64,000 nucleotides of DNA. Origin: Bordetella parapertussis (GTDB taxonomy: Bacteria > Pseudomonadota > Gammaproteobacteria > Burkholderiales > SG8-41). The position numbers and the translations under genes were made by a program. Below the pieces are notes generated by a model. That model saw nothing but the letters and a program-made list of their open reading frames with translations. It was not told the origin of the DNA and did not search any database. This document shows, piece by piece, positions 1-64,000 of the stretch (its first letter is position 1; each line of letters starts with the position of its first letter). The stretch lies in assembly GCA_945864585.1 (NCBI GenBank), contig CAMBCF010000002.1, forward strand, positions 31,570 through 95,569, in the 5' to 3' direction.

Positions 1-1
1 T

Positions 2-46
2 GGTGCCTCGTTGGCAACCGGGCTGGTTCTGATCGGCGCTGCCTGA
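2..46 (+). CDS. Possible C-terminal end of a membrane protein, partial at window edge
   Basis: Open frame from the window edge, GASLATGLVLIGAA then TGA; hydrophobic tail. Too short for a family assignment. Confidence 0.2.
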   Translation, partial: GASLATGLVLIGAA

Positions 47-61
47 ATCTCGTTGCGGGGC

Positions 62-119
62 GTAGCGTGCGCTGTGCGCGCGATGGAATCTGTGAGATCG
101 TGCGCACAGCGCACGCTAC
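62..119. repeat. Perfect 18-bp inverted repeat (hairpin/REP-like or terminator)
   Basis: gtagcgtgcgctgtgcgc ... gcgcacagcgcacgctac, arms exactly complementary, about 22-nt spacer. Confidence 0.8.
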
Positions 120-179
120 ATACCGTCGGGCGAAGTATTCCGTATCCTACTTTTCGAATCGTAGCCTGCCGCCGATTGT

Positions 180-548
180 TCACGCCGATATAGATGACTC
201 GGCCATCAATCGCTTCAGTTTCATTATTTGTCGCTTCAAGCCTAACGGTGTCAGGGAATGACCATTTCGGCCTCGGAATTCTACGCGAATAGAATTATGG
301 GGTTTCTTTGTAATCAGATAGCACAGTCTATTTACGTAGTGGTAACCGGTCGTGATCCATTCGTTTCCTGATTCGCCTTCCACGACAGTCCACAAAAAAT
401 CAGGATCGTAACGCCGAACGATTTCGAGGTCTTCGCCAAATGTCTCTAACCCATGACCGCCCCAAATATCGTACTGCGCGGCGGGGTGACGAATGGGTTT
501 GAAGTACTCGTAAAACGCGTCTTCGTGCAATACACAAGACTTATCCAC
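180..548 (-). CDS. Uncharacterised ~122-aa protein, third gene of Nudix/PLD-helicase operon
   Basis: GTG start (GTGGATAAG) overlaps the TAA stop of the upstream helicase ORF (541-543); frame of the supplied 180..623 ORF. Protein VDKSCVLHEDAFYEYFKPIRHPAAQYDIWGGHGLETFGEDLEIVRRYDP..., no family recognised. Confidence 0.65.
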   Translation of the reverse strand: MDKSCVLHEDAFYEYFKPIRHPAAQYDIWGGHGLETFGEDLEIVRRYDPDFLWTVVEGESGNEWITTGYHYVNRLCYLITKKPHNSIRVEFRGRNGHSLTPLGLKRQIMKLKRLMAESSISA

Positions 549-3500
549 CTCTTCTGTTCTCCTCAAACATTTCCACCGGGATTTGATTGTGCAGGCGCCA
601 GACCATCTTGATAGGCCGTTCACTTTCGTAGCTTACACGTTCTGCGTTACCCAGATAGATGAACGGAACAGTACACCCATTTCGCTTTTTCTGATCTCGG
701 GCGAATATCAAAATGGTGTAGCCGCGTTCGGCACAATGAATCAAGTTCTGTCCGGTCGGAGATTCCTGTGAAGTAGTTGACTGAGATTCCCAATGAAGCA
801 GTTCCCTGCTGATCGGATAATCTGCATACATGGTGCTGGGTGAATATTCCTGTTCAGTTTTCTGGAAAGTAATCAACAATACATACGCGTTGACGTTCGG
901 CAAATGAAAGACGCCAATACCTCTTTGTCCGGCTGTATCAAATGTCGCCAGCCCAAACGGGGCCTTAATTTCATTGATGCCATACTGAGCGTGCAGTTCA
1001 AATGGGCAAGGGAAAGGAAGTTCCAGTACGCGTCCACTGGCCGATGTTTGCACTTCTCCCAATTCAAGGATTTCATCGAAATCGCTGAGAATCGAAGGGT
1101 TACAGGAAAGTCGCTGGAACGAATCCTCTAGCGACGTCATGCCAAGGCGGGCGCCAGTATCACCCCAGACTCGAAAATGAACAGTCATCGCGGCATCGCC
1201 AGCAATGGCAAGCCCTTTGCCCACATCTCCAACGCGCAGCGCCCCCACAACCCCGCGTAAAAGATTGAGTTCCTTTGGTCCAGTGACAAATGCAGCACGC
1301 ACCAAGCTCTGCTTGAGTCGGGCAAGATCGGGATCCGTGGGAGGAGCAGCAAGCTGGGCGTTAGATTTCCAGCCACTCCAAGTCTTTCTGATTAAAAGCG
1401 TTTCGGGTTCGTAGTCATGGTAGGTAACAAAGTTTTTGAATGTTAGGGGTTGTCCGGTCTCGTGGGTAAAAGTCTGCAACCGGTCGGGAACCTGTACCGC
1501 TAAGTTGCGTAGATTCGTCCTGATGTTGTCGAGCACGTATTGGCGGGATAGCCGATCTAATTGTATTGAGCAGCCTGCAGGCAAGTGTGGAAAATCAAGT
1601 TCCACTTCCCGATCAATTGCAAAACGATGTTTTGGCAGTAGCGCTTTTAGTTTGCTGTCGATTCGGTAGCGCCGGTGCGCCTGTCCCACAAAATCAAGCA
1701 CGGTTAGACAATCTTTGTCAGGCGCATGACGCAATCCCCGTCCCAGTTGTTGGAGAAATACAGTCAGGCTTTCAGTTGGACGGAGGAACATGACAGTGTT
1801 TACTTCCGGCACGTCAAGCCCTTCATTCAGTACATCAACCGTAAAAAGGAAGGTTATCCTTCCGCCTTTGAAATCGGCTAGCAGCGCTGAGCGTTGTTCG
1901 TCTCCTATGCCAGAGACTAGCGCCGCCGAAGGAATCCCGTGCGCAGTGAACATCTCCGCCATGTACCGAGCGTGGACTATAGTGATACAAAACCCAATCC
2001 CCTTCACCATCGGCAGATTTGGCTCGTAACGGTGGAGGGCTGTAAGAATAGCTTCAAGGCGCTGTCGGGCTAAGGCATGTGCACCGGTATAAACATTCTC
2101 CAGTTCGGTCGAATCGTATTTGCCATTCTGCCAAAACCGATCTTGATCAAAGGCAACAGGGTCAGCGATACCGAAGTAGTGAAAAGGGCAAAGGAGTTTT
2201 TATTCAAGAGCCTCGGGTAGCCGGATTTCTGCTGCAAAACGATTGCCGAAGTCGGCTGAAATGCTCTGGCCATCCATCCGTTCCGGCGTAGCAGTGAGAC
2301 CGAGCAGGATTTTTGGTGCGAAATGATCGAAGATAGGACGATAGCTGTCGGCGGTCCCGTGGTGCGCCTCGTCGATAACGATGTAGTCAAAGAAATTACT
2401 CCCCACCTGTTCCCACAGTCGGCGGCTAGCGAGCATCCCAACCGAACAGAATAGATGTTCCAACCGGTTGGCCTGATGAGGCCCGACCAATAGTTGCCCA
2501 AAATTGTGGTCCCGCAAGATATTGCGAAATATGAACATAGATTGCTGCAAAATTTCCTGCCTGTGCGCGACAAATAATAGGCGAGCCTGCCTGTTCCTCT
2601 GGAGATAGAACTTCTGGAAGTCGAATGCGGCAACCACTGTCTTGCCGGTTCCGGTAGCAGCAATAACAAGATTGCGCCAACGGTTGTGTGTTGTGCGTTC
2701 CCTTTCCAGCGCTTCGAGAATACGATCCTGAAAAGGATGAGGCGTAAGATCGAAGAAAACTGCTGGCATTCCACCTTGGTTGTTGCGAGCGCGTTCTATC
2801 GCGCCTCGCAGACGATCAGGCTCGTTCGGGTCAAACGGAATAAATTCGCGGCTGTTCCAGTACGTTTCGAACTCGGCCGTAAATTTCTCAAGGATATGCG
2901 CCATATCTTGAGCTGTTACTTTTAGATTCCATTCTAGGCCGCTGGTAATTGCAGCGTGGGACATATTGGCCGAACCGATATACGCCGTCGAGAAGCCGGA
3001 GTGGCGTTTGAAGTGGTAAGCCTTGGCGTGTAGACGGGTCCGTTCAATATCGTACGATACCCGCACTTGAACATTCGGCAGGCTGGCCAACCACTCAACC
3101 GCAGGGGCATCAGAAGCTCCCATGTAAGATGTGGTGATGAGCCGGACGCGTATATTCCTTGCGCGCAACTCTTCGAAGGCCGGCATTAGAAGACGCAGGC
3201 CAGACCACTTGATAAACGACACGAGGATGTCCACCGCATCTGCAGAGCACATCTCCTTCAGCAATTCATGTACAAGTTGCGGCTCTTGGGGAGAACCAGT
3301 AAAAAGGCTGCTCTCTGACAGCGACGTATGCGGACGAGGGACACCCTGCGTCCCGTAATTAGGCGGAGTTATTTCCAAAAGGAGGGGTTTCTGATCCTTC
3401 ACAAGCCGTCTTTTATTGAAATGGCTCCGTTCCGAATCCATTGAGACAAGCTCAATGAGGCGGTTGCAGATTGAAAGCCGCGCAGCGGGGTCTGATTCCT

Positions 3501-3672
3501 CGCGTAGCGCCTGTTGGACAACCTGTGCAACAAAAGCGGAATAGCGTGCTGGCTGCTCCTCGACGTCGATCTTCCCAAGGACGACACGTAGCTCAGGATG
3601 GCGCGCAAGCGCTTCACGCAAATTCTCATCAAGCAACGCGTCATAGATACCGTGCGGGAGTTTTGACGTCAC
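541..3672 (-). pseudogene. PLD-nuclease + SF2 DEAD/DEAH helicase + DUF3427 protein, interrupted by an in-frame TAA at 2200-2202
   Basis: Supplied ORFs 2200..3768 and 541..2010 are in the same frame. N-part has HAKAYHF...GSANMS (PLD HKD-like), ATGTGKT Walker A, DEAH; C-part has helicase motif VI QLGRGLRH and DUF3427-like LLHWESQSTTSQESPTGQ. Frame between them reads LPEALE*KLLCPFHYFGIADPV. GTG start at 3672 overlaps the Nudix stop. Confidence 0.85.
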
Positions 3673-4082
3673 GTGGCGATTCCACCCAGTTCTTTGTAAT
3701 AGGCATCGACAATCGGGATGTCCGCTTCTGTCCAGTCCAGTGCGTGTAAATCGTGTGGCGGTAACCAACTCAATGCAGCGTGCTCATGGAGTGTCAGTTC
3801 TCCCGATTCGATTGAGCAGATGAACGGGTACAGCGTGATCGCGAACAATGGATACTGATAGGTTGTCGGTGACAGCGACCGTCCGATCTTTACATGCACT
3901 CCTAATTCCTCGTTCAGCTCGCGACAAAGGCAATCTTCAAGGCTTTCGCCAGCATCAACCTTACCGCCAGGAAACTCCCATTTGAGCGGCATGCTCATAG
4001 TCGCACTTCGCTGAGTTGCAAGGACATGGCCATCCCGTTCAATGATGGCGCAAGTTACATGGATATGCCTATGTGTATCCAC
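3669..4082 (-). CDS. Nudix hydrolase (MutT-like (deoxy)nucleoside triphosphate pyrophosphohydrolase)
   Basis: Nudix box GGKVDAGESLEDCLCRELNEELGV; N-term HVTCAIIERDGHVLATQRS. Confidence 0.93.
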   Translation of the reverse strand: MDTHRHIHVTCAIIERDGHVLATQRSATMSMPLKWEFPGGKVDAGESLEDCLCRELNEELGVHVKIGRSLSPTTYQYPLFAITLYPFICSIESGELTLHEHAALSWLPPHDLHALDWTEADIPIVDAYYKELGGIAT

Positions 4083-4398
4083 AAATCAGCTAACAAAAAA
4101 GAGGGGAGTGAATTCCCGCCAAAGCTTCCACCTTGCCAGCAGGCAAGTCAAGGATGACGGCGATTCGGGAGCCAATATCCGCTTCCTCAACTATGGCGAC
4201 ACGCCACCAATCATGGATACGGGTCGATTGCTGCGCATGGTCGACGTACGATCCGTTGGTCACTCCGTTAGTATTGACTTCATTTGTATGTACGGAGATA
4301 GTCCGCACGTAAACTATTGATGAATAGAGTTCGATATGGCAGGTGTAGCACGTAAACACCGAATCGGGTTGCGGGCGACAAGGTAAGAAAAACAACTT

Positions 4399-4608
4399 CT
4401 CGCGACGGCCGCGGCCTATGAGCGCCTGGATGTCACCGCGTTCATCATGCGCAATATCCTGCCGGCTGCGCGCGATGTGGTGGACCGCGCAGAACGCGTC
4501 GTTTTGTCCGAACGCGAAACGATACGCATATTAAAGCTGTTGGAGAATCCGCCGATGCCGGAGGCAGCTCTCGTGGCTGCGGCTCGCCGCCGTGTAATGC
4601 GGATTTGA
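4399..4608 (+). pseudogene. 5'-truncated DUF1778 (TacA-like) antitoxin remnant
   Basis: Open frame without start: LATAAAYERLDVTAFIMRNILPAARDVVDRAERVVLSERETIRILKLLENPPMPEAALVAAARRRVMRI*; matches the DUF1778 C-terminal pattern (LSERDTLRVLELLENPP). Absent from the supplied ORF list because it lacks a start. Confidence 0.8.
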
Positions 4609-4848
4609 CTGCTTGTGTCGATTGGCGGTGGACCTTTTCATGCAGGGCTTAGGGTTAGGCGGAGAACTGTAGTTCGCTGCGAGAGGGTGCTGGTGGGAAT
4701 CTATAGGGAGTGCCCTATGGCACTGTGTTATGGGTTCCCGCCTGCGCGGGAACGACAGTGGTGATTTATCACCCACACGAGACCCTAATGAACCTCTTCG
4801 GGAATAAAAACTGACGTCACGGCTAAATGCTTCCCACCCAACGCCACA

Positions 4849-5781
4849 TCAGCCATCACGAACACGCTCCATCCTGAGCGTGATCCAGGCATTCACCGCC
4901 AGCGCGCCAACAATCAACACGCCGCCGGCCAGCGCCGCATTACCGGGTGCTTCGCCGACGCCGATCCACACCCACACCGGCGCGAGTATGGTTTCGGTGA
5001 GAGCGAGCAAGCCCATTTCCGCCGCGCGCAAATGAGGCACCGCCAGTGTCATCAGCCAGCAGCCAAGGCCGAGTTGCACGCAGCCCATCAGCGCCAGCAG
5101 CGATATATCCGGCGCGGCCGCTTCCAGCGGCCAACCAAGCCATAGCGCCGGCAGCATGGCGATCAGGGCGCCGGTGAGCACCGTTGGCAACAGATCGGGC
5201 GCTTTGCCGTGGGCGCCCTGCACCTTGCGCACAAAAAAGATCTGGCACGCGTAGGCCAACGGAATGCACAGCGCAAAAAGATTGCCGAGCCAGCGCCCGC
5301 TGCCCAGGCCTTCACCGAACATGATGACGATGCCACCCAGCGCAAAGGCGATGGCAATCCAGGTGTGCCAGGCCAGACGCTCACGCAGGAACAGCAGGCC
5401 CGCCAGTGCGGCAAACAACGGCGAAAGACTCATCAGCACAAAGGTGTTGGCCACTGTGGTGTTGTGCAGCGCGAGTATGAAGCAATAGATTTGCGCCGCG
5501 AGGCACAGGCCTGCAACCACCCCGGCCACGCCGATGCTACGCACGCTCGCAAGCGCACCGCGCCCGCGCAGCACCAGCAACAATATGCCAAGAAACGCCG
5601 CCATGAATAACGCACGCCAGAAGACGATTTCCCAGACGTCCTTCAGCACCAGGCTGTGCACGATGATGCCGCCGATGCTCCAGCACAGGCCTGCACACAG
5701 CATGAGCACAATGCCGCGCGCGCGGTTGGGCGGGGCGGGTGTCATGCGTGAGGCTGACACGGCGCCTTGACGAAATGCCAT
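4849..5781 (-). CDS. EamA/DMT-family transporter
   Basis: About 10 hydrophobic segments, duplicated EamA architecture (GLCWSIGGIIVHSLV...; LALTETILAPVWVWIGVGE). Confidence 0.9.
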   Translation of the reverse strand: MAFRQGAVSASRMTPAPPNRARGIVLMLCAGLCWSIGGIIVHSLVLKDVWEIVFWRALFMAAFLGILLLVLRGRGALASVRSIGVAGVVAGLCLAAQIYCFILALHNTTVANTFVLMSLSPLFAALAGLLFLRERLAWHTWIAIAFALGGIVIMFGEGLGSGRWLGNLFALCIPLAYACQIFFVRKVQGAHGKAPDLLPTVLTGALIAMLPALWLGWPLEAAAPDISLLALMGCVQLGLGCWLMTLAVPHLRAAEMGLLALTETILAPVWVWIGVGEAPGNAALAGGVLIVGALAVNAWITLRMERVRDG

Positions 5782-5854
5782 TTGAGAGTTACGCGGATAG
5801 GAACGGTACTATTGAGGATTGCATTACCTCGTGACAGATTTAAACACTGCCGAC

Positions 5855-5895
5855 CCCATCCCCACCCTAACCCTCCCCTCGAAGGGGAGGGAATA
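5855..5895. repeat. Dispersed GC-rich palindromic repeat (ccctcccctcgaaggggaggg)
   Basis: Same motif family as 6951-7046, 34833-34970 and 43030-43170. Confidence 0.7.
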
Positions 5896-5901
5896 AGTAA
5901 A

Positions 5902-6249
5902 TTACGCCGCAGCACGCAATCGCCGCGCTCCGCGCACTCGCACCGGCTGGACCGCGAGCCGCATTCCCATCGCTTTAAGCAGCGCTCTCAGGCTTTTGAG
6001 TTCAGGATTGCCACGAGGCGAAAGTGTCCGGTACAGCGAAGTCGCGTTGAGATTCGTCGTTTGCGCAAGTTTCGGCACACCGCCAAACGCTGCGGCCATG
6101 CGGCGCAGTGCAAGCAGCAGCTCCTGCTGATCGCCGTCTTCGAGTACCGCGTTAAAGTACTCCGCAGCGAATTCGGGATCATCGCGAAAACTTGCAATCG
6201 TCGCTTCGTCGTGGCTGCGGTAGGGCACTGTTTTAGCTTTGGCAGTCAT
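5902..6249 (-). CDS. HI1420-type addiction module antidote (HTH)
   Basis: YRSHDEATIASFRDDPEFAAEYFNAVLEDGDQQELLLALRRMAAAFGGVPKLAQTTNLNATSLYRTLSPRGNPELKSLRALLKAMGMRLAV matches the HI1420-like antidote pattern; start taken at internal Met (MTAKAKTVPYRS). Confidence 0.88.
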   Translation of the reverse strand: MTAKAKTVPYRSHDEATIASFRDDPEFAAEYFNAVLEDGDQQELLLALRRMAAAFGGVPKLAQTTNLNATSLYRTLSPRGNPELKSLRALLKAMGMRLAVQPVRVRGARRLRAAA

Positions 6250-6292
6250 GGCGATGTCGGTTGGCAATAATCCTGGCCCTTCAAGACGCAAT

Positions 6293-6586
6293 TCAAGGAA
6301 ACTGCTGCCGCTGGTGAAGAATTCTAGAAATGAGAACGCTGTCACTGCTCACCCGGTACACTATCGTAAATGGAAATCGCGTTAGCACGAGTTCCCGATG
6401 CGAAGTAGTCAGGCGGCGTTTGCCCAGTAATGGATCGGACTCAAGCAAAATTGCGCGCTGCTTGATGTGAGCGACAACCGCATCTGCGGCAGCCAGATTG
6501 TCTCTTGCGATGTAGCCTTCAATATCCAGCAAGTCTTGTGCGGACCGCCGTGACCATTTAAGCCGCTTTTTTGACTTTGCCGGCAC
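6293..6586 (-). CDS. RelE/ParE-family toxin
   Basis: KWSRRSAQDLLDIEGYIARDNLAAADAVVAHI...RELVLTRFPFTIVYRV is ParE-like; overlaps the upstream RHH antitoxin by 29 bp. Confidence 0.88.
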   Translation of the reverse strand: MPAKSKKRLKWSRRSAQDLLDIEGYIARDNLAAADAVVAHIKQRAILLESDPLLGKRRLTTSHRELVLTRFPFTIVYRVSSDSVLISRILHQRQQFP

Positions 6587-6815
6587 GCTTAGCCCGCTGT
6601 TTTGCGACGGCTGCGAAGACTTGCTCCGTGGTCATCAGCCGCCCGCCCGCAATGTCTGCATCGCCTGCCGCAATTGCCCGCTCTTTCCATTCCAGATACT
6701 GCAAATGTTCCGCGATGGCCTTGCGCGCAATCGTCGAGGGTGCGACGCCCTGATCGATGGAAGCTCTTTCGAGGCGCGCCGCCAGTGGTCTGGTTAGCTT
6801 GACGATATCATTCAT
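6558..6815 (-). CDS. Ribbon-helix-helix (CopG/ParD-like) antitoxin
   Basis: VKLTRPLAARLERASIDQGVAPSTIARKAIAEHLQYLEWKERAIAAGDADI; overlaps the downstream ParE ORF. Confidence 0.85.
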   Translation of the reverse strand: MNDIVKLTRPLAARLERASIDQGVAPSTIARKAIAEHLQYLEWKERAIAAGDADIAGGRLMTTEQVFAAVAKQRAKRAGKVKKAA

Positions 6816-6950
6816 TACATACTCCTACGTAGCCCTTTTGTTCATTTTAGCAAGTCGGTGCGGGAATGGAAATCAGATTGCCCTTCTGTTTTGAGCTAGT
6901 GTAGCGCTTCACTCTATGCGGCACTTATGCAACGGCACTGCGCCAGCGAA

Positions 6951-7046
6951 ACTCCTCCCCTTTCAAGGGGGAGGCTGGGAGGGGGATGGGGCGCGCGAAT
7001 GCCACCCCATCCCCACCCTAGCCCTCCCCTTGAAGGGGAGGGAATG
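6951..7046. repeat. Dispersed palindromic repeat pair (ctcccctttcaagggggagg / ccctccccttgaaggggaggg)
   Basis: Two inverted G/C-rich arms flanking gatggggcgcgcgaatgccaccccatcc. Confidence 0.75.
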
Positions 7047-7070
7047 TCTCATGAATTGCGAAGCAGTACA

Positions 7071-8177
7071 CTAGCGCAGCACGGCAACTGTTTTACGCTT
7101 GATCAATTCGAAATCTATCGCTGCCCCCAGGCCGGGCCCGATCGGGGCGTGTACATAGCCGTCCTTATCGACTTCAATGTCCTGCACCAGGCCGTATTTA
7201 TGGGCGGCATCCGGCAGAAACACTTCGAAGAACTGCGAATTCTGGATAGCCATTATCACGTGCAGATTGGCGACGTTGTTGAGCGAGTTGCCGCCATGAT
7301 GAATTTCGTAATTGAGGTGAAACGCTTCAGCCAGATGGGCGGTCTTGATCATGGTGGTGATGCCGCCTTTGGTGGCAACGTCGCCGCGCAGAAAATCGGT
7401 TGCGCGCTGCGTGATCCATTGCGCGTAGGCATCAAAGCCCGCCTGCGGATACTCCGTCGCCATGATCGGCGTCTTGAGCTTCTGCTTTAGTTTGACGTAG
7501 TTATAGATATCCTGATCGGGCAGCGGGTCTTCGTACCAATGGTAATTGAGATCATCGATCGCAAAACCGACCCGCAATGCCTCCGCGTAGTTGTAGCACC
7601 ACCCCGGGTCCAGCATCAGGGTGTAGTCGTCGCCCACCGCCTTGCGTACCGCCTCGCACACCTTGATGTCCTCGCGCCAGGCCTGCGGCGGATGTATTTT
7701 GTAGGCGGGCCAGTTGCGCGTTTTGTAGTACAGGGCTTGCTCGACGTACGCCGCGGCACCGGGAAGAATCTGCGAGCTGGCATAGGCCGGCGCACGATCG
7801 CGATATGAGCCGAGCAGCTTGTGGATCGGCATGCCGGCGGCCTTGCCGGCGATGTCCCACAACGCCACATCAATGGCGCCCACCGCCCGCACCGTCGTCG
7901 TCCGCGCGCGCTTCCACAGCGCCTGGTAAAGACGCTCGCGCTCTAGCGGGTCTTGTCCCATCAGCACGGGCTTGAGGTAACGGATCAGGCCCGGTGCGTC
8001 TATGTCCGCCGCCTGCCGCGAACTGCCCAGGAATGCATGGCCGGTAATGCCTTCATCGGTGACGAGGGACAACAAGCCGAGATTGCTCGTGCCACCGAAT
8101 GTTTTGTGCGCCCCGTAGTTGGTGAACGGTATATCGTCCCAGGCGAACAAGGTCAGGCTGACGTCGGTGATCTTCAT
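7071..8177 (-). CDS. Mandelate racemase/muconate lactonizing enzyme family (enolase superfamily)
   Basis: AIDVALWDIAGKAAGMPIHKLLG, LMLDPGWCYNYAEALRVG, YEDPLPDQD, EIHHGGNSLNNVANLHV. Confidence 0.93.
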   Translation of the reverse strand: MKITDVSLTLFAWDDIPFTNYGAHKTFGGTSNLGLLSLVTDEGITGHAFLGSSRQAADIDAPGLIRYLKPVLMGQDPLERERLYQALWKRARTTTVRAVGAIDVALWDIAGKAAGMPIHKLLGSYRDRAPAYASSQILPGAAAYVEQALYYKTRNWPAYKIHPPQAWREDIKVCEAVRKAVGDDYTLMLDPGWCYNYAEALRVGFAIDDLNYHWYEDPLPDQDIYNYVKLKQKLKTPIMATEYPQAGFDAYAQWITQRATDFLRGDVATKGGITTMIKTAHLAEAFHLNYEIHHGGNSLNNVANLHVIMAIQNSQFFEVFLPDAAHKYGLVQDIEVDKDGYVHAPIGPGLGAAIDFELIKRKTVAVLR

Positions 8178-8200
8178 GGGGGTTCCCGGTTATTTGACGC

Positions 8201-9160
8201 TTACACCTTCCGCAACTTCTGCAACGACCGCAGATTCTTCGGTATCGGCTGATCCGGATGCGTGGTCGGCCAGTCGGTGTAGCTCACCTCGCCCACATAG
8301 ATGTCGCCGTGTGCATCCAGCGCCACGCCATGCGGCGCGATGAATTTTCCGCTCTCGGTGCCGGGGCCATTCTCGCCACCCAGCCGCGCAATCACCGTAC
8401 CTTTTTTGTCAACGATGCTGATGCGCGGGCCGATGTTGGGATGCAGGCGATTAACTCTGGCGCCGGAGCCGAGTTCGCCGATGATGAATTCAAGCTTCGC
8501 CCCGCGATGGCAGAACAGGCCGCAGGGCCGGTGCATATTGTTCCACTGCGCCTCATACTTGCCGTCGCCATTGAAAACCTGCACGCGGTGATTTTCGCGG
8601 TCGGCCACGTACACCCAGCCCTCGGCGTCGGTGACGATGTTGTGCACGATGTTGAACTGGCCGGGATCGGTGCCCGGCTCACCCCACGACATCAGCAGTT
8701 TGCCGTCGGGCGAATACTTGTGCACCCTGGCATTGCCGTAACCATCGGACACATAGATTTCGCCCTTGGGTGACAAAGCCGTATGCGTGCAGCGGTGAAA
8801 CGGCAGACCACTCATGTAGGGCGCAGGTTTGCCGGGGGTGCCGATCTCCATCAGTATTTTGCCCATGGTGGTGCACTTGCGCACCACGTGGCCGCCGTCA
8901 TCGGTGAGGTACAGCGTGTCGTCTGCGTCGATGTGCAGGCCATGCGCGCGCGGATACTGGCCTTCGCCCCACGAGCGCAGAAAATTGCCGTCGCGGTCAA
9001 ACACCATCATCGGATGCTCGCCGCGGTTGAACACGTAAACCTGATCCTTGCTGTCGGTCGCGACCGCGCCTACGTCCTTGAATTCCCAACCGTCGGGCAG
9101 TTTGGCCCAGTTGTCGATAACTTCGTAACGATGCTCTCCGCTGCCCAGAATGACTGACAT
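8201..9160 (-). CDS. NHL-repeat / six-bladed beta-propeller protein
   Basis: Repeated blades: DSKDQVYVFNRGEHPMMVFDRDGNFLRSWGEGQYPRAHGLHIDADDTLYLTD..., DAEGWVYVADRENHRVQVFNGDGKY. Confidence 0.9.
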   Translation of the reverse strand: MSVILGSGEHRYEVIDNWAKLPDGWEFKDVGAVATDSKDQVYVFNRGEHPMMVFDRDGNFLRSWGEGQYPRAHGLHIDADDTLYLTDDGGHVVRKCTTMGKILMEIGTPGKPAPYMSGLPFHRCTHTALSPKGEIYVSDGYGNARVHKYSPDGKLLMSWGEPGTDPGQFNIVHNIVTDAEGWVYVADRENHRVQVFNGDGKYEAQWNNMHRPCGLFCHRGAKLEFIIGELGSGARVNRLHPNIGPRISIVDKKGTVIARLGGENGPGTESGKFIAPHGVALDAHGDIYVGEVSYTDWPTTHPDQPIPKNLRSLQKLRKV

Positions 9161-9239
9161 TACTCGCTCCCTGTTGTTGAGATTCGACTCGATTGTAACG
9201 AACAACGGGTGCGGCAGCAGCCCGATTACTTCGCTAACC

Positions 9240-9351
9240 CGTCATTCCGGCGACAGCCGGAATCCAGTGCGTGTCATTATGCGAAGCATCCTGAATCTTG
9301 ATCTTTCGGATCGGGATCACGTACTAGATTCCGGCTTGCGCCGGAATGACG
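9240..9351. repeat. Inverted repeat, cgtcattccggcgacagccggaatcca ... tagattccggcttgcgccggaatgacg
   Basis: Arms are mutually inverted and resemble 4724-4760 and 19058-19166. Confidence 0.8.
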
Positions 9352-9473
9352 AGTGTGAGGAAAGTTCAGTTGTAAGTGCCTGATAGCATGCAACACTACA
9401 TTACCGCGCCGTGGAAAACGCTTTCCTGCGCCACGCTTCCCACTCGCGATCTATTCTCCAATAGCACTGCGCT

Positions 9474-10163
9474 TCAGCCCCACAACCGCGGCAACTCCGC
9501 AATGCTGCCGAGCAGAAAAGCAGGCGTCTCCCGCGCCAGTTGCTCACGCCCATGCGCCCCCGACAGTACGCCCACACTCACCGCCACCCCCGCATTGCGC
9601 GCAGCCTGCAAATCCGAAACCGTATCGCCCACATTGAGCACATGGCGTACATCCACTGTGCCGGTGGCTTCCATCGCACGAAAAATCATGTAGGGTGCGG
9701 GCCGTCCCTGAGGCACATCGTCGCCGCAAATCACCGCATCCGCGACACTGCGCCAGCCCAGCGCATCGAGCAGCAGGTTGGTGATGTCTCGGTCAAAACC
9801 GGTGTTGAGCGCAAGCTTGATGTTGTGCTCACGCAACCAGCTAAAGGTCTCCACAGCCCCGGCAACCGGCTCAGCCTCGCGCGTAAAAACGCGCTGCAGG
9901 TGCTGCTTGAACGAGGCATACACTGCTTCCACGCGCCCGGCATCGGCGCCGTATTTCGGGAACACCAGGGTCGCGATCGCCTCGCGCTTGGACGCGCCGC
10001 GCACGGCGTTGATTTGCGCTGCCGAAGCCTCAACACCATGATCCGCCAGCGCCGCTGCAAACGCACGCGCGACTTCGCCGCTATCCTTGACGGTGGTGCC
10101 CGCCATATCAGACACCACCAACCGAACGCTCTGAACCGCGTCTAATCGAGCGGCTTCAGACAA
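9474..10163 (-). CDS. Phosphonatase-like HAD hydrolase (PhnX-like)
   Basis: VVSDMAGTTVKDSGEVARAFAAALADHGV (DMAGTT motif), VRGASKREAIATL, NVGDTVSDLQAARNAG. Confidence 0.88.
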   Translation of the reverse strand: MSEAARLDAVQSVRLVVSDMAGTTVKDSGEVARAFAAALADHGVEASAAQINAVRGASKREAIATLVFPKYGADAGRVEAVYASFKQHLQRVFTREAEPVAGAVETFSWLREHNIKLALNTGFDRDITNLLLDALGWRSVADAVICGDDVPQGRPAPYMIFRAMEATGTVDVRHVLNVGDTVSDLQAARNAGVAVSVGVLSGAHGREQLARETPAFLLGSIAELPRLWG

Positions 10164-11001
10164 CGACGTTCAATCCAGCGGCTCCAGCTTGATAAGCGAC
10201 CACTGCGCCGGATTTCGCCAGAAGAAATTCCAGCAGATCACGATTGAATTGCTCCGCGCGCGTGGTGGTGAATGAATGCCCGCCGCCTTTGCTCATGATG
10301 AGCCTCGCGCCGGGAATCGCCTGCGCCAGCGCCTCGGAAAAATAAGCCGGCGTGATGAAATCGCTGTCACTGCCCATCACCAGCGTCTCGGCTTTGATGT
10401 TGGGCAGGCCCGCGCGGCGGTCAAACTGGAGCAGCGCATTGATGCGCCCCACAGAAACTTCCACGGGTGAAGATTTTGTCGGCGCGCGCTTGCGCTCCTC
10501 TTCGATTTCGGCGTCGTGCGCGTTGACGTAATCCGGCGAATACAAAAACAGTGGATGAAACTGAGCGTGCAACTCCGGGCCCGCCTGCAGATACATATCG
10601 CGGCGCGCGTGAAACAAGCGCCGGAACCACGGATCGCAATGCGTCCAGGTACTGCACAGCGCGAGTTTCATCACGCGCTGCGGATATTCAATCGCAATGG
10701 TTTGCCCTATCGCGCCGCCGGTGGACATGCCGACGATATGCGCGCGTTCGATTTTCAGCACATCCATCAGCCCGATGAGTTCTGCCGCCATTTGATCGAC
10801 CGAGAACTCGCGCTGGATGCGATCACTGCCGCCGGTGCCGCGCTGGTCGTAGGTGATCACGCGAAAATGTTTTGCGAACAGCGGCGCCTGCGGCGCCCAA
10901 TAACGCCCGACGCCATTCAATCCGCTGACGAAGATGAGCGCTTCGCCCTGCCCTGCATCTTCGTATTGAATCTCACCGCCTGCTACTGCTGCCATAGGCA
11001 T
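10156..11001 (-). CDS. Alpha/beta hydrolase
   Basis: GEALIFVSGLNGVGRYW, DQRGTGGSD, HIVGMSTGGAIGQTIA nucleophile elbow, C-terminal GGHSF; 8-bp overlap with the HAD gene. Confidence 0.9.
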   Translation of the reverse strand: MPMAAVAGGEIQYEDAGQGEALIFVSGLNGVGRYWAPQAPLFAKHFRVITYDQRGTGGSDRIQREFSVDQMAAELIGLMDVLKIERAHIVGMSTGGAIGQTIAIEYPQRVMKLALCSTWTHCDPWFRRLFHARRDMYLQAGPELHAQFHPLFLYSPDYVNAHDAEIEEERKRAPTKSSPVEVSVGRINALLQFDRRAGLPNIKAETLVMGSDSDFITPAYFSEALAQAIPGARLIMSKGGGHSFTTTRAEQFNRDLLEFLLAKSGAVVAYQAGAAGLNVVV

Positions 11002-11008
11002 TTTTGAA

Positions 11009-12373
11009 CTACTCCGTTCTACACGCCAGCAACGCGCACAAGTCCGCCACATCGGGCGTGGCCAGCCGTTCGAGATGATCCAGCATCTCGATCACCTGCG
11101 ACAGCTTCGGCTCGGCCAGCCGCACACTCAGGCAATCGTGAATTTTCGCGCGATGCAGGTCAGCGGGTAGCGGCTCGCCCCAGGTGCCCGGCGGCTTGCG
11201 GCAGGTGCGGCTCACCACCGTGCCGTCATTCAGGGTCACTTCGATCAGTACATGCATACGACGGGTGTCTCTGGAAATACCCGCGTCCTGCTCCAGCGTG
11301 ATTTTGTCGAGCAGGGCAACCATATCGGCACTGAAACGCCGTTCATCGGTAAACGTCGTGCTGCCGATAACGCCATCCAGCAACGCCGCAGCAGCAACGT
11401 ACTGAAAACTGAATTTGCCTTCGAGACCGATGTGCGGTTTGGGCCGGTTGGCATCGGGAATTTCCGGCGTAACGAGGCGCACGGCGCTGATATTCGCCGC
11501 GTCACCAACGTCGGCGCGCGCATCCAGCGCCGCCGCAATCGCAAAGTGGGTGGGATACTTCGACGCATAAAATTTGATCGCCATGCCTGGATCAACACAG
11601 CGATACGGGTTGCCGTACTGCAGCAACAGGTCGTAGTCGAAATGCGATTTGAAAAACGTATCCACATAACCCTGCGCTGCGCCGAAAATATCCGGGTTGG
11701 CGGTAAAACCGCGCGCGGCCAGCGCAGCCGCCTCCACGCCGGCCGCCGCCACATTGGCGCAGTGCGTGCATTTCACCATCGAACCGGTGTTTGCCGACAG
11801 GCCGCCGCAACGCGAAGCCGCAATACCGAATGCATGACTAAGCTGCTGCGGCGTCAATTTCATCATATGCGCCGCCGCCACGGTGGAACCCATGACTCCG
11901 ATCACGCCCGGCGTATGAAACGGCAGCGCGCCGCGCTGCGCGTCCGCCGCCAGCAGCACTCTGCCCTGCATCTCAAAACCCTTTGCGCACGCGGCGATGA
12001 TTTCCCGGCCGTCGACATGGCGCGATTCCGCCAGCGCGAACGCCACCGGCACCGTCGGCGACACCGCGTGCGTCGGCGGATTGGACATGGGTTCGAAATC
12101 GAGCACGTGCATCGATGCCGCATTCACGTACGCAGCTTCCACCGGTGTGGTCTTGAAGCCGAACCCCCATACCGTCGCGCGCTGCGCGCGGCCCTGATTG
12201 GCGGCAAAGTCGGCGAGTATGCGCGGTGGCTCTTCCATGCTGCCGGCAATCGCCACCGCCACGCCGTCGGCGATCAGGCGCTTGACCACCGTCACCGTTT
12301 CAGCATTCAGATCGGCATAGGTGATCGGACACACGCGCTCGGCGATGGCCAGTGTTGGATTTTCCGGTTTCAT
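11009..12373 (-). CDS. MmgE/PrpD family protein
   Basis: Typical PrpD layout: HVLDFEPMSNPPTHAVSPTVPVAFALAE, HTPGVIGVMGSTVAAAHMMKLTPQQLSHAFGIAASRCGGL, KFSFQYVAAAALLDG. Confidence 0.92.
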   Translation of the reverse strand: MKPENPTLAIAERVCPITYADLNAETVTVVKRLIADGVAVAIAGSMEEPPRILADFAANQGRAQRATVWGFGFKTTPVEAAYVNAASMHVLDFEPMSNPPTHAVSPTVPVAFALAESRHVDGREIIAACAKGFEMQGRVLLAADAQRGALPFHTPGVIGVMGSTVAAAHMMKLTPQQLSHAFGIAASRCGGLSANTGSMVKCTHCANVAAAGVEAAALAARGFTANPDIFGAAQGYVDTFFKSHFDYDLLLQYGNPYRCVDPGMAIKFYASKYPTHFAIAAALDARADVGDAANISAVRLVTPEIPDANRPKPHIGLEGKFSFQYVAAAALLDGVIGSTTFTDERRFSADMVALLDKITLEQDAGISRDTRRMHVLIEVTLNDGTVVSRTCRKPPGTWGEPLPADLHRAKIHDCLSVRLAEPKLSQVIEMLDHLERLATPDVADLCALLACRTE

Positions 12374-12447
12374 GATGACTCTTTATTGGTTTTTACAAAA
12401 GCCGGGGCGATTATAATGGGAACATTGAATTTACCGAAAACGCGAAA

Positions 12448-13407
12448 ATGAAAAATGCATGGTTAGTGATACTCGCCGGCTGGCTGCTGATCTCTCTGGG
12501 CGCGCACGCTGCCTACCCCACACGACGCATTGAAGTCGTGCCCGCGGGCAATGCGGGCGGCGGACTCGATACCGCCGCCCGCGCGCTGGATATCGCGTTG
12601 CACGAAACGCAGCTGCTCAGCCAGCCGATGGTCATCAACAATATGGGGGGTGCTGCGGGTGACGCCGCAAAAGCCTATGTGCACCAGAAGAAAGGCGACG
12701 CGCATGTGCTGTACGTCGAGAGCAATCGCATTTATCAAAACAAGATCGTCGGCACCACGCAACTCGATTTCGACAATTTTGTGCCGCTGGCAAGGCTGAT
12801 CACCGAGTACCTGGTGTGGGTGGTGCGTGCCGACGCCCCGCTGCGCAGCGCCAAAGACATTCTCGATCAGGTCAAAGGCGACCCCACTTCGGTCACCTTC
12901 GGCGTCGGGTCCATGCCCAGCAACGATTACTTCAATATCCTGCGCCCGGCGATGCAGCACGGCGCAGATTACAAAAAGCTGCGCATTGCAGCGTTCAGGG
13001 GCAATTTGAACATTCAGTTGCTGGGCGGCCACGTGCAGGTAATTTCAACCACCGTATCCGAAGCAAAGGAGCACGCCAAAGCCGGCAAAGCGCGGCTGAT
13101 CGCGACTTCTGCGCCCTCGCCGCAGGGCGGCGAATTGAAGGGCGTGCCACACTGGCGCGGCATGGGCATCGACATGCAAGTGCTGCATTGGCGCGGCCTG
13201 TTCGCTCCCCCCGGCACGCCCCGCGAGGTGGTGGCATTCTGGGACGAGCGCCTCGGCAAGCTGATGAAAACCGAAGCGTGGAAAAAAGCGCTGGATCAAT
13301 ACGGCTGGGCGGACGCGTTTGCGGATTCCGCGCAGTTCAAGCGCGAGCTGGAAGCCGAACGTGAGGTTACCGCTAAGTTGCTGCGTGAACTGGGGTTTGC
13401 GAAGTGA
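12448..13407 (+). CDS. Bug/TctC-family tripartite tricarboxylate transporter substrate-binding protein (divergent)
   Basis: Signal peptide, YPTRRIEVVPAGNAGGGLDTAARALD, MVINNMGGAAGDAAKAYVHQ, C-term RELEAEREVTAKLLRELGF. Confidence 0.88.
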   Translation: MKNAWLVILAGWLLISLGAHAAYPTRRIEVVPAGNAGGGLDTAARALDIALHETQLLSQPMVINNMGGAAGDAAKAYVHQKKGDAHVLYVESNRIYQNKIVGTTQLDFDNFVPLARLITEYLVWVVRADAPLRSAKDILDQVKGDPTSVTFGVGSMPSNDYFNILRPAMQHGADYKKLRIAAFRGNLNIQLLGGHVQVISTTVSEAKEHAKAGKARLIATSAPSPQGGELKGVPHWRGMGIDMQVLHWRGLFAPPGTPREVVAFWDERLGKLMKTEAWKKALDQYGWADAFADSAQFKRELEAEREVTAKLLRELGFAK

Positions 13408-13420
13408 CCCAATCAATTAT

Positions 13421-13521
13421 TCGTGGGTTAGGCGCGCCCTTTGCGCCATAACCCACCGGGTAGTATCGATATGCATGCGGGACGGTGGGTTACGGCGACA
13501 AACCCCGTCGCCTAACCCACA
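13421..13521. repeat. Long inverted repeat, gtgggttaggcgcgccctttgcgcc ... cgcctaacccac
   Basis: Same architecture as 21331-21442 with matched changes in the arms. Confidence 0.85.
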
Positions 13522-13526
13522 AATTC

Positions 13527-14552
13527 CTACCTTCCCGCCAGTGTCGGCAATATACGCAGCGCATTGTCGCGATCAATGGCACGCCGCTCTGCCGCGGTGA
13601 AGCGCTGATACTTTGCCAGCCCCTCGTTGACTTCCGCGCCGGTGCGGAACGGATAATCCGTGCCATATAAAAACTGCGACACCGGCGCGATGTGCAGCAG
13701 CGCATCGAGTGCGCCCGGATGATTGCCCTGCGCCATGTCGTAGTAGAACTTCGACAGCTCATGCCTGAAGCCGTTGGGCAGTTTTTCCTTGATGCCCTTG
13801 ATCGTCGTTTCCTCGCGCTGGAAGCGCGACACCAGAAATGGCGTAACGCCGCCGCCGTGCGAAAAAATCCATTGGATGTCCGGATAACGCGCGGCCGCGC
13901 CGTGAAACATCAGGCTCGCCATGGTGCGCGTGGTATCCACCGCGTATTCGATGGTGCCCACAGATACGGGTGCGGGAATTTTGCCGCAGCATTGCGGCGC
14001 CAGCGGATGCGTGTACACCACCGCCTTACGGCGGTTCAGTTCTTCAAGCACCGGCCAGAAGGCAGGGTCACCCAGATAGCGGCCACCGTAACTCGTCATT
14101 AAACAAAAACCTTCCGCCTTGAGTGTGTCCAGCGCATAGGCAATTTCAGCAAGGCTGCCTTCGGTATCGGTATACGGCAGCGCGGCGAAGCTGCCGAAGC
14201 GGCCTTTATGCTCACTGGTGACTTTGGTGGAATATTCATTAGCCTCGCGCGCGAGCGTGCGTCCGAGGGCAACGTCGCCGATCGCTATCGCCGGTTGTAT
14301 CAACGACAGCAGCGAGGTCTGTATGCCGCTCTTGTCCATGTCGTCGAGCGACATTTGCACCGACCATTTGGCGTGGCCCTGCCCGCGCTGCTTTAACGCC
14401 GCGGAGTAGCCGGGTGACACAAAGTGATGATGTACATCGATGCGCTGCGGCTTTGCGCCGGCACCATCGGTGGACGCGCAACCGTGCAGAAAGGTGCTCA
14501 CGCCGAGCGCCGCCATGCCTGCTAAAAATTCGCGCCGATTCCGTTCACTCAT
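13527..14552 (-). CDS. Amidohydrolase family protein (ACMSD-like), Tat/lipoprotein-like N-terminus
   Basis: NRREFLAGMAALGVSTFLHGC, RIDVHHHFVSPGY, HPLAPQCCG, IFSHGGGVTPFLVSRF, FLYGTDYPFRTGAEV. Confidence 0.9.
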   Translation of the reverse strand: MSERNRREFLAGMAALGVSTFLHGCASTDGAGAKPQRIDVHHHFVSPGYSAALKQRGQGHAKWSVQMSLDDMDKSGIQTSLLSLIQPAIAIGDVALGRTLAREANEYSTKVTSEHKGRFGSFAALPYTDTEGSLAEIAYALDTLKAEGFCLMTSYGGRYLGDPAFWPVLEELNRRKAVVYTHPLAPQCCGKIPAPVSVGTIEYAVDTTRTMASLMFHGAAARYPDIQWIFSHGGGVTPFLVSRFQREETTIKGIKEKLPNGFRHELSKFYYDMAQGNHPGALDALLHIAPVSQFLYGTDYPFRTGAEVNEGLAKYQRFTAAERRAIDRDNALRILPTLAGR

Positions 14553-14594
14553 GAATACTCCTCGTTAATATTTTATTTAAAAACACACGTTACA

Positions 14595-16169
14595 TCACTT
14601 TTCACACAATGCTGCCACTGCCATTTCGCGCAATCTGGTTTTTTGTATTTTGTTCCCATTCGCACTCGCTGTAAACGGAAACACAGCTATGGGCAACACG
14701 TGGTGCGGCACTTTGTAGTTCGCAATTTGTTTTTTGCAATGCGCGATCAGCGCGGCTTCGTCGACGCCCGCGCCGTTTTTCGGCAACACAAACGCCACCG
14801 GCATCGGGCCGCGCGGGCCGTCGATACCCACCACCTGACTCACTGCCACTGTGGGATGCGCATCGAGCACAGCCTCGATCTCCAGCGGGTTCACCAAAAA
14901 CCCCGACAGCCGCAACACATCACCGATGCGCGACAAATACACAAACTCGCCCTCACGCACGGTATAGCCCAGATCACCGCTTTTGAAAAATCCGTCGGTG
15001 GTGAATGCCGCCGCGGTGGCTTGCGGGTTGCCGTAATAAGCCATCATGCAGCTTGGCCCCTTGAATTCCAGTTCGCCCTGTTCGCCGTGCGGCAGGATCG
15101 CGCCGGTGTCGGTGTGCCGCGCACGCACCTGCGTCTCTGCCGTAATCAATTTGCCACCGCCGATTTCGCGTTGCTCCGGTGACGCATCCGCGGATTGCTG
15201 CGACAGCACGGCCTGCATTTCACTGGAGCCGTAGATGCCGATCATGCGCAGACCGCGTGCATCCGCGGCACGCGCCTGCCCCGCGCGCACGCCCAGCACC
15301 ACGCGCACGCTGGGATACGGTATCGGTAGCGGCGACGCTTCGCGCAATTGCGCCACCACGTCACCGGTGGCGTGTATATGCGTGACGGCATACTTGTTGA
15401 TGGCGCGCGCGGCGGCCTGCGCTTCAAACGTGGGCATCATGACCAGCGGACGCGCGCCTGCCAGCGGACTCATGGCGTTGCTCATGCCAAAGGTGCCGCA
15501 CATCGGCGCACTCAACAGCGTGCAGGCGTCCGCATCGCCATAGCCGAAACCGCGCGCCGCCTCCGCCGCGTGACTGGCAATGGATGCCTGATGGTGCAGC
15601 ACGAATTTGGGCAGTTTGGTGGTGCCTGAGGTGGTGAAGATCAGACAGCCCAGAGCGGGCCGCGCGTGATCGTGCGCATAAGGCGTGCGCTGCGCGAGGT
15701 CGCGATACGCCATCACCGGATGACTGAGGATTTCATGGCGCGGCGGCGCATCGTCGCGTTCGCCATAGGCCACGATGGTCTTCAGCTCCTTGAGTGCTTC
15801 GACACCGGCGTCGCGCAGTATGCCGTCGAAATCGATGTACCGGAAACCGGGCCAGTAGATAAGCACCCTGGCGCCGGAACGCCCGACGATGTCGGCGATC
15901 TCGCTCGAGCGAAAGCGCGTGTTGACCGCCACCACGATCGCACCCAGCCGCGCGCACGCAAAAAAACACGCAAACCACGCCATCACATTGGGCAACCACA
16001 GCGCCACGCGGTCGCCCTCACGCACGCCCAGATCGTGCAGCCCCTGCGCCACCCTGCGGCTTTCGTCATCCAGGGCGGCTGCAGTCACCGGCGTGTCGCG
16101 ATCAATGAGGGCGACGCCGCCTGCCGCAACGCGACGCGCGAGCAATTCTGTCAGTGTTTGCGGATTCAT
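14595..16169 (-). CDS. AMP-dependent synthetase/ligase (acyl-CoA synthetase-like)
   Basis: LIFTTSGTTKLPKFVLHHQ, IYGSSEMQAV, FFKSGDLGYTVREGEFVYLSRIGDVLRLSGFLVNPLEIEAVL. Confidence 0.93.
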   Translation of the reverse strand: MNPQTLTELLARRVAAGGVALIDRDTPVTAAALDDESRRVAQGLHDLGVREGDRVALWLPNVMAWFACFFACARLGAIVVAVNTRFRSSEIADIVGRSGARVLIYWPGFRYIDFDGILRDAGVEALKELKTIVAYGERDDAPPRHEILSHPVMAYRDLAQRTPYAHDHARPALGCLIFTTSGTTKLPKFVLHHQASIASHAAEAARGFGYGDADACTLLSAPMCGTFGMSNAMSPLAGARPLVMMPTFEAQAAARAINKYAVTHIHATGDVVAQLREASPLPIPYPSVRVVLGVRAGQARAADARGLRMIGIYGSSEMQAVLSQQSADASPEQREIGGGKLITAETQVRARHTDTGAILPHGEQGELEFKGPSCMMAYYGNPQATAAAFTTDGFFKSGDLGYTVREGEFVYLSRIGDVLRLSGFLVNPLEIEAVLDAHPTVAVSQVVGIDGPRGPMPVAFVLPKNGAGVDEAALIAHCKKQIANYKVPHHVLPIAVFPFTASANGNKIQKTRLREMAVAALCEK

Positions 16170-17152
16170 TCGACTTTCATGCCCACGGCTTTGACCAATT
16201 TGCCGTAGCGCGCCAGCTCTGATTTGATCATCTCGCCCAGTTGCTGCGGCGTGCCTGCTTCCGGCTCGTAGCCTTGTGCGGCGAGGCGCTCGCGCACTTC
16301 CGGTGACTTGATGATTGCCGCTATTTCAGCGTTCAGCCGGTCAACAACGGCTTTCGACGTGCCGCGCGGCGCGACCGTCGCATTCCAGCCGCGCATATCG
16401 TAGCCTGCCACGCCGCTCTCCGCGATGGTCGGCGTTTGCGCCGCCAGCGGCGAACGCTGTGCACTGGTGACCGCGAGTAAACGCAGCCGTCCAGTGCGCA
16501 CGAACGCCTGCACCGCCGCCATGCTGGTGAAGCTCATCGACACCTGTCCGCCAACCAGATCGGTGAGCGCCGGCGCGCTGCCTTTATACGGAATGTGGCG
16601 GATGTCGATGCCGGCCATGCTGTTTAAAAGCTCGCCGCAAAAATGCCCGCCCGCGCCGACACCCGCCGAGGAATAGGTAAGCGCGCCGGGTCGCGCCTTG
16701 GCGAGCGCCACCAATTGCTTTATATCGTGCGCCGGCAGCGATGGATGCACCACCAGCACCAGGGACTGCGTCGCCAGCAGCGCCACCGGCTCGAAATCGC
16801 GCACCACGTCATACGGCAGCTTCAAGCGAACATTGGGCACGATGGCAAACGTGGTGTGGCTGCTCACCAGCACGGTGTAACCGTCGGGCGCTGCCTTCGC
16901 CACCAGCTCCGTGCCGATGATGGTGCTGCCACCCGGACGATTGTCGATGATCACCTGCTGCGCCAGCCGCTTGGTTAATTCATCGGCATAGGCGCGGGCA
17001 ATGATGTCGTTGCCGCCGCCCGGCGGATACGGCACGATGATGCGCACCGCGCGTGCGGGGTAAATTTGCTGCGCGTGGCTGCTGCCAGCGCCTAAGCCGC
17101 TTACTATGAAGCAATAAAAAAATACTCTTAAAAACAGATACTTACGTATCAT
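16166..17152 (-). CDS. Bug/TctC-family substrate-binding protein
   Basis: YPARAVRIIVPYPPGGGNDIIARAYADELTKRLAQQVIIDNRPGGSTIIGTELVAKAAPDGYTVLV; overlaps the ligase start. Confidence 0.96.
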   Translation of the reverse strand: MIRKYLFLRVFFYCFIVSGLGAGSSHAQQIYPARAVRIIVPYPPGGGNDIIARAYADELTKRLAQQVIIDNRPGGSTIIGTELVAKAAPDGYTVLVSSHTTFAIVPNVRLKLPYDVVRDFEPVALLATQSLVLVVHPSLPAHDIKQLVALAKARPGALTYSSAGVGAGGHFCGELLNSMAGIDIRHIPYKGSAPALTDLVGGQVSMSFTSMAAVQAFVRTGRLRLLAVTSAQRSPLAAQTPTIAESGVAGYDMRGWNATVAPRGTSKAVVDRLNAEIAAIIKSPEVRERLAAQGYEPEAGTPQQLGEMIKSELARYGKLVKAVGMKVE

Positions 17153-17153
17153 T

Positions 17154-18002
17154 TCAGGCAGTCAGTGTGCCATTCTGATAATCGCGCACGGCTTGTTCGA
17201 CTTCCTCGCGCGTGTTCATCACAAACGGGCCGTATTGCACAATAGGCTCGCGCAGCGGTTTGCCGGCCAGCAGCAGAAAACGCGCTGCGCCGCCATCGGC
17301 GGTGACAGTAATCTGATCGCCGGATGACAACACGCCGCCGCTGCGCGTCTGCAACGCGCGCCCGCCGATCAGCAGATTGCCTCCGTAAACGTAGATAAAC
17401 GCGCTGTAATCTTCAATCAGGTAGTGCGTGAAGGGCGAACCATTGGGCAGCTCAACATCGAGATACAGTGGATCGGTGGTGATGCCGGTAATCACACCGT
17501 CGGTCTCCACGCCCCCGACGTTAAGGGTTCCGGCAATGACCTTTGCGCTGCCGCCGTCGGCAAGGGTGACCTGCGGAATCTCGTGCGGCTCGATGTCGCG
17601 ATACCACGCCGGTTTCATCTTCTCTGCCGCCGGCAGGTTGATCCACAACTGGAATCCGCGCATGCGCCCCTGCGTCTGCTGCGGCATTTCGGAGTGAATA
17701 ATGCCGCGGCCTGCGGTCATCCATTGCGCGCCGCCGCTTTTGAGATCACCGCGATTGCCCATGTGATCTTCGTGCAGCAGGTGGCCGTCGAGCCTGTAGG
17801 GCACCGTCTCGAAGCCGCGATGCGGATGCGAGGGAAAACCCGCGATGTAGTCGTCGGGATTGTCGGTCGAAAACTCATCGAGCATCAGGAACGGATCCAC
17901 GTAAAGGCCACGCTGGCTGCCGAGGCTGCGGCACAGTTTGACGCCGGCGCCATCGGAGGTGGGCACGGATGGAATCACCTGCTGCAGGGTGCGGACGGTC
18001 AT
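17154..18002 (-). CDS. Pirin family protein
   Basis: DPFLMLDEFSTDNPDDYIAGFPSHPHRGFETVPYRLDGHLLHEDHMGNRGDLKSGGAQWMTAGRGIIHSEMPQ. Confidence 0.96.
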   Translation of the reverse strand: MTVRTLQQVIPSVPTSDGAGVKLCRSLGSQRGLYVDPFLMLDEFSTDNPDDYIAGFPSHPHRGFETVPYRLDGHLLHEDHMGNRGDLKSGGAQWMTAGRGIIHSEMPQQTQGRMRGFQLWINLPAAEKMKPAWYRDIEPHEIPQVTLADGGSAKVIAGTLNVGGVETDGVITGITTDPLYLDVELPNGSPFTHYLIEDYSAFIYVYGGNLLIGGRALQTRSGGVLSSGDQITVTADGGAARFLLLAGKPLREPIVQYGPFVMNTREEVEQAVRDYQNGTLTA

Positions 18003-18006
18003 TGTT

Positions 18007-18999
18007 CTAGTCTGCCCTGATGTTCGCCGCGCGGGCAATTTTGGTGAATGCCGCTATTTCATCGGCGACGATCCTGTCGAACTCACCTGGCGCCGTAGGC
18101 CGCGGCTCCAGCCCTATCGGCAGCCAGCGTTGCTTCACCTCCGCATCGCTGAGTATGCGGCGGATCTCACTGTTTAATTTTGCAATCACCGGCCTGGGCG
18201 CCTGCGACGAGGTGAGCATGCCGAACCACAAATCGGCGCGAAAGCCCGGCAGTCCCGCCTCCGCCAACGAGGGCATATCGGGCAGCAGCGCGTCGCGCTG
18301 CAACGACGACACGCCCAGCCCCACCACGCGCCCCTCTTTCACCATATTGATCGCGTTAGCAATTGGCGCCATGAACAAATGCACGCGCCCGCTGATGGTT
18401 TCGGTCAGCGCTTCTGGTATGCCTTTGAACGGCACATGCACGATGTTGATCGCAGCAGCCGCCTTGAACTGCTCGGCGGCAAAATGCGAACCGCTGCCCA
18501 CACCCGCCGAGGAGAAATTGAGCTGCCCCGGTTTGGCCTTCGCCGCCGCCAGAAAATCCTTCAGCGTCTTCGCCCCCAGCGCGGGTGCCGCCACCAGCAG
18601 ATATTTGGACACCGCAGTTTGTGTAATGCCCGACAGATCCCTGACAGTGTCGTATGGCAATTTGGCGTAAATCGCCGGGCTTACCGCGTGCGCCGGCGAC
18701 ACCGACAGCAAAGTGTAGCCATCCGGGTTCGCAGTCGCGACAAGGTTCGCACCCACCGTACCACCCGCGCCGGGACGGTTATCGACGATTACCTGCTGCT
18801 TTAACGATTCGGTGAGCTTCTGCGCAATGTAGCGCGCAGTGATGTCAGGGCCGCCGCCGGGCGTGAAGCCGATGATGATGCGGATCGGTTTGCGCGGGTA
18901 GTCGCTTGCGCTTGCGGCGGGTTGCGCCATGGCGTGCCCACTCATCAGCAAGGCGAACGCCGCGCCCGCGTATGTGGTTATTTCCTGCCGCGTCATCAT
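18007..18999 (-). CDS. Bug/TctC-family substrate-binding protein
   Basis: YPRKPIRIIIGFTPGGGPDITARYIAQKLTESLKQQVIVDNRPGAGGTVGANLVATANPDGYTLL; start moved to internal Met because upstream residues translate a repeat. Confidence 0.96.
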   Translation of the reverse strand: MMTRQEITTYAGAAFALLMSGHAMAQPAASASDYPRKPIRIIIGFTPGGGPDITARYIAQKLTESLKQQVIVDNRPGAGGTVGANLVATANPDGYTLLSVSPAHAVSPAIYAKLPYDTVRDLSGITQTAVSKYLLVAAPALGAKTLKDFLAAAKAKPGQLNFSSAGVGSGSHFAAEQFKAAAAINIVHVPFKGIPEALTETISGRVHLFMAPIANAINMVKEGRVVGLGVSSLQRDALLPDMPSLAEAGLPGFRADLWFGMLTSSQAPRPVIAKLNSEIRRILSDAEVKQRWLPIGLEPRPTAPGEFDRIVADEIAAFTKIARAANIRAD

Positions 19000-19057
19000 C
19001 GCTCCGATTTTTTTTCGATAACTGACAGTTGAACGAAATCGAACATTCAAACTAACT

Positions 19058-19166
19058 GTCATTCCCGCGCAGGCGGGAATCCATAACACCGTGCTCTATG
19101 AGAAATCGTATGGGTTCCCGCCGCAGCCTGCCCTCGAATGCTTTAGTCGGAGGCGGGAACGACAGT
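19058..19166. repeat. Palindromic intergenic repeat (tcattcccgcgcaggcgggaatcc ... gaggcgggaacgaca)
   Basis: Inverted arms; related single copy at 4724-4760. Confidence 0.75.
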
Positions 19167-19415
19167 TTAGTTGTGCTTTGCATTTTATCATTCAAGCCGA
19201 GTATGGACTTCGCACGAAACGCACGAGTCGCGCGGATATAATCATTGCGCCCATGCCCATCGTTCTGATTCTCACACTTTCCACCGCACTGTTCGGTGCG
19301 TTCGGCGCGGCACTCGGACTTGTGCCGGTATTCTGGATTTGCGCGCTGCTGTTGGGTGGCGGCGCGAGTACGCATCGGGGGAAGTAGGATATTGCTTCCA
19401 AGAACAGGATAGCTT

Positions 19416-19546
19416 GTAGGTTGGGCTGAGCCTGCGAAGCCCAACATCACAGCGACGACGATCCCAATCAATCTGCGTTTTGAGCGAGCCGTTGTCGGGC
19501 TTTTCAGCCCAACCTACAGCACTCAGAACCATTCGGCGCAATGGGA
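19416..19546. repeat. ~110-130-bp inverted repeat with gtaggttgggctgagcctgcgaagcccaac termini
   Basis: Ends taggttgggctg / cagcccaaccta inverted; three copies (also 24457-24563, 35997-36105). Confidence 0.85.
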
Positions 19547-19562
19547 TTGCGCCCTACAAGCG

Positions 19563-20537
19563 CTACTGCACCCGCACCACCACCTTCCCCATCTGCGCAT
19601 CCGACTCCATGTAACGCTTCGCCGCCGGCAGGTCGGCAAACGCATACACCTTGTCCACCACCGGCGTGATGCGCCCGTCGTTTAACATCGGCAGCACGTC
19701 GCGGATGAAGTTGCGCATCACTTCGGCGCGTTCTTCAGTGGTCATTTTGCTGTTGGAAACGCCATACACCTCGAAGCGGTTGGCGTGCAGCGCGGTGAGG
19801 TCGATCTCGGCCTTATGCACGCCGTCGACATAACCGACGATGCCGATGCGCCCTTTGCGCGCGAGCGAACTCATCAATTCCGCAAATACCGAGCCGCCCA
19901 CCAGATTGATGGCAAGGTCAGCGCCTTTGCCGCCGGTGAGTTCCTTCACTTTCGCGGCAAAATCCGGTTTGCGCGTCTGGATGCCGTGATCCATGCCCAG
20001 CGCTTTCAGCTTCGCCAGCTTGTCGGCGGAGCCCGAGGTGCCGATCACGGTGCAGCCCAATGCCTTGCCGATTTGCACCGCCGCCACGCCCACGCCCGAC
20101 GACGCGCCGGCCACCAGCAGCGTTTCGCCTTTTTTCAACTTGCCGTACGGCGGATAGATCAATTCATAAGCGGTGAGATACGCCACCCCCACCGAAGCCG
20201 CCTGCTCCCACGTCATGCGTTCCGGCAGCGGCATCAGTTGCTCGGCGCGCGCACTGCAATATTCAGCCCAGCCGCCCATCACGCGCCCAAATACTTTGTC
20301 GCCCACTTTGAAGCCGCTGACGCCCGCACCCACCGCATGCACCACGCCGGCGCCATCGCCGCCGCCGAGTTTCAGCGGCCCGCCATGCACCACGCTGCCG
20401 ACGATGAGTTCGCCGCGATTGAGCGACGAACCATGATTGCGTATGACGACTTCGCCCGCCTTGGGTTCGGGTATCGGCAACTCGCGATATTCAAGTGTGA
20501 CGGATTGATGGTCAGATTTTATCCAGCAGGTTTTCAT
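19563..20537 (-). CDS. Zinc-type alcohol dehydrogenase/quinone oxidoreductase (MDR family)
   Basis: GGGDGAGVVHAVGAGVSGFKVGDKVFG, ETLLVAGASSGVGVAAVQIGKALGCTVIGTSGSADK. Confidence 0.94.
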   Translation of the reverse strand: MKTCWIKSDHQSVTLEYRELPIPEPKAGEVVIRNHGSSLNRGELIVGSVVHGGPLKLGGGDGAGVVHAVGAGVSGFKVGDKVFGRVMGGWAEYCSARAEQLMPLPERMTWEQAASVGVAYLTAYELIYPPYGKLKKGETLLVAGASSGVGVAAVQIGKALGCTVIGTSGSADKLAKLKALGMDHGIQTRKPDFAAKVKELTGGKGADLAINLVGGSVFAELMSSLARKGRIGIVGYVDGVHKAEIDLTALHANRFEVYGVSNSKMTTEERAEVMRNFIRDVLPMLNDGRITPVVDKVYAFADLPAAKRYMESDAQMGKVVVRVQ

Positions 20538-20630
20538 GGCAGCTCCGTTCGCTATTGAAAGATTGAGGTTATGCAAGAGTATGAATGGCCGGGACGGCGT
20601 CCCACAGCTTTGTTATTATCGCACCCTGCC

Positions 20631-21323
20631 ATGCTCACTGAAACCCGCGTCACTCGTGACAACCTGCGCGCGGCGCTAATCTGCGCCGTGATCGTGCTCG
20701 GCCTCGCCTTCGACCAGTGGGTGCCGTTCTGGGGACAGACGCTGACCAGCGTGGGGCTGTGGTTTCTGCTGTTGCACTGGGTGCGCCACGCGGCGCGCGA
20801 AGAACAAATCACGCTCACGGCGTGCGTGGTTTACGCCACGCTGGGCGAATGTTTTCTGTCGCTGGTGTGGGGCCTTTACGACTACCGGCTCGGCAATATT
20901 CCGGCGTTCGTGCCGCCCGGACATGCGCTGCTGCTGATGCTCGGCATCATTATTACCGAACGCCTGCGTGACTGGATCACCTGGTTCGTGCCGCTGGCCG
21001 CCGCACCCTTCGTGCTGCTGTTGGCTGTGCGCGGAATCGACACTTTCGGCTTATTGCTGTTTGCGATACTGATCCTGTGCATGATTTTCAGCCACGCGCG
21101 CAAGCTTTACGCAGTGATGTTCATACTGTCTCTCACCATGGAAATCTACGGCACCTGGATCGGCAACTGGTCATGGCGGCCGGTGACGCCGTGGCTCGAA
21201 CTCACCACCACCAATCCGCCGCTGGCAGCAGGCGTGTTTTACTGTGTGCTGGATTTTTTGGTGATGTCCACGGTTAAATCGTGGCGCGAACGCGGTGTGG
21301 CGTTGGCGGCACAGGCGGCATGA
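20631..21323 (+). CDS. Integral membrane protein of unknown function
   Basis: Multiple hydrophobic helices from MLTETRVTRDNLRAALICAVIVLGLAFDQWVPFWGQTL; divergent from the MDR gene. Confidence 0.75.
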   Translation: MLTETRVTRDNLRAALICAVIVLGLAFDQWVPFWGQTLTSVGLWFLLLHWVRHAAREEQITLTACVVYATLGECFLSLVWGLYDYRLGNIPAFVPPGHALLLMLGIIITERLRDWITWFVPLAAAPFVLLLAVRGIDTFGLLLFAILILCMIFSHARKLYAVMFILSLTMEIYGTWIGNWSWRPVTPWLELTTTNPPLAAGVFYCVLDFLVMSTVKSWRERGVALAAQAA

Positions 21324-21330
21324 CCGCACT

Positions 21331-21442
21331 TCGTAGGGCGGGTTAGGTGCGCCCTTTGCACCGTAACCCGCCGAGCGGATCAATACGCAAGCGGCACGGC
21401 GGGTTACGGCCCCCAACCCCTCGCGCCTAACCCGCCCTACGA
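21331..21442. repeat. Long inverted repeat, cgtagggcgggttaggtgcgccc ... cgcctaacccgccctacg
   Basis: Paralogue of 13421-13521. Confidence 0.85.
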
Positions 21443-23806
21443 AAGCGTTGATCGCCGTCCCGCACGCGCGGGTTTCGCTGCGGGCCGGCGCACTTTTTTA
21501 TCCGTTTGCACCGGCGCAGGCGGCAACCCCGTGTGCTGCGTGCGAAACGCCTGATACTTGTTGGGTCGCCGCGCGCCTTCGGGTTGTTTGCCGGTGCCGA
21601 TAGGTTGGTACGCCGGCACCAGATGGCGTTTGCTGTTGCCGATCAGGTCCGCGCGGCCCATGCGCTTTAACGCATCACGTATGACCGGCCAGTTTTCGGC
21701 ATCGTGGTAACGCAAAAATGCCTTGTGCAGACGGCGCACCCGCAAGCCCTTGGGGACGATCACATCTTCGCTCACGCGCGTCACTTTACGCAGCGGGTTT
21801 TTACCCGAGTGATACATTGCCGTGGCGGTGGCCATCGGTGACGGTAAAAACGCCTGCACCTGATCGGCGCGAAAGCCATTTTGCTTCAACCACACGGCAA
21901 GTTCCAGCATGTCTTCGTCGGTGGTGCCGGGGTGCGCGGCGATGAAATACGGGATCAGGTATTGCTCCTTGCCTGCTTCCTTAGAATACTTGTCGAACAG
22001 TTCCTTGAACTTGTAATAGGTGCCGACGCCGGGCTTCATCATTTTTGAGAGCGGGCCTTCGCCAATGGCTTCGGGCGCAATCTTCAAATAACCGCCGACA
22101 TGGTGCTGCGCCAGTTCTTTCACATACTCGGGCGATTCGGCAGCGAGGTCGTAACGCACGCCGGAAGCGATCAGCACTTTTTTCACGCCCGGCAGCGCGC
22201 GCGCGCGCTGATAAAGATCAATCAGCGGCGCATGATCGGTATTCAGATTGGGACAGATGCCCGGAAACACGCACGAGGGCCGGCGGCAGGCGGATTCTAT
22301 GGTTTTGCTTTTACAGGCGAGGCGATACATGTTGGCCGTCGGCCCGCCCAGATCGGAGATCACGCCGGTAAAACCCGGTGCGGTATCGCGTATGGCTTCG
22401 ATTTCGCCGATGATCGAATCGGTAGAACGATTCTGGATGATGCGGCCTTCGTGTTCGGTGATCGAGCAAAAGGTGCAGCCGCCAAAGCAGCCGCGTTGTA
22501 TGGTGACCGAGAAACGAATCATTTCATAGGCGGGTATCTTCGCCTTGCCATACACGGGGTGCGGCTGCCGCGCATAGGGCAATTCATAGACCCCGTCCAT
22601 TTCGCGCATGGTCAGCGGAATCGGCGGTGGATTGATCCACACCTCGCGCTCACCATGCCGCTGCACCAGCGCGCGCGCATTGCCAGGGTTGGATTCGACA
22701 TGCAGGATGCGCGAGGCGTGGGCGTAGAGCACCGGATCGCCGGCAACCGCATCGAACGAGGGCATGCGGATGACGCTGCGCGCGCGGTCTACGTTTTTGA
22801 CTTCGCGGATGAAGCGGACGACCTGCGCTCTTGGCTCAGCCTTTTCCCTCACCCCCGGCCCCTCTCCCGGAGGGAGAGGGGAGAACCCCTCGCCCTCCGG
22901 GACAAGGGAACACTTGCCGCGGAGCAGAGGGTGGCGCGTAGCGACGGGTGAGGGAAAGGGGTTCGCAGCACCGCCAGATTTTCCTGTCTGCGCAACCGTT
23001 TTGTTGTCCATCGCATACGGATCCACCGGCGGATTCAGCGCTCCCGGCAAATCAATACGGCTGGAATCTATTTCAATCCAGCCCGCCGGCACCGCCGCGC
23101 GCACAAACGAGGTGCCGCGAATATCGGTAATCTCTGATGGCTTCCTCCCCGCCGCCAGCCGATGTGCGATATCGACAATCGCACGTTCCGCATTGCCATA
23201 CACCAGCATGTCGGCCTTGGCGTCGATCAGCACCGAGCGGCGCACTTTCTCCGACCAGTAATCGAAATGCGCGATGCGCCGAAGACTCGCCTCGATGCCG
23301 CCGATAATAATCGGCACATCGGTATGCGCCTCGCGCGCACGCTGGCTGTAAACGATCACCGAGCGGTCGGGCCGCTTGCCGTCTTCGGCCTCGGGCGTAT
23401 ACGCGTCGTCACTGCGCAGCCGCCGGTCGGCGGTATAGCGATTGACCATCGAATCCATGTTGCCGGCGGTAATGCCGAAAAAAAGTTTCGGCCGCCCCAG
23501 CGCTTTGAACGCGTCCGCGCTGTGCCAGTCGGGCTGCGCGATGATGCCGACACGAAATCCCTGCGCCTCCAGTAAACGTCCGACAATCGCCATGCCGAAA
23601 CTCGGATGATCAACATACGCATCACCGGTAACAATGATGATGTCGCACTCATCCCAGCCCAGCGCTTCCATCTCCGCGCGCGACATCGGCAGGTAGGGCG
23701 CCGTACCGAAGCGCGCCGCCCAGTACTTGCGGTGGCTGAAAATGTCTTTGGGTGTGTCGGTGGCGCCGGCGGGATTACCGCTGACGCTGTTTGGGGCGAG
23801 ATTCAT
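21437..23806 (-). CDS. ygiQ: YgiQ family radical SAM protein, carrying an in-frame repeat insertion
   Basis: [68 protein letters not shown] (CxxxCxxC), [15 protein letters not shown]. Confidence 0.95.
22845..22960. repeat. MITE-like dispersed repeat core inside the ygiQ coding sequence
   Basis: ccctcacccccggcccctctcccggagggagagggg...gcagagggtggcgcgtagcgacgggtgaggga; near-identical to intergenic copies at 41503-41610 and 63697-63815. Confidence 0.93.
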
Positions 23807-23881
23807 GGCGCGCATTATAGCCTCGCGGCACTGCGCGTGGGACACTATAAGTACTTGTTTTGCAGGATATTTTTACGCGGT

Positions 23882-24241
23882 TTAAGTGGCTGAATTACCA
23901 CAGCTTCCACCACACTTTGCCGGCGGTGACATTCCGAAGAAATCAATTCCCCGTCCATCGTCATCGACCGTGCTGACATGCGGCGGCTTGCACAGTAGCA
24001 GATAGTGCTGCGCATCATCATCCCCGGCAACCCGCCCGCCCGCTACACCCTGCGTCGTGGGGTCCCTGAATATCAGCGTGGAATTGAACGCAAGCAACTC
24101 ACTCTTGATCTGCCATTTGCGCGCGGTGCGATCATGGTCCGGCAACGAACTATCCTCGTAGGTCGAATCCTCCCACGCCTTGTTTGCTGCATCGGCGGTG
24201 GATATCGCCGCCGCATCGAACGCCCAAAATTCGTAGCTCAT
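23882..24241 (-). CDS. Hypothetical protein, possibly degraded
   Basis: N-term MSYEFWAFDAAAISTADAANKAWEDS looks protein-like; Cys/Gly tail FFGMSPPAKCGGSCGNSAT; no family recognised. Confidence 0.35.
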   Translation of the reverse strand: MSYEFWAFDAAAISTADAANKAWEDSTYEDSSLPDHDRTARKWQIKSELLAFNSTLIFRDPTTQGVAGGRVAGDDDAQHYLLLCKPPHVSTVDDDGRGIDFFGMSPPAKCGGSCGNSAT

Positions 24242-24267
24242 GGACGGACTTTAGCATGCGCGCACCA

Positions 24268-24451
24268 GCGGCACCTCTCCGTGCGCCAGAAAATGAACAT
24301 GGTGTTCCAGTCGTTCAATCTCTTCTCGCATCTGTCGGTGCTGGAGAATCTGACGCTCGCACCGGTCAAGCTCAGAGGCATGGACCGGCTCACCGCGCAG
24401 GCGAGAGCGCTGGATCTGCTCAGGCTGGTTGTCCGCATGGCAAAGGAATGA
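24268..24451 (+). pseudogene. Fragment of an amino-acid ABC transporter ATPase
   Basis: VRQKMNMVFQSFNLFSHLSVLENLTLAPVKLRGMDRLTAQARALDLLRLV is the Q-loop region of polar amino acid ABC ATPases; no Walker A, signature or Walker B. Confidence 0.88.
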
Positions 24452-24456
24452 GCAAT

Positions 24457-24563
24457 TGTAGGTTGGGCTGAGCCTGCGAAGCCCAACAGCTTCGCGATCC
24501 ATCGCCGTACCTGCGTTGCCACGAGCGGCTGTGTTGGGCTTCGCAAGCTCAGCCCAACCTACC
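24457..24563. repeat. ~107-bp inverted repeat, gtaggttgggctgagcctgcgaagcccaac ... gttgggcttcgcaagctcagcccaaccta
   Basis: Near-perfect inverted ends; same family as 19416-19546. Confidence 0.9.
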
Positions 24564-24595
24564 ACTTCTATTGGCCGCGCCGGCGGCGCGCAAGC

Positions 24596-24820
24596 TTACG
24601 CGCCGCGCGTTGTTCGTCCTCGTATTCCTGGATCGCTTCGTGCGCGGTGGCGAACGCGCTCAGGCTCGCGTAAACCCCGGCATAGTTCGTCGGTCACATG
24701 CTCGAACATCTTCAGAAAGTCGTCGGCCTCGCGATAGCGGCGCTCGACATGCGCGTCGCCGTGCACATTGCGCCGCACGATTTCTCCTTCGCGCGCGAGC
24801 GCACTGCGTTTTGCTGCCAT
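24596..24820 (-). pseudogene. Possible carboxymuconolactone decarboxylase-family N-terminal remnant
   Basis: EGEIVRRNVHGDAHVERRYREADDFLKMFEHVTDEL resembles CMD N-termini; coding-like sequence seems to continue in another frame (YAGVYASLSAFATAHEAIQEYEDEQ). Confidence 0.35.
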
Positions 24821-24829
24821 TTGCGACCC

Positions 24830-25708
24830 CTATTTCCTGGCCATCGTTGATTTGTTCAGCGAGCGCGGATCGCGCGCGCGCCAACGGCCCGCATCGACCT
24901 GTGCGAGAAACTCCGCCATCATGCTGTTGAACAGCACCGGTTCTTCAAGATTGACGGCGTGGCCGGTATTCGGTACCACCGTCAGCATTGCCGACGGACA
25001 CACGCGCTTGATGAACAGGCCGGGATCGAGGCAGTTGTTGTCTTCGTCGCCGCTCATGATGTGCAGCGGCACGCGGCACTTGCGCAGTGCCGATTCGAGG
25101 CTGTACACCGTCGGCCGCCTGCCCTGCACGCCGATCAGCGTGTTGGCAGAGCCCAGCGCGGAGTGCTTTGCGAACTCGGCGCAAAAATGTGCAAAGCCGC
25201 GTGGATTCTTGTTCTGGAACTGCACGCGCGCCGGGCCGATCTGATACGGCTTGATCGCCTCTGCGGTGCCCAGTTCCAGGAAGCGCTTGATCATCACCTG
25301 ATTGTCCGCGAGAAACTGCGCGCGCTTGTCCGGGTCGGAGCCGTAGCCCGCGCCGATCACCGTGCTTGAAATCGCCATGCGCGGGTAGCGCAAAGCAAAA
25401 TGCAGCGCGGCATACGCACCCATCGAGCAGCCGATAATATGCGCCTTGCGGATTTTCAGGTGGCGCATGACATTGGCGATGTCATCGGTGGCGATGGCCT
25501 GCGAATACTTCGCAGCCGATCTCGGCACCTCCGAGGGCGGATAGCCACGCGCGTTGAAAGCGATGCAACGGTAGCGGCGGCTGAAGTACTGCATCTGCCC
25601 TTCCCAGCCGTGCAGGTCATCGGCAAACTCATGCACCCACACGATGGGTGTGCCCTTGCCGGTTTCTTCGTAGTAGAGTCGTACTGCGTTGGAATCGGCG
25701 TAGGGCAT
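24830..25708 (-). CDS. Alpha/beta hydrolase
   Basis: GTPIVWVHEFADDLHGWEGQM, FNARGYPPSEVP, IIGCSMGAYAALHFALRYP, VPNTGHAVNLEEP. Confidence 0.94.
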   Translation of the reverse strand: MPYADSNAVRLYYEETGKGTPIVWVHEFADDLHGWEGQMQYFSRRYRCIAFNARGYPPSEVPRSAAKYSQAIATDDIANVMRHLKIRKAHIIGCSMGAYAALHFALRYPRMAISSTVIGAGYGSDPDKRAQFLADNQVMIKRFLELGTAEAIKPYQIGPARVQFQNKNPRGFAHFCAEFAKHSALGSANTLIGVQGRRPTVYSLESALRKCRVPLHIMSGDEDNNCLDPGLFIKRVCPSAMLTVVPNTGHAVNLEEPVLFNSMMAEFLAQVDAGRWRARDPRSLNKSTMARK

Positions 25709-25871
25709 GGTTTCTCCTGTGCGAAGGTTAAGTGAACTTCAAGAACGAGGGGGAGGCGTCATCCTGGAAAAAGCTGTTAACCACAGAGGATTAACCAACA
25801 GCGTGGCCCACTACACAAGTGCGCAGCCGGCATATGCAAGCTGGGCAGGCCCCGACCGTCGGCGGCCCCCG

Positions 25872-26912
25872 CTAAGCCAGAGGCAGGTAGACGCGCCGCC
25901 CTTCGCGGCTCGAGATGTGCACCGCTTCCGTGAAGTCCATGTAGTTCACCGCGTCGAGGAACGACGTCCGCCGGATCGGCTCGTGCCCACGGATCGCGCT
26001 GATGAATTCCTCTTCCACCCGCCAGCGGTAAGTCTTGTCCGCCGCAATGGGGATCGCGGTCATCGCCTTGTCGCCGCGGCGCGCACCCGAGAGCACTGCG
26101 CCTTGCCCCTCGAAACGCAGCGTCCCTTCGCTGCCGTAGAGCCATACCTCCGGTCCCGGCATAAACCCGGCGACCGAGCTCCAGTGCATGCGCGCGATTG
26201 CGCCGTTCGCAAGATCGGCCAGCACCTCCACGTGGTCGGGCACTTCAACCGCGCGACGCTCCCCGTATTCCGCGTCCATGCGGTACGGAACCGCAGTGCG
26301 GGTCCGCGCCATCAACGCTTTTGCCGGCCCCACCCAGCGCGACAGGCACTCATACCAGATGCCCATCGACATGATGTTCATGCCCGAGTAGCTGCGGGTC
26401 ATGCGCCAGTGCATCGGCGCATCGCGGTTCAGCAACCCGGTCGAGAAGTGGAAGTCGAGCGACTGCAGTTCGCCGATGTAGCCATCAGCCAGCAACTGCA
26501 TCACCATCGGGTCGGCAGCGAAGGTGGCCGGACCCGGCACCACCTGCGTCACGAGGTCGGGCCGTAGCCGCGAGGCGGCGAGCATCTGCCGCGCTTCGGT
26601 CGCATTCATCGCGAGGCGCGCCTCGGTGAGCACGTGCTTCCCGGCCGCGAGAGCCGCCAGTGTCACCGGGCAGTGCAGGTAGGGCCAGGTGCCGATGACC
26701 ACCGCGTCGATACCCGGATCGTTTACCAGCTGTTGCCAGTTGTCGTGCACGCGCGCAATACTGAATTCCTGCGCCACGCGTTCCGACGAGGCCCGCGAGC
26801 GATTCACCACCGAGGCGATTTCGACGCCCTCGATCTTCTTCAGATTAGGGATATGGAACTTGCGCGTATTTGCGCCGGCGCCAACGACGCCGACGCGGAT
26901 GGTATCAGGCAT
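25872..26912 (-). CDS. Gfo/Idh/MocA family oxidoreductase
   Basis: IRVGVVGAGANTRKFHIPNLKKIEGVEIASVVNRS, VIGTWPYLHCPVTLAALAAGKHVLTEARLAMNATEARQM. Confidence 0.94.
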   Translation of the reverse strand: MPDTIRVGVVGAGANTRKFHIPNLKKIEGVEIASVVNRSRASSERVAQEFSIARVHDNWQQLVNDPGIDAVVIGTWPYLHCPVTLAALAAGKHVLTEARLAMNATEARQMLAASRLRPDLVTQVVPGPATFAADPMVMQLLADGYIGELQSLDFHFSTGLLNRDAPMHWRMTRSYSGMNIMSMGIWYECLSRWVGPAKALMARTRTAVPYRMDAEYGERRAVEVPDHVEVLADLANGAIARMHWSSVAGFMPGPEVWLYGSEGTLRFEGQGAVLSGARRGDKAMTAIPIAADKTYRWRVEEEFISAIRGHEPIRRTSFLDAVNYMDFTEAVHISSREGRRVYLPLA

Positions 26913-26964
26913 GAGTGCTTTCTCCATGACAGGTCAAATGTTTCGCGGGACGAACTATAACGCG

Positions 26965-27363
26965 CTAACGCTTCATTGCCTCGATCTTCTTTTGTAACCG
27001 CTCGCCGGCTTTATCGATGTCGATCACGAAACGCTCGTGCTCGCATTCGCCGACCAACTCCACCTCGTCGAATATCTGCACCTTAAATTTGAGGCGCCGG
27101 CGGTCAACCTCGACCAACTCGATTTCAGCGCGCACCTTCATGCCTTCGGGCGTCGGTGCAAGATGCCGGATGTTGACCACCGTGCCAACCGTGTGCTGGC
27201 CCGCGTTGAGTTTGGGCGCGACGAAGTTGTGGCACGACATTTCGCAAAACTGCACCATCGCAGGTGTCATAAACACCCACGGTCCGCCGCGCGAGGTGCA
27301 ATGTTCGCGCGCGACCGTGAGTTCTGCCGTGCCTTTGAGGCCGGGTTTGAGCGTATCCATCAA
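26965..27363 (-). CDS. Hot-dog thioesterase, FlK (fluoroacetyl-CoA thioesterase)-like
   Basis: TPAMVQFCEMSCHNFVAPKLNAGQHTVGTVVNIRHLAPTPEGMKVRAEIELVEVDRRRLKFKVQIFDEVELVGECEHERFVID. Confidence 0.83.
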   Translation of the reverse strand: MMDTLKPGLKGTAELTVAREHCTSRGGPWVFMTPAMVQFCEMSCHNFVAPKLNAGQHTVGTVVNIRHLAPTPEGMKVRAEIELVEVDRRRLKFKVQIFDEVELVGECEHERFVIDIDKAGERLQKKIEAMKR

Positions 27364-27555
27364 GTCTCTCTCATAGAATTATTACCTTCGTTAACCGCCA
27401 GGATCGGCATCAGGAAATCGAGACCGGAAAAACAGGCCGTGCCGCAGCAAGATCTCGTCACGCTGCTACCGGGCAGCGCGCAGCAAGTTTACCTCAAGCA
27501 GCAGACATTGGTCATGTGACCCCAAGCGAATAGTCGCTGACCGCCCAACAGCCAT

Positions 27556-28908
27556 TCACGGCGTCATTGCAGGATCAGGCGCGGCGGCTTGCACGAACCT
27601 GGCCGCATCGTCTAGATTGTCCAGTGACCAGGCGGTTTCGATCACCTGCCGCGCATCACATCCAGCACGCGAGAACGCTGCGAGCTGGTGAAATTTGTTT
27701 TCAAGCGCCGCATCGCTCATCGGCTTTTCGAGCGAGCCGGTGGCGTGAGGCACGTGAAGCGCGAGGCGGCGACCGTCCTTGAGCGTGATTTCAATATGGG
27801 CCTCGGCCTTGTCGCAGGCAGCGTCGGCTTGTGTCGAAACGCGGCTGCGCAGCGCGACGATGGCAGGTTCACGCACGCAGGCATCGGTAAACTGCGCAAT
27901 GCCTGCCGCGCCGTGCACCAGTGCCGCCGCTACCGCATGCGCCACCGACAGTTTGCCTTCGAGTCCGCTGGCCGGCGTCTCGCGGCCGGTGATTTCGAGC
28001 GCCAGCGGATTCATGCGCACCGCTACGCTGGCCACCGCGTCCGCGGCAAAGCCTGCCTCGGCGCGCAGTTGCAGGCAGGCGTCGATGGCGGCGTGCAGAA
28101 CAATCCCGCAGGGATAGGGCTTGTAGGCATTGGCCGCAAGTTCCCAGGTTTCACCGAGGCCGCGCGTGAGTTCATCCAGATCGGGTTGATTTCCGAGTAC
28201 CTGCGCGAAACCCCTGGGCGCTTCGAGACCCCGCTCGGAGCTGGTGAAGTTGCGTTCCGCCAGCAGCGCCGCGAGCAGACCACCGCGCGCCGCGTGGCCG
28301 AGGTTGTAGCTTTTGCCCATGCCGCCCATCATCTCGCGCAAGCCGCTGGCCTGGGTGGCGGCGAGCCCAAGCGCCCACGCGGTCTGCTGCGTGTTGAGAC
28401 CAAGCAGCCGGGCCGCCCCCGCAGCCGCGCCGAACACGCCGCAGGTCGACGAGATATGCCAGCCGTGCGCGTAATGCCACGGCGACACCGCGTTGCCAAC
28501 GCGGCAGCCAACTTCGATGCCGAGCACGAATGCCTGCAGGAACTGCGCGCCGGTGACCGGGCGATGCTCGGCGAGCGCGCACAGCGCAGCAGCCACCGGC
28601 ACCGTCGGATGCATCACCGCGCGCAGATGCGTATCGTCGTAGTCGAGGATGTTCGAAGCGATGCCGTTGATCAGCGCTGCGTGCAGCGGGTCGAGTTTTT
28701 CGCGGCGGCCGATCAGCGACGCCGTGCGCGGCCCGGAGAATTCGTTGAGCGCGGCGAGCGTGCGTTCCACCGTCTCGTCACGGCAACCGCCAAGTGCGCA
28801 ACCCATCCAGTTGAGCAACGCGCGCTTCGCCTCGTGACGCATCACCTGCGGGATGTCTTCCCAGCGGGACTCGGCGACGAAGCGCGCGAGAGTTTGTGTT
28901 TCGTGCAT
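27556..28908 (-). CDS. MmgE/PrpD family protein
   Basis: NILDYDDTHLRAVMHPTVPVAAALCALAEHRPVTG, TCGVFGAAAGAARLLGLNTQQTAWALGLAATQASGLREMMGGMGKSYNLGHAA. Confidence 0.96.
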   Translation of the reverse strand: MHETQTLARFVAESRWEDIPQVMRHEAKRALLNWMGCALGGCRDETVERTLAALNEFSGPRTASLIGRREKLDPLHAALINGIASNILDYDDTHLRAVMHPTVPVAAALCALAEHRPVTGAQFLQAFVLGIEVGCRVGNAVSPWHYAHGWHISSTCGVFGAAAGAARLLGLNTQQTAWALGLAATQASGLREMMGGMGKSYNLGHAARGGLLAALLAERNFTSSERGLEAPRGFAQVLGNQPDLDELTRGLGETWELAANAYKPYPCGIVLHAAIDACLQLRAEAGFAADAVASVAVRMNPLALEITGRETPASGLEGKLSVAHAVAAALVHGAAGIAQFTDACVREPAIVALRSRVSTQADAACDKAEAHIEITLKDGRRLALHVPHATGSLEKPMSDAALENKFHQLAAFSRAGCDARQVIETAWSLDNLDDAARFVQAAAPDPAMTP

Positions 28909-29016
28909 GGCGTTGCTCGTGAAGAAAATACGTAACTATATGTTTTTATTGATATTTTATATCTATTCAGCCTGAACCGAAAATTCCACACCTTTCCTTA
29001 CTGCCAGCGTGACGGG

Positions 29017-30002
29017 TCACTGCACGCGTATCCCGGCCTCCTTCGCGACGCCGGTCCATTTCCTCACCTCATCGTTGATGAACTTGCGTAATTCGGCGGG
29101 CGACACGATGCGAATCTCGGCTGCCTCGGTGGCGAGCAGTTTTTGCGTTTCGGGCTGCCTGAGAACGGCTGTGATCTCGCGGTGCAGCTTGTCGAGCACG
29201 GTGCCGGGCGTGCGGGCCGGCGCGGAGACGCCCCACCAGACAGCGACTTCGTAACCGGGGTAGCCGGCCTCGGCGACGGTCGGGATGTCCGGCAGAACCG
29301 CGAGGCGTTGCGCCGCACCGACCGCCAGCATCCTGATCCTGCCGGCGCGAACATTGGGCAGCACCTGCGTTACCGAGGTGAACATCACCGGCACGTGTCC
29401 CGACATTACGTCTATCATCGCCAGCCCACCGCCCTTGTAGGGGACGTGCGCGAGGTCGATGCCGGCGATCTTCTTGAACAGCTCCCCGCCAAAATAGTTG
29501 AATCCGCCAACGCCGGTCGAGGCGTAGTTGATTGCTCCAGGGTTTGCCCGCGCGCGATCCACCAGTTCGCGCAGCGAGCCGATGCCGGACGCGGGGAAAA
29601 CCACCAGCGAGTTCGGCGACGATCCGATCATGGAGATCGGGTCGAACGACTTTTCCACGTCGTAGGGCAGCGGCCGTGCCGCGGCGTTCATCACGTAAGA
29701 CGTGGAAATCATGAGCAGGGTGTAGCCGTCCGCAGGCGCGTTGGCAACCATTTCGGCGCCGATGATGCCGGTCGCGCCGCTGGGTTGTCGATCACCATCT
29801 GCGTGCCCAAGCGTTCAGTGAGCCTGGCGCCGAGGAAGCGCCCCACCATGTCTATGCTGCCTCCCGGCGGGAACGGGATGACCCAACGGATAGGCTTATT
29901 CGGAAATTCGCCGGCCCGCGACCGTTCGGCAGCATACACTGCCGGCAACGAGGCTGCGAGTAAGGCAAGTACAGCGACTATCGACCGGCTGAGCCGCTTC
30001 AT
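29017..30002 (-). pseudogene. Bug/TctC-family substrate-binding protein split by a frameshift near 29785
   Basis: ORF 29709..30002 covers signal peptide to MVIDNPAARP; ORF 29017..29751 continues MVANAPADGYTLLM...; a 1-nt change in the aacccagcggc tract restores N-P-S-G-A-T-G-I-I-G-A-E. Confidence 0.9.
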
Positions 30003-30126
30003 ATGAACGCCTCCTGGTGATGACGCCTTACCCTGACGGCGACTTATTTTGAGGCAGCATAGGCCGCATGGTTGTTAAGGTCAAATACTGTAGTGCCAGT
30101 CCGTATCTGCTGCAGATTTGCAATGC

Positions 30127-31113
30127 TCACTCAGGCGTGTACCCGGAAACCCTCACCACCTCAGCCCATCGCGCGATCTCGCGCCGGATATGTTGCGCGA
30201 ACGCCTCGGGAGTCACGCCGCCGGGTTCCGATCCCTCGGCAAGTAAACGATCCTGCAATTCCCGGGTCCCGAGTATGCTTTTGATCTCGGCGTGCAGGAC
30301 GCGAACAATGGCCCGCGGCGTACCCGCCGGTACCACCAGCCCCTGCCAGGACGTCACGTCGAACTGCGCAAGCCCGACCTCCGTCATCGTCGGCACGGCA
30401 CTGGCTGTTGCAATCCGCCGCTTCGAAGTGACCGCATGCGCCCGCAGCTTGCCGCTGCCAAGATACGGGATCGCGCCGGGCGGCTGCTGCAGGCTCATCT
30501 GCACCTGTCCCGCGATGAGATCGGTGAGTGCGGGTCCGGCTCCCTTGTAGGGGATGTGCACGACCTTGAGGCCGGTCTGCGACAGAAACAGTTCCATCAT
30601 CAGATGCGAGGCGCCGCCAGTGCCCGAGGACGCGTAGTTGAGTTGTCCCGGCTTTGCCCTGACCAGCGTTATAAATTCGCCGTACGAGGCTGCCGCAACC
30701 GATGGGTGCGTTACCAGGAACATGGGCGAGATCGCCGTCAGGGTCACCGGCGCGAAATCCCTGAGCGGATCGTAGGGAAGCGTGCGAAAGGTGCTGACAT
30801 TGGTCGCCAGCGTACTGATGGTGCCGAAGAAAAGTGTATGACCGTCCGCGGCGGACCGGGCCGCCATGGCCGCGGCGATATTGCCGCCCCCGCCTGCGCG
30901 ATTGTCCACCACCACCTGTTGTCCAAGGCGTTCGGACAACTTCGCGCTGATGGTGCGGGCCATGATGTCAGTGGCGCCGCCGGGCGCGAATGGGACGAGC
31001 GCCCGAATGGGACGCAACGGATAGCCCTCGGCCGCCGCAAGCACAGTAGTCTCAATGGCAGCCAGCAGCGCGACCACCCCGCAGACGATTGCCCGGCTTG
31101 TTGCAGCCTTCAT
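30127..31113 (-). CDS. Bug/TctC-family substrate-binding protein
   Basis: YPLRPIRALVPFAPGGATDIMARTISAKLSERLGQQVVVDNRAGGGGNIAAAMAARSAADGHTLFF. Confidence 0.96.
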   Translation of the reverse strand: MKAATSRAIVCGVVALLAAIETTVLAAAEGYPLRPIRALVPFAPGGATDIMARTISAKLSERLGQQVVVDNRAGGGGNIAAAMAARSAADGHTLFFGTISTLATNVSTFRTLPYDPLRDFAPVTLTAISPMFLVTHPSVAAASYGEFITLVRAKPGQLNYASSGTGGASHLMMELFLSQTGLKVVHIPYKGAGPALTDLIAGQVQMSLQQPPGAIPYLGSGKLRAHAVTSKRRIATASAVPTMTEVGLAQFDVTSWQGLVVPAGTPRAIVRVLHAEIKSILGTRELQDRLLAEGSEPGGVTPEAFAQHIRREIARWAEVVRVSGYTPE

Positions 31114-31209
31114 GAATTTGCCTCCATCCTTGAATTATCTTTGACCCAATAGTCAGGCGAATGACGATTCGCCGGGCGCAGGGATAGAGTGCCGTTTGGT
31201 GAAAAACTT

Positions 31210-32175
31210 TTATTCAACACGCAGTCCGGCACTGCGCACCACTTGCGCCCATTTCCTGATTTCAGATTTCACGAAGGCAGTGAATTGCGCCGGTGTGTTA
31301 CCCACGCCTTCCGCACCCATGCCCGACAAACGTTCCTTGATGTCCGCAGCCGCGAGCGCCTTTACCGTTTCGGTGTGCAGTCTCGACACTATCGCGTTCG
31401 GCGTCGCGGCAGGCAGGAATAATCCGTTCCAGCCGACGATTTCATATCCCTTCAATCCTGATTCGTCCAGCGTAGGCACTTCGGGCACCAGCGTGGAACG
31501 CTTGAGACCGCTGATCGCGAGTACGCGCAATTTACCGGACTTTACAAACGGCAGCGTGCTGGGAATATTTTCCAGCATCAGTTGCAACTGGCCACCGATC
31601 AGATCGGCGAGCGCCGGCCCGCCGCCCTTGTACGGCACGTGGGTCATTTGCAGTCCGGCCATCGATTTGAGCATTTCTCCAGCAAGGTGCGGCGTGGTGC
31701 CCGGGCCGCCGGAGCCGAAGTTGAATTTGCCGGGATTGGCTTTTGCGTGCGCGATAAAATCCTTGAGCGACTTCACCGGTAGCGACGGATGCACCACCAG
31801 TATCAGCGGCGCGGAAGCCACCAGACTCACCGGCGCGAGATCCTTCACGGTATCGTAGGGCAGTTTCTTGTGCAGACTCGGGTTCACCGCCAGCGTGAGG
31901 CTCATCATCAGCAGCGTGTAACCGTCGGGCGCCGCCTTCGCCGCGATATCGGTGCCGATGATGCCGCTGGCGCCGCCGCGATTGTCAATGATCACCTGCT
32001 GCCCGAGGCTTTCGGAAAACTTCTGCCCGATGATGCGTGCCATGATGTCGTTCGAGCCGCCCGGTGCGAACGGCACGATCAGCCGCAGCGGTTTATTCGG
32101 ATAGGCCTGGGCTGAGCCTGTCGAACTGACACACATTAATAGCGCGACTGCACACAAACGCAACACGGAAACCAT
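31210..32175 (-). CDS. Bug/TctC-family substrate-binding protein
   Basis: YPNKPLRLIVPFAPGGSNDIMARIIGQKFSESLGQQVIIDNRGGASGIIGTDIAAKAAPDGYTLLM; start at MVSVLRLCAVALLM. Confidence 0.96.
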   Translation of the reverse strand: MVSVLRLCAVALLMCVSSTGSAQAYPNKPLRLIVPFAPGGSNDIMARIIGQKFSESLGQQVIIDNRGGASGIIGTDIAAKAAPDGYTLLMMSLTLAVNPSLHKKLPYDTVKDLAPVSLVASAPLILVVHPSLPVKSLKDFIAHAKANPGKFNFGSGGPGTTPHLAGEMLKSMAGLQMTHVPYKGGGPALADLIGGQLQLMLENIPSTLPFVKSGKLRVLAISGLKRSTLVPEVPTLDESGLKGYEIVGWNGLFLPAATPNAIVSRLHTETVKALAAADIKERLSGMGAEGVGNTPAQFTAFVKSEIRKWAQVVRSAGLRVE

Positions 32176-32253
32176 GGCTATCCTCGCGAGATGGAATACT
32201 CTATAGTCGAATTTTACAGCTAACCACGATGTTATAAAGGCACACTTGATCTC

Positions 32254-33258
32254 ATGCAAAAAGGCGCACACATGATTTCGCATATCACTTTCAAAATTCT
32301 TGCACTGACTGCAGCATTGGCCGGCATCCCCATGGCGCACGCCGCATCTGTGGAAGTGGACAAGTACCCCACCAAGCCGGTGCGCTTCATCGCGCCCTTT
32401 GTCCCCGGCGGCGGCACTGACATCACCTCTCGCGCCATTGCCGCGAAACTGACGGAACGCTGGGGACAACAGGTCATCGTCGACAATCGTGCCGGTGCCG
32501 CCGGTGCGATTGGTGTCGAGCTTACCGCCACTGCAGCACCCGACGGCTACACCATCTGCCTGATCTCGGCTTCGCATTCGGTTAATTCGGCGACCAACCC
32601 GAAACTGCCGTATGATCTCACCCGGGACCTGCAGGCAATTTCTCAGGCCACATCGTTATTCTACGTCATGTACCTGCACCCTTCCGTGCCGGCAAAGTCA
32701 GTAGGCGAACTCATAACTTATGCCAAGGCCAATCCGAACAAACTTAATTTTGGTTCATCCGGCACCGGTGGCCTGCAACATTTCGCGGGAGAAATGTTTA
32801 ATTTTCTCGGAGGTGTAAAGATCGTGCACATACCGTACAAGGGTGGCGCCGCGGCGACCACCGATGCCCTCGCCGGCAACATTCAGGTCGGCTTTGGAAC
32901 CCTGCTCAGCTCGCGCGCTCACTTCAAGTCGGGGCGCTTGCGGCCGCTTGCCATCAGCGCAAAACAACGCTCGCCCACAGCGCCCGAGTATCCCACCATC
33001 GCCGAAGCCGGGCTGCCCGGCTATGAAGTCGACCAGTGGTACGGCATCATTACCTCAGCGAAAGTGCCGCGAGCTCTGGTCGATAAACTTGCGGTGGCTG
33101 TCGCGGAAGCGGTGAAATCACCGGAAACCGCGCAGCGCTTGAGCGGCGAAGGATCCCTACCCGTCGGCAGCACGCCGGATCAATTCAGCGCGCATATCAG
33201 GAGCGAAATCGCCAAGTGGCGCAAGCTCGCAAAGGATGCCGGGCTGGTGCTGCATTGA
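32254..33258 (+). CDS. Bug/TctC-family substrate-binding protein
   Basis: YPTKPVRFIAPFVPGGGTDITSRAIAAKLTERWGQQVIVDNRAGAAGAIGVELTATAAPDGYTICL. Confidence 0.96.
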   Translation: MQKGAHMISHITFKILALTAALAGIPMAHAASVEVDKYPTKPVRFIAPFVPGGGTDITSRAIAAKLTERWGQQVIVDNRAGAAGAIGVELTATAAPDGYTICLISASHSVNSATNPKLPYDLTRDLQAISQATSLFYVMYLHPSVPAKSVGELITYAKANPNKLNFGSSGTGGLQHFAGEMFNFLGGVKIVHIPYKGGAAATTDALAGNIQVGFGTLLSSRAHFKSGRLRPLAISAKQRSPTAPEYPTIAEAGLPGYEVDQWYGIITSAKVPRALVDKLAVAVAEAVKSPETAQRLSGEGSLPVGSTPDQFSAHIRSEIAKWRKLAKDAGLVLH

Positions 33259-33298
33259 GGCTGCATTGAGGCTCAAAAGGGGGCAGCTCCAGGTCTCT

Positions 33299-33386
33299 CG
33301 TGGGCAAAACGCTCTTTGTTTTGCCCACGCCGTCGAACGTGGGCCAAGCTGCGGCGCGTGGGCACAAAGAGCGTGCCCACCCTTGC
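33299..33386. repeat. Inverted repeats built on gtgggcaaaacg...ttttgcccac and cgtgggcacaaagagcgtgcccac
   Basis: Same motif as 51417-51487. Confidence 0.75.
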
Positions 33387-33392
33387 CATGCA

Positions 33393-34784
33393 ATGCAACA
33401 GGAGGAACCCGTAGTGTCTGAGCGTAGCGCACCGCCTTATCTCACCACTCTCGCGCATTTCGCCGCCGACACGCGGCTCAACGACATCCGTGTGAGCGCG
33501 CGCGAGCGAGCGCGCTGGGTGATTGCGGATTCGATCCCGGTCATTGCCGCGGGCATGCAACAGCCGGAAATGCAGGCGTTCGTCACGCGCCAGTTGGCAG
33601 GGGCAGCGCCGGGCGCCGCGTGGGTGATCGGCGCCGGCAAGCGCGCCGGCGCGCTCGATGCGGCGCTGTTGAACGGCACCGCCGGCACCTGGCTGGAACT
33701 CGACGAGGGCAACCTGTTCGCGAAAGGGCATCCGGGGATACAGGTGGTGCCGGCGGCGGTCGCGCTGGCGCAGGAGTGTGGTTACAGCGGCGCGGAAGTG
33801 CTGCGGGCGGTCGCTCTCGGCTACGAGGTGTCGGCACGCATCAGCCGCGCGGCGCAGATGCGGCTGGTAGTGCACCCACACGGCACTTACGGCGTCATCG
33901 GCGCGGCCGTTGCGGCCGGTGTGCTGAAGCGCTTCAACGCCGCACAAATGCTGGAGCTCATCAATTGCGCCTCGACCATGGGCATGGCGAGCAGCCGCCT
34001 GACGCTACTCGACGGCGCGACTGTGCGCAACATCTTCACCGGACATTCGGGCTACATGGGACTCACCGCGGCACGGCTGGTCGAGTGCGGGTTCACCGGT
34101 GAAATCGACGGCGTGGGCAATGTCTACGGCAAGGGCGTGTACTCAGATAAATTCGATCCGCAGCAAGTGGTCGCAGGGCTTGGTTCCGAATGGCTGATCG
34201 CACAAAGCTACTTCAAGCTGCACCCGATAGGACGTTATGCGCACTCTGCCATCGACGCGCTTGAAGACCTGCTCGCGAAAGTGCCCGGCGGCACACTCGC
34301 CGCCGATGGGGTGGAGCGCATAGAAGTCAGAGCCTACATGCTGGCGGCGAGCCTTGCCGGCAAAAACATCGTTTCGAGTTTTGGCGCGCGGTTTTCGGTA
34401 CCGTTTGCACTGGCAAGCATTCTGTATCACGGCCGCTCGGGATTAAACAGTTTTGATGACGCAGCCGTGGCTAATCCGCAGGTGCAGGCGCTGGTGCAGC
34501 GCGTCGACCTGCGCGAGGAGCCGTCGTTTACCGCGCGTTATCCGCAGGAGCAGCCGGTCACCGTGCGCATCGTGATGAAAAATGGCGCGGTGTATGACGG
34601 GCGCTGCACAGTCACCAAGGGTGAACCGGCGAATCCACACACAGACGCGGACCTGACCGGAAAATTTTTCGAACTGGGCGAGCCAGTATGGGGAAAGCCT
34701 GCAACGCAACAACTCTTTGACCGGCTCATGCGAGTGGAAGACGTAGACGATTTTCGGGCCTTTGCAGGCGAGATGGTGTTGTGA
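33393..34784 (+). CDS. MmgE/PrpD family protein
   Basis: LNGTAGTWLELDEGNLFAKGHPGIQVVPAAVALAQECG, HPHGTYGVIGAAVAAGVLKRFNAAQMLELINCASTMGMASS. Confidence 0.94.
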   Translation: MQQEEPVVSERSAPPYLTTLAHFAADTRLNDIRVSARERARWVIADSIPVIAAGMQQPEMQAFVTRQLAGAAPGAAWVIGAGKRAGALDAALLNGTAGTWLELDEGNLFAKGHPGIQVVPAAVALAQECGYSGAEVLRAVALGYEVSARISRAAQMRLVVHPHGTYGVIGAAVAAGVLKRFNAAQMLELINCASTMGMASSRLTLLDGATVRNIFTGHSGYMGLTAARLVECGFTGEIDGVGNVYGKGVYSDKFDPQQVVAGLGSEWLIAQSYFKLHPIGRYAHSAIDALEDLLAKVPGGTLAADGVERIEVRAYMLAASLAGKNIVSSFGARFSVPFALASILYHGRSGLNSFDDAAVANPQVQALVQRVDLREEPSFTARYPQEQPVTVRIVMKNGAVYDGRCTVTKGEPANPHTDADLTGKFFELGEPVWGKPATQQLFDRLMRVEDVDDFRAFAGEMVL

Positions 34785-34832
34785 AGGGGCGATTCAAACT
34801 GATTTGAAAACATAGCAATTTATACAAAGTAG

Positions 34833-34970
34833 CTCCTTCCCCTTCAGGGGGAAGGCGGGGATGGGGGTGGGGTGACGACAGGTAGATTACCCTGCCGCTG
34901 AGTAACCCCACCCCCATCCTAACCTTCTGCTACGCTACAAGCGTGCCTTTGCCCCTGAAGGGGAAGGAAC
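34833..34970. repeat. Dispersed palindromic repeat (tccttccccttcagggggaagg ... cccctgaaggggaagga)
   Basis: Inverted arms and internal ggggtgggg / ccccacccc. Confidence 0.8.
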
Positions 34971-35012
34971 TTACCGCGCTCATATTGTGAGATTCAATCA
35001 AGGGTGAACACC

Positions 35013-35987
35013 ATGAACACATTTCGATTCGGCGTGGCGATTGCCGCACTCGCTTTTGGAGCCATCACTGCGCACCACGCTGCCGCGCAAAAGTATCCCG
35101 AGAAAACCGTGCGCATCGTCGTGCCGTTCACGCCGGGTGGCGGCACCGATGTGTTTGCGCGCATCCTCGGACAGCGCCTGTCCGAAGTCTACGGCCAGCA
35201 ATTCATCGTTGATAACCGTCCCGGCGCGGGTTCGACCATAGGCACCGAGTTCGTCGCGCGCGCCGCGGGCGATGGTTATACGCTGCTGATGACTTCGGCT
35301 TCGTTTTCCTTCACGCCGGGTCTTTATCCGAAGCTGCGCTACGACTCGCTCAGGGATTTCGCCGCGCTGTCGCAAGTGGTGCGCGTGCCGCATGTGATCA
35401 CAGTGCTGCCGTCGCTGCCGGTGAAAGATATTCAGGATTTTGTCCGCCTCGCGCGCGAACGGCCCGGCCAGGTGCTCTATGCCTCGGCGGGACCGGGGAG
35501 CGCCATGCATCTGGCGGGCGCGCTGTTTGCGGTGGTAACCAAAACACAACTTGGGCACGTGCCGTATAAGGGCGGCCCACAAACCGCGACCGCGGTGATG
35601 AGCGGCGAGGCCACGGTCGCGTTCAACACCCCGGAAACCGTGTTGGGCCTGATACGCGCAAAGCGGCTGCGGGCACTTGCGGTATCGACGCGCGAACGCG
35701 CAGCGGCGTTGCCCGAGGTGCCGACAGCGATTGAAGCCGGGTTCAGGGATTACGAAGCCGTCGGCTGGTTCGGCATGTTCGCGCCTTCCAACACGCCCGC
35801 AGCGGTAGTCGAACAGTTGAGCGGTGATATTGCGAAGGCGATGGCGACGCCGGCGATACGCGAGCGCGCCATGCAGGAAGGTGCGACGCCAGTCGGCAAC
35901 ACGCCGGCCCAGTTCGACCGTTTTGTGCGCGACGAAATCGCCAAATGGACGCGCATTATCCGCGACGCGGGTATCAAACTTGAATAA
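35013..35987 (+). CDS. Bug/TctC-family substrate-binding protein
   Basis: YPEKTVRIVVPFTPGGGTDVFARILGQRLSEVYGQQFIVDNRPGAGSTIGTEFVARAAGDGYTLLM. Confidence 0.96.
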   Translation: MNTFRFGVAIAALAFGAITAHHAAAQKYPEKTVRIVVPFTPGGGTDVFARILGQRLSEVYGQQFIVDNRPGAGSTIGTEFVARAAGDGYTLLMTSASFSFTPGLYPKLRYDSLRDFAALSQVVRVPHVITVLPSLPVKDIQDFVRLARERPGQVLYASAGPGSAMHLAGALFAVVTKTQLGHVPYKGGPQTATAVMSGEATVAFNTPETVLGLIRAKRLRALAVSTRERAAALPEVPTAIEAGFRDYEAVGWFGMFAPSNTPAAVVEQLSGDIAKAMATPAIRERAMQEGATPVGNTPAQFDRFVRDEIAKWTRIIRDAGIKLE

Positions 35988-35996
35988 ACCAGTTGC

Positions 35997-36105
35997 TGTA
36001 GGTTGGGCTGCAAAGCCCAACACGCTCGGGGATACACAGAGGCCGTTGCTTTATCGCCGACGTTTGTGTTGGGCTTCGCAGGCTCAGCGCCAACCTACAG
36101 TTGCT
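35997..36105. repeat. Inverted repeat, gtaggttgggctgcaaagcccaac ... gttgggcttcgcaggctcagcgccaacctac
   Basis: Third copy of the family at 19416 and 24457. Confidence 0.85.
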
Positions 36106-36142
36106 TGTTAAGTGCCGGAGTACGGTTTTCCGGAAAGGTAGT

Positions 36143-37489
36143 ATGGGACAACAAATAGAGACGCTCGCGAGGTTTGCAGCAGAAACGCGCTGGGAAGACA
36201 TTCCCGCGCCGGTTCAGCGGCATACCAAACTGGTGTTGCTCGACACGCTCGGCGTCATTCTTGCGGGTTCAGTGCGGCCTGAAGTCGCACAGGTGCGCGA
36301 ACGATTGTCCGCCACTGCAGGCACGGGTGCTGCCGTGTATGCGCGCGGCTGGCCTACGCAAGACCCGCGCACCGCTGCGCTGCTCAACGGCATTGCCGGC
36401 CGCGCGATTGAATTGTGCGAAGGACTGCGTCTGGTCAGCGGTCAGGCCGCGATGCAAATTCTGCCCGGCATACTTTCGGTGGGCGAGCATGCGGGCGCGA
36501 GCGGCAAGACATTATTGACGGCGCTGGCGCTCGGCTACGATGTCACCGCGCGGCTGGGCATGGCATTTACGCCGCGTCCGCTGGCGCACCAGAATGGCCA
36601 AGCCATGTTGCTAGCCGCTGCCGCCGCAGGTGCGCGCATGCGCGGGCTCGACGCGGCGGGCGTGAGCCGCGCCATGCGTATTTCAGCGGTGCTGATGATG
36701 ACGCCCAGCTACATGAATACCGGCGCAGGCGCGACGGCGCTCAATATCGCCGGCGGCATGAGCGGATTTGCCGGTGCGTTGGCGCCCGATCTCGCACTGG
36801 CCGGCATCGAGGCGCAGGAAAATGCGATTGAAGAAGCGTTAAGCCAGCTGGTTGGTGACGGCTTTAATCCCGACCATCTGCTCGACGCACTCGGCACACG
36901 CTGGGAAATCATGCGCAATTATTTCTGCCTGTATGCGTGCTGCAATCCGATTCATCCCGCGCTCGATGTATTGAAAGCTGCACTCGCCGAGTTGCGTCCG
37001 CGCGCAGAGGAGATCGAGCGCATCGAGTTTGCGACCTATCGCTTTGCGTCGGTGATGCGCAATCCCAATCCGCCAAATTATTTTGCCTCGAAGTATTCGC
37101 TGCCGCACGCGGCGGCGGTGATGGTAGTCAGGGGCAAGGCGGAGCACAGTGACATCGACGACAGTGCGTTGCTCGATCCGGCGATAACTGCGCTGCGACA
37201 GCGTGTGCACGTCGCCGAAGATCCGGCAATGAGTGCGCTCGCGCCGCGCCTGCGCCCCGCGCGGGTTACCGTGACTTTAAAGGATGGGCGCAAGGCCACG
37301 CACGCCTGCGAGAGTCACGAAGGCGACTTCAATCGGCCGTACCCGGAATCGGTACTGCGCGGCAAGTTTCGTATGTTGGCCGGCTACGTGCTTACGCCTG
37401 AAGGCGTGACCCAGGCCGAACAAGCGGTAGACCGTAGCGAGGAATGGAGCAGCGTGGCAGAATTCACGGCGCTGCTACGCATGACATAA
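36143..37489 (+). CDS. MmgE/PrpD family protein
   Basis: ETLARFAAETRWEDIPAPVQRHTKLVLLDTLGVILAGS, LLNGIAGRAIELCEG, YFASKYSLPHAAAVMVV. Confidence 0.95.
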   Translation: MGQQIETLARFAAETRWEDIPAPVQRHTKLVLLDTLGVILAGSVRPEVAQVRERLSATAGTGAAVYARGWPTQDPRTAALLNGIAGRAIELCEGLRLVSGQAAMQILPGILSVGEHAGASGKTLLTALALGYDVTARLGMAFTPRPLAHQNGQAMLLAAAAAGARMRGLDAAGVSRAMRISAVLMMTPSYMNTGAGATALNIAGGMSGFAGALAPDLALAGIEAQENAIEEALSQLVGDGFNPDHLLDALGTRWEIMRNYFCLYACCNPIHPALDVLKAALAELRPRAEEIERIEFATYRFASVMRNPNPPNYFASKYSLPHAAAVMVVRGKAEHSDIDDSALLDPAITALRQRVHVAEDPAMSALAPRLRPARVTVTLKDGRKATHACESHEGDFNRPYPESVLRGKFRMLAGYVLTPEGVTQAEQAVDRSEEWSSVAEFTALLRMT

Positions 37490-37516
37490 AAACATCTAAG
37501 AAACAAGGAGCTACTG

Positions 37517-38944
37517 ATGTTCGACTTAGTGATTCGCAGTGACAAAATAGTGACGCCTTCAGGCGTCACCGCGTGTGACCTGGCGATTCAGGGCGAGAAG
37601 ATTGTGGCGCTGGGCGCTGCCGGTTCATTCGGCGCGGAGAGTGCCAGGCGTGTGATCGACGCCACCGGCAAAATCGTCATGCCCGGCGGCATTGATCCGC
37701 ACGTGCATCTGAAGTGGTACTCGCCGCATCCCGACGGTAGCGTGACCTACACCGATCCGCCGTCGGTGGTGGGCCGCGCCGCGTTGTATGGCGGCACCAC
37801 CACCATGATCGACTTCGTGCGCTGGACGCATGGCAAGACCATACAGCAGGCGATCGAAGACCGGCACAAGGACTGGACCGGCCAGTGTCAGTGCGACTAC
37901 AGTTTTCACGTGATGGTCGAGGGCGCGCTGCCACCGGAGATTTTCGGGCAGCTTGCCGAAGTGCTGCGTGCGGGTTATCCGACGGTGAAGCTGTTTACCA
38001 CCGACATCACGCCAAGCCGGCGCGGGCGCATGGTTGATTTCGGCGACATCTGGGAGGTGTTCAAGGTGGTCGCGCAGGAGCACGGCCTGTGCGTCATCCA
38101 CGGCGAGGACAACGACATCGTGATGCACATGTACGACAAACTCATACGCGAAAACCGCACAGGCTTCGAGAATATGGCCGAGGTGCATAACGCCATGTCC
38201 GAAGACCTGTCGTTTCGCCGCGTGTTGGGGCTGGCTAAAAATGTGCCGGGCATCGCGCTCTACTTCATGCATGTGAGTGCTGCGTTCGGCGTGGATGCAA
38301 TACGCGAAGCGCGCGCACGCGGCATGCCGGTGTACGGCGAAACGCTGCATCAATACCTGATGTATACCTCGGAAGATTACAAGCGCCCGAACGGCCAGAT
38401 GTATCACACCTATCCGTCGATCAAGGCGCAGGCCGATCAGAACGCGCTGTGGGCCGGCACGCTCGACCACACCATTCATACGGTGGCGACCGACGAGGTT
38501 TGCTGTTCGCTGAAAGACAAGACCCTGGGCAAGCGCATCGATGACACCACCGGTGGTAACGTCGGGGTGGAGCCGCGTGTGTCGCTGATGTATTCCGAGA
38601 TGGTGGGCCGGCGCGGTTACTCGCTCGAACGTTTCGTCGATCTCATCTCCAGCAATGCGGCAAAAATCATGGGGTTGTATCCGCGCAAAGGCGCGCTTGC
38701 GGTGGGTTCCGACGCCGACATCACCGTGCTGGATGCGTCGCGGCGCTTCACGCTGACCAAAGAGATGCTGCACGAATCCGATTATTCACCGTGGGAAGGG
38801 CACGAAATGCTGGCGTGGCCCTCGACCACGGTGCTGCGCGGCAAGGTGGTGGTTGATGGCGGGCAGTTCTTCGGCGACCTGAAGGACGGCAGGTTTCTGC
38901 CGCGCAAAATTTCCGAAGAAATCCGCAGCGGCGCCATGCTGTGA
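37517..38944 (+). CDS. D-hydantoinase/dihydropyrimidinase-family cyclic amidohydrolase
   Basis: GIDPHVHL metal motif, TVKLFT (candidate carboxylated Lys), HGEDNDI, TLHQYLMYTSEDY, ATDEV with conserved Asp. Confidence 0.94.
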   Translation: MFDLVIRSDKIVTPSGVTACDLAIQGEKIVALGAAGSFGAESARRVIDATGKIVMPGGIDPHVHLKWYSPHPDGSVTYTDPPSVVGRAALYGGTTTMIDFVRWTHGKTIQQAIEDRHKDWTGQCQCDYSFHVMVEGALPPEIFGQLAEVLRAGYPTVKLFTTDITPSRRGRMVDFGDIWEVFKVVAQEHGLCVIHGEDNDIVMHMYDKLIRENRTGFENMAEVHNAMSEDLSFRRVLGLAKNVPGIALYFMHVSAAFGVDAIREARARGMPVYGETLHQYLMYTSEDYKRPNGQMYHTYPSIKAQADQNALWAGTLDHTIHTVATDEVCCSLKDKTLGKRIDDTTGGNVGVEPRVSLMYSEMVGRRGYSLERFVDLISSNAAKIMGLYPRKGALAVGSDADITVLDASRRFTLTKEMLHESDYSPWEGHEMLAWPSTTVLRGKVVVDGGQFFGDLKDGRFLPRKISEEIRSGAML

Positions 38945-39288
38945 GCGGAATACCTGCTGCCGCCGAAGAGGAACGATTGCGCGTTTTTCTCGCCGACAGT
39001 CTTGCGCTATGGCAAGTCGGCGGCACCGTTCAAGCAGGAGACGCGCCGGTCGTTGCGGAGATCCGCGCCAGCAACGGCGCCCTCGTGTGGATCGAGCGCG
39101 CTGCTGATGACACGCCGTTTCGCTGGTGCGCACGCTGGCGCAGTGCGGGAGCTGCGCCCGGCGGCGTGCGTGAGTTGCGGCCACGCGCTTGTGGTTCGCT
39201 GGTGGGGTTGCTCGCTGCGGTGCGCGATGCGCTGGGCGTGGAACGCGGCGCCGCGGTGCGGGTTGTGGCGGCGCCGGAGCAAACATGA
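38941..39288 (+). CDS. Uncharacterised ~115-aa protein between hydantoinase and CobW-like GTPase
   Basis: GTG start overlaps the hydantoinase stop (gtga), and its TGA overlaps the GTPase ATG (atga). ALWQVGGTVQAGDAPVVAEIRASNGALVWIERAADDTPFRWCARWRS. Confidence 0.75.
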   Translation: MSGIPAAAEEERLRVFLADSLALWQVGGTVQAGDAPVVAEIRASNGALVWIERAADDTPFRWCARWRSAGAAPGGVRELRPRACGSLVGLLAAVRDALGVERGAAVRVVAAPEQT

Positions 39289-40346
39289 TCCCCGTGTCGG
39301 TCATCACCGGCTTTCTCGGCAGCGGCAAAACCACCTTGCTGGGTCGCCTGCTGCGCGATCCGGCGATGGGCCGCACCGCGGTCATCATCAACGAGTTTGG
39401 CGCAATTGCGCTGGATCACGATCTGATCGAGACCAGCGACGAGAGTTTTGTCCAGCTCACCAACGGATGTTTGTGCTGCAACGTGCGCAGCGATCTCACG
39501 CTCACACTCGGTGACCTTGCAGCGCGGCGCGCGCAGGGTACGCTGCCGTGGTTCGAGCGCGTGGTCATCGAAACCAGCGGTCTGGCCGACCCCGCGCCGA
39601 TACTGCACGCGCTAATGACCAACCGCGATCTCAGCGGCACCTACGCGCTCGACAGTGTGATTACCACCGTCGATGCGCTGCTGGGCATGGCGGCACTCGA
39701 CAATCACGAAGAAGCGCGGCGTCAGGCCGCGGTTGCCGACCGTATCGTGATGACCAAGACCGATCTTGCCGAGGCGCAAACGGACGCCATCCGGCAGCGG
39801 CTTGCCGCCATCAATCCGGGCGCACCTGTGATTACCGCCGTGCGCGGCGCGATTGCGCCATCCGTATTATTCAATTGCGGGTTCTATGATGTAGACAGCA
39901 AGCATCCCGACGTGGGCGTATGGCTCGCTCACAATGCCGTCGATGGCGCCGATGCCGCAGGCGGGCACGCACATTCTCTGCATCACCATGCTGAACCTGT
40001 CACCAGTTTTTGCATTGTGCGTGAACAACCGCTGCACGCGGTGACGCTGCCGCTGCTGCTGTCGGCGCTGGCGGAAAACTGCGGCGCGGATTTATGGCGC
40101 ATGAAAGGTATCGTGCGCGTGCTCGAAGCACCGGAGCGCCCTGCCGTGATCCACGGCGTGCAGCATGTTTATCACGCACCGGTGTGGTTGCCGCGCTGGC
40201 CTTCGGCAGAGCGCAGCACGCGCATGGTGTTCATCGGCCGCAACCTGCGTGAATCCTGGGTGCGCAGCCTGATCGAACTACTGGATGCGGAAGTCGCCGC
40301 GGAAAGCGCGCGGCGTCCGCGGGTGACCGCACCTACTTCAAGCTGA
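39285..40346 (+). CDS. CobW/G3E-family GTPase (COG0523), putative metallochaperone
   Basis: VITGFLGSGKTTLLGRLL Walker A, NEFGAIALDHDLIE, GCLCCNVRSDL (CxCC), ETSGLADPAPI, His-rich GGHAHSLHHHAEP. Confidence 0.95.
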   Translation: MIPVSVITGFLGSGKTTLLGRLLRDPAMGRTAVIINEFGAIALDHDLIETSDESFVQLTNGCLCCNVRSDLTLTLGDLAARRAQGTLPWFERVVIETSGLADPAPILHALMTNRDLSGTYALDSVITTVDALLGMAALDNHEEARRQAAVADRIVMTKTDLAEAQTDAIRQRLAAINPGAPVITAVRGAIAPSVLFNCGFYDVDSKHPDVGVWLAHNAVDGADAAGGHAHSLHHHAEPVTSFCIVREQPLHAVTLPLLLSALAENCGADLWRMKGIVRVLEAPERPAVIHGVQHVYHAPVWLPRWPSAERSTRMVFIGRNLRESWVRSLIELLDAEVAAESARRPRVTAPTSS

Positions 40347-41349
40347 CCGGCCTGATCGCCACGCCATCCAGCGTGATGCGCTGATTTACCAGATTCGCGC
40401 ACGCCGCGATCACCGCCAGATTCGGCGTTGCCACAGAGGTGAGCTCGCCGATTTCCAGCAGCACGTTGAGGATGGCGTCAAGTTCCAGCGAGCGGCCCGC
40501 GCGCACGTCCTGCAAGGTCGAAGTCGCCAGCGACACGCGCCTGGCCGCCGCCGCCACCAGCGCTTCCGCATCGGCTTGCAGCGGGCTGCCCACCGCGGCG
40601 GCCAGCGCAATCACTTCACGCGTCATGGCCACCGCCAATCGTGCCATCGGCTCGAAGCCGGCGGCTTCTTTTGGCGTCGCCTGCGTGACCACCCCCAGCG
40701 TGTTCCACACCGCATTCGACAGGAGCTTGGTCCATTTGGCTTTGCGTATATCCGCCACCGGCGTACCGCGCCATCCGGCACGGGTGGTGATGTTTGCGAT
40801 TTGTTCCAGGCGCGGCGTCATGCGATTGTCGATTTCACCCAGAGCGAGGGCATCCCCATCGGAATCCGCCAGACGAATATGGCCGGGCGCCAGCAGATCG
40901 GTGGGCTTGAACGCGATGCCCCCGATGATATGGGATGCATCAAACGTGCGCGACAATACGCCGTCGGGATCGAGTGTCTTCAGTTTCGTGCCCTTAAAGC
41001 GCGACTCGATGCCGTCGAAATACCACCACGGTATGCCGTTCTGCGGAAACACGAACATCGCGTCTCTGCCGCCCAGTGCGCGCACATGTTGCGCGGCGGA
41101 CATCAGCTGATGTGATTTCAGGGTGACAAATATCAGCTCGTACGGCGGCTTTTCTTCTCCGGGGCGCACCGCGCGCACCTTGATCGGATCGGGCCTCCCG
41201 CTTTTGGGACCTTCGAGCATAACGCCGCGCGTGGTGTAGGCCTCATACGCCGCGCCACGCGCCACCAGCGTTACATCTTCGCCCGCCGCCGACAAAATCG
41301 CGCCCAGATAACCGCCGACAGAGCCGGCGCCATAGACCAGAATTTTCAC
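40333..41349 (-). CDS. 2-dehydropantoate 2-reductase family (ApbA/PanE-like)
   Basis: GTG start; VKILVYGAGSVGGYLGAILSAAGEDVTLVARGAAYEAYTTRGVML, KWTKLLSNAVWNTLGVVTQA. Confidence 0.93.
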   Translation of the reverse strand: MKILVYGAGSVGGYLGAILSAAGEDVTLVARGAAYEAYTTRGVMLEGPKSGRPDPIKVRAVRPGEEKPPYELIFVTLKSHQLMSAAQHVRALGGRDAMFVFPQNGIPWWYFDGIESRFKGTKLKTLDPDGVLSRTFDASHIIGGIAFKPTDLLAPGHIRLADSDGDALALGEIDNRMTPRLEQIANITTRAGWRGTPVADIRKAKWTKLLSNAVWNTLGVVTQATPKEAAGFEPMARLAVAMTREVIALAAAVGSPLQADAEALVAAAARRVSLATSTLQDVRAGRSLELDAILNVLLEIGELTSVATPNLAVIAACANLVNQRITLDGVAIRPVSLK

Positions 41350-41475
41350 TTGAAACCTCTCACACAAAAACTTTTTTTGCCACAGATGAACACAGATGAA
41401 CACAGATTAACTTCAACAGCAGTCGCAGGATGCACCAGTTTGCGAACCTCAACACGCGATCCTGAGTCTCTATTC

Positions 41476-41645
41476 AGCCTCTATTACAGATCAACATCTT
41501 CCCTCACCCCTAGCCCCTCTCCCGGCAGGAGAGGGGAACAAACCCTTGCCCTCCGGGACAAGGGAACACTTGAAGCGGAGCAGAGGGTGGCGCGCAGCGC
41601 CGGGTGAGGGAAGCTTTTGACTTTTCATAGCGGCTGAATAGAGCC
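41476..41645. repeat. MITE-like dispersed element, copy 1
   Basis: ctctattcagc...ccctcacccctagcccctctcccgg ... gcgccgggtgagggaagcttttgacttttcatagcggctgaatag; inverted ends. Confidence 0.85.
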
Positions 41646-43004
41646 TTATTTTTTTGCTGTGAGCTTCAATACAGCCGAAACATCCCCCGCCTTTTCGACG
41701 TTCATCACCGCGTCCGCAAGCGTCGCGGCGCGCTTCGCACCAATCACCGGCGCGGCCAGACTGGTGAATTTGGCCAGCAACTCCTGATCATTCATCGGAT
41801 TCTGGATCGAGCCTTTGGGGTAATCGATCTGCGAGGTGAAGCTGCGCCCGTCGCTCAGGGTCGCTGTCATTTTGCACGACACGCCGCGCGGCAACGATGC
41901 ATCCACGGCGATGTGGGTCGCCTCACTCAACTGCTTGACCCTGGCATTGCGAATGTTGCGGTCACTGTATTGCTTTAGCAGCGCCTGGCCTTCGAGCAAC
42001 GCCACCGCCACCGAGAACGGCAGCGACACCTGCGCTTCGTGATAAGTGCGCGGCGCCGGATTCTGATGGTAAAGCGCCCAATCGGGATGGCGCGTGAAAT
42101 GTATCGCCTGCACCGCCGCCACATCAAAACCGGACTGCTCTCGCACATCCAGCGCGCAGTCAATCGCATTGTGTATCGGCCGCGCGCACGAGTACGGCTT
42201 GAACTCGATCAGCAGTTCGTAGGGTTTGTTGATGCCTTCGATCAGCGCCTCGGGAAAGTTCTTGTCGGTGAACGCTTTCAGGAAACCGCGTTCGCCTTCA
42301 AATATCGTGTCGGCCCCGGTGAATCCCAGCTGCGCCATCAGCGCAGCGGTCACGCCGTTGCGCGCAGTCGGCCCCGGATTAAAACGCTTTTGCATCGACG
42401 GCCCGTACATCTCCATCAGGCCCGAAGCCTGCGCACCTGCCATGCCGAGCGCGTTGGTCATTTTCGCCGGGGTCAGTTTCAGCAGCTTCGCGGCGGCAAT
42501 CGTCGCGCCGAACACGCCGCAGGTCGGCGTGGTGTGAAAACTGCGGTTGCGCAGCGAGTTGTTCGCGGCACGGCTGGCGCGTTCCATCATTTCGCAGCCG
42601 GCGGCCAGCGCAACGACTAACTGCCTGCCACTGGCTTTTTTAGCATCCGCCACCGCCAGTGCCGACGAATACACCGGCGGGCTGAAATGAAACAGCGCCA
42701 GCACATCAATATCGTCCAGTTCGATGCTGTGCGAGGAAATCGCATTGGCAAAGGCGGTGGTTGCCATTGATGACCTGGCCTTGTCGCCGATGAGTTGCGC
42801 GCCACTCTTCCCACCTGTTGCGCCCTGCTCTCGCGCAAAGCGCCGCGCAATATGACCGCTCTCGCTTTGACTGCCGGCGAGCGCGACACCCAGATAGTCG
42901 AGTAACAGGCGTTTGACGGCGTGGCGTGAGGCGGGGGTGATGTCGTTGTAACCGAGTTTGGCGAAGCGGGCTGCCAGTTGTTGGGCGTGGGTTTGTTGGG
43001 TCAT
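41646..43004 (-). CDS. MmgE/PrpD family protein
   Basis: SHSIELDDIDVLALFHFSPPVYSSALAVADAKKASG, TPTCGVFGATIAAAKLLKLTPAKMTNALGMAGAQASGLME. Confidence 0.95.
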   Translation of the reverse strand: MTQQTHAQQLAARFAKLGYNDITPASRHAVKRLLLDYLGVALAGSQSESGHIARRFAREQGATGGKSGAQLIGDKARSSMATTAFANAISSHSIELDDIDVLALFHFSPPVYSSALAVADAKKASGRQLVVALAAGCEMMERASRAANNSLRNRSFHTTPTCGVFGATIAAAKLLKLTPAKMTNALGMAGAQASGLMEMYGPSMQKRFNPGPTARNGVTAALMAQLGFTGADTIFEGERGFLKAFTDKNFPEALIEGINKPYELLIEFKPYSCARPIHNAIDCALDVREQSGFDVAAVQAIHFTRHPDWALYHQNPAPRTYHEAQVSLPFSVAVALLEGQALLKQYSDRNIRNARVKQLSEATHIAVDASLPRGVSCKMTATLSDGRSFTSQIDYPKGSIQNPMNDQELLAKFTSLAAPVIGAKRAATLADAVMNVEKAGDVSAVLKLTAKK

Positions 43005-43029
43005 AATTTTCGATTTGGGGTTGGGTTGA

Positions 43030-43170
43030 ATTCCCCTCACCCAAACCCGGCCCCTCGCCTGCTTTCGCAGGCTCTCCCCGTGAACGGGGCGAGGGGATGT
43101 TTTGCTCCTTCCCCTTCACGGGGCAAGGGAACACTTGCAGCGAAGCAGAAGGCCGGGATGGGGGTGGGGT
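43030..43170. repeat. Dispersed GC-rich palindromic repeat
   Basis: cccctcacccaaacccggcccctcgcc ... gaacggggcgaggggatg ... ccccttcacggggcaagggaacacttgcagcgaagcagaaggccgggatgggggtggg. Confidence 0.75.
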
Positions 43171-43184
43171 AAAAAATAAGGCGG

Positions 43185-44591
43185 CTACATTCCTTGCACC
43201 GGCGCAGCCATCAGCGCCAGCAACTCCGAAATATTTTCTATCTTATCCAAGCCCGTGGCGAGCTTCACCGCCTTGTCGATGTTCGCTTTCGACAAGCAAG
43301 CACCCACCACATGGCGGAATTTGTATTCGATGTCTTCGGGCAGCAGCGGATTTTCCGGGCTGCCGCGACGGTGATGCAGAAATTTCTCGCTCACACGCCC
43401 ATCCTTCGCAGTGACGCGCACGCGCGCGGCGTGACGGAACGGCGGCCCCATTTTTTCGATTTCCGCATCCACCGTCGCGGTAATGCGCGTAATGAAATCG
43501 AATATCGCCGGATCGTGGAGCCGTGATTCCTTGTACTGCTCGGTAAACGCCATGCCGTCCAGTGCGGTCACGGCGAGGCCGTAATACAAATTCATTTGCG
43601 CCGCAGTGACGCCCTGCGCCTTGTATTCCCACGCGCAATGCACATGCGTCATCGGGCTCAAGCCGGTTTCGAGCTTGGCGATGTCGCCGGCTTTTAAATT
43701 GTTCTCGCGCATGATTTGCGCGAGGCCATCGAGCGCGGTGTGGATGCTGGTGACACTGGCATGCGGCTTGTAACCTACGTTCAGCGTTTCCCACTCCCGA
43801 CCCAAGCCATCGGTCAGCCGTGCCGCATTCGGCGTATCGGAGTACACCGTAAGATAACCGCCGTACGCGGCTTCCAGCACGTCGGTGATTCCGGTAAAAC
43901 CCTGCTGCGCCAGCAACGCCGAATACACGCCACTTTGCGCCGCGCGGCCCGAATGGAAACGCTTGACCATCGCGCCTTCCTGCGCCGCCATCAACCCGCC
44001 GGCCTGCGATCCGGACATGCCGAGCGCGTGCTGGAACTGCCCGGCATCGAGATTCAGCATGCGTGCCGCGGCCGCGGTGGCCGCAAACACACCCGAGGTG
44101 CCCTGCGGATGAAAGCCGCGAAAAAACAACCCCATGGTCGCGGCGTTGCCGACGCGCGCGCCGATTTCATAACCTGCCACCATTGCGGTGATGACGTCGC
44201 GTCCTGATGCACTACCTGCGGCTTCGGCGAAACCAAACGCCACCGGCGGTGCGAGGGAACCGATATGGACGATGGATTCCTTGTGGATATCGTCGAGCTC
44301 GAACGCATGGCCGGAGGTGCCGTTCACCAGCGCCGCCAGCGCCACCGACGTTTTTTTGCCCATACCGAACAGCGATGCCACGGGTTTCGCACCCTCGGCC
44401 ATCGCCAGCGCGGCAACCTTTTGCGTCCACGGCAAAGTCGCGCCATAGAGTACGCAACCGATGTGATCGAGCACCGACAGCTTGATGCGCTCGATCACGT
44501 CTTTGGGCAGATCGCTGAATTGAATGGCCGAGGCGAAGCGCGCAAGATCGCGCGTCGCATGTTCGAGTAACGGGGGTTTGGAGCTGCTCAT
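43185..44591 (-). CDS. MmgE/PrpD family protein
   Basis: LVNGTSGHAFELDDIHKESIVHIGSLAPPVAFGFAEAAG, HPQGTSGVFAATAAAARMLNLDAGQFQHALGMSGSQAGGLMAAQEGAMVKRFHSGRAAQSGV. Confidence 0.96.
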   Translation of the reverse strand: MSSSKPPLLEHATRDLARFASAIQFSDLPKDVIERIKLSVLDHIGCVLYGATLPWTQKVAALAMAEGAKPVASLFGMGKKTSVALAALVNGTSGHAFELDDIHKESIVHIGSLAPPVAFGFAEAAGSASGRDVITAMVAGYEIGARVGNAATMGLFFRGFHPQGTSGVFAATAAAARMLNLDAGQFQHALGMSGSQAGGLMAAQEGAMVKRFHSGRAAQSGVYSALLAQQGFTGITDVLEAAYGGYLTVYSDTPNAARLTDGLGREWETLNVGYKPHASVTSIHTALDGLAQIMRENNLKAGDIAKLETGLSPMTHVHCAWEYKAQGVTAAQMNLYYGLAVTALDGMAFTEQYKESRLHDPAIFDFITRITATVDAEIEKMGPPFRHAARVRVTAKDGRVSEKFLHHRRGSPENPLLPEDIEYKFRHVVGACLSKANIDKAVKLATGLDKIENISELLALMAAPVQGM

Positions 44592-44618
44592 GGGTAAAGT
44601 CCAGAATATTAAATAAAA

Positions 44619-45416
44619 TCAATAGGTTGGAACAGCATCCAGGCGCACCACGATATCTTTCAACGCCGCCGATACCGCCGGATAGCGCTGCATCACCAGC
44701 GGGTCGTGTCCGGGCACGATGTGCTTGGGCGAGTCGGCGAGTTGATGCAGGCGCGCGTAGCCGTCCAGTGTGTCGCCCAAATGAAAAGTCGTCGTGAACA
44801 CGCGGCCTTTCTCAAAATGCTCATAGTAGTGGCTGGTGTCGGAGGCCACCACCACCCAGCCACGCGCGGTATGCACACGCACGCATTGCAGGCCTGCGGT
44901 GTGCCCGCCAATGTGATGCAGGCTGATGCCGGGCGCGAGTTCGGCATCGCCTTTGTAAAACGTGACGCGATCTTTGTACACCAGCCGCACCATGCCGATC
45001 ACTTCTTCAACTTCGTAACCGTGATTGAACTGGCGGTGGCGCATGTGACGGCCGGTGGCATAGGCCATTTCGGCGTCCTGCAAATGAAACTGCGCCGCCG
45101 GAAAATCCTGAAACGTGCCGACGTGATCGTAATGCAGATGTGTGATCACCACGTTTTTTACCTCGGCCGCGTTGACCCCCATCAGCGCAAGGCCGGCAGC
45201 GGGTGAGCGCAGGAACACGCGCTTTCTTTGATCGGCCATAGCCTGGGTAAAGCCGGTGTCGATCACTATCGTGCGCTCGGCATTGCGCACCAGCCACACA
45301 AAGTAATCCATCGGCATTGGTGCGTCGTGCGGATCACCACCGACAAAATGCACGGTGCGCCTGGCGTCGCGCCAGGCATACTTGATGGCGTAGATTTCGT
45401 AGTTGGGAAGTGTCAT
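44619..45416 (-). CDS. N-acyl homoserine lactonase-like metallo-beta-lactamase fold hydrolase
   Basis: VVITHLHYDHVGTFQDFPAAQFHLQDAEM (HxHxDH), HHIGGHTAGLQCVRVHTARGWVVVASDTSHYYEHF. Confidence 0.92.
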   Translation of the reverse strand: MTLPNYEIYAIKYAWRDARRTVHFVGGDPHDAPMPMDYFVWLVRNAERTIVIDTGFTQAMADQRKRVFLRSPAAGLALMGVNAAEVKNVVITHLHYDHVGTFQDFPAAQFHLQDAEMAYATGRHMRHRQFNHGYEVEEVIGMVRLVYKDRVTFYKGDAELAPGISLHHIGGHTAGLQCVRVHTARGWVVVASDTSHYYEHFEKGRVFTTTFHLGDTLDGYARLHQLADSPKHIVPGHDPLVMQRYPAVSAALKDIVVRLDAVPTY

Positions 45417-45464
45417 GGAGTTCCTCGCGTCAATTCACCACAGAAAAAACAGATACTAATATGG

Positions 45465-45537
45465 GCAGACAGGATTTACAGGATGAACAGGATAATACCA
45501 AGCGGTTAATCCTGTTAATCCTGTCATCCTGTCAAAA
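45465..45537. repeat. Inverted repeat, gacaggatttacaggatgaacaggat ... atcctgttaatcctgtcatcctgtc
   Basis: Arms inverted around ataccaagcggtta. Confidence 0.8.
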
Positions 45538-47548
45538 GTTTTTGCACTGATTGGCCCACACCACGAAAACGATGATCCACACTCAGCGCCGCCAGCCAGC
45601 CGTCGCGCAGGCACGATAGAAAATCACCCGGCCGGTAGCAGTCGCCGGCGAGTTCGTAATCGATGCCGGCTTCTTCCAGCAGCGCTACCACCTCGCGCAC
45701 CGGCGCAGGACCGGTGGCAAAGATCAGTGCATCGCCAACCTCAATCTCCCGCGTTGCACCGTCGTCGAAACGCAATGAGAGGGTATTTCCATGCGCACGC
45801 TTAACCTTCACCCGTGTCAGCATTTCGGTGCCGCGCGCCGCGAGCCGCTCTACCAACTCCATGCGGTTGTTGCGCGCCATGCCCGATGCTATCGTGCCCA
45901 GCATTTCAACGATGCTGCAATGTTTGCCCTGCGCCGAGAACAGATCAGCGGTTTCCGCACCGACCATGCCGCCGCCGATAATCGTAATGCGCTTTGCCGG
46001 CGCCAGTTGCGCCGGATCGCGCAGTGCGTCCCACGCGTGCATCACCTTCACCGTAGTCGCGAGTTGCGACACATCGAATGCATGCGAGCGCGGTGCAACG
46101 CCGGTGGCGACAATCGCGAAATCCGGCGCATAGGCACGCAGCGCCGCAACCGTCGTGGTCATGGTGGTGCGTATGGGTACGCGCAGTTCCTGCAGCAGCG
46201 TCAGCCGGTAACTCAACACCGGCTCCACTTCCATCTTATCGGGTGCTGCCATCGCCAGCGGCATCTGTCCGCCCGGCTGCGCGGCTTTCTCCCACACCTC
46301 AACCTGATGCCCGCGCGCCGCAGCAGCTCGTGCCGCTTCAAGTCCGGCGATACCCGCGCCGATCACCAGCACGCGCCTGGGCATTTTCGTTTTTCGCTGT
46401 GGAAACAGCTGCGGCTCGGCATGCTCCAGCGTCTCGAACTCGGTGCCGATCACCGGGTTGTGCACGCACGCGACATCCTGCTCCAGCGTCAGGCGCTCGA
46501 AGCACACGTTGCACGCAATGCACTTGCGTATCGGCGCTTTCACCACACCCAATGCTTTCGCACACCAATGGGGATCGGCATACAGCGCGCGGCCCACCGA
46601 GATAAAATCCGCGCAGCCCTCGGCCAGCAATTTTTCCGCGTCAGACGGATCGACCACCCGCCCCGCGACCAGCACCGGAATCTTCACCGCCTGTCTGATC
46701 GGCTTCGCATACGGGCCGAGACAGCCGCGTGCAAATGATGGCGGCTGAATGCAGTATTTCGACAACTGCGGACTCTCGTTGCTGCCGCCAGACAGATCAA
46801 TCGCCGCAACACCTTGTTTTTCAAATAGTTTTGATAGATTGATAATGTCTGCTTCGGTGTAACCACCGGCAGTGAATTCGCTCGCCGATAGTCGCACGAT
46901 CAGCGGAAAATCCGGCAGCGCCTGTTTTACGCGATCCAGCGTCTCCAGCAAAAACCGCGCGCGGTTATCGAACGAGCCGCCGTATTGATCGGTGCGATGG
47001 TTCAGGCGCGGCGTAAAAAACTGCTGCAACAAATAGCCGTTGCCCGCGTGTATCTCAACCCCGTCGTAGCCCGCCTGATACAAGCGCCGCGTCGCCGCGA
47101 CAAACAACTTTTGTATTTCAACGATTTCCGACACCACCAGCGGGCGCACCGCATCGCCGGTGTTCGGATTTTTCCATGGCGATGGCCCCACCGGCTCCAT
47201 GTTGAGCACATGCCGCCGCAGCAATGCGCCGCGATGATTGAGTTGTCCGCACACCAACGCGCCGTGCGCATGTATGGCCTCGACGAGGCTCGCCAGACCG
47301 GGAATAAAACGGTCGTGATACACACACAGCGAGTTGTGATGCGGCCGCGCGAACTCGGTCACCACCATCGCCTCGGTCATGATCATGCCCACGCCGCCGC
47401 GCGCACGCTCGGCGTAATACAGGCGGTCGCGCTCGGTCGACAGCCCGTCGGTGGTGCTGTAATTGGTGCCCATCGGCGCCATCACCACGCGATTGCGCAG
47501 CTTGAGCGGACCTATTTGGCCGGTTTGTGCAAGTAGCATGAAGGTCAA
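45524..47548 (-). CDS. NADH:flavin oxidoreductase / 2,4-dienoyl-CoA reductase-like (OYE barrel + FAD domain)
   Basis: GPLKLRNRVVMAPMGTNYS, DGVEIHAGNGYLLQQFFTPRLNHRTDQYGGSFDNRARF, CIACNVCFERLTLEQDVACVHNP Fe-S, VIGAGIAGLEAARAAAARGHQVEVWE. Confidence 0.96.
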   Translation of the reverse strand: MTFMLLAQTGQIGPLKLRNRVVMAPMGTNYSTTDGLSTERDRLYYAERARGGVGMIMTEAMVVTEFARPHHNSLCVYHDRFIPGLASLVEAIHAHGALVCGQLNHRGALLRRHVLNMEPVGPSPWKNPNTGDAVRPLVVSEIVEIQKLFVAATRRLYQAGYDGVEIHAGNGYLLQQFFTPRLNHRTDQYGGSFDNRARFLLETLDRVKQALPDFPLIVRLSASEFTAGGYTEADIINLSKLFEKQGVAAIDLSGGSNESPQLSKYCIQPPSFARGCLGPYAKPIRQAVKIPVLVAGRVVDPSDAEKLLAEGCADFISVGRALYADPHWCAKALGVVKAPIRKCIACNVCFERLTLEQDVACVHNPVIGTEFETLEHAEPQLFPQRKTKMPRRVLVIGAGIAGLEAARAAAARGHQVEVWEKAAQPGGQMPLAMAAPDKMEVEPVLSYRLTLLQELRVPIRTTMTTTVAALRAYAPDFAIVATGVAPRSHAFDVSQLATTVKVMHAWDALRDPAQLAPAKRITIIGGGMVGAETADLFSAQGKHCSIVEMLGTIASGMARNNRMELVERLAARGTEMLTRVKVKRAHGNTLSLRFDDGATREIEVGDALIFATGPAPVREVVALLEEAGIDYELAGDCYRPGDFLSCLRDGWLAALSVDHRFRGVGQSVQKLLTG

Positions 47549-47555
47549 AGACTTT

Positions 47556-47635
47556 TAGCCACAGATTTCACAGATGAACACAGATAACAGCAATACGGGT
47601 TTTAATCTTTGTAAATCTGTGAAATCTGTGGCTAA
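47556..47635. repeat. Inverted repeat, tagccacagatttcacagat ... aatctgtgaaatctgtggcta
   Basis: Complementary arms. Confidence 0.8.
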
Positions 47636-47645
47636 GATTTGCTTT

Positions 47646-48614
47646 TTAGTCCGCGCGCGCGCCCGACGCCTTGGCCACCTTGCCCCAGCGCACCAGTTCG
47701 TCTTTGAGAAAACTCGCCAATGCCTCGGGAGAATTCTGCGTGAATGTGTCGACGCCCACCGCCGCAAACCTCTCTTTCACGTCTGCTCCACCGACGGCTT
47801 TCAGCAACGCGGTGTGCAGCCGCGTCACTATCGGCGCCGGCGTCTTTGCCGGCGCCACCACCGCAAACCAGTTGACCGCGAGCAGTCCCGGCAGGCCCTG
47901 CTCGCCGGAGGTCGGCAGATCGGGCATCAGCGCAATACGTTTCTCGGCGGTGAGCGCGAGGCCCTTCAGTTTGCCGGCCTTCATTTGCGCATAGATCGCC
48001 GGGAAATCCATGATGATCCCGTGCACATGACCGCCCATTAGATCGACCACCGCCGGCCCCGCACCCTTGAACGGCACGTGCTGCAGATTGATGTTCGCCA
48101 GGGTCTTTAAAAGCTCGATCGCCAGATGCGGCAGGCCGCCGTTGCCAGCCGAAGCGAAATCGAGCTTGCCCGGATGTTGCTTCGCGAGCGCGATCAGCGT
48201 TTTCAGATCCTTCACCGGCAGCGCGGGATGCACGGCTACCGCTTCCGGCGTCATGGCGATGTTGGTGACCGGCGCAAAATCGCGCAGCGTGTCGTAGGGC
48301 AGTTTGCTGTAGGTGTGCGGGCTGATCACCAGTGAGCTGGTGCTGCCCAGCATCACGGTGTATCCGTCGGGCGCGGACTTCGCCACCAAATCCGCGGCGA
48401 TCGTGGCATTGGCCCCCGCGCGGTTTTCGACGATGACCTGCACGCCGAGAAGTTCACCCAGCTTCGGCGCGACGATGCGCGCGACGATATCGTTCGAGCC
48501 ACCCGGCGGGAATCCAATAATCAGGCGGATGGGTTTTGTGGGGTATTGCTGTGCCCACACCGGCAAGGTCAAACACAGGCCGGCAGTCAGTGCCGCTATA
48601 CAACGCATATCCAT
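47646..48614 (-). CDS. Bug/TctC-family substrate-binding protein
   Basis: YPTKPIRLIIGFPPGGSNDIVARIVAPKLGELLGVQVIVENRAGANATIAADLVAKSAPDGYTVML. Confidence 0.96.
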   Translation of the reverse strand: MDMRCIAALTAGLCLTLPVWAQQYPTKPIRLIIGFPPGGSNDIVARIVAPKLGELLGVQVIVENRAGANATIAADLVAKSAPDGYTVMLGSTSSLVISPHTYSKLPYDTLRDFAPVTNIAMTPEAVAVHPALPVKDLKTLIALAKQHPGKLDFASAGNGGLPHLAIELLKTLANINLQHVPFKGAGPAVVDLMGGHVHGIIMDFPAIYAQMKAGKLKGLALTAEKRIALMPDLPTSGEQGLPGLLAVNWFAVVAPAKTPAPIVTRLHTALLKAVGGADVKERFAAVGVDTFTQNSPEALASFLKDELVRWGKVAKASGARAD

Positions 48615-48628
48615 TCCCCAGGTTTCAG

Positions 48629-49435
48629 TTAATAATTCGGCGGCAAATCCAGCCGCGCGACGATACCCGCCAACTCAGGCGACGCTGCAGGATAGCGCTC
48701 GAACACCAGTGGATCATGCCCCGGCACGATGTGTTGCAGCGAATCCGCGAGCCGCTTCAAGGTGGCAAAGCCCTCGATCATCTCGCCCACGTGATACACC
48801 AACGGAAAGCAGCGGTCATTCTCGAAATGCTCGTAGTAGTGGCTCGCGTCCGAAGCCAGCACCACCCAGCCACGCTGCGTATGTACGCGCACCGATTGCA
48901 GGCCCATGGTGTGCCCGCCGATGTGGTGCACGCTGATGCCGGGTGCGATCTCACTTGCGTTACCGTTCTCGCCGCCGTGAAACACCACGCGGTTTTGATA
49001 GACCAGCCGGATCATGCCGGCGACGTGATCGAGTTCATACGGCCGCCGGAAAATCTCATGGCGCATGTGGCGTCCGGTGACGTATTGCATTTCCTTGTCC
49101 TGCAGATGAAAGCGCGCATTCGGAAAATTATAGAAGGTACCGACATGGTCGTTGTGCAAATGCGTAATCACCGCGTCGCGGATATCTTCGCCCTTTACAC
49201 CGAGCAGCGCCAGCCCTTCCACGGGTTTGCGCAGCAGCACGCGTCCGCGGATGGCCATGCTGGCATCGAAGCCGGTATCCACCAGCACCATCCGCTCATG
49301 ATTGCGCACCAGCCACACGTAGTAGTCCATGGGCATAGGCGCGTCATGCGGATCGCCGCCGAGAAAATGCGCAGGGCGCTGGCCCGGACGCTCGGCGTAT
49401 TTGACACAATAGATTTCGTAGTTGGGCGTGGTCAT
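48629..49435 (-). CDS. N-acyl homoserine lactonase-like metallo-beta-lactamase fold hydrolase (paralogue of 44619-45416)
   Basis: AVITHLHNDHVGTFYNFPNARFHLQDKEMQY, HHIGGHTMGLQSVRVHTQRGWVVLASDASHYYEHF; same N-term (PNYEIY...GGDPHDAPMPMDYYVWLVRN). Confidence 0.93.
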   Translation of the reverse strand: MTTPNYEIYCVKYAERPGQRPAHFLGGDPHDAPMPMDYYVWLVRNHERMVLVDTGFDASMAIRGRVLLRKPVEGLALLGVKGEDIRDAVITHLHNDHVGTFYNFPNARFHLQDKEMQYVTGRHMRHEIFRRPYELDHVAGMIRLVYQNRVVFHGGENGNASEIAPGISVHHIGGHTMGLQSVRVHTQRGWVVLASDASHYYEHFENDRCFPLVYHVGEMIEGFATLKRLADSLQHIVPGHDPLVFERYPAASPELAGIVARLDLPPNY

Positions 49436-49524
49436 GGTGTTTGGATCGTAGACGATCCTGCAGTGGGTCGCAACCGCCGGTGTTCGTCGCTACAATGCGG
49501 TGACACATTCTGAAACTACCCCTG

Positions 49525-51267
49525 ATGCAACCCGCCACCCGTGAAGCGCGCGACCCCATGCACATCGATTGGGATGTGCCCATCACCATGGACGATGGCC
49601 TCACGCTGCGCGCCGATGTGTTCCGCCCTGCCGCTGAAGGTCGCTATCCGGTGCTGCTGAGCTACGGCCCCTACGCCAAGGGCCTCGCGCTTCAGGAGGG
49701 CTACCCGTCGGCGTGGAACCGCATGGTGGCCGAGCATCCCGATGTCGCGCACGGTTCCAGCAATCTCTATCAGAGCTGGGAAGTAGTCGATCCGGAAAAA
49801 TGGGTGCCGCACGGCTACGCCTGCGTGCGCGTGGATTCACGCGGCGCGGGCCGCTCGCCGGGATTCATCGACCCTTTTTCGCCACGCGAAACGCAGGATT
49901 TTTATCAGTGCATCGAATGGGCCGGCGTGCAGCCGTGGTGCAACGGCAAAGTGGGCCTCAACGGCATTTCCTACTACGGCATCAACCAGTGGCAGGTTGC
50001 CTCACGCCAGCCGCCGCATCTCGCGGCCCTGTGCATCTGGGAAGGCGCCGCCGACTGGTACCGCGACATGACCCACCACGGCGGCATCCTTTCCACATTC
50101 TGGGGCAACTGGTACGACATGCAGGTGAAGACCGTGCAATACGGCCTCGGCGAACGCGGGCCACGCAGCCGCGCCAACGGCACGCTGGTGTGCGGCGATG
50201 TCACGCTGTCGGACAAAGAACTGCAATCGCAACGCTGCGAATTTGGCGATGAGGTGCTGGCGCATCCGCTGGATGACGCGTATCACCGCGCCCGCTCGCC
50301 GGTGTGGGAAAACATCACCGTGCCGTTGTTGTCGGCGGCGAACTGGGGCGGTCAGGGTCTGCATCCGCGCGGCAATTTTGAAGGCTACCTGCGTGCGGCG
50401 TCCAAAGACAAATGGCTGGAAGCGCACGGCATCGAGCACTGGACGCATTTTTATACCGACTACGGCCGTGAACTGCAAAAGCGGTTTTTCGATTTTTATT
50501 TGAAGGGCGAACACAACGGCTGGGAGCAGCAGCCCAAAGTGCGATTGCAGGTGCGGCATGTGGATAGCTTCGTCGAGAGGCATGAAGATGAATGGCCGAT
50601 AGCGCGCACGCAGTGGACAACGTTTTACCTGCACCCTGCAGATCACAGCCTGCGGCGTGAAGTGGCGCCGACAGACGCCGCACTGACCTACGACGCCATG
50701 GGCGAAGGCGTGACTTTCCTGTCAGCGCCGCTGGATGTGGAGACCGAAATCACCGGGCCGATTGCCGCACGCTTGTGCGTATCATCATCGACACGCGATG
50801 CGGATTTCTTTTTGATTTTCCGTGTCTACACCCCCGATCTGCGCGAAGTTACCTTCATGGGCGCCATCGATCCGCATACGCCGATCGCACAAGGCTGGCT
50901 GCGCGCATCGCAGCGCAAACTCGACCCGAAACTCTCCCTGCGCTATCGCCCCTATCACACCCACGACGAAGCACAGCCGCTCATACCCGGCGACGTGGTG
51001 CCGCTCGATATCGAGCTGTGGCCCACGTCGATCGTGGTGCCTGCCGGTTATCGTATTGCACTCAGCGTGCGCGGCCGCGATTACGAGTTCGCCAAATCCA
51101 CCGGCGCGCGGCTATCGAACTTCAAGAACGAACTGCGCGGCTGCGGGCCATTTTTGCATGATGATCCGCGCGACCGGCCGGCGGCGGTTTTTGGCGGAAA
51201 GAACACGCTGCACTTTGGGGCAGGGCGCGAGGCGTATGTGCTGCTGCCGATTGTGCCGTGGCGTTGA
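49525..51267 (+). CDS. CocE/NonD family hydrolase
   Basis: VPITMDDGLTLRADVFRPAAEGRYPVLLSYGPYAKG, VRVDSRGAGRSPGFIDPFSPRETQDFYQCIEWAGVQPWCNGKVGLNGISYYGINQW. Confidence 0.96.
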   Translation: MQPATREARDPMHIDWDVPITMDDGLTLRADVFRPAAEGRYPVLLSYGPYAKGLALQEGYPSAWNRMVAEHPDVAHGSSNLYQSWEVVDPEKWVPHGYACVRVDSRGAGRSPGFIDPFSPRETQDFYQCIEWAGVQPWCNGKVGLNGISYYGINQWQVASRQPPHLAALCIWEGAADWYRDMTHHGGILSTFWGNWYDMQVKTVQYGLGERGPRSRANGTLVCGDVTLSDKELQSQRCEFGDEVLAHPLDDAYHRARSPVWENITVPLLSAANWGGQGLHPRGNFEGYLRAASKDKWLEAHGIEHWTHFYTDYGRELQKRFFDFYLKGEHNGWEQQPKVRLQVRHVDSFVERHEDEWPIARTQWTTFYLHPADHSLRREVAPTDAALTYDAMGEGVTFLSAPLDVETEITGPIAARLCVSSSTRDADFFLIFRVYTPDLREVTFMGAIDPHTPIAQGWLRASQRKLDPKLSLRYRPYHTHDEAQPLIPGDVVPLDIELWPTSIVVPAGYRIALSVRGRDYEFAKSTGARLSNFKNELRGCGPFLHDDPRDRPAAVFGGKNTLHFGAGREAYVLLPIVPWR

Positions 51268-51416
51268 ATTCGTTCCCCGTCATTCCTGTGCAGACGGAAG
51301 TTGGTTTTTTGCCGGCTGTAGTGTTGGGGTTGACGTATAGAGCAGGCGCCGGGGCGCTGGGCTTCGCCGGCTCAGCCCAACACCCGCCACGGTAAATTTG
51401 TTCTCAAAATAATCGT

Positions 51417-51487
51417 AGGGTGGGCAGACAGCTATATCGTCTGCCCACGCGGATTGGTAACCGCGTGGGCACAAAAACGTGCCCACC
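51417..51487. repeat. Inverted repeat with gggtgggcagac ... gtgcccaccc
   Basis: tgggcagacagctatatcgtctgccca plus gcgtgggcacaaaaacgtgcccac; same family as 33299-33386. Confidence 0.8.
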
Positions 51488-51619
51488 CATGTATTGATTT
51501 TAAACATAATTATTTGAAGAACAAATTAGCCCTGCAACACCTGCTGCCATTCATTGACATCAGCGACTCACGGAGTTAAAGATCGTATATCTGTTGTACA
51601 TGCATATCAGGAGAAGCTC

Positions 51620-51898
51620 ATGCGTAACGCTGCCATCAATCTGCGGGTGCTTTCCGGGCAGAGGGATCTGATCGACCGAGCGGCTCAATTGCTGGGTAAG
51701 AACCGCTCGGATTTCATGCTTGAGGCCGCCTGCGACAAGGCACAGTCGGTGCTGCTCGACCAGGTGTTCTTCGGTCTCGATCCAAAGAAGTTCCGCCAGT
51801 TCATCCAATTGCTTGACGCACCAACCGCCCCTGATCCGGGACTTGACCGCCTGATGGCGGTCAAGCCCCCTTGGCGGTCCCGAGCCGCCAAGAAGTGA
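51620..51898 (+). CDS. DUF1778 (TacA-like) antitoxin, orphan
   Basis: AINLRVLSGQRDLIDRAAQLLGKNRSDFMLEAACDKAQSVLLDQVFFGLDPKKFRQFIQLLDAP; no GNAT toxin follows. Confidence 0.92.
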   Translation: MRNAAINLRVLSGQRDLIDRAAQLLGKNRSDFMLEAACDKAQSVLLDQVFFGLDPKKFRQFIQLLDAPTAPDPGLDRLMAVKPPWRSRAAKK

Positions 51899-51955
51899 AC
51901 CTGCAAAACAGAATGAAACTTCAAGAGAGTCTGTAAGCGATACAATTGTGTTCGT

Positions 51956-52906
51956 CTACTTCCCACCAAACACCCTCTCCGGCAGAAATGCCGACACGAT
52001 CCAGTTCGGCGCATCCACGATCTCGCTCACCTTGAGATCGACGGCAACGCTGCACAGTATGTAGGCTTCCTCGCGCGACAGGCCGTGGCTGCGCACCAGG
52101 TGATCAATCATATGGCGCACCGCCTGGCGCGCGCACTGGTAAAGATCGGTGCCGTGGGCAGTGGTGGCATAGTGCGGGCCGCCGGTCGCGCGTGCGATGG
52201 GGCCGCTGGTGCGCAGTTGCGGCTCGGTCAGATTGCGGCCTGGCTGCAGCTCGAACTTAAGCGTGATGCGCGCGTTCATCTCCACCGCAGTGATGCACAC
52301 CTCGCCGTCGCCCTGCGCGCCATGCGCATCGCCGACGCTGAACAGCGCGCCATCCACCCACACCGGCAAAAATATCGTAGCGCCGGCGGTAAGCTGCTTG
52401 ATGTCCATGTTGCCGCCGTTCTTGCGCGGCGGCGCGGTGTTGTGGCTGCCCGCATCGTCGAGTGCCACGCCCATCACGCCCGGAAACGGCTCCAGCGGCA
52501 CCGCAATATCACGCATGGTGTGCATGCCGCGCGCGAAACGGCCGTCCGACACATCCCATAGCTGCAGAAAAGGCCGGCTGAATTCGCTCTCAGGCAGCAG
52601 CCCGCGCCCGGGGCGCACATTGGTCCAGCCGAACGCGGCGCGCGGCGCCACGTCGATGATCTCCACCGCCAGCACGTCGCCCGGCCGCGCGCCGCGGATG
52701 CGCACCGGCCCGGTCAGCGGGTGGCCCTTGAACACGCGCCGCATCACATCGTCGTGCGTCGAGCGCGGCGTATAAAATTCATCGGATGCGTCGCGCGTCT
52801 CGAACACCACCGTATCGCCCGCATTGATCTCGAGGCGCGCAGGAATCGCGTTGTTCCATTCGTAGTGAACGACGCTGGCGTCTAGGAAGTGCTGCTGGCT
52901 GGTCAT
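51956..52906 (-). CDS. Acetamidase/formamidase family protein
   Basis: EINAGDTVVFETRDASDEFYTP, GARPGDVLAVEIIDVAP, ALDDAGSHNTAPPRKNGGNMDIKQLTAGATIFLPVWVDGALFSVGDAHGAQGDGEVCITAVE. Confidence 0.96.
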   Translation of the reverse strand: MTSQQHFLDASVVHYEWNNAIPARLEINAGDTVVFETRDASDEFYTPRSTHDDVMRRVFKGHPLTGPVRIRGARPGDVLAVEIIDVAPRAAFGWTNVRPGRGLLPESEFSRPFLQLWDVSDGRFARGMHTMRDIAVPLEPFPGVMGVALDDAGSHNTAPPRKNGGNMDIKQLTAGATIFLPVWVDGALFSVGDAHGAQGDGEVCITAVEMNARITLKFELQPGRNLTEPQLRTSGPIARATGGPHYATTAHGTDLYQCARQAVRHMIDHLVRSHGLSREEAYILCSVAVDLKVSEIVDAPNWIVSAFLPERVFGGK

Positions 52907-52975
52907 GAATCGACTCCTTTGTGCTGATGGTGTAGCGGTTTCCTATCCTTTGTTCGCCGGCAATCGCTGCCAGCA

Positions 52976-53974
52976 TCAACGCTGGATCGCCGCGATCGGG
53001 AATGGCGCCGGCCGCGCGCCGAGGTGCCTCGCAATGCTGGCCTGCTGTAGGGCGCGGATTTCCGCGGCACTCTCGCCCGGCGCCGGGTTGAGCCGCTCGA
53101 TCTCTTCGAGGATCGGCGGCGGGCGATCATCGACCGGCACGCCGTGAACCAAAGCCCATTTCTCGACCTGATGGATGAACTCCGGCGACACCCGCGGCGG
53201 CACCAATGCGTTCATCGGATCGGCCATCGCTTCCTCCAGAGAAATGAACTGCACACCTGCTGCCTCGAATTGATCGAGGATTTCATCGAGGCAGTCGCCG
53301 CCGAGCGGCGTGCCATGGATAAGCCAGATGTGCGCAGGATCGCGTCCGTAGACCGCGCGCCCGTTGGCGGCATGCAGCCGCAGTTCGTGCATTGCGGTGT
53401 CGACGAACGCGCGCCGCAGAAAGGCGACGCCCTCGCGGTCGTCGGCCTTTAAGGTGCGCCAGTAGGCCGCCAGGAACCGGGAATCGCGAAAGCCCACACT
53501 CACCGGCACTGGCGTATAGCCGTGTTGCGCGAGATATGCGCCGACCGCCACCTGCTTCTCCGCGGTGTCGCCCCACATGTCGTTGCAGTAGCGGAAATAG
53601 CGCCGCGGCGCCCGTGACGCCCAGCGCCCGATGATTTCCTCGGTGCGTTCGATGTCGCCGATGTAGGTCGCGGCGTCGACCCAGTTGATGCTCGCGTGAT
53701 GGTGAGTATGGTTGGCCACGTGGTGACCCTGCTCGACCCAGTGATCGAACACGCGCAGCAGCTCAGGGTCGTCTTCGGCCGGAGCGGTGTTGGAGAACGC
53801 GTAGACATCGCTCGCGCCATGGTGCGTCAGCGCCTGCGTCATGGCGCGGGCAATGCCGAGTGAACTGTAGTTCTTCGGCACCGGCGCGCCACGCCACATC
53901 AGCATGTCGTCCATGGTGATCGCCACCTTTACCGGGCCCAGCGGTGAAATGGGATGCGCCGCCATTGCGTTCAC
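52976..53974 (-). CDS. Polysaccharide deacetylase family protein
   Basis: KVAITMDDM, VEQGHHVANHTHHHASINWVDAATYIGDIERTEEII, RYFRYCNDMWGDTAEK. Confidence 0.9.
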   Translation of the reverse strand: MNAMAAHPISPLGPVKVAITMDDMLMWRGAPVPKNYSSLGIARAMTQALTHHGASDVYAFSNTAPAEDDPELLRVFDHWVEQGHHVANHTHHHASINWVDAATYIGDIERTEEIIGRWASRAPRRYFRYCNDMWGDTAEKQVAVGAYLAQHGYTPVPVSVGFRDSRFLAAYWRTLKADDREGVAFLRRAFVDTAMHELRLHAANGRAVYGRDPAHIWLIHGTPLGGDCLDEILDQFEAAGVQFISLEEAMADPMNALVPPRVSPEFIHQVEKWALVHGVPVDDRPPPILEEIERLNPAPGESAAEIRALQQASIARHLGARPAPFPIAAIQR

Positions 53975-54044
53975 TTCCTCAACATTAAATAGGGGTCAGA
54001 CACGATTTAAGTACGTAACTAATTGTTTTTATTGTACTTTTTGT

Positions 54045-54150
54045 CTATATTCAGCGTGAATGAAAAGTCAAAACCTTCCCTCACCCGGCGCTTCGCGCCA
54101 CCCTCTGCTCCGCTTCAAGTGTTGCCTTGTGCCGGAGGGCGAGGGTTACA
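54045..54150. repeat. MITE-like dispersed element, truncated copy (one end only)
   Basis: tctatattcagcgtgaatgaaaagtcaaaaccttccctcacccggcgcttcgcgccaccctctgctccgcttcaag...ccggagggcgaggg, abutting the 3' end of the next gene. Confidence 0.85.
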
Positions 54151-55024
54151 AGCCGTCTAGCAGGAATGGCTCTATCACTTTGGCCAGTGCTTCGGGCTGG
54201 TCGTGGTGGATGTTGTGCCCTGCGTCTGCGATACGCTCAATGCCGGCCACTGTCTGAAAGGCCGCCAGCTTTTCCTGATATTCGTCCGGCTGGCTGCGCT
54301 GCGCCGCCACTGCGCGCGAGTTGGCGCCTTCGACCAGCAGCACCGGTGCACTGATCTGGCGCCAGCAGGCGATGGCTTCATCCGCGCGTGACGGCGTGGG
54401 CCGCACCACTTTGTGCGCGGGGTCGGCACGCCGCACCACGGTGCCGTCGGCTTCTTCCTTGCCCCAGTGCTGCACCAGGAATACCGCGCGCTCGGGCGTC
54501 AGGCGCGGATTTTCCGCCATCATGCGTTCGGCAAAATCCGCGAAATCCGCATACGGCCGCTGCTGCTCGCCGTTGACGATCTGCCGTAGCCACTTGGCGT
54601 AGCGGCGCGGCGCATCCTCCGCGGTCGCGGGCGGCCCGCCGAAGCCTTCAACACTGACCAGCTTGCGTATCCGTCGCGGCATCGCGCCGGTATACAGCCC
54701 AGCCACGCTGGCGCCCATGCTGTGGGCGACAAGTGCTGCCGGCTGATCGGGTTCGAAATGATCGAGTATGGCATCGAGATCCGCCAGGAAGTCGGGAAAC
54801 CAGTAGGTGTCCTGCCCGCCCCAGTCGGTGAGACCGTAACCGCGCCAGTCGGGCGCGATTACGTGCCAGTCGTTGCTGAGTGCATCCACCGTGAACTGCC
54901 ACGACGCGGAGACATCCTGAAAGCCGTGCAGCATAAACACCTTGGGCGCATCTTGCGGTCCCCAGGTGCGGCAGTGGTAATTCAGTCCGCGCACGCGCAA
55001 GAATACCGACTCGCTGGGTTTCAT
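54146..55024 (-). CDS. Alpha/beta hydrolase
   Basis: PKVFMLHGFQDVSASWQF, APDWRGYGLTDWGGQDTYWF, LVAHSMGASVAGLYTGAMP, DAGHNIHHDQPEALAKVIEPFLL. Confidence 0.94.
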   Translation of the reverse strand: MKPSESVFLRVRGLNYHCRTWGPQDAPKVFMLHGFQDVSASWQFTVDALSNDWHVIAPDWRGYGLTDWGGQDTYWFPDFLADLDAILDHFEPDQPAALVAHSMGASVAGLYTGAMPRRIRKLVSVEGFGGPPATAEDAPRRYAKWLRQIVNGEQQRPYADFADFAERMMAENPRLTPERAVFLVQHWGKEEADGTVVRRADPAHKVVRPTPSRADEAIACWRQISAPVLLVEGANSRAVAAQRSQPDEYQEKLAAFQTVAGIERIADAGHNIHHDQPEALAKVIEPFLLDGL

Positions 55025-55036
55025 GGCTCAGGCGCT

Positions 55037-56191
55037 CTAAGCGCTCGCAGCAATCAGTCCGCCGGCACGCGCCAGCGCGGCAAGATGATGGTCGGTATCG
55101 CCGAGCAGTGATTCCATGGCGGTGAGGCGCTTGAAATAGTGGCCGATCTTGTATTCAAGAGTCATGCCGATGCCGCCATGCAACTGCACCACCTGCTGGC
55201 CGATAAACTTTCCGGAACGGCGTATCTGCACCGTGGCTGCAGAAACAGCTTTGCTGCGCTCCGCCGGATCGGGGTCGTTCACCATCATGGTGGCATAGAG
55301 CGCCATGCTGCGCGCCTGCTCCAGATTGACCAGTATATCCACGGCGCGGTGCTGCAACGCCTGAAAACTGCCGATGGCGACGCCGAATTGCTTGCGTGTG
55401 CGCAGGTATTCCATGGTGATTTCCTGGGCTGCAGCCATCGCCCCCACCGCTTCGGCTGCCACCGCCGCCAGCGCGTTGTCGGCGACGTGCTCGATCAGTG
55501 GCAGCGCCTTGCCAGGGTCGCCAATGGCGTCATTGGAGCTGACTTTTACGCCCGACAGTGTGATCTGGGCGGCGCGCAGCCCGTCCTGGGTTTCGTAGCT
55601 TTTGCGCGATACGCCCGGTGCTTTTGCCTCCACCAGAAACAGGCCGATGCCCTCGCGGCTGTTGCGCTGCCCGGAGATGCGCGCGGAAACCACCAGCTTG
55701 TCGGCGCAGTTGCCGTGCGCGACGAAACTTTTTTCGCCATCGAGTAGCCAGCCATCGGCTTCGCGCCTGGCGGTGGTGGCGACATCCGCCAGGTCATAGC
55801 GCGACTGCGCTTCGGAATGCGCATAGGCCAGCAGCAGGCTGCCGTCGGCGATCCGCGGCAGAATGGCCGCGCGCTGCGCGTCGTTGCCACCGAGATTGAT
55901 GAGGCCACCGCCCAGCACCACGGTGGCGAGATAAGGTTCCAGCACCAGACCGCGCCCAAAGGCCTCCATCACGATCATGGTTTCAACCGGGCCGCCGCCG
56001 ACACCGCCAAAGCGCTCTTCAAACGGCATGCCCAGCAGGCCCATCTCGGCATACTGCGCCCATTGCGAGCGGCTAAAGCCGGCTTCCTCTTTCAGGTATT
56101 TTTTACGTTGCTCGAAATCGTAGCGATCGGTAATCAACTGCTCCACGCTGTCTTTGAGCATGCGCTGTTCGTCGGTGAAATCAAAGTCCAT
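55037..56191 (-). CDS. Acyl-CoA dehydrogenase family protein
   Basis: MDFDFTDEQRMLKDSVEQLI, YAEMGLLGMPFEERFGGVGGGPVETMIVMEAFGRGLVLEPY, YLRTRKQFGVAIGSFQALQHRAVD, QLHGGIGMTLEY. Confidence 0.95.
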   Translation of the reverse strand: MDFDFTDEQRMLKDSVEQLITDRYDFEQRKKYLKEEAGFSRSQWAQYAEMGLLGMPFEERFGGVGGGPVETMIVMEAFGRGLVLEPYLATVVLGGGLINLGGNDAQRAAILPRIADGSLLLAYAHSEAQSRYDLADVATTARREADGWLLDGEKSFVAHGNCADKLVVSARISGQRNSREGIGLFLVEAKAPGVSRKSYETQDGLRAAQITLSGVKVSSNDAIGDPGKALPLIEHVADNALAAVAAEAVGAMAAAQEITMEYLRTRKQFGVAIGSFQALQHRAVDILVNLEQARSMALYATMMVNDPDPAERSKAVSAATVQIRRSGKFIGQQVVQLHGGIGMTLEYKIGHYFKRLTAMESLLGDTDHHLAALARAGGLIAASA

Positions 56192-56222
56192 GGATGTGGT
56201 TCCGTTTTATCGGCTGTGCGGT

Positions 56223-57425
56223 CTACAGCCCGAGTATGCGCTTGGCGATGACGTTCTTCTGAATTTCGTTGGAGCCGCCGTAGATCGACGCGGCGCGGGT
56301 ATAAAAATAATCTGCCGCGCTGGTGGCCGCCCACTCCGGCCCTATCGGCGGTTCGGTGGCCGTGCCCCACAGATGTTCCGGCTGGCGAATCATCGCGTAC
56401 GGGCCCGCCACTTCCATCAGAATTTCCGTGGTGGCCTGCTGCAACTCGGTACCTTTGAGCTTGAGAATCGACGAGGCGGGATCGGGTGCACCCGGCGGCA
56501 GCTTGTCCGCATTGGCGACCACACGCATCTGCGTAATCTCCAGCGCCTTGAGTTCGACTTCAATCGCTGCGACTTTTTCGCGGAAACGTTCGGTTTGCGC
56601 CAGCGGGATGTCGCCTACATAGACGCTTGCGGCCAGCGCTTTGGCACGCTGCACTCGAAATTTTGAGGCGCCGATGCGGGCGATGCCGACGCGCTCGTGG
56701 CCGAGCAGGTATTTGGCATAGGTCCAGCCTTTGTTTTCTTCGCCGACGATGTTCTCGGCGGGCACCCGCACGTTATCGAAAAAAACTTCGTTAAAGTGAT
56801 GCTCGCCATCGATGGTGGGAATCGGACGGATGGTGAGGCCCGGCGTTTTGACATCGATCAGCAGATAGGAAATGCCGCTCTGCTGCTTCTGGTTGGTGCC
56901 GGTGCGCACCAGGCAAAACATCCAGTCGGCGCGGTGTGCCTGGGAGGTCCATATCTTCTGCCCATTCACCACGTACTCGTGACCATCGAGCCGTGCCGAA
57001 GTCCTGAGCGAAGCAAGATCGGAACCCGCGCCCGGCTCGGAGAAACCCTGGCAGAACCAGTAATCGAGGTTGGCAACGCGCGGCAGGAAGTGGCGCTTTT
57101 GCGCCTCCGAGCCGAAGGCGATCAGCACCGGGCCGATCATGCTGACGTTAAAGCCCAAAGTATCCGGCGCCGGGGCGAGCTGCATCTCTTCCTTGAAAAT
57201 ATAGGTCTTGACCGGGCCCCAGTCCGTGCCGCCCCATTCGCGCGACCAGCTCGGAACCGCCCAGCCCTTGGCATTGAGTATGCGCTGCCAGGTAACGATG
57301 TCCTCTTTCGCCAGGCGCTGGCCCAACTCCATCTTGCGGCGGATGGGCGCGGGCAGCGCGCTGTGGAAAAACGCCCTGACCTCGTCGCGAAACTTAGTTT
57401 CTTCCGGTGTGTAGCGTAAGTCCAA
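56223..57425 (-). CDS. Acyl-CoA dehydrogenase family protein
   Basis: LRYTPEETKFRDEVRAFFHSALP, WSREWGGTDWGPVKTYIFKEEM, QGFSEPGAGSDLASLRTSARLDGHEYVVNGQKIWTSQAHRADWMFCLVRT; start probably TTG near 57425. Confidence 0.93.
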   Translation of the reverse strand: MDLRYTPEETKFRDEVRAFFHSALPAPIRRKMELGQRLAKEDIVTWQRILNAKGWAVPSWSREWGGTDWGPVKTYIFKEEMQLAPAPDTLGFNVSMIGPVLIAFGSEAQKRHFLPRVANLDYWFCQGFSEPGAGSDLASLRTSARLDGHEYVVNGQKIWTSQAHRADWMFCLVRTGTNQKQQSGISYLLIDVKTPGLTIRPIPTIDGEHHFNEVFFDNVRVPAENIVGEENKGWTYAKYLLGHERVGIARIGASKFRVQRAKALAASVYVGDIPLAQTERFREKVAAIEVELKALEITQMRVVANADKLPPGAPDPASSILKLKGTELQQATTEILMEVAGPYAMIRQPEHLWGTATEPPIGPEWAATSAADYFYTRAASIYGGSNEIQKNVIAKRILGL

Positions 57426-57515
57426 GATGCCTCCCTGATGGTTCCAAGTGGAATAAGGCGTAAGCACGCGTTGCAAAATACCGCGGGGCGAGACCAATGC
57501 CGCAAGAATTATAGC

Positions 57516-59129
57516 TCAGGCATCCACCAGCCGGCTCACGCCATTCTCAACCACAAAACTCCGGCGCGTGCTCATGCGCCCGTCAGGCACGCTCACCTTG
57601 TCGAGCACCTGATAATCCGCCTGCCAGCGCTGCGGGGTCACCACGTGCCGCGTATAGCCGCGCTGGCCATTGTAGAACTTGATATGCGGGTCTTGCTGCA
57701 TCAGGGCTTGGTGGCGGTTGTTGGTGTCATAGCCGTCGCCCAGCGACGAGATCGAGGTGGTCACAAACTCCACGCCCAGCGTGGCGGATTTTTCGTCGGC
57801 GAAGTCCTTTTTGAGCTCCCCTGCGCAGTTAAAATGCACATCGCCATCGACCGCAATCAGATTGCGCAGCTTTGATTGCTCCGCGGCGGCAAACAGCCGG
57901 TAGCGCGCGGCCACTGCGCCGTCCCATTTGTCCGTGCTGTAGGCCGCGATGTTGGGATCGGGATTACGATCCGCGCGCAGCATCGGCACCTGTTGTGCCA
58001 GCAACGTCCACCGCGCGGGTTTGCGAAAACTCTCGTAAAGCCAGTGTTCCTGCGTCTCGCCCAGCATGGTGCGATGCGCTTCCAGCGCTTCGGCGCAATT
58101 GGCCTTGATGCCACCGCCGCACGGTTGATCCGAACGATACTGCCGCGTATCGAGTACGTTCACGGCCAGAAGATCGCCGATGGTGAGCCGCCGGTAGGCG
58201 AGCACGTCGGGCCCGCGCGGCATCTGCGCGCGGCGCAGCGGCAGATGTTCGTACCACGCCTGGAATGCCGCCGCGCGCCGCAGCAGAAATTGTTCGCGCG
58301 GCATGTGCTTAACCGTGGATTCGCCTGCCCAGTTGTTGACGACTTCGTGATCGTCAAAGCTCATGATAAAGGGGGCAGAGGCATGCGCCGCCTGCAAATC
58401 GGCATCGAGCTGATACAGCGCATAACGATGACGGTAATCATCCAGCGTAAAACACTCACGCGGCTCACCGGGCATAACGCGCGTTATCGGCCACGGCGTT
58501 TTTGCGCCCGGCTGCAGCGCCGGATACTCGTAAATATAATCACCGTAATGAAAAACAAAATCAAATCGCTCGGCGGCAATGCGGCGGTACGCGGTAAATA
58601 AACCCGCCTCGTAGCGCTGGCAGCCGGCAACGGCGAAGCGCAGTTGGGCCAGCGGCTCGCCCGCACGCGGAAAAGTGCGCGAGCGGCCGACGGCACTGCG
58701 TTCGCTGCCCACGGTGAATTGATAAAAATAATCGCGCGCAGGTTCGAGTCCCGCCACCTCCACATGCACCGCGTGCCCCAGTTCGGGCTGCGCCATCGCC
58801 TTGCCCTTTTGCACAGTCGTTTGCATGCGCTCGTCACTGGCGACTGCCCATTCGACCTCGACAGGGTTTTTCGGCATGCCGCTGCCGCGTTCCAGCGGCT
58901 TGGGTGCGATCCTGGTCCACAGTACAAAGCCGTCGGGCGCGGGATCGCCCGACGCAACTCCCAGTGAAAATGGGTACGCAGAAAAAACCGGATTGGCCCA
59001 CACGGAACGCGAGAACAGGTTGCCGGCCGCGGTCAGCAGTGCCGACGCGCCCAGACCGCGCAACAGGTTGCGGCGATTAACGATGACAAATTCATCCACG
59101 TTCAGATGTTTTGGAAAACGGGAAAACAT
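57516..59129 (-). CDS. PhoD-like alkaline phosphatase/phosphodiesterase, Tat-type N-terminus
   Basis: VNRRNLLRGLGASALL, FSLGVASGDPAPDGFVLWTRIAP, FHYGDYIYEY, FIMSFDDHEVVNNWAGES, LIAVDGDVHFNCAGEL. Confidence 0.95.
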   Translation of the reverse strand: MFSRFPKHLNVDEFVIVNRRNLLRGLGASALLTAAGNLFSRSVWANPVFSAYPFSLGVASGDPAPDGFVLWTRIAPKPLERGSGMPKNPVEVEWAVASDERMQTTVQKGKAMAQPELGHAVHVEVAGLEPARDYFYQFTVGSERSAVGRSRTFPRAGEPLAQLRFAVAGCQRYEAGLFTAYRRIAAERFDFVFHYGDYIYEYPALQPGAKTPWPITRVMPGEPRECFTLDDYRHRYALYQLDADLQAAHASAPFIMSFDDHEVVNNWAGESTVKHMPREQFLLRRAAAFQAWYEHLPLRRAQMPRGPDVLAYRRLTIGDLLAVNVLDTRQYRSDQPCGGGIKANCAEALEAHRTMLGETQEHWLYESFRKPARWTLLAQQVPMLRADRNPDPNIAAYSTDKWDGAVAARYRLFAAAEQSKLRNLIAVDGDVHFNCAGELKKDFADEKSATLGVEFVTTSISSLGDGYDTNNRHQALMQQDPHIKFYNGQRGYTRHVVTPQRWQADYQVLDKVSVPDGRMSTRRSFVVENGVSRLVDA

Positions 59130-59149
59130 ACGGGGCTCCTTGCTACAAT

Positions 59150-60367
59150 TTATGCGGCCGCTGCAAGCGCACGCGGATGTGCTTCGCGTATCGGCAGATT
59201 CACCAGCGCCGCCAGACTTGCCAACGCAATGTCGGCGTACCACATCCACTGATAATTGCCGCTGCTGTCGACGGCAAGGCCGCCCAGCCATGCACCGAAA
59301 AATCCGCCGATCTGGTGCGACAACAGCGTAAAACCAAACAGCGTGGCAAGATAGCGCGCGCCGAAAAGTTTGCCCACGAGTCCGGCGGTCGGCGGCACCG
59401 TCGCGAGCCAGGTCAGCCCCAGCACCGCGGCAAAAATATAAAACGTGAGCGCGGTTTTCGGGGCGGCGAGATAACAGGCCACCGCCACTGCGCGCGCGCC
59501 GTACACCCAGAACAACAACATTTTCATGCGGTGTTTTTGCGCCAGCCAACCCACGCTGAGGCTGCCTGCGATATTGGCGATGCCGATAATCGCCAATGCG
59601 CCGGCTGACACCGCAGCGGGCAAGCCGCACAAGCCCACTTCACCCGGCAGATGCGTCACCAGAAACGCGATGTGAAAACCGCAGGTGAAAAACCCGGCGT
59701 GCAAACACCAGTAGCTGCGATCCTGAAAGGCGACACCGATTTGCGCTTTGAGCGTGATTTCCACAGGCGCGCCCGCCACCGGCGCCGCCGGAGGTTTGTT
59801 GCCCAACTTGAACGCCAGCGGTATCGTCGCCAGACACGCTACCGCCAATGTCCACAACGCCGTTACCCAACCGAACGCTGCGATCACCGCTTGCGACAAG
59901 GGCGCGAATACAAACTGTCCGAACGAGCCGCCGGCGTTGATAAAACCCGACGCAAACGCGCGGCGCTCCGCCGGCAAGCGTTGCGCCGCAGAGCCTATGA
60001 GTATCGAGAAGCTGCCCGCGCCCGCACCCGCTGCGGTCAAAATGCCCAGCATCATCACCAGCCCAAAGCCGCTGGCCATGAACGGCGTTGCCGCCAGCCC
60101 CAACGCCATCATCAATGCGCCGATGACGATTATGCGCACGGTGCCCGCCCGATCCAGCAGCGCGCCGAAAATCGGCTGCGCGGCGCCCCATACAAACTGC
60201 CCCACCGCCAGCGCGAAACTGATGGTCACGATACCCAGGCCCGTAGAGGTATTGAGCGGCGATACAAACAGGCCCAGCGACTGGCGCACACCCATGGTAA
60301 TCATCAGTATGGCCGAGGCGCACAGCACAAGCACCCAGTAAGCGCGCCCCTCTTTTGTCATTGCCAT
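59150..60367 (-). CDS. MFS transporter
   Basis: About 12 TM segments: VLVLCASAILMITMGVRQSLGLFVSPL, GAAQPIFGALLDRAGTVRIIVIGALMMALGL. Confidence 0.95.
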   Translation of the reverse strand: MAMTKEGRAYWVLVLCASAILMITMGVRQSLGLFVSPLNTSTGLGIVTISFALAVGQFVWGAAQPIFGALLDRAGTVRIIVIGALMMALGLAATPFMASGFGLVMMLGILTAAGAGAGSFSILIGSAAQRLPAERRAFASGFINAGGSFGQFVFAPLSQAVIAAFGWVTALWTLAVACLATIPLAFKLGNKPPAAPVAGAPVEITLKAQIGVAFQDRSYWCLHAGFFTCGFHIAFLVTHLPGEVGLCGLPAAVSAGALAIIGIANIAGSLSVGWLAQKHRMKMLLFWVYGARAVAVACYLAAPKTALTFYIFAAVLGLTWLATVPPTAGLVGKLFGARYLATLFGFTLLSHQIGGFFGAWLGGLAVDSSGNYQWMWYADIALASLAALVNLPIREAHPRALAAAA

Positions 60368-60513
60368 TGCGGTAAAGCCCCGGTCTTGTTAGCCCTGCAT
60401 CGCAAACACTTTTACGTTAGCCCATTTGATGGTCCGTCGCAACCACAACGTTTCGCACGCGGATTGAATGCTAGAATTCCAGCATCCCGATTTCATCACG
60501 TTCAGGAACGTCC

Positions 60514-60960
60514 ATGCCCATCGGCAAACTCGATCACTTTTCCATCCGCACGCTCGACGTTGAAGCCTCGCGCCGCTTCTATACCGATATCATGGGCTTT
60601 AGCGAAGGTTTTCGCCCGCCGTTTAATTTCCCCGGCTTGTGGATGTATAACGGCCCGCAGTATCCCGAGACCAATGGCGTGGTGCATATCATCGGCGTCG
60701 ATCTTAAAAACCCGGAAGGCCTCAAGGAGTATCTCGGTGACCGCGATCTGTCGACGCTCACCGGCACCGGCACCGTCGATCACATGGCGTTTGCCGCCAC
60801 CCATCTCCCCGATATGCGCGCGCGGCTCACCCGCCACGGCGTCGCGTTTCGCGAGCGCACCATACCGTCGCTGGGCATACATCAGGTGTTTTTTGAAGAC
60901 CCCAGTCAGGTCACCATCGAATTGAATTACCCGGCGGCTGAGGCGCAGCAGGCGGATTGA
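60514..60960 (+). CDS. VOC (glyoxalase/dioxygenase superfamily) protein
   Basis: KLDHFSIRTLDVEASRRFYTDIMGFSEGFRPPF, VDHMAFAATHLPDMRARLTRHGVAFRERTIPSLGIHQVFFEDPSQVTIELNY. Confidence 0.95.
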   Translation: MPIGKLDHFSIRTLDVEASRRFYTDIMGFSEGFRPPFNFPGLWMYNGPQYPETNGVVHIIGVDLKNPEGLKEYLGDRDLSTLTGTGTVDHMAFAATHLPDMRARLTRHGVAFRERTIPSLGIHQVFFEDPSQVTIELNYPAAEAQQAD

Positions 60961-61042
60961 TCGGTCAGCACGACCCGAAATCAACCCCTTCACCGCAAAG
61001 ACGCAAAGGAAACGCAAAGAAGGGCATATTTTGTTTTTTCAT

Positions 61043-61236
61043 CTCTATTCAGCGTGAACGAAAAGTCAAAAACCTCCCTCACCCGGCGCTTCGCGCCACC
61101 CTCTGCTCCGCTTCAAGTGTGCCCTTGTCCCGGAGGGCGAGGGATTCTTCCCCTCTCCCTGCGGGGAGAGCGTAGCGAGGGGGCGGAGCCGGCCAGGGGT
61201 GAGGGAAAGAAGTTGATTTTGCACTCAGGCAGAATA
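61043..61236. repeat. MITE-like dispersed element, copy 2, nested inside a different palindrome
   Basis: ctctattcagcgtgaacgaaaagtcaaaaacctccctcaccc ... gggtgagggaaagaagttgattttgcactcaggcagaatagata. Confidence 0.85.
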
Positions 61237-61362
61237 GATACGTTTTTTCTTTGCGGGTTTTTCTTTGCGTCGAACCCTCACTCCTGACCTCTCTCCCAAG
61301 GGGAGAGAGGAAGCTCGAGCCTCCCTTCCCCCTCCGGGAGAAGGGTCGGGGATGAGGGATGG

Positions 61363-61404
61363 CGCCTTTGCGCATTTGCGCATTTGCGCATTTGCGCATT
61401 TGCG
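61363..61404. repeat. Tandem 8-bp repeat (gcgcattt)n, about 4-5 units
   Basis: ttgcgcatttgcgcatttgcgcatttgcgcatttgcg, ~35 bp upstream of the 61445 ATG. Confidence 0.92.
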
Positions 61405-61444
61405 GTGAGATTTTTTCGGCATCATTCAACGGAGACCACGTAAC

Positions 61445-62374
61445 ATGAAAATCGGATTCATCGGCATCGGCACCATGGGCGGTCACATGGCTTACAACCT
61501 GTGCAAGGCCGAATACGAGGTCACCGTTCACGATCTCAATCGCGATCTCTCCCAGCGCCACCTTGAAGTCGGCGCGACGTGGGCCGACAACGTAAAACAG
61601 ATCGCTCAAGACAGCGACGTCATCATGACTTCGCTGCCGGGTCCGAAAGAAGTGCAGGATGTCGCGCTGCGCGCCGACGGCATTTTGAGCCACATGAAGC
61701 CGGGCGCGGTGTGGTTTGATCTCTCCACCAACTCGGTCACCGTGGTGCGCGCGCTGCACGCCGCGTTTGCGAAAAAGGGCCTGCACATGCTCGACGCGCC
61801 GGTCAGCGGCGGCCCCAAGGGCGCCCAATCCGGCAAGATGGCGCTGCTGGTGGGTGGTGATCGTGACGTATTCGACAAATACCGCAAGGTGCTCGAGGCT
61901 ATCGGCGATCAAATTTTTTACGTCGGCGCGAGCGGCGCAGGCACTATCGCCAAGCTGGTGCATAACTGCGCGGGATACGCGATACAGGCGGCGATCGCGG
62001 AATTGATGACGATGGGCGTCAAAGGCGGGGTTGATCCGGTGGAACTGTGGACCGCGATGCGCCAGTGCGCAATGGGCCGCGTGCGCACCTTTGACCGCAT
62101 GGGCAACCAGTTCATGCAACACAAGTTCGAGCCGCCCGATTTCGCGCTGAAACTCGCGCACAAGGACGTGACGCTCGCCACCGAATTCGCGCGCGAAATC
62201 GGCGTGCCGATGAAAATCGCCAACATCACGCACGCCGAAATGACCGAAGCGCTCAATCGCGGCTGGGGCCACCTGGATTCACGCTCGTTCCTGATGCTGC
62301 AAAAAGAGCGCGCCGGCGTGGAGATCAAAGTGTCTGCCGAGGCGATACAAAAAGTGCTGGATCGCGATGGTTAA
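61445..62374 (+). CDS. NAD(P)-dependent beta-hydroxyacid dehydrogenase (3-hydroxyisobutyrate dehydrogenase-like)
   Basis: KIGFIGIGTMGGHMAYNLCKAEYEVTVHDLNRD, MLDAPVSGGPKGAQSGKMALLVGGD, GAGTIAKLVHNC. Confidence 0.96.
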   Translation: MKIGFIGIGTMGGHMAYNLCKAEYEVTVHDLNRDLSQRHLEVGATWADNVKQIAQDSDVIMTSLPGPKEVQDVALRADGILSHMKPGAVWFDLSTNSVTVVRALHAAFAKKGLHMLDAPVSGGPKGAQSGKMALLVGGDRDVFDKYRKVLEAIGDQIFYVGASGAGTIAKLVHNCAGYAIQAAIAELMTMGVKGGVDPVELWTAMRQCAMGRVRTFDRMGNQFMQHKFEPPDFALKLAHKDVTLATEFAREIGVPMKIANITHAEMTEALNRGWGHLDSRSFLMLQKERAGVEIKVSAEAIQKVLDRDG

Positions 62375-62437
62375 CGGCAGCGGCCTGTGCTCCCGTAAAA
62401 TGCACTATCCGGTTCACTCACCTCAGAGAAAAACATT

Positions 62438-63619
62438 ATGTCGGGTTTGAGCGAAGAACAAGCGCGCGCTTATATGCACAAGTTGCTGGGCGTGATGAGC
62501 GCGCAAAACGGGTCGGATCTTTTTATTGCGGCTGATTTTCCGCCCAGCATGAAAGTGCACGGCACCATGCAGCCGCTGGCCTCTCAAAAACTCAGCGGCG
62601 AAATCACCCGCGTGCTCGCGCACGCGCTGATGAACGGCGAGCAGCGCGCGGAGTTCCAGAAAGAAATGGAATGCAATTTCGCGATTGCCATTCCCGGTGT
62701 GTCGCGCTTTCGCGTAAACGTGTTTGTGCAACAGCGCCATGTCGGGATGGTGATCCGCACCATCGCCGCCGAAATTCCCAATTTCGAAAAACTGGGTCTG
62801 CCCGTGGTGCTCAAAGAAGTCATCATGAACAAACGCGGCCTGGTGCTGGTGGTCGGCGGCACCGGTTCGGGCAAATCCACCACGCTGGCGGCGATGATCG
62901 ATCAGCGTAACCGCACCTCGGCAGGCCACATTATTACGGTCGAAGATCCGGTGGAGTATGTGCATGAATCGAAGATGTCGCTGATCACGCACCGCGAAGT
63001 CGGCATCGACACCCACAGCTGGCATCACGCGCTGAAAAACACACTGCGTCAGGCGCCGGATGTGATTCTGATCGGTGAAATTCGTGATGCGGAAACCATG
63101 GAGCATGCCATCGCATTCGCCGAAACCGGACATCTGTGCCTGGGCACGCTGCATGCGAACAGCGCCAATCAGACCATCGAGCGTGTCATCAATTTTTTTC
63201 CCGAAGAACGGCGCACGCAGCTGCTGATGGATCTCTCGGCCAACCTGCGCGGTATCGTCGCACAGCGCCTGGTGCGCATGGAAGATAACACCGGGCGCAA
63301 GGCCGCCGTTGAAATCCTGCTCAACACGCCCTCGATTGCCGAGCGGATTTTTAAAGGCGAGTTCACTGAAATCAAATCCCTCATGACCAAGTCGCGCGAA
63401 CTCGGGATGCGAACTTTCGACTGGGCGCTGTTCGATTTGTATTCCGAGAACTACATCAGTTATGAAGAAGCAATACGCAATTCAGACTCGGCCAATGAAT
63501 TGCGCCTGAACATCAAACTCAAAAGCAAGCGTGGCGAACCGGCATCCACCACGACTTCAAGTTTGTCCCTGCATGAGGAGCCGGAGCCGCCGGCTGCAGC
63601 AGCGGCGACGACTGCATAA
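62438..63619 (+). CDS. pilU: PilT/PilU-type twitching motility ATPase (PilU-like)
   Basis: LVVGGTGSGKSTTLAAMIDQRN Walker A, ITVEDPVEYVHESKMSLITHREVGIDTHSWHHALKNTLRQAPDVILIGEIRDAETMEHAIAFAETGHLCLGTLHANSANQTIERVINFFPEERR. Confidence 0.96.
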   Translation: MSGLSEEQARAYMHKLLGVMSAQNGSDLFIAADFPPSMKVHGTMQPLASQKLSGEITRVLAHALMNGEQRAEFQKEMECNFAIAIPGVSRFRVNVFVQQRHVGMVIRTIAAEIPNFEKLGLPVVLKEVIMNKRGLVLVVGGTGSGKSTTLAAMIDQRNRTSAGHIITVEDPVEYVHESKMSLITHREVGIDTHSWHHALKNTLRQAPDVILIGEIRDAETMEHAIAFAETGHLCLGTLHANSANQTIERVINFFPEERRTQLLMDLSANLRGIVAQRLVRMEDNTGRKAAVEILLNTPSIAERIFKGEFTEIKSLMTKSRELGMRTFDWALFDLYSENYISYEEAIRNSDSANELRLNIKLKSKRGEPASTTTSSLSLHEEPEPPAAAAATTA

Positions 63620-63661
63620 GCCCAAGCGGGCGCATAGTACGGTTTTGTATTTATTCATTAT

Positions 63662-63842
63662 TTCCCTCTATTCAGCGTGAGTGACGTATCAACTTCTTTC
63701 CCTCACCCCTAGCCCCTCTCCCGGAGGGAGAGGGGAACAAACCCTCGCCCTCCGGGACAAGGGCACACTTGCAGCGGAGCAGAGGGTGGCGCGCAGCGCC
63801 GGGTGAGGGAGGTTTTTGACTTTTCGTTCAGGCTGTATAGTT
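63662..63842. repeat. MITE-like dispersed element, copy 3
   Basis: ctctattcagcgtgagtgacgtatcaacttctttccctcacccctagcccc ... gcgccgggtgagggaggtttttgacttttcgttcaggctgtatag. Confidence 0.88.
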
Positions 63843-63914
63843 ACCATTGTTTGTAACTATTTAGGTTAGAGCGAGGCATTGTACTTTTTGTAGATTCATA
63901 CGATACTTCCGGGC

Positions 63915-64000
63915 ATGCTGAAACGCCCTGACTTATCGCAACTGAGTTTAGCCGAAAAAGACGCGCTGATAACAGCGCTGTTTGATCAGTTGGATACCCT
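63915..64000 (+). mobile_element. N-terminal start of an IS66-family-like transposase (cut by window edge)
   Basis: MLKRPDLSQLSLAEKDALITALFDQLDT resembles IS66 TnpC N-termini; only 28 codons visible. Confidence 0.55.

Follow-up and report, generated by a model that had tools for sequence, protein, structure and literature searches.

The clients of most COG0523 GTPases are an open problem (PMC9164220). Within the 64,000-nucleotide stretch of DNA analysed here (the window), a gene of this family follows genes for a hydantoinase-like amidohydrolase (HYD) and for a 115-residue protein (ORF115), and we ask whether the GTPase and ORF115 serve the enzyme. We propose, with confidence slightly above even, that together they constitute a dedicated maturation module for HYD, as the representative of a distinct hydantoinase-like amidohydrolase subfamily.

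Organization of the locus

HYD, ORF115 and the GTPase gene occupy 2.8 kb of the + strand (37517-40346), are coupled by GTGA and ATGA overlaps, and close a + strand run that includes TctC-type and MmgE/PrpD genes upstream (Table 1). The three genes and their overlaps, as described in an earlier note on this DNA, are borne out to the exact position. A TctC gene is also found upstream of HYD in many betaproteobacterial loci, and an MmgE/PrpD neighbour in most of the loci L005-L018. More broadly, the window is dense in MmgE/PrpD (at least five) and TctC (at least four) genes between positions 27556 and 48614, some of them as adjacent pairs.

Table 1. Genes of the unit and its immediate surroundings in the window
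Feature	Coordinates	Strand	Remarks
TctC-type tricarboxylate-binding protein	35004..35987	+	PF03401, 234.7 bits; same + strand run, upstream
MmgE/PrpD family protein	36143..37489	+	PF03972 and PF19305; 27 bases upstream of HYD
HYD, hydantoinase-like amidohydrolase	37517..38944	+	475 aa, ATG start; Pfam Amidohydro_1/3
ORF115	38941..39288	+	115 aa, GTG start; start overlaps HYD stop as GTGA
COG0523/G3E GTPase	39285..40346	+	353 aa, ATG start; overlap with ORF115 is ATGA
Ketopantoate-reductase-like gene	40333..41403	-	converges on the triad from the other side

No Zur-type palindrome exceeded chance in the window, and we accordingly rejected a Zur-controlled zinc-starvation operon. An Rfam search matched no RNA element, promoter and terminator scans gave no signal above shuffled sequences, and we found no plasmid copy of the unit.

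Properties of the three proteins

HYD is an amidohydrolase closest to D-hydantoinases (PDB 1nfg, 226 bits): it belongs to their fold family and retains each of the six metal ligands. These binuclear-metal ligands (H62, H64, K158, H195, H252 and D326) are invariant in 81/81 sequences, and K158 is the predicted carboxylated Lys of the binuclear site. HYD nevertheless misses the cut-off of the D-hydantoinase/dihydropyrimidinase model TIGR02033 (313.3 versus 393.25 bits) and carries KLFTTDITPSRRGRMVD where D-hydantoinase has KVFMAY, as well as TDExCC where D-hydantoinase has SDHxP. The gate-loop Tyr, five residues past the Lys, is absent: the window protein reads K158-LFTTD, T161 and T162 are invariant, and position 163 is Asp or Asn among the 81 sequences, in a loop whose TT-x(3)-P pattern is invariant. 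The D-hydantoinase controls L155, L160 and L162 have K-xxxx-Y. Since HYD falls below the D-hydantoinase cut-off and lacks the gate Tyr, we take 'hydantoinase' to denote its fold and not its activity; as the substrate label used in the earlier note, the term is probably wrong. C329-C330 is invariant and directly follows D326-E327-x, beside the metal Asp; C65, adjoining H64, is Cys in 64 of the 81 sequences and Leu in the window.

Two HYD paralogues of 55-57% identity (L183:3002-4408 and L184:9756-11162) have neither an ORF115 nor a GTPase of their own. Their sequence reads TDGICTP where HYD has TDExCC, so that the second Cys is missing. As the paralogues without partners are also those without the second Cys, the Cys pair may distinguish the subfamily that is linked in the triad.

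The GTPase is a member of the COG0523/CobW G3E family, passing the cut-offs of both cobW (161.7 bits, cut-off 20.7) and CobW_C (67.8 bits, cut-off 22), and as such would bind metal and have metal-dependent GTPase activity. Its Walker A motif is GFLGSGKTT and its CxCC motif is CLCC (GCLCC in the window), which is kept in every relative examined with the sole exception of a partial HSP from a broken gene. All named COG0523 equivalog cut-offs were missed (YjiA PRK11537, 195.6 versus 361; CobW, 134.8 versus 332.1; ZigA, 106 versus 600). Escherichia coli YjiA (COG0523; PDB 1nij, 4ixm) is the nearest solved relative at 152 bits; the match spans the whole window GTPase, which differs from YjiA in missing the PRK11537 cut-off and in its His-rich loop, absent from YjiA in the alignment. 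This loop (GGHAHSLHHHAEP, 8 His) and the GCLCC motif are both present as first described. The loop is not conserved, however, with 1-3 His in many alphaproteobacterial relatives, and we rejected it as a functional hallmark; it is weak evidence, and its lack of conservation counts against the module. In the window genome (G000), contig C61 (L003, L004) encodes a COG0523 paralogue and, after it, the C-terminal 107 residues of this paralogue a second time in near-identical form, so that the gene is partially duplicated in tandem.

ORF115 is a new small α/β family, absent from every library searched: the window protein matched nothing in Pfam, NCBIfam or the PDB sequences, and 70 aligned members gave nothing consistent against Pfam, PHROGs and the PDB, the only good Pfam score being an isolated Secretin_N match in 1 of the 70. 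The presence of homologues beside HYD in 70/80 loci, together with purifying selection (dN/dS 0.11-0.16 against five relatives), identifies it as a real gene. W24 and W62 are invariant; His is lacking, and no Cys is conserved. ORF115 is therefore probably not a metal carrier, a role we set aside, and an adaptor fits better.

AlphaFold models of ORF115 from two different seed members (pLDDT 87.5 and 91.1) are mutually consistent and predict with confidence an α/β sandwich of a helix, approximately five strands and a helix. Foldseek returned no significant match to the PDB for either model; among the non-significant fold matches of the second model, frataxins account for 7 of the top 11 (best frataxin match: probability 0.85, TM 0.52/0.46, E 0.27). 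The order of secondary-structure elements in the predicted fold resembles frataxin/CyaY, from which ORF115 differs in that no fold match has an E-value better than 0.2 or a TM above ~0.5, and in that an acidic ridge is not evident. No ORF115 member matched PF01491, and aligning the ORF115 profile with ~21 CyaY sequences of the order using hhalign gave a probability of 0.3%, which leaves homology to frataxin unsupported. The modelled frataxin-like fold thus stays a lead and not a classification. Of 41 genomes sampled from the order, 23 have a match to frataxin/CyaY (PF01491) itself; the window genome and the triad genomes G005 and G012 have none.

Genomic linkage of the triad

Each of the three proteins was used to search one set of 300 genomes from the order. 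HYD relatives of at least 68% identity occur in 15 genomes, and ORF115 (E < 1e-4) in the same 15. GTPases of at least 56% identity are likewise present in the 15 HYD genomes and in 0 of the 285 others, where paralogues reach only ~40-50% identity (one partial match, 53%). Thirteen of the 15 carry the three genes contiguously, and in the remaining two (G104, G263) the genes lie on separate contigs, at contig ends. Neither HYD nor the GTPase adjoins the five further ORF115 matches (E 2e-4 to 9e-4; L100-L104). If genomes were independent, co-occurrence in the same 15 would have a chance of about 1 in 1e25. These genomes represent three genera, however, which counts against the module and makes a wider GTDB comparison the better argument. 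A phylum-wide ORF115 scan (399 genomes, 12 candidates scored per genome) yielded only the window copy and three marginal partial matches, which is weak evidence of absence.

For the wider set we took 80 HYD loci of beta- and alphaproteobacteria in GTDB (65-98% identity) and scanned them with an iterated ORF115 profile. ORF115 lies within ~2.5 kb of HYD on the same strand in 70 loci, and 47 have the GTPase within 2.6 kb. The complete triad is present in 46, in the order HYD-ORF115-GTPase (41 loci) or ORF115-GTPase-HYD (5 loci); in L081, one of these five, the ORF115 match is marginal, and a second profile found none in its genome. The triad is thus scattered over beta- and alphaproteobacteria. 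Co-conservation of ORF115 and the GTPase with HYD, on which the earlier note had staked its proposal, is strongly supported by the identical 15/300 genomes and by the 70/80 and 46/80 loci. The closest public relatives (L005, L006, L010, L012 and L013) come from metagenome-assembled genomes titled Bordetella parapertussis; their sequence and gene order are like those of uncultured Betaproteobacteria, and the names look like misassignments.

Ten of the 80 loci have no nearby ORF115. Two of them stop at a contig end, with ORF115 elsewhere in both genomes (L020, L035); three are additional HYD copies whose genomes also carry a complete triad (L025, L028, L031); one has ORF115 3.7 kb from HYD (L056); and two belong to genomes with an ORF115-GTPase pair elsewhere (L040 and L057; pairs L105 and L106). 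For L074 and L042 (genomes G329 and G302), a genome-wide ORF115 search found none. The HYD genomes G302, G329 and G332, in which ORF115 has no significant match, count against a maturation module.

A further point against such a module is that ~24 loci, mostly from Acetobacteraceae, have HYD and ORF115 without an adjacent GTPase; in five of these little or no contig remains downstream. All 29 searched genomes with HYD but no directly adjacent GTPase encode a GTPase relative elsewhere. Most of the non-adjacent Acetobacteraceae GTPases form a clade nested with the linked GTPases (support 99/98) and apart from the two paralogues of the window genome, and in L071 a GTPase of this type lies ~2.5 kb from HYD. 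We read the nesting as relocation of an orthologue, with the reservation that the tree root is arbitrary. On the HYD tree, the GTPase-adjacency label changes 6 times, as opposed to 21.7 for shuffles.

Eleven D-hydantoinases above the TIGR02033 cut-off (L153-L163) have neither ORF115 nor the GTPase within ~1.5 kb. These controls and the partnerless L183/L184 paralogues indicate that the coupling is a property of the HYD subfamily, in which it differs from D-hydantoinase. Elsewhere, on contig C80 of G059 (L188:1389-3769), another COG0523 GTPase gene is overlapped at its end by a gene for a different hydantoinase/allantoinase-like amidohydrolase (462 aa). This pair lies behind an apparent LysR-type gene and lacks ORF115; the two families appear to have been paired independently there.

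A candidate maturation module and its relation to known systems

From the genes and their linkage, we infer a HYD-ORF115-GTPase complex in which metal is transferred. The GTPase would carry metal at its CxCC site, ORF115 would dock the metal-holding GTPase on apo-HYD, and GTP hydrolysis would drive delivery to the binuclear site (H62, H64, carboxylated K158, H195, H252 and D326). As an alternative to delivery, the GTPase may help to assemble the site, including Lys carboxylation. The docking role is proposed by analogy, since a client, a G3E GTPase and a small adaptor make up a urease-like parts list. Ordinary hydantoinases of the HYD fold have no known need of a metallochaperone, which counts against the module.

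The position of ORF115 bears directly on this proposal. Same-frame ORF115-GTPase fusions joined by Pro/Ala-rich linkers occur in Burkholderiales (L023, L091/L092) and alphaproteobacteria (L052, L083); in L083 the stretch from the end of ORF115 to Walker A offers a single possible start codon, one residue ahead of the Walker A match. ORF115 also lies beside the GTPase without HYD (L105, L106). Its role as a bridge between HYD and the GTPase is strongly supported, and the linking function first suggested for it gains from these fusions. An alternative, which we consider rather unlikely, is that ORF115 is a permanent small subunit that stabilises or regulates HYD, the GTPase being a separate helper such as a zinc allocator for the operon. 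HYD is indeed tied more tightly to ORF115 (70/80 loci) than to the GTPase (47/80), but ORF115 forms fusions with the GTPase in two lineages and stays beside it when both leave HYD, whereas no HYD-ORF115 fusion was found among the loci scanned.

It is highly improbable, in our judgement, that the three are merely co-transcribed genes of a catabolic operon in which the GTPase acts in general zinc homeostasis and has no client. Catabolic-looking neighbours (TctC, PrpD, amidase, asparaginase) and the link of a subset of COG0523 proteins to zinc homeostasis (PMC2770081) speak for that explanation. HYD, ORF115 and the GTPase nevertheless persist across lineages in which the other neighbours (TctC, PrpD, amidase, DAO-type oxidase, asparaginase, HpcH aldolase, molybdenum hydroxylase) vary; the two gene orders, the ORF115-GTPase fusions and the lack of a Zur-type palindrome above chance also argue against it. 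The same genomic data equally fit a device for repair or metal exchange after assembly, with the GTPase and ORF115 reactivating HYD following metal loss, mis-loading or loss of the Lys carboxylate, and relocation of the GTPase in Acetobacteraceae implies that co-translation is not essential. Nothing specific opposes this reading, which genome data cannot separate from first-time insertion; we regard it as improbable. Also distinctly unlikely is a bolder version of the maturation proposal, in which ORF115 is a frataxin-fold adaptor that assembles with the COG0523 GTPase an unusual metal centre, perhaps not zinc, with the invariant Cys-Cys nearby; the urease superfamily would then contain two GTPase-driven maturation systems of independent evolutionary origin.

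We thus favour a dedicated maturation module, and the triad suggests a purpose-built metal-loading system for HYD. It names a client and an adaptor for a COG0523 GTPase by strong genomic linkage, and its three genes in 2.8 kb are small enough for direct expression and testing. No relevant pairing of a COG0523/CobW GTPase with a hydantoinase or dihydropyrimidinase occurs in the titles and abstracts searched; the main 2021 COG0523 review may mention one. Pairs of a COG0523 protein and a client are known as such. As far as the literature searched shows, novelty lies in the client class, in the ORF115 family and in the ORF115-GTPase fusion.

The COG0523 protein Nha3 is a known maturase of Fe-type nitrile hydratase (PMC9164220). 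Like the window GTPase, it is encoded with a metalloenzyme, and it is dedicated to that one enzyme, as we propose for the window GTPase; the window differs in its putative client, an amidohydrolase, and in the extra conserved small protein. Within the amidohydrolase superfamily, urease has a binuclear site that includes a carboxylated Lys, and it is matured by a G3E GTPase with adaptors. That GTPase is UreG (PMC9164220). The locus described here differs from a UreG-type GTPase with UreF/UreD homologues: its GTPase is of the COG0523 type (CxCC, cobW and CobW_C) and not UreG, ORF115 has no Pfam match, is a predicted α/β sandwich and has no relative among PDB chains in sequence searches, and the proposed client is hydantoinase-like. 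The likeness to urease maturation (UreG, UreF/UreD(H)) is that a binuclear amidohydrolase-superfamily enzyme, whose carboxylated Lys is, in HYD, predicted, is encoded together with a small partner and a G3E GTPase. If our proposal is true, GTPase-driven maturation would extend from urease to another carboxylated-Lys amidohydrolase.
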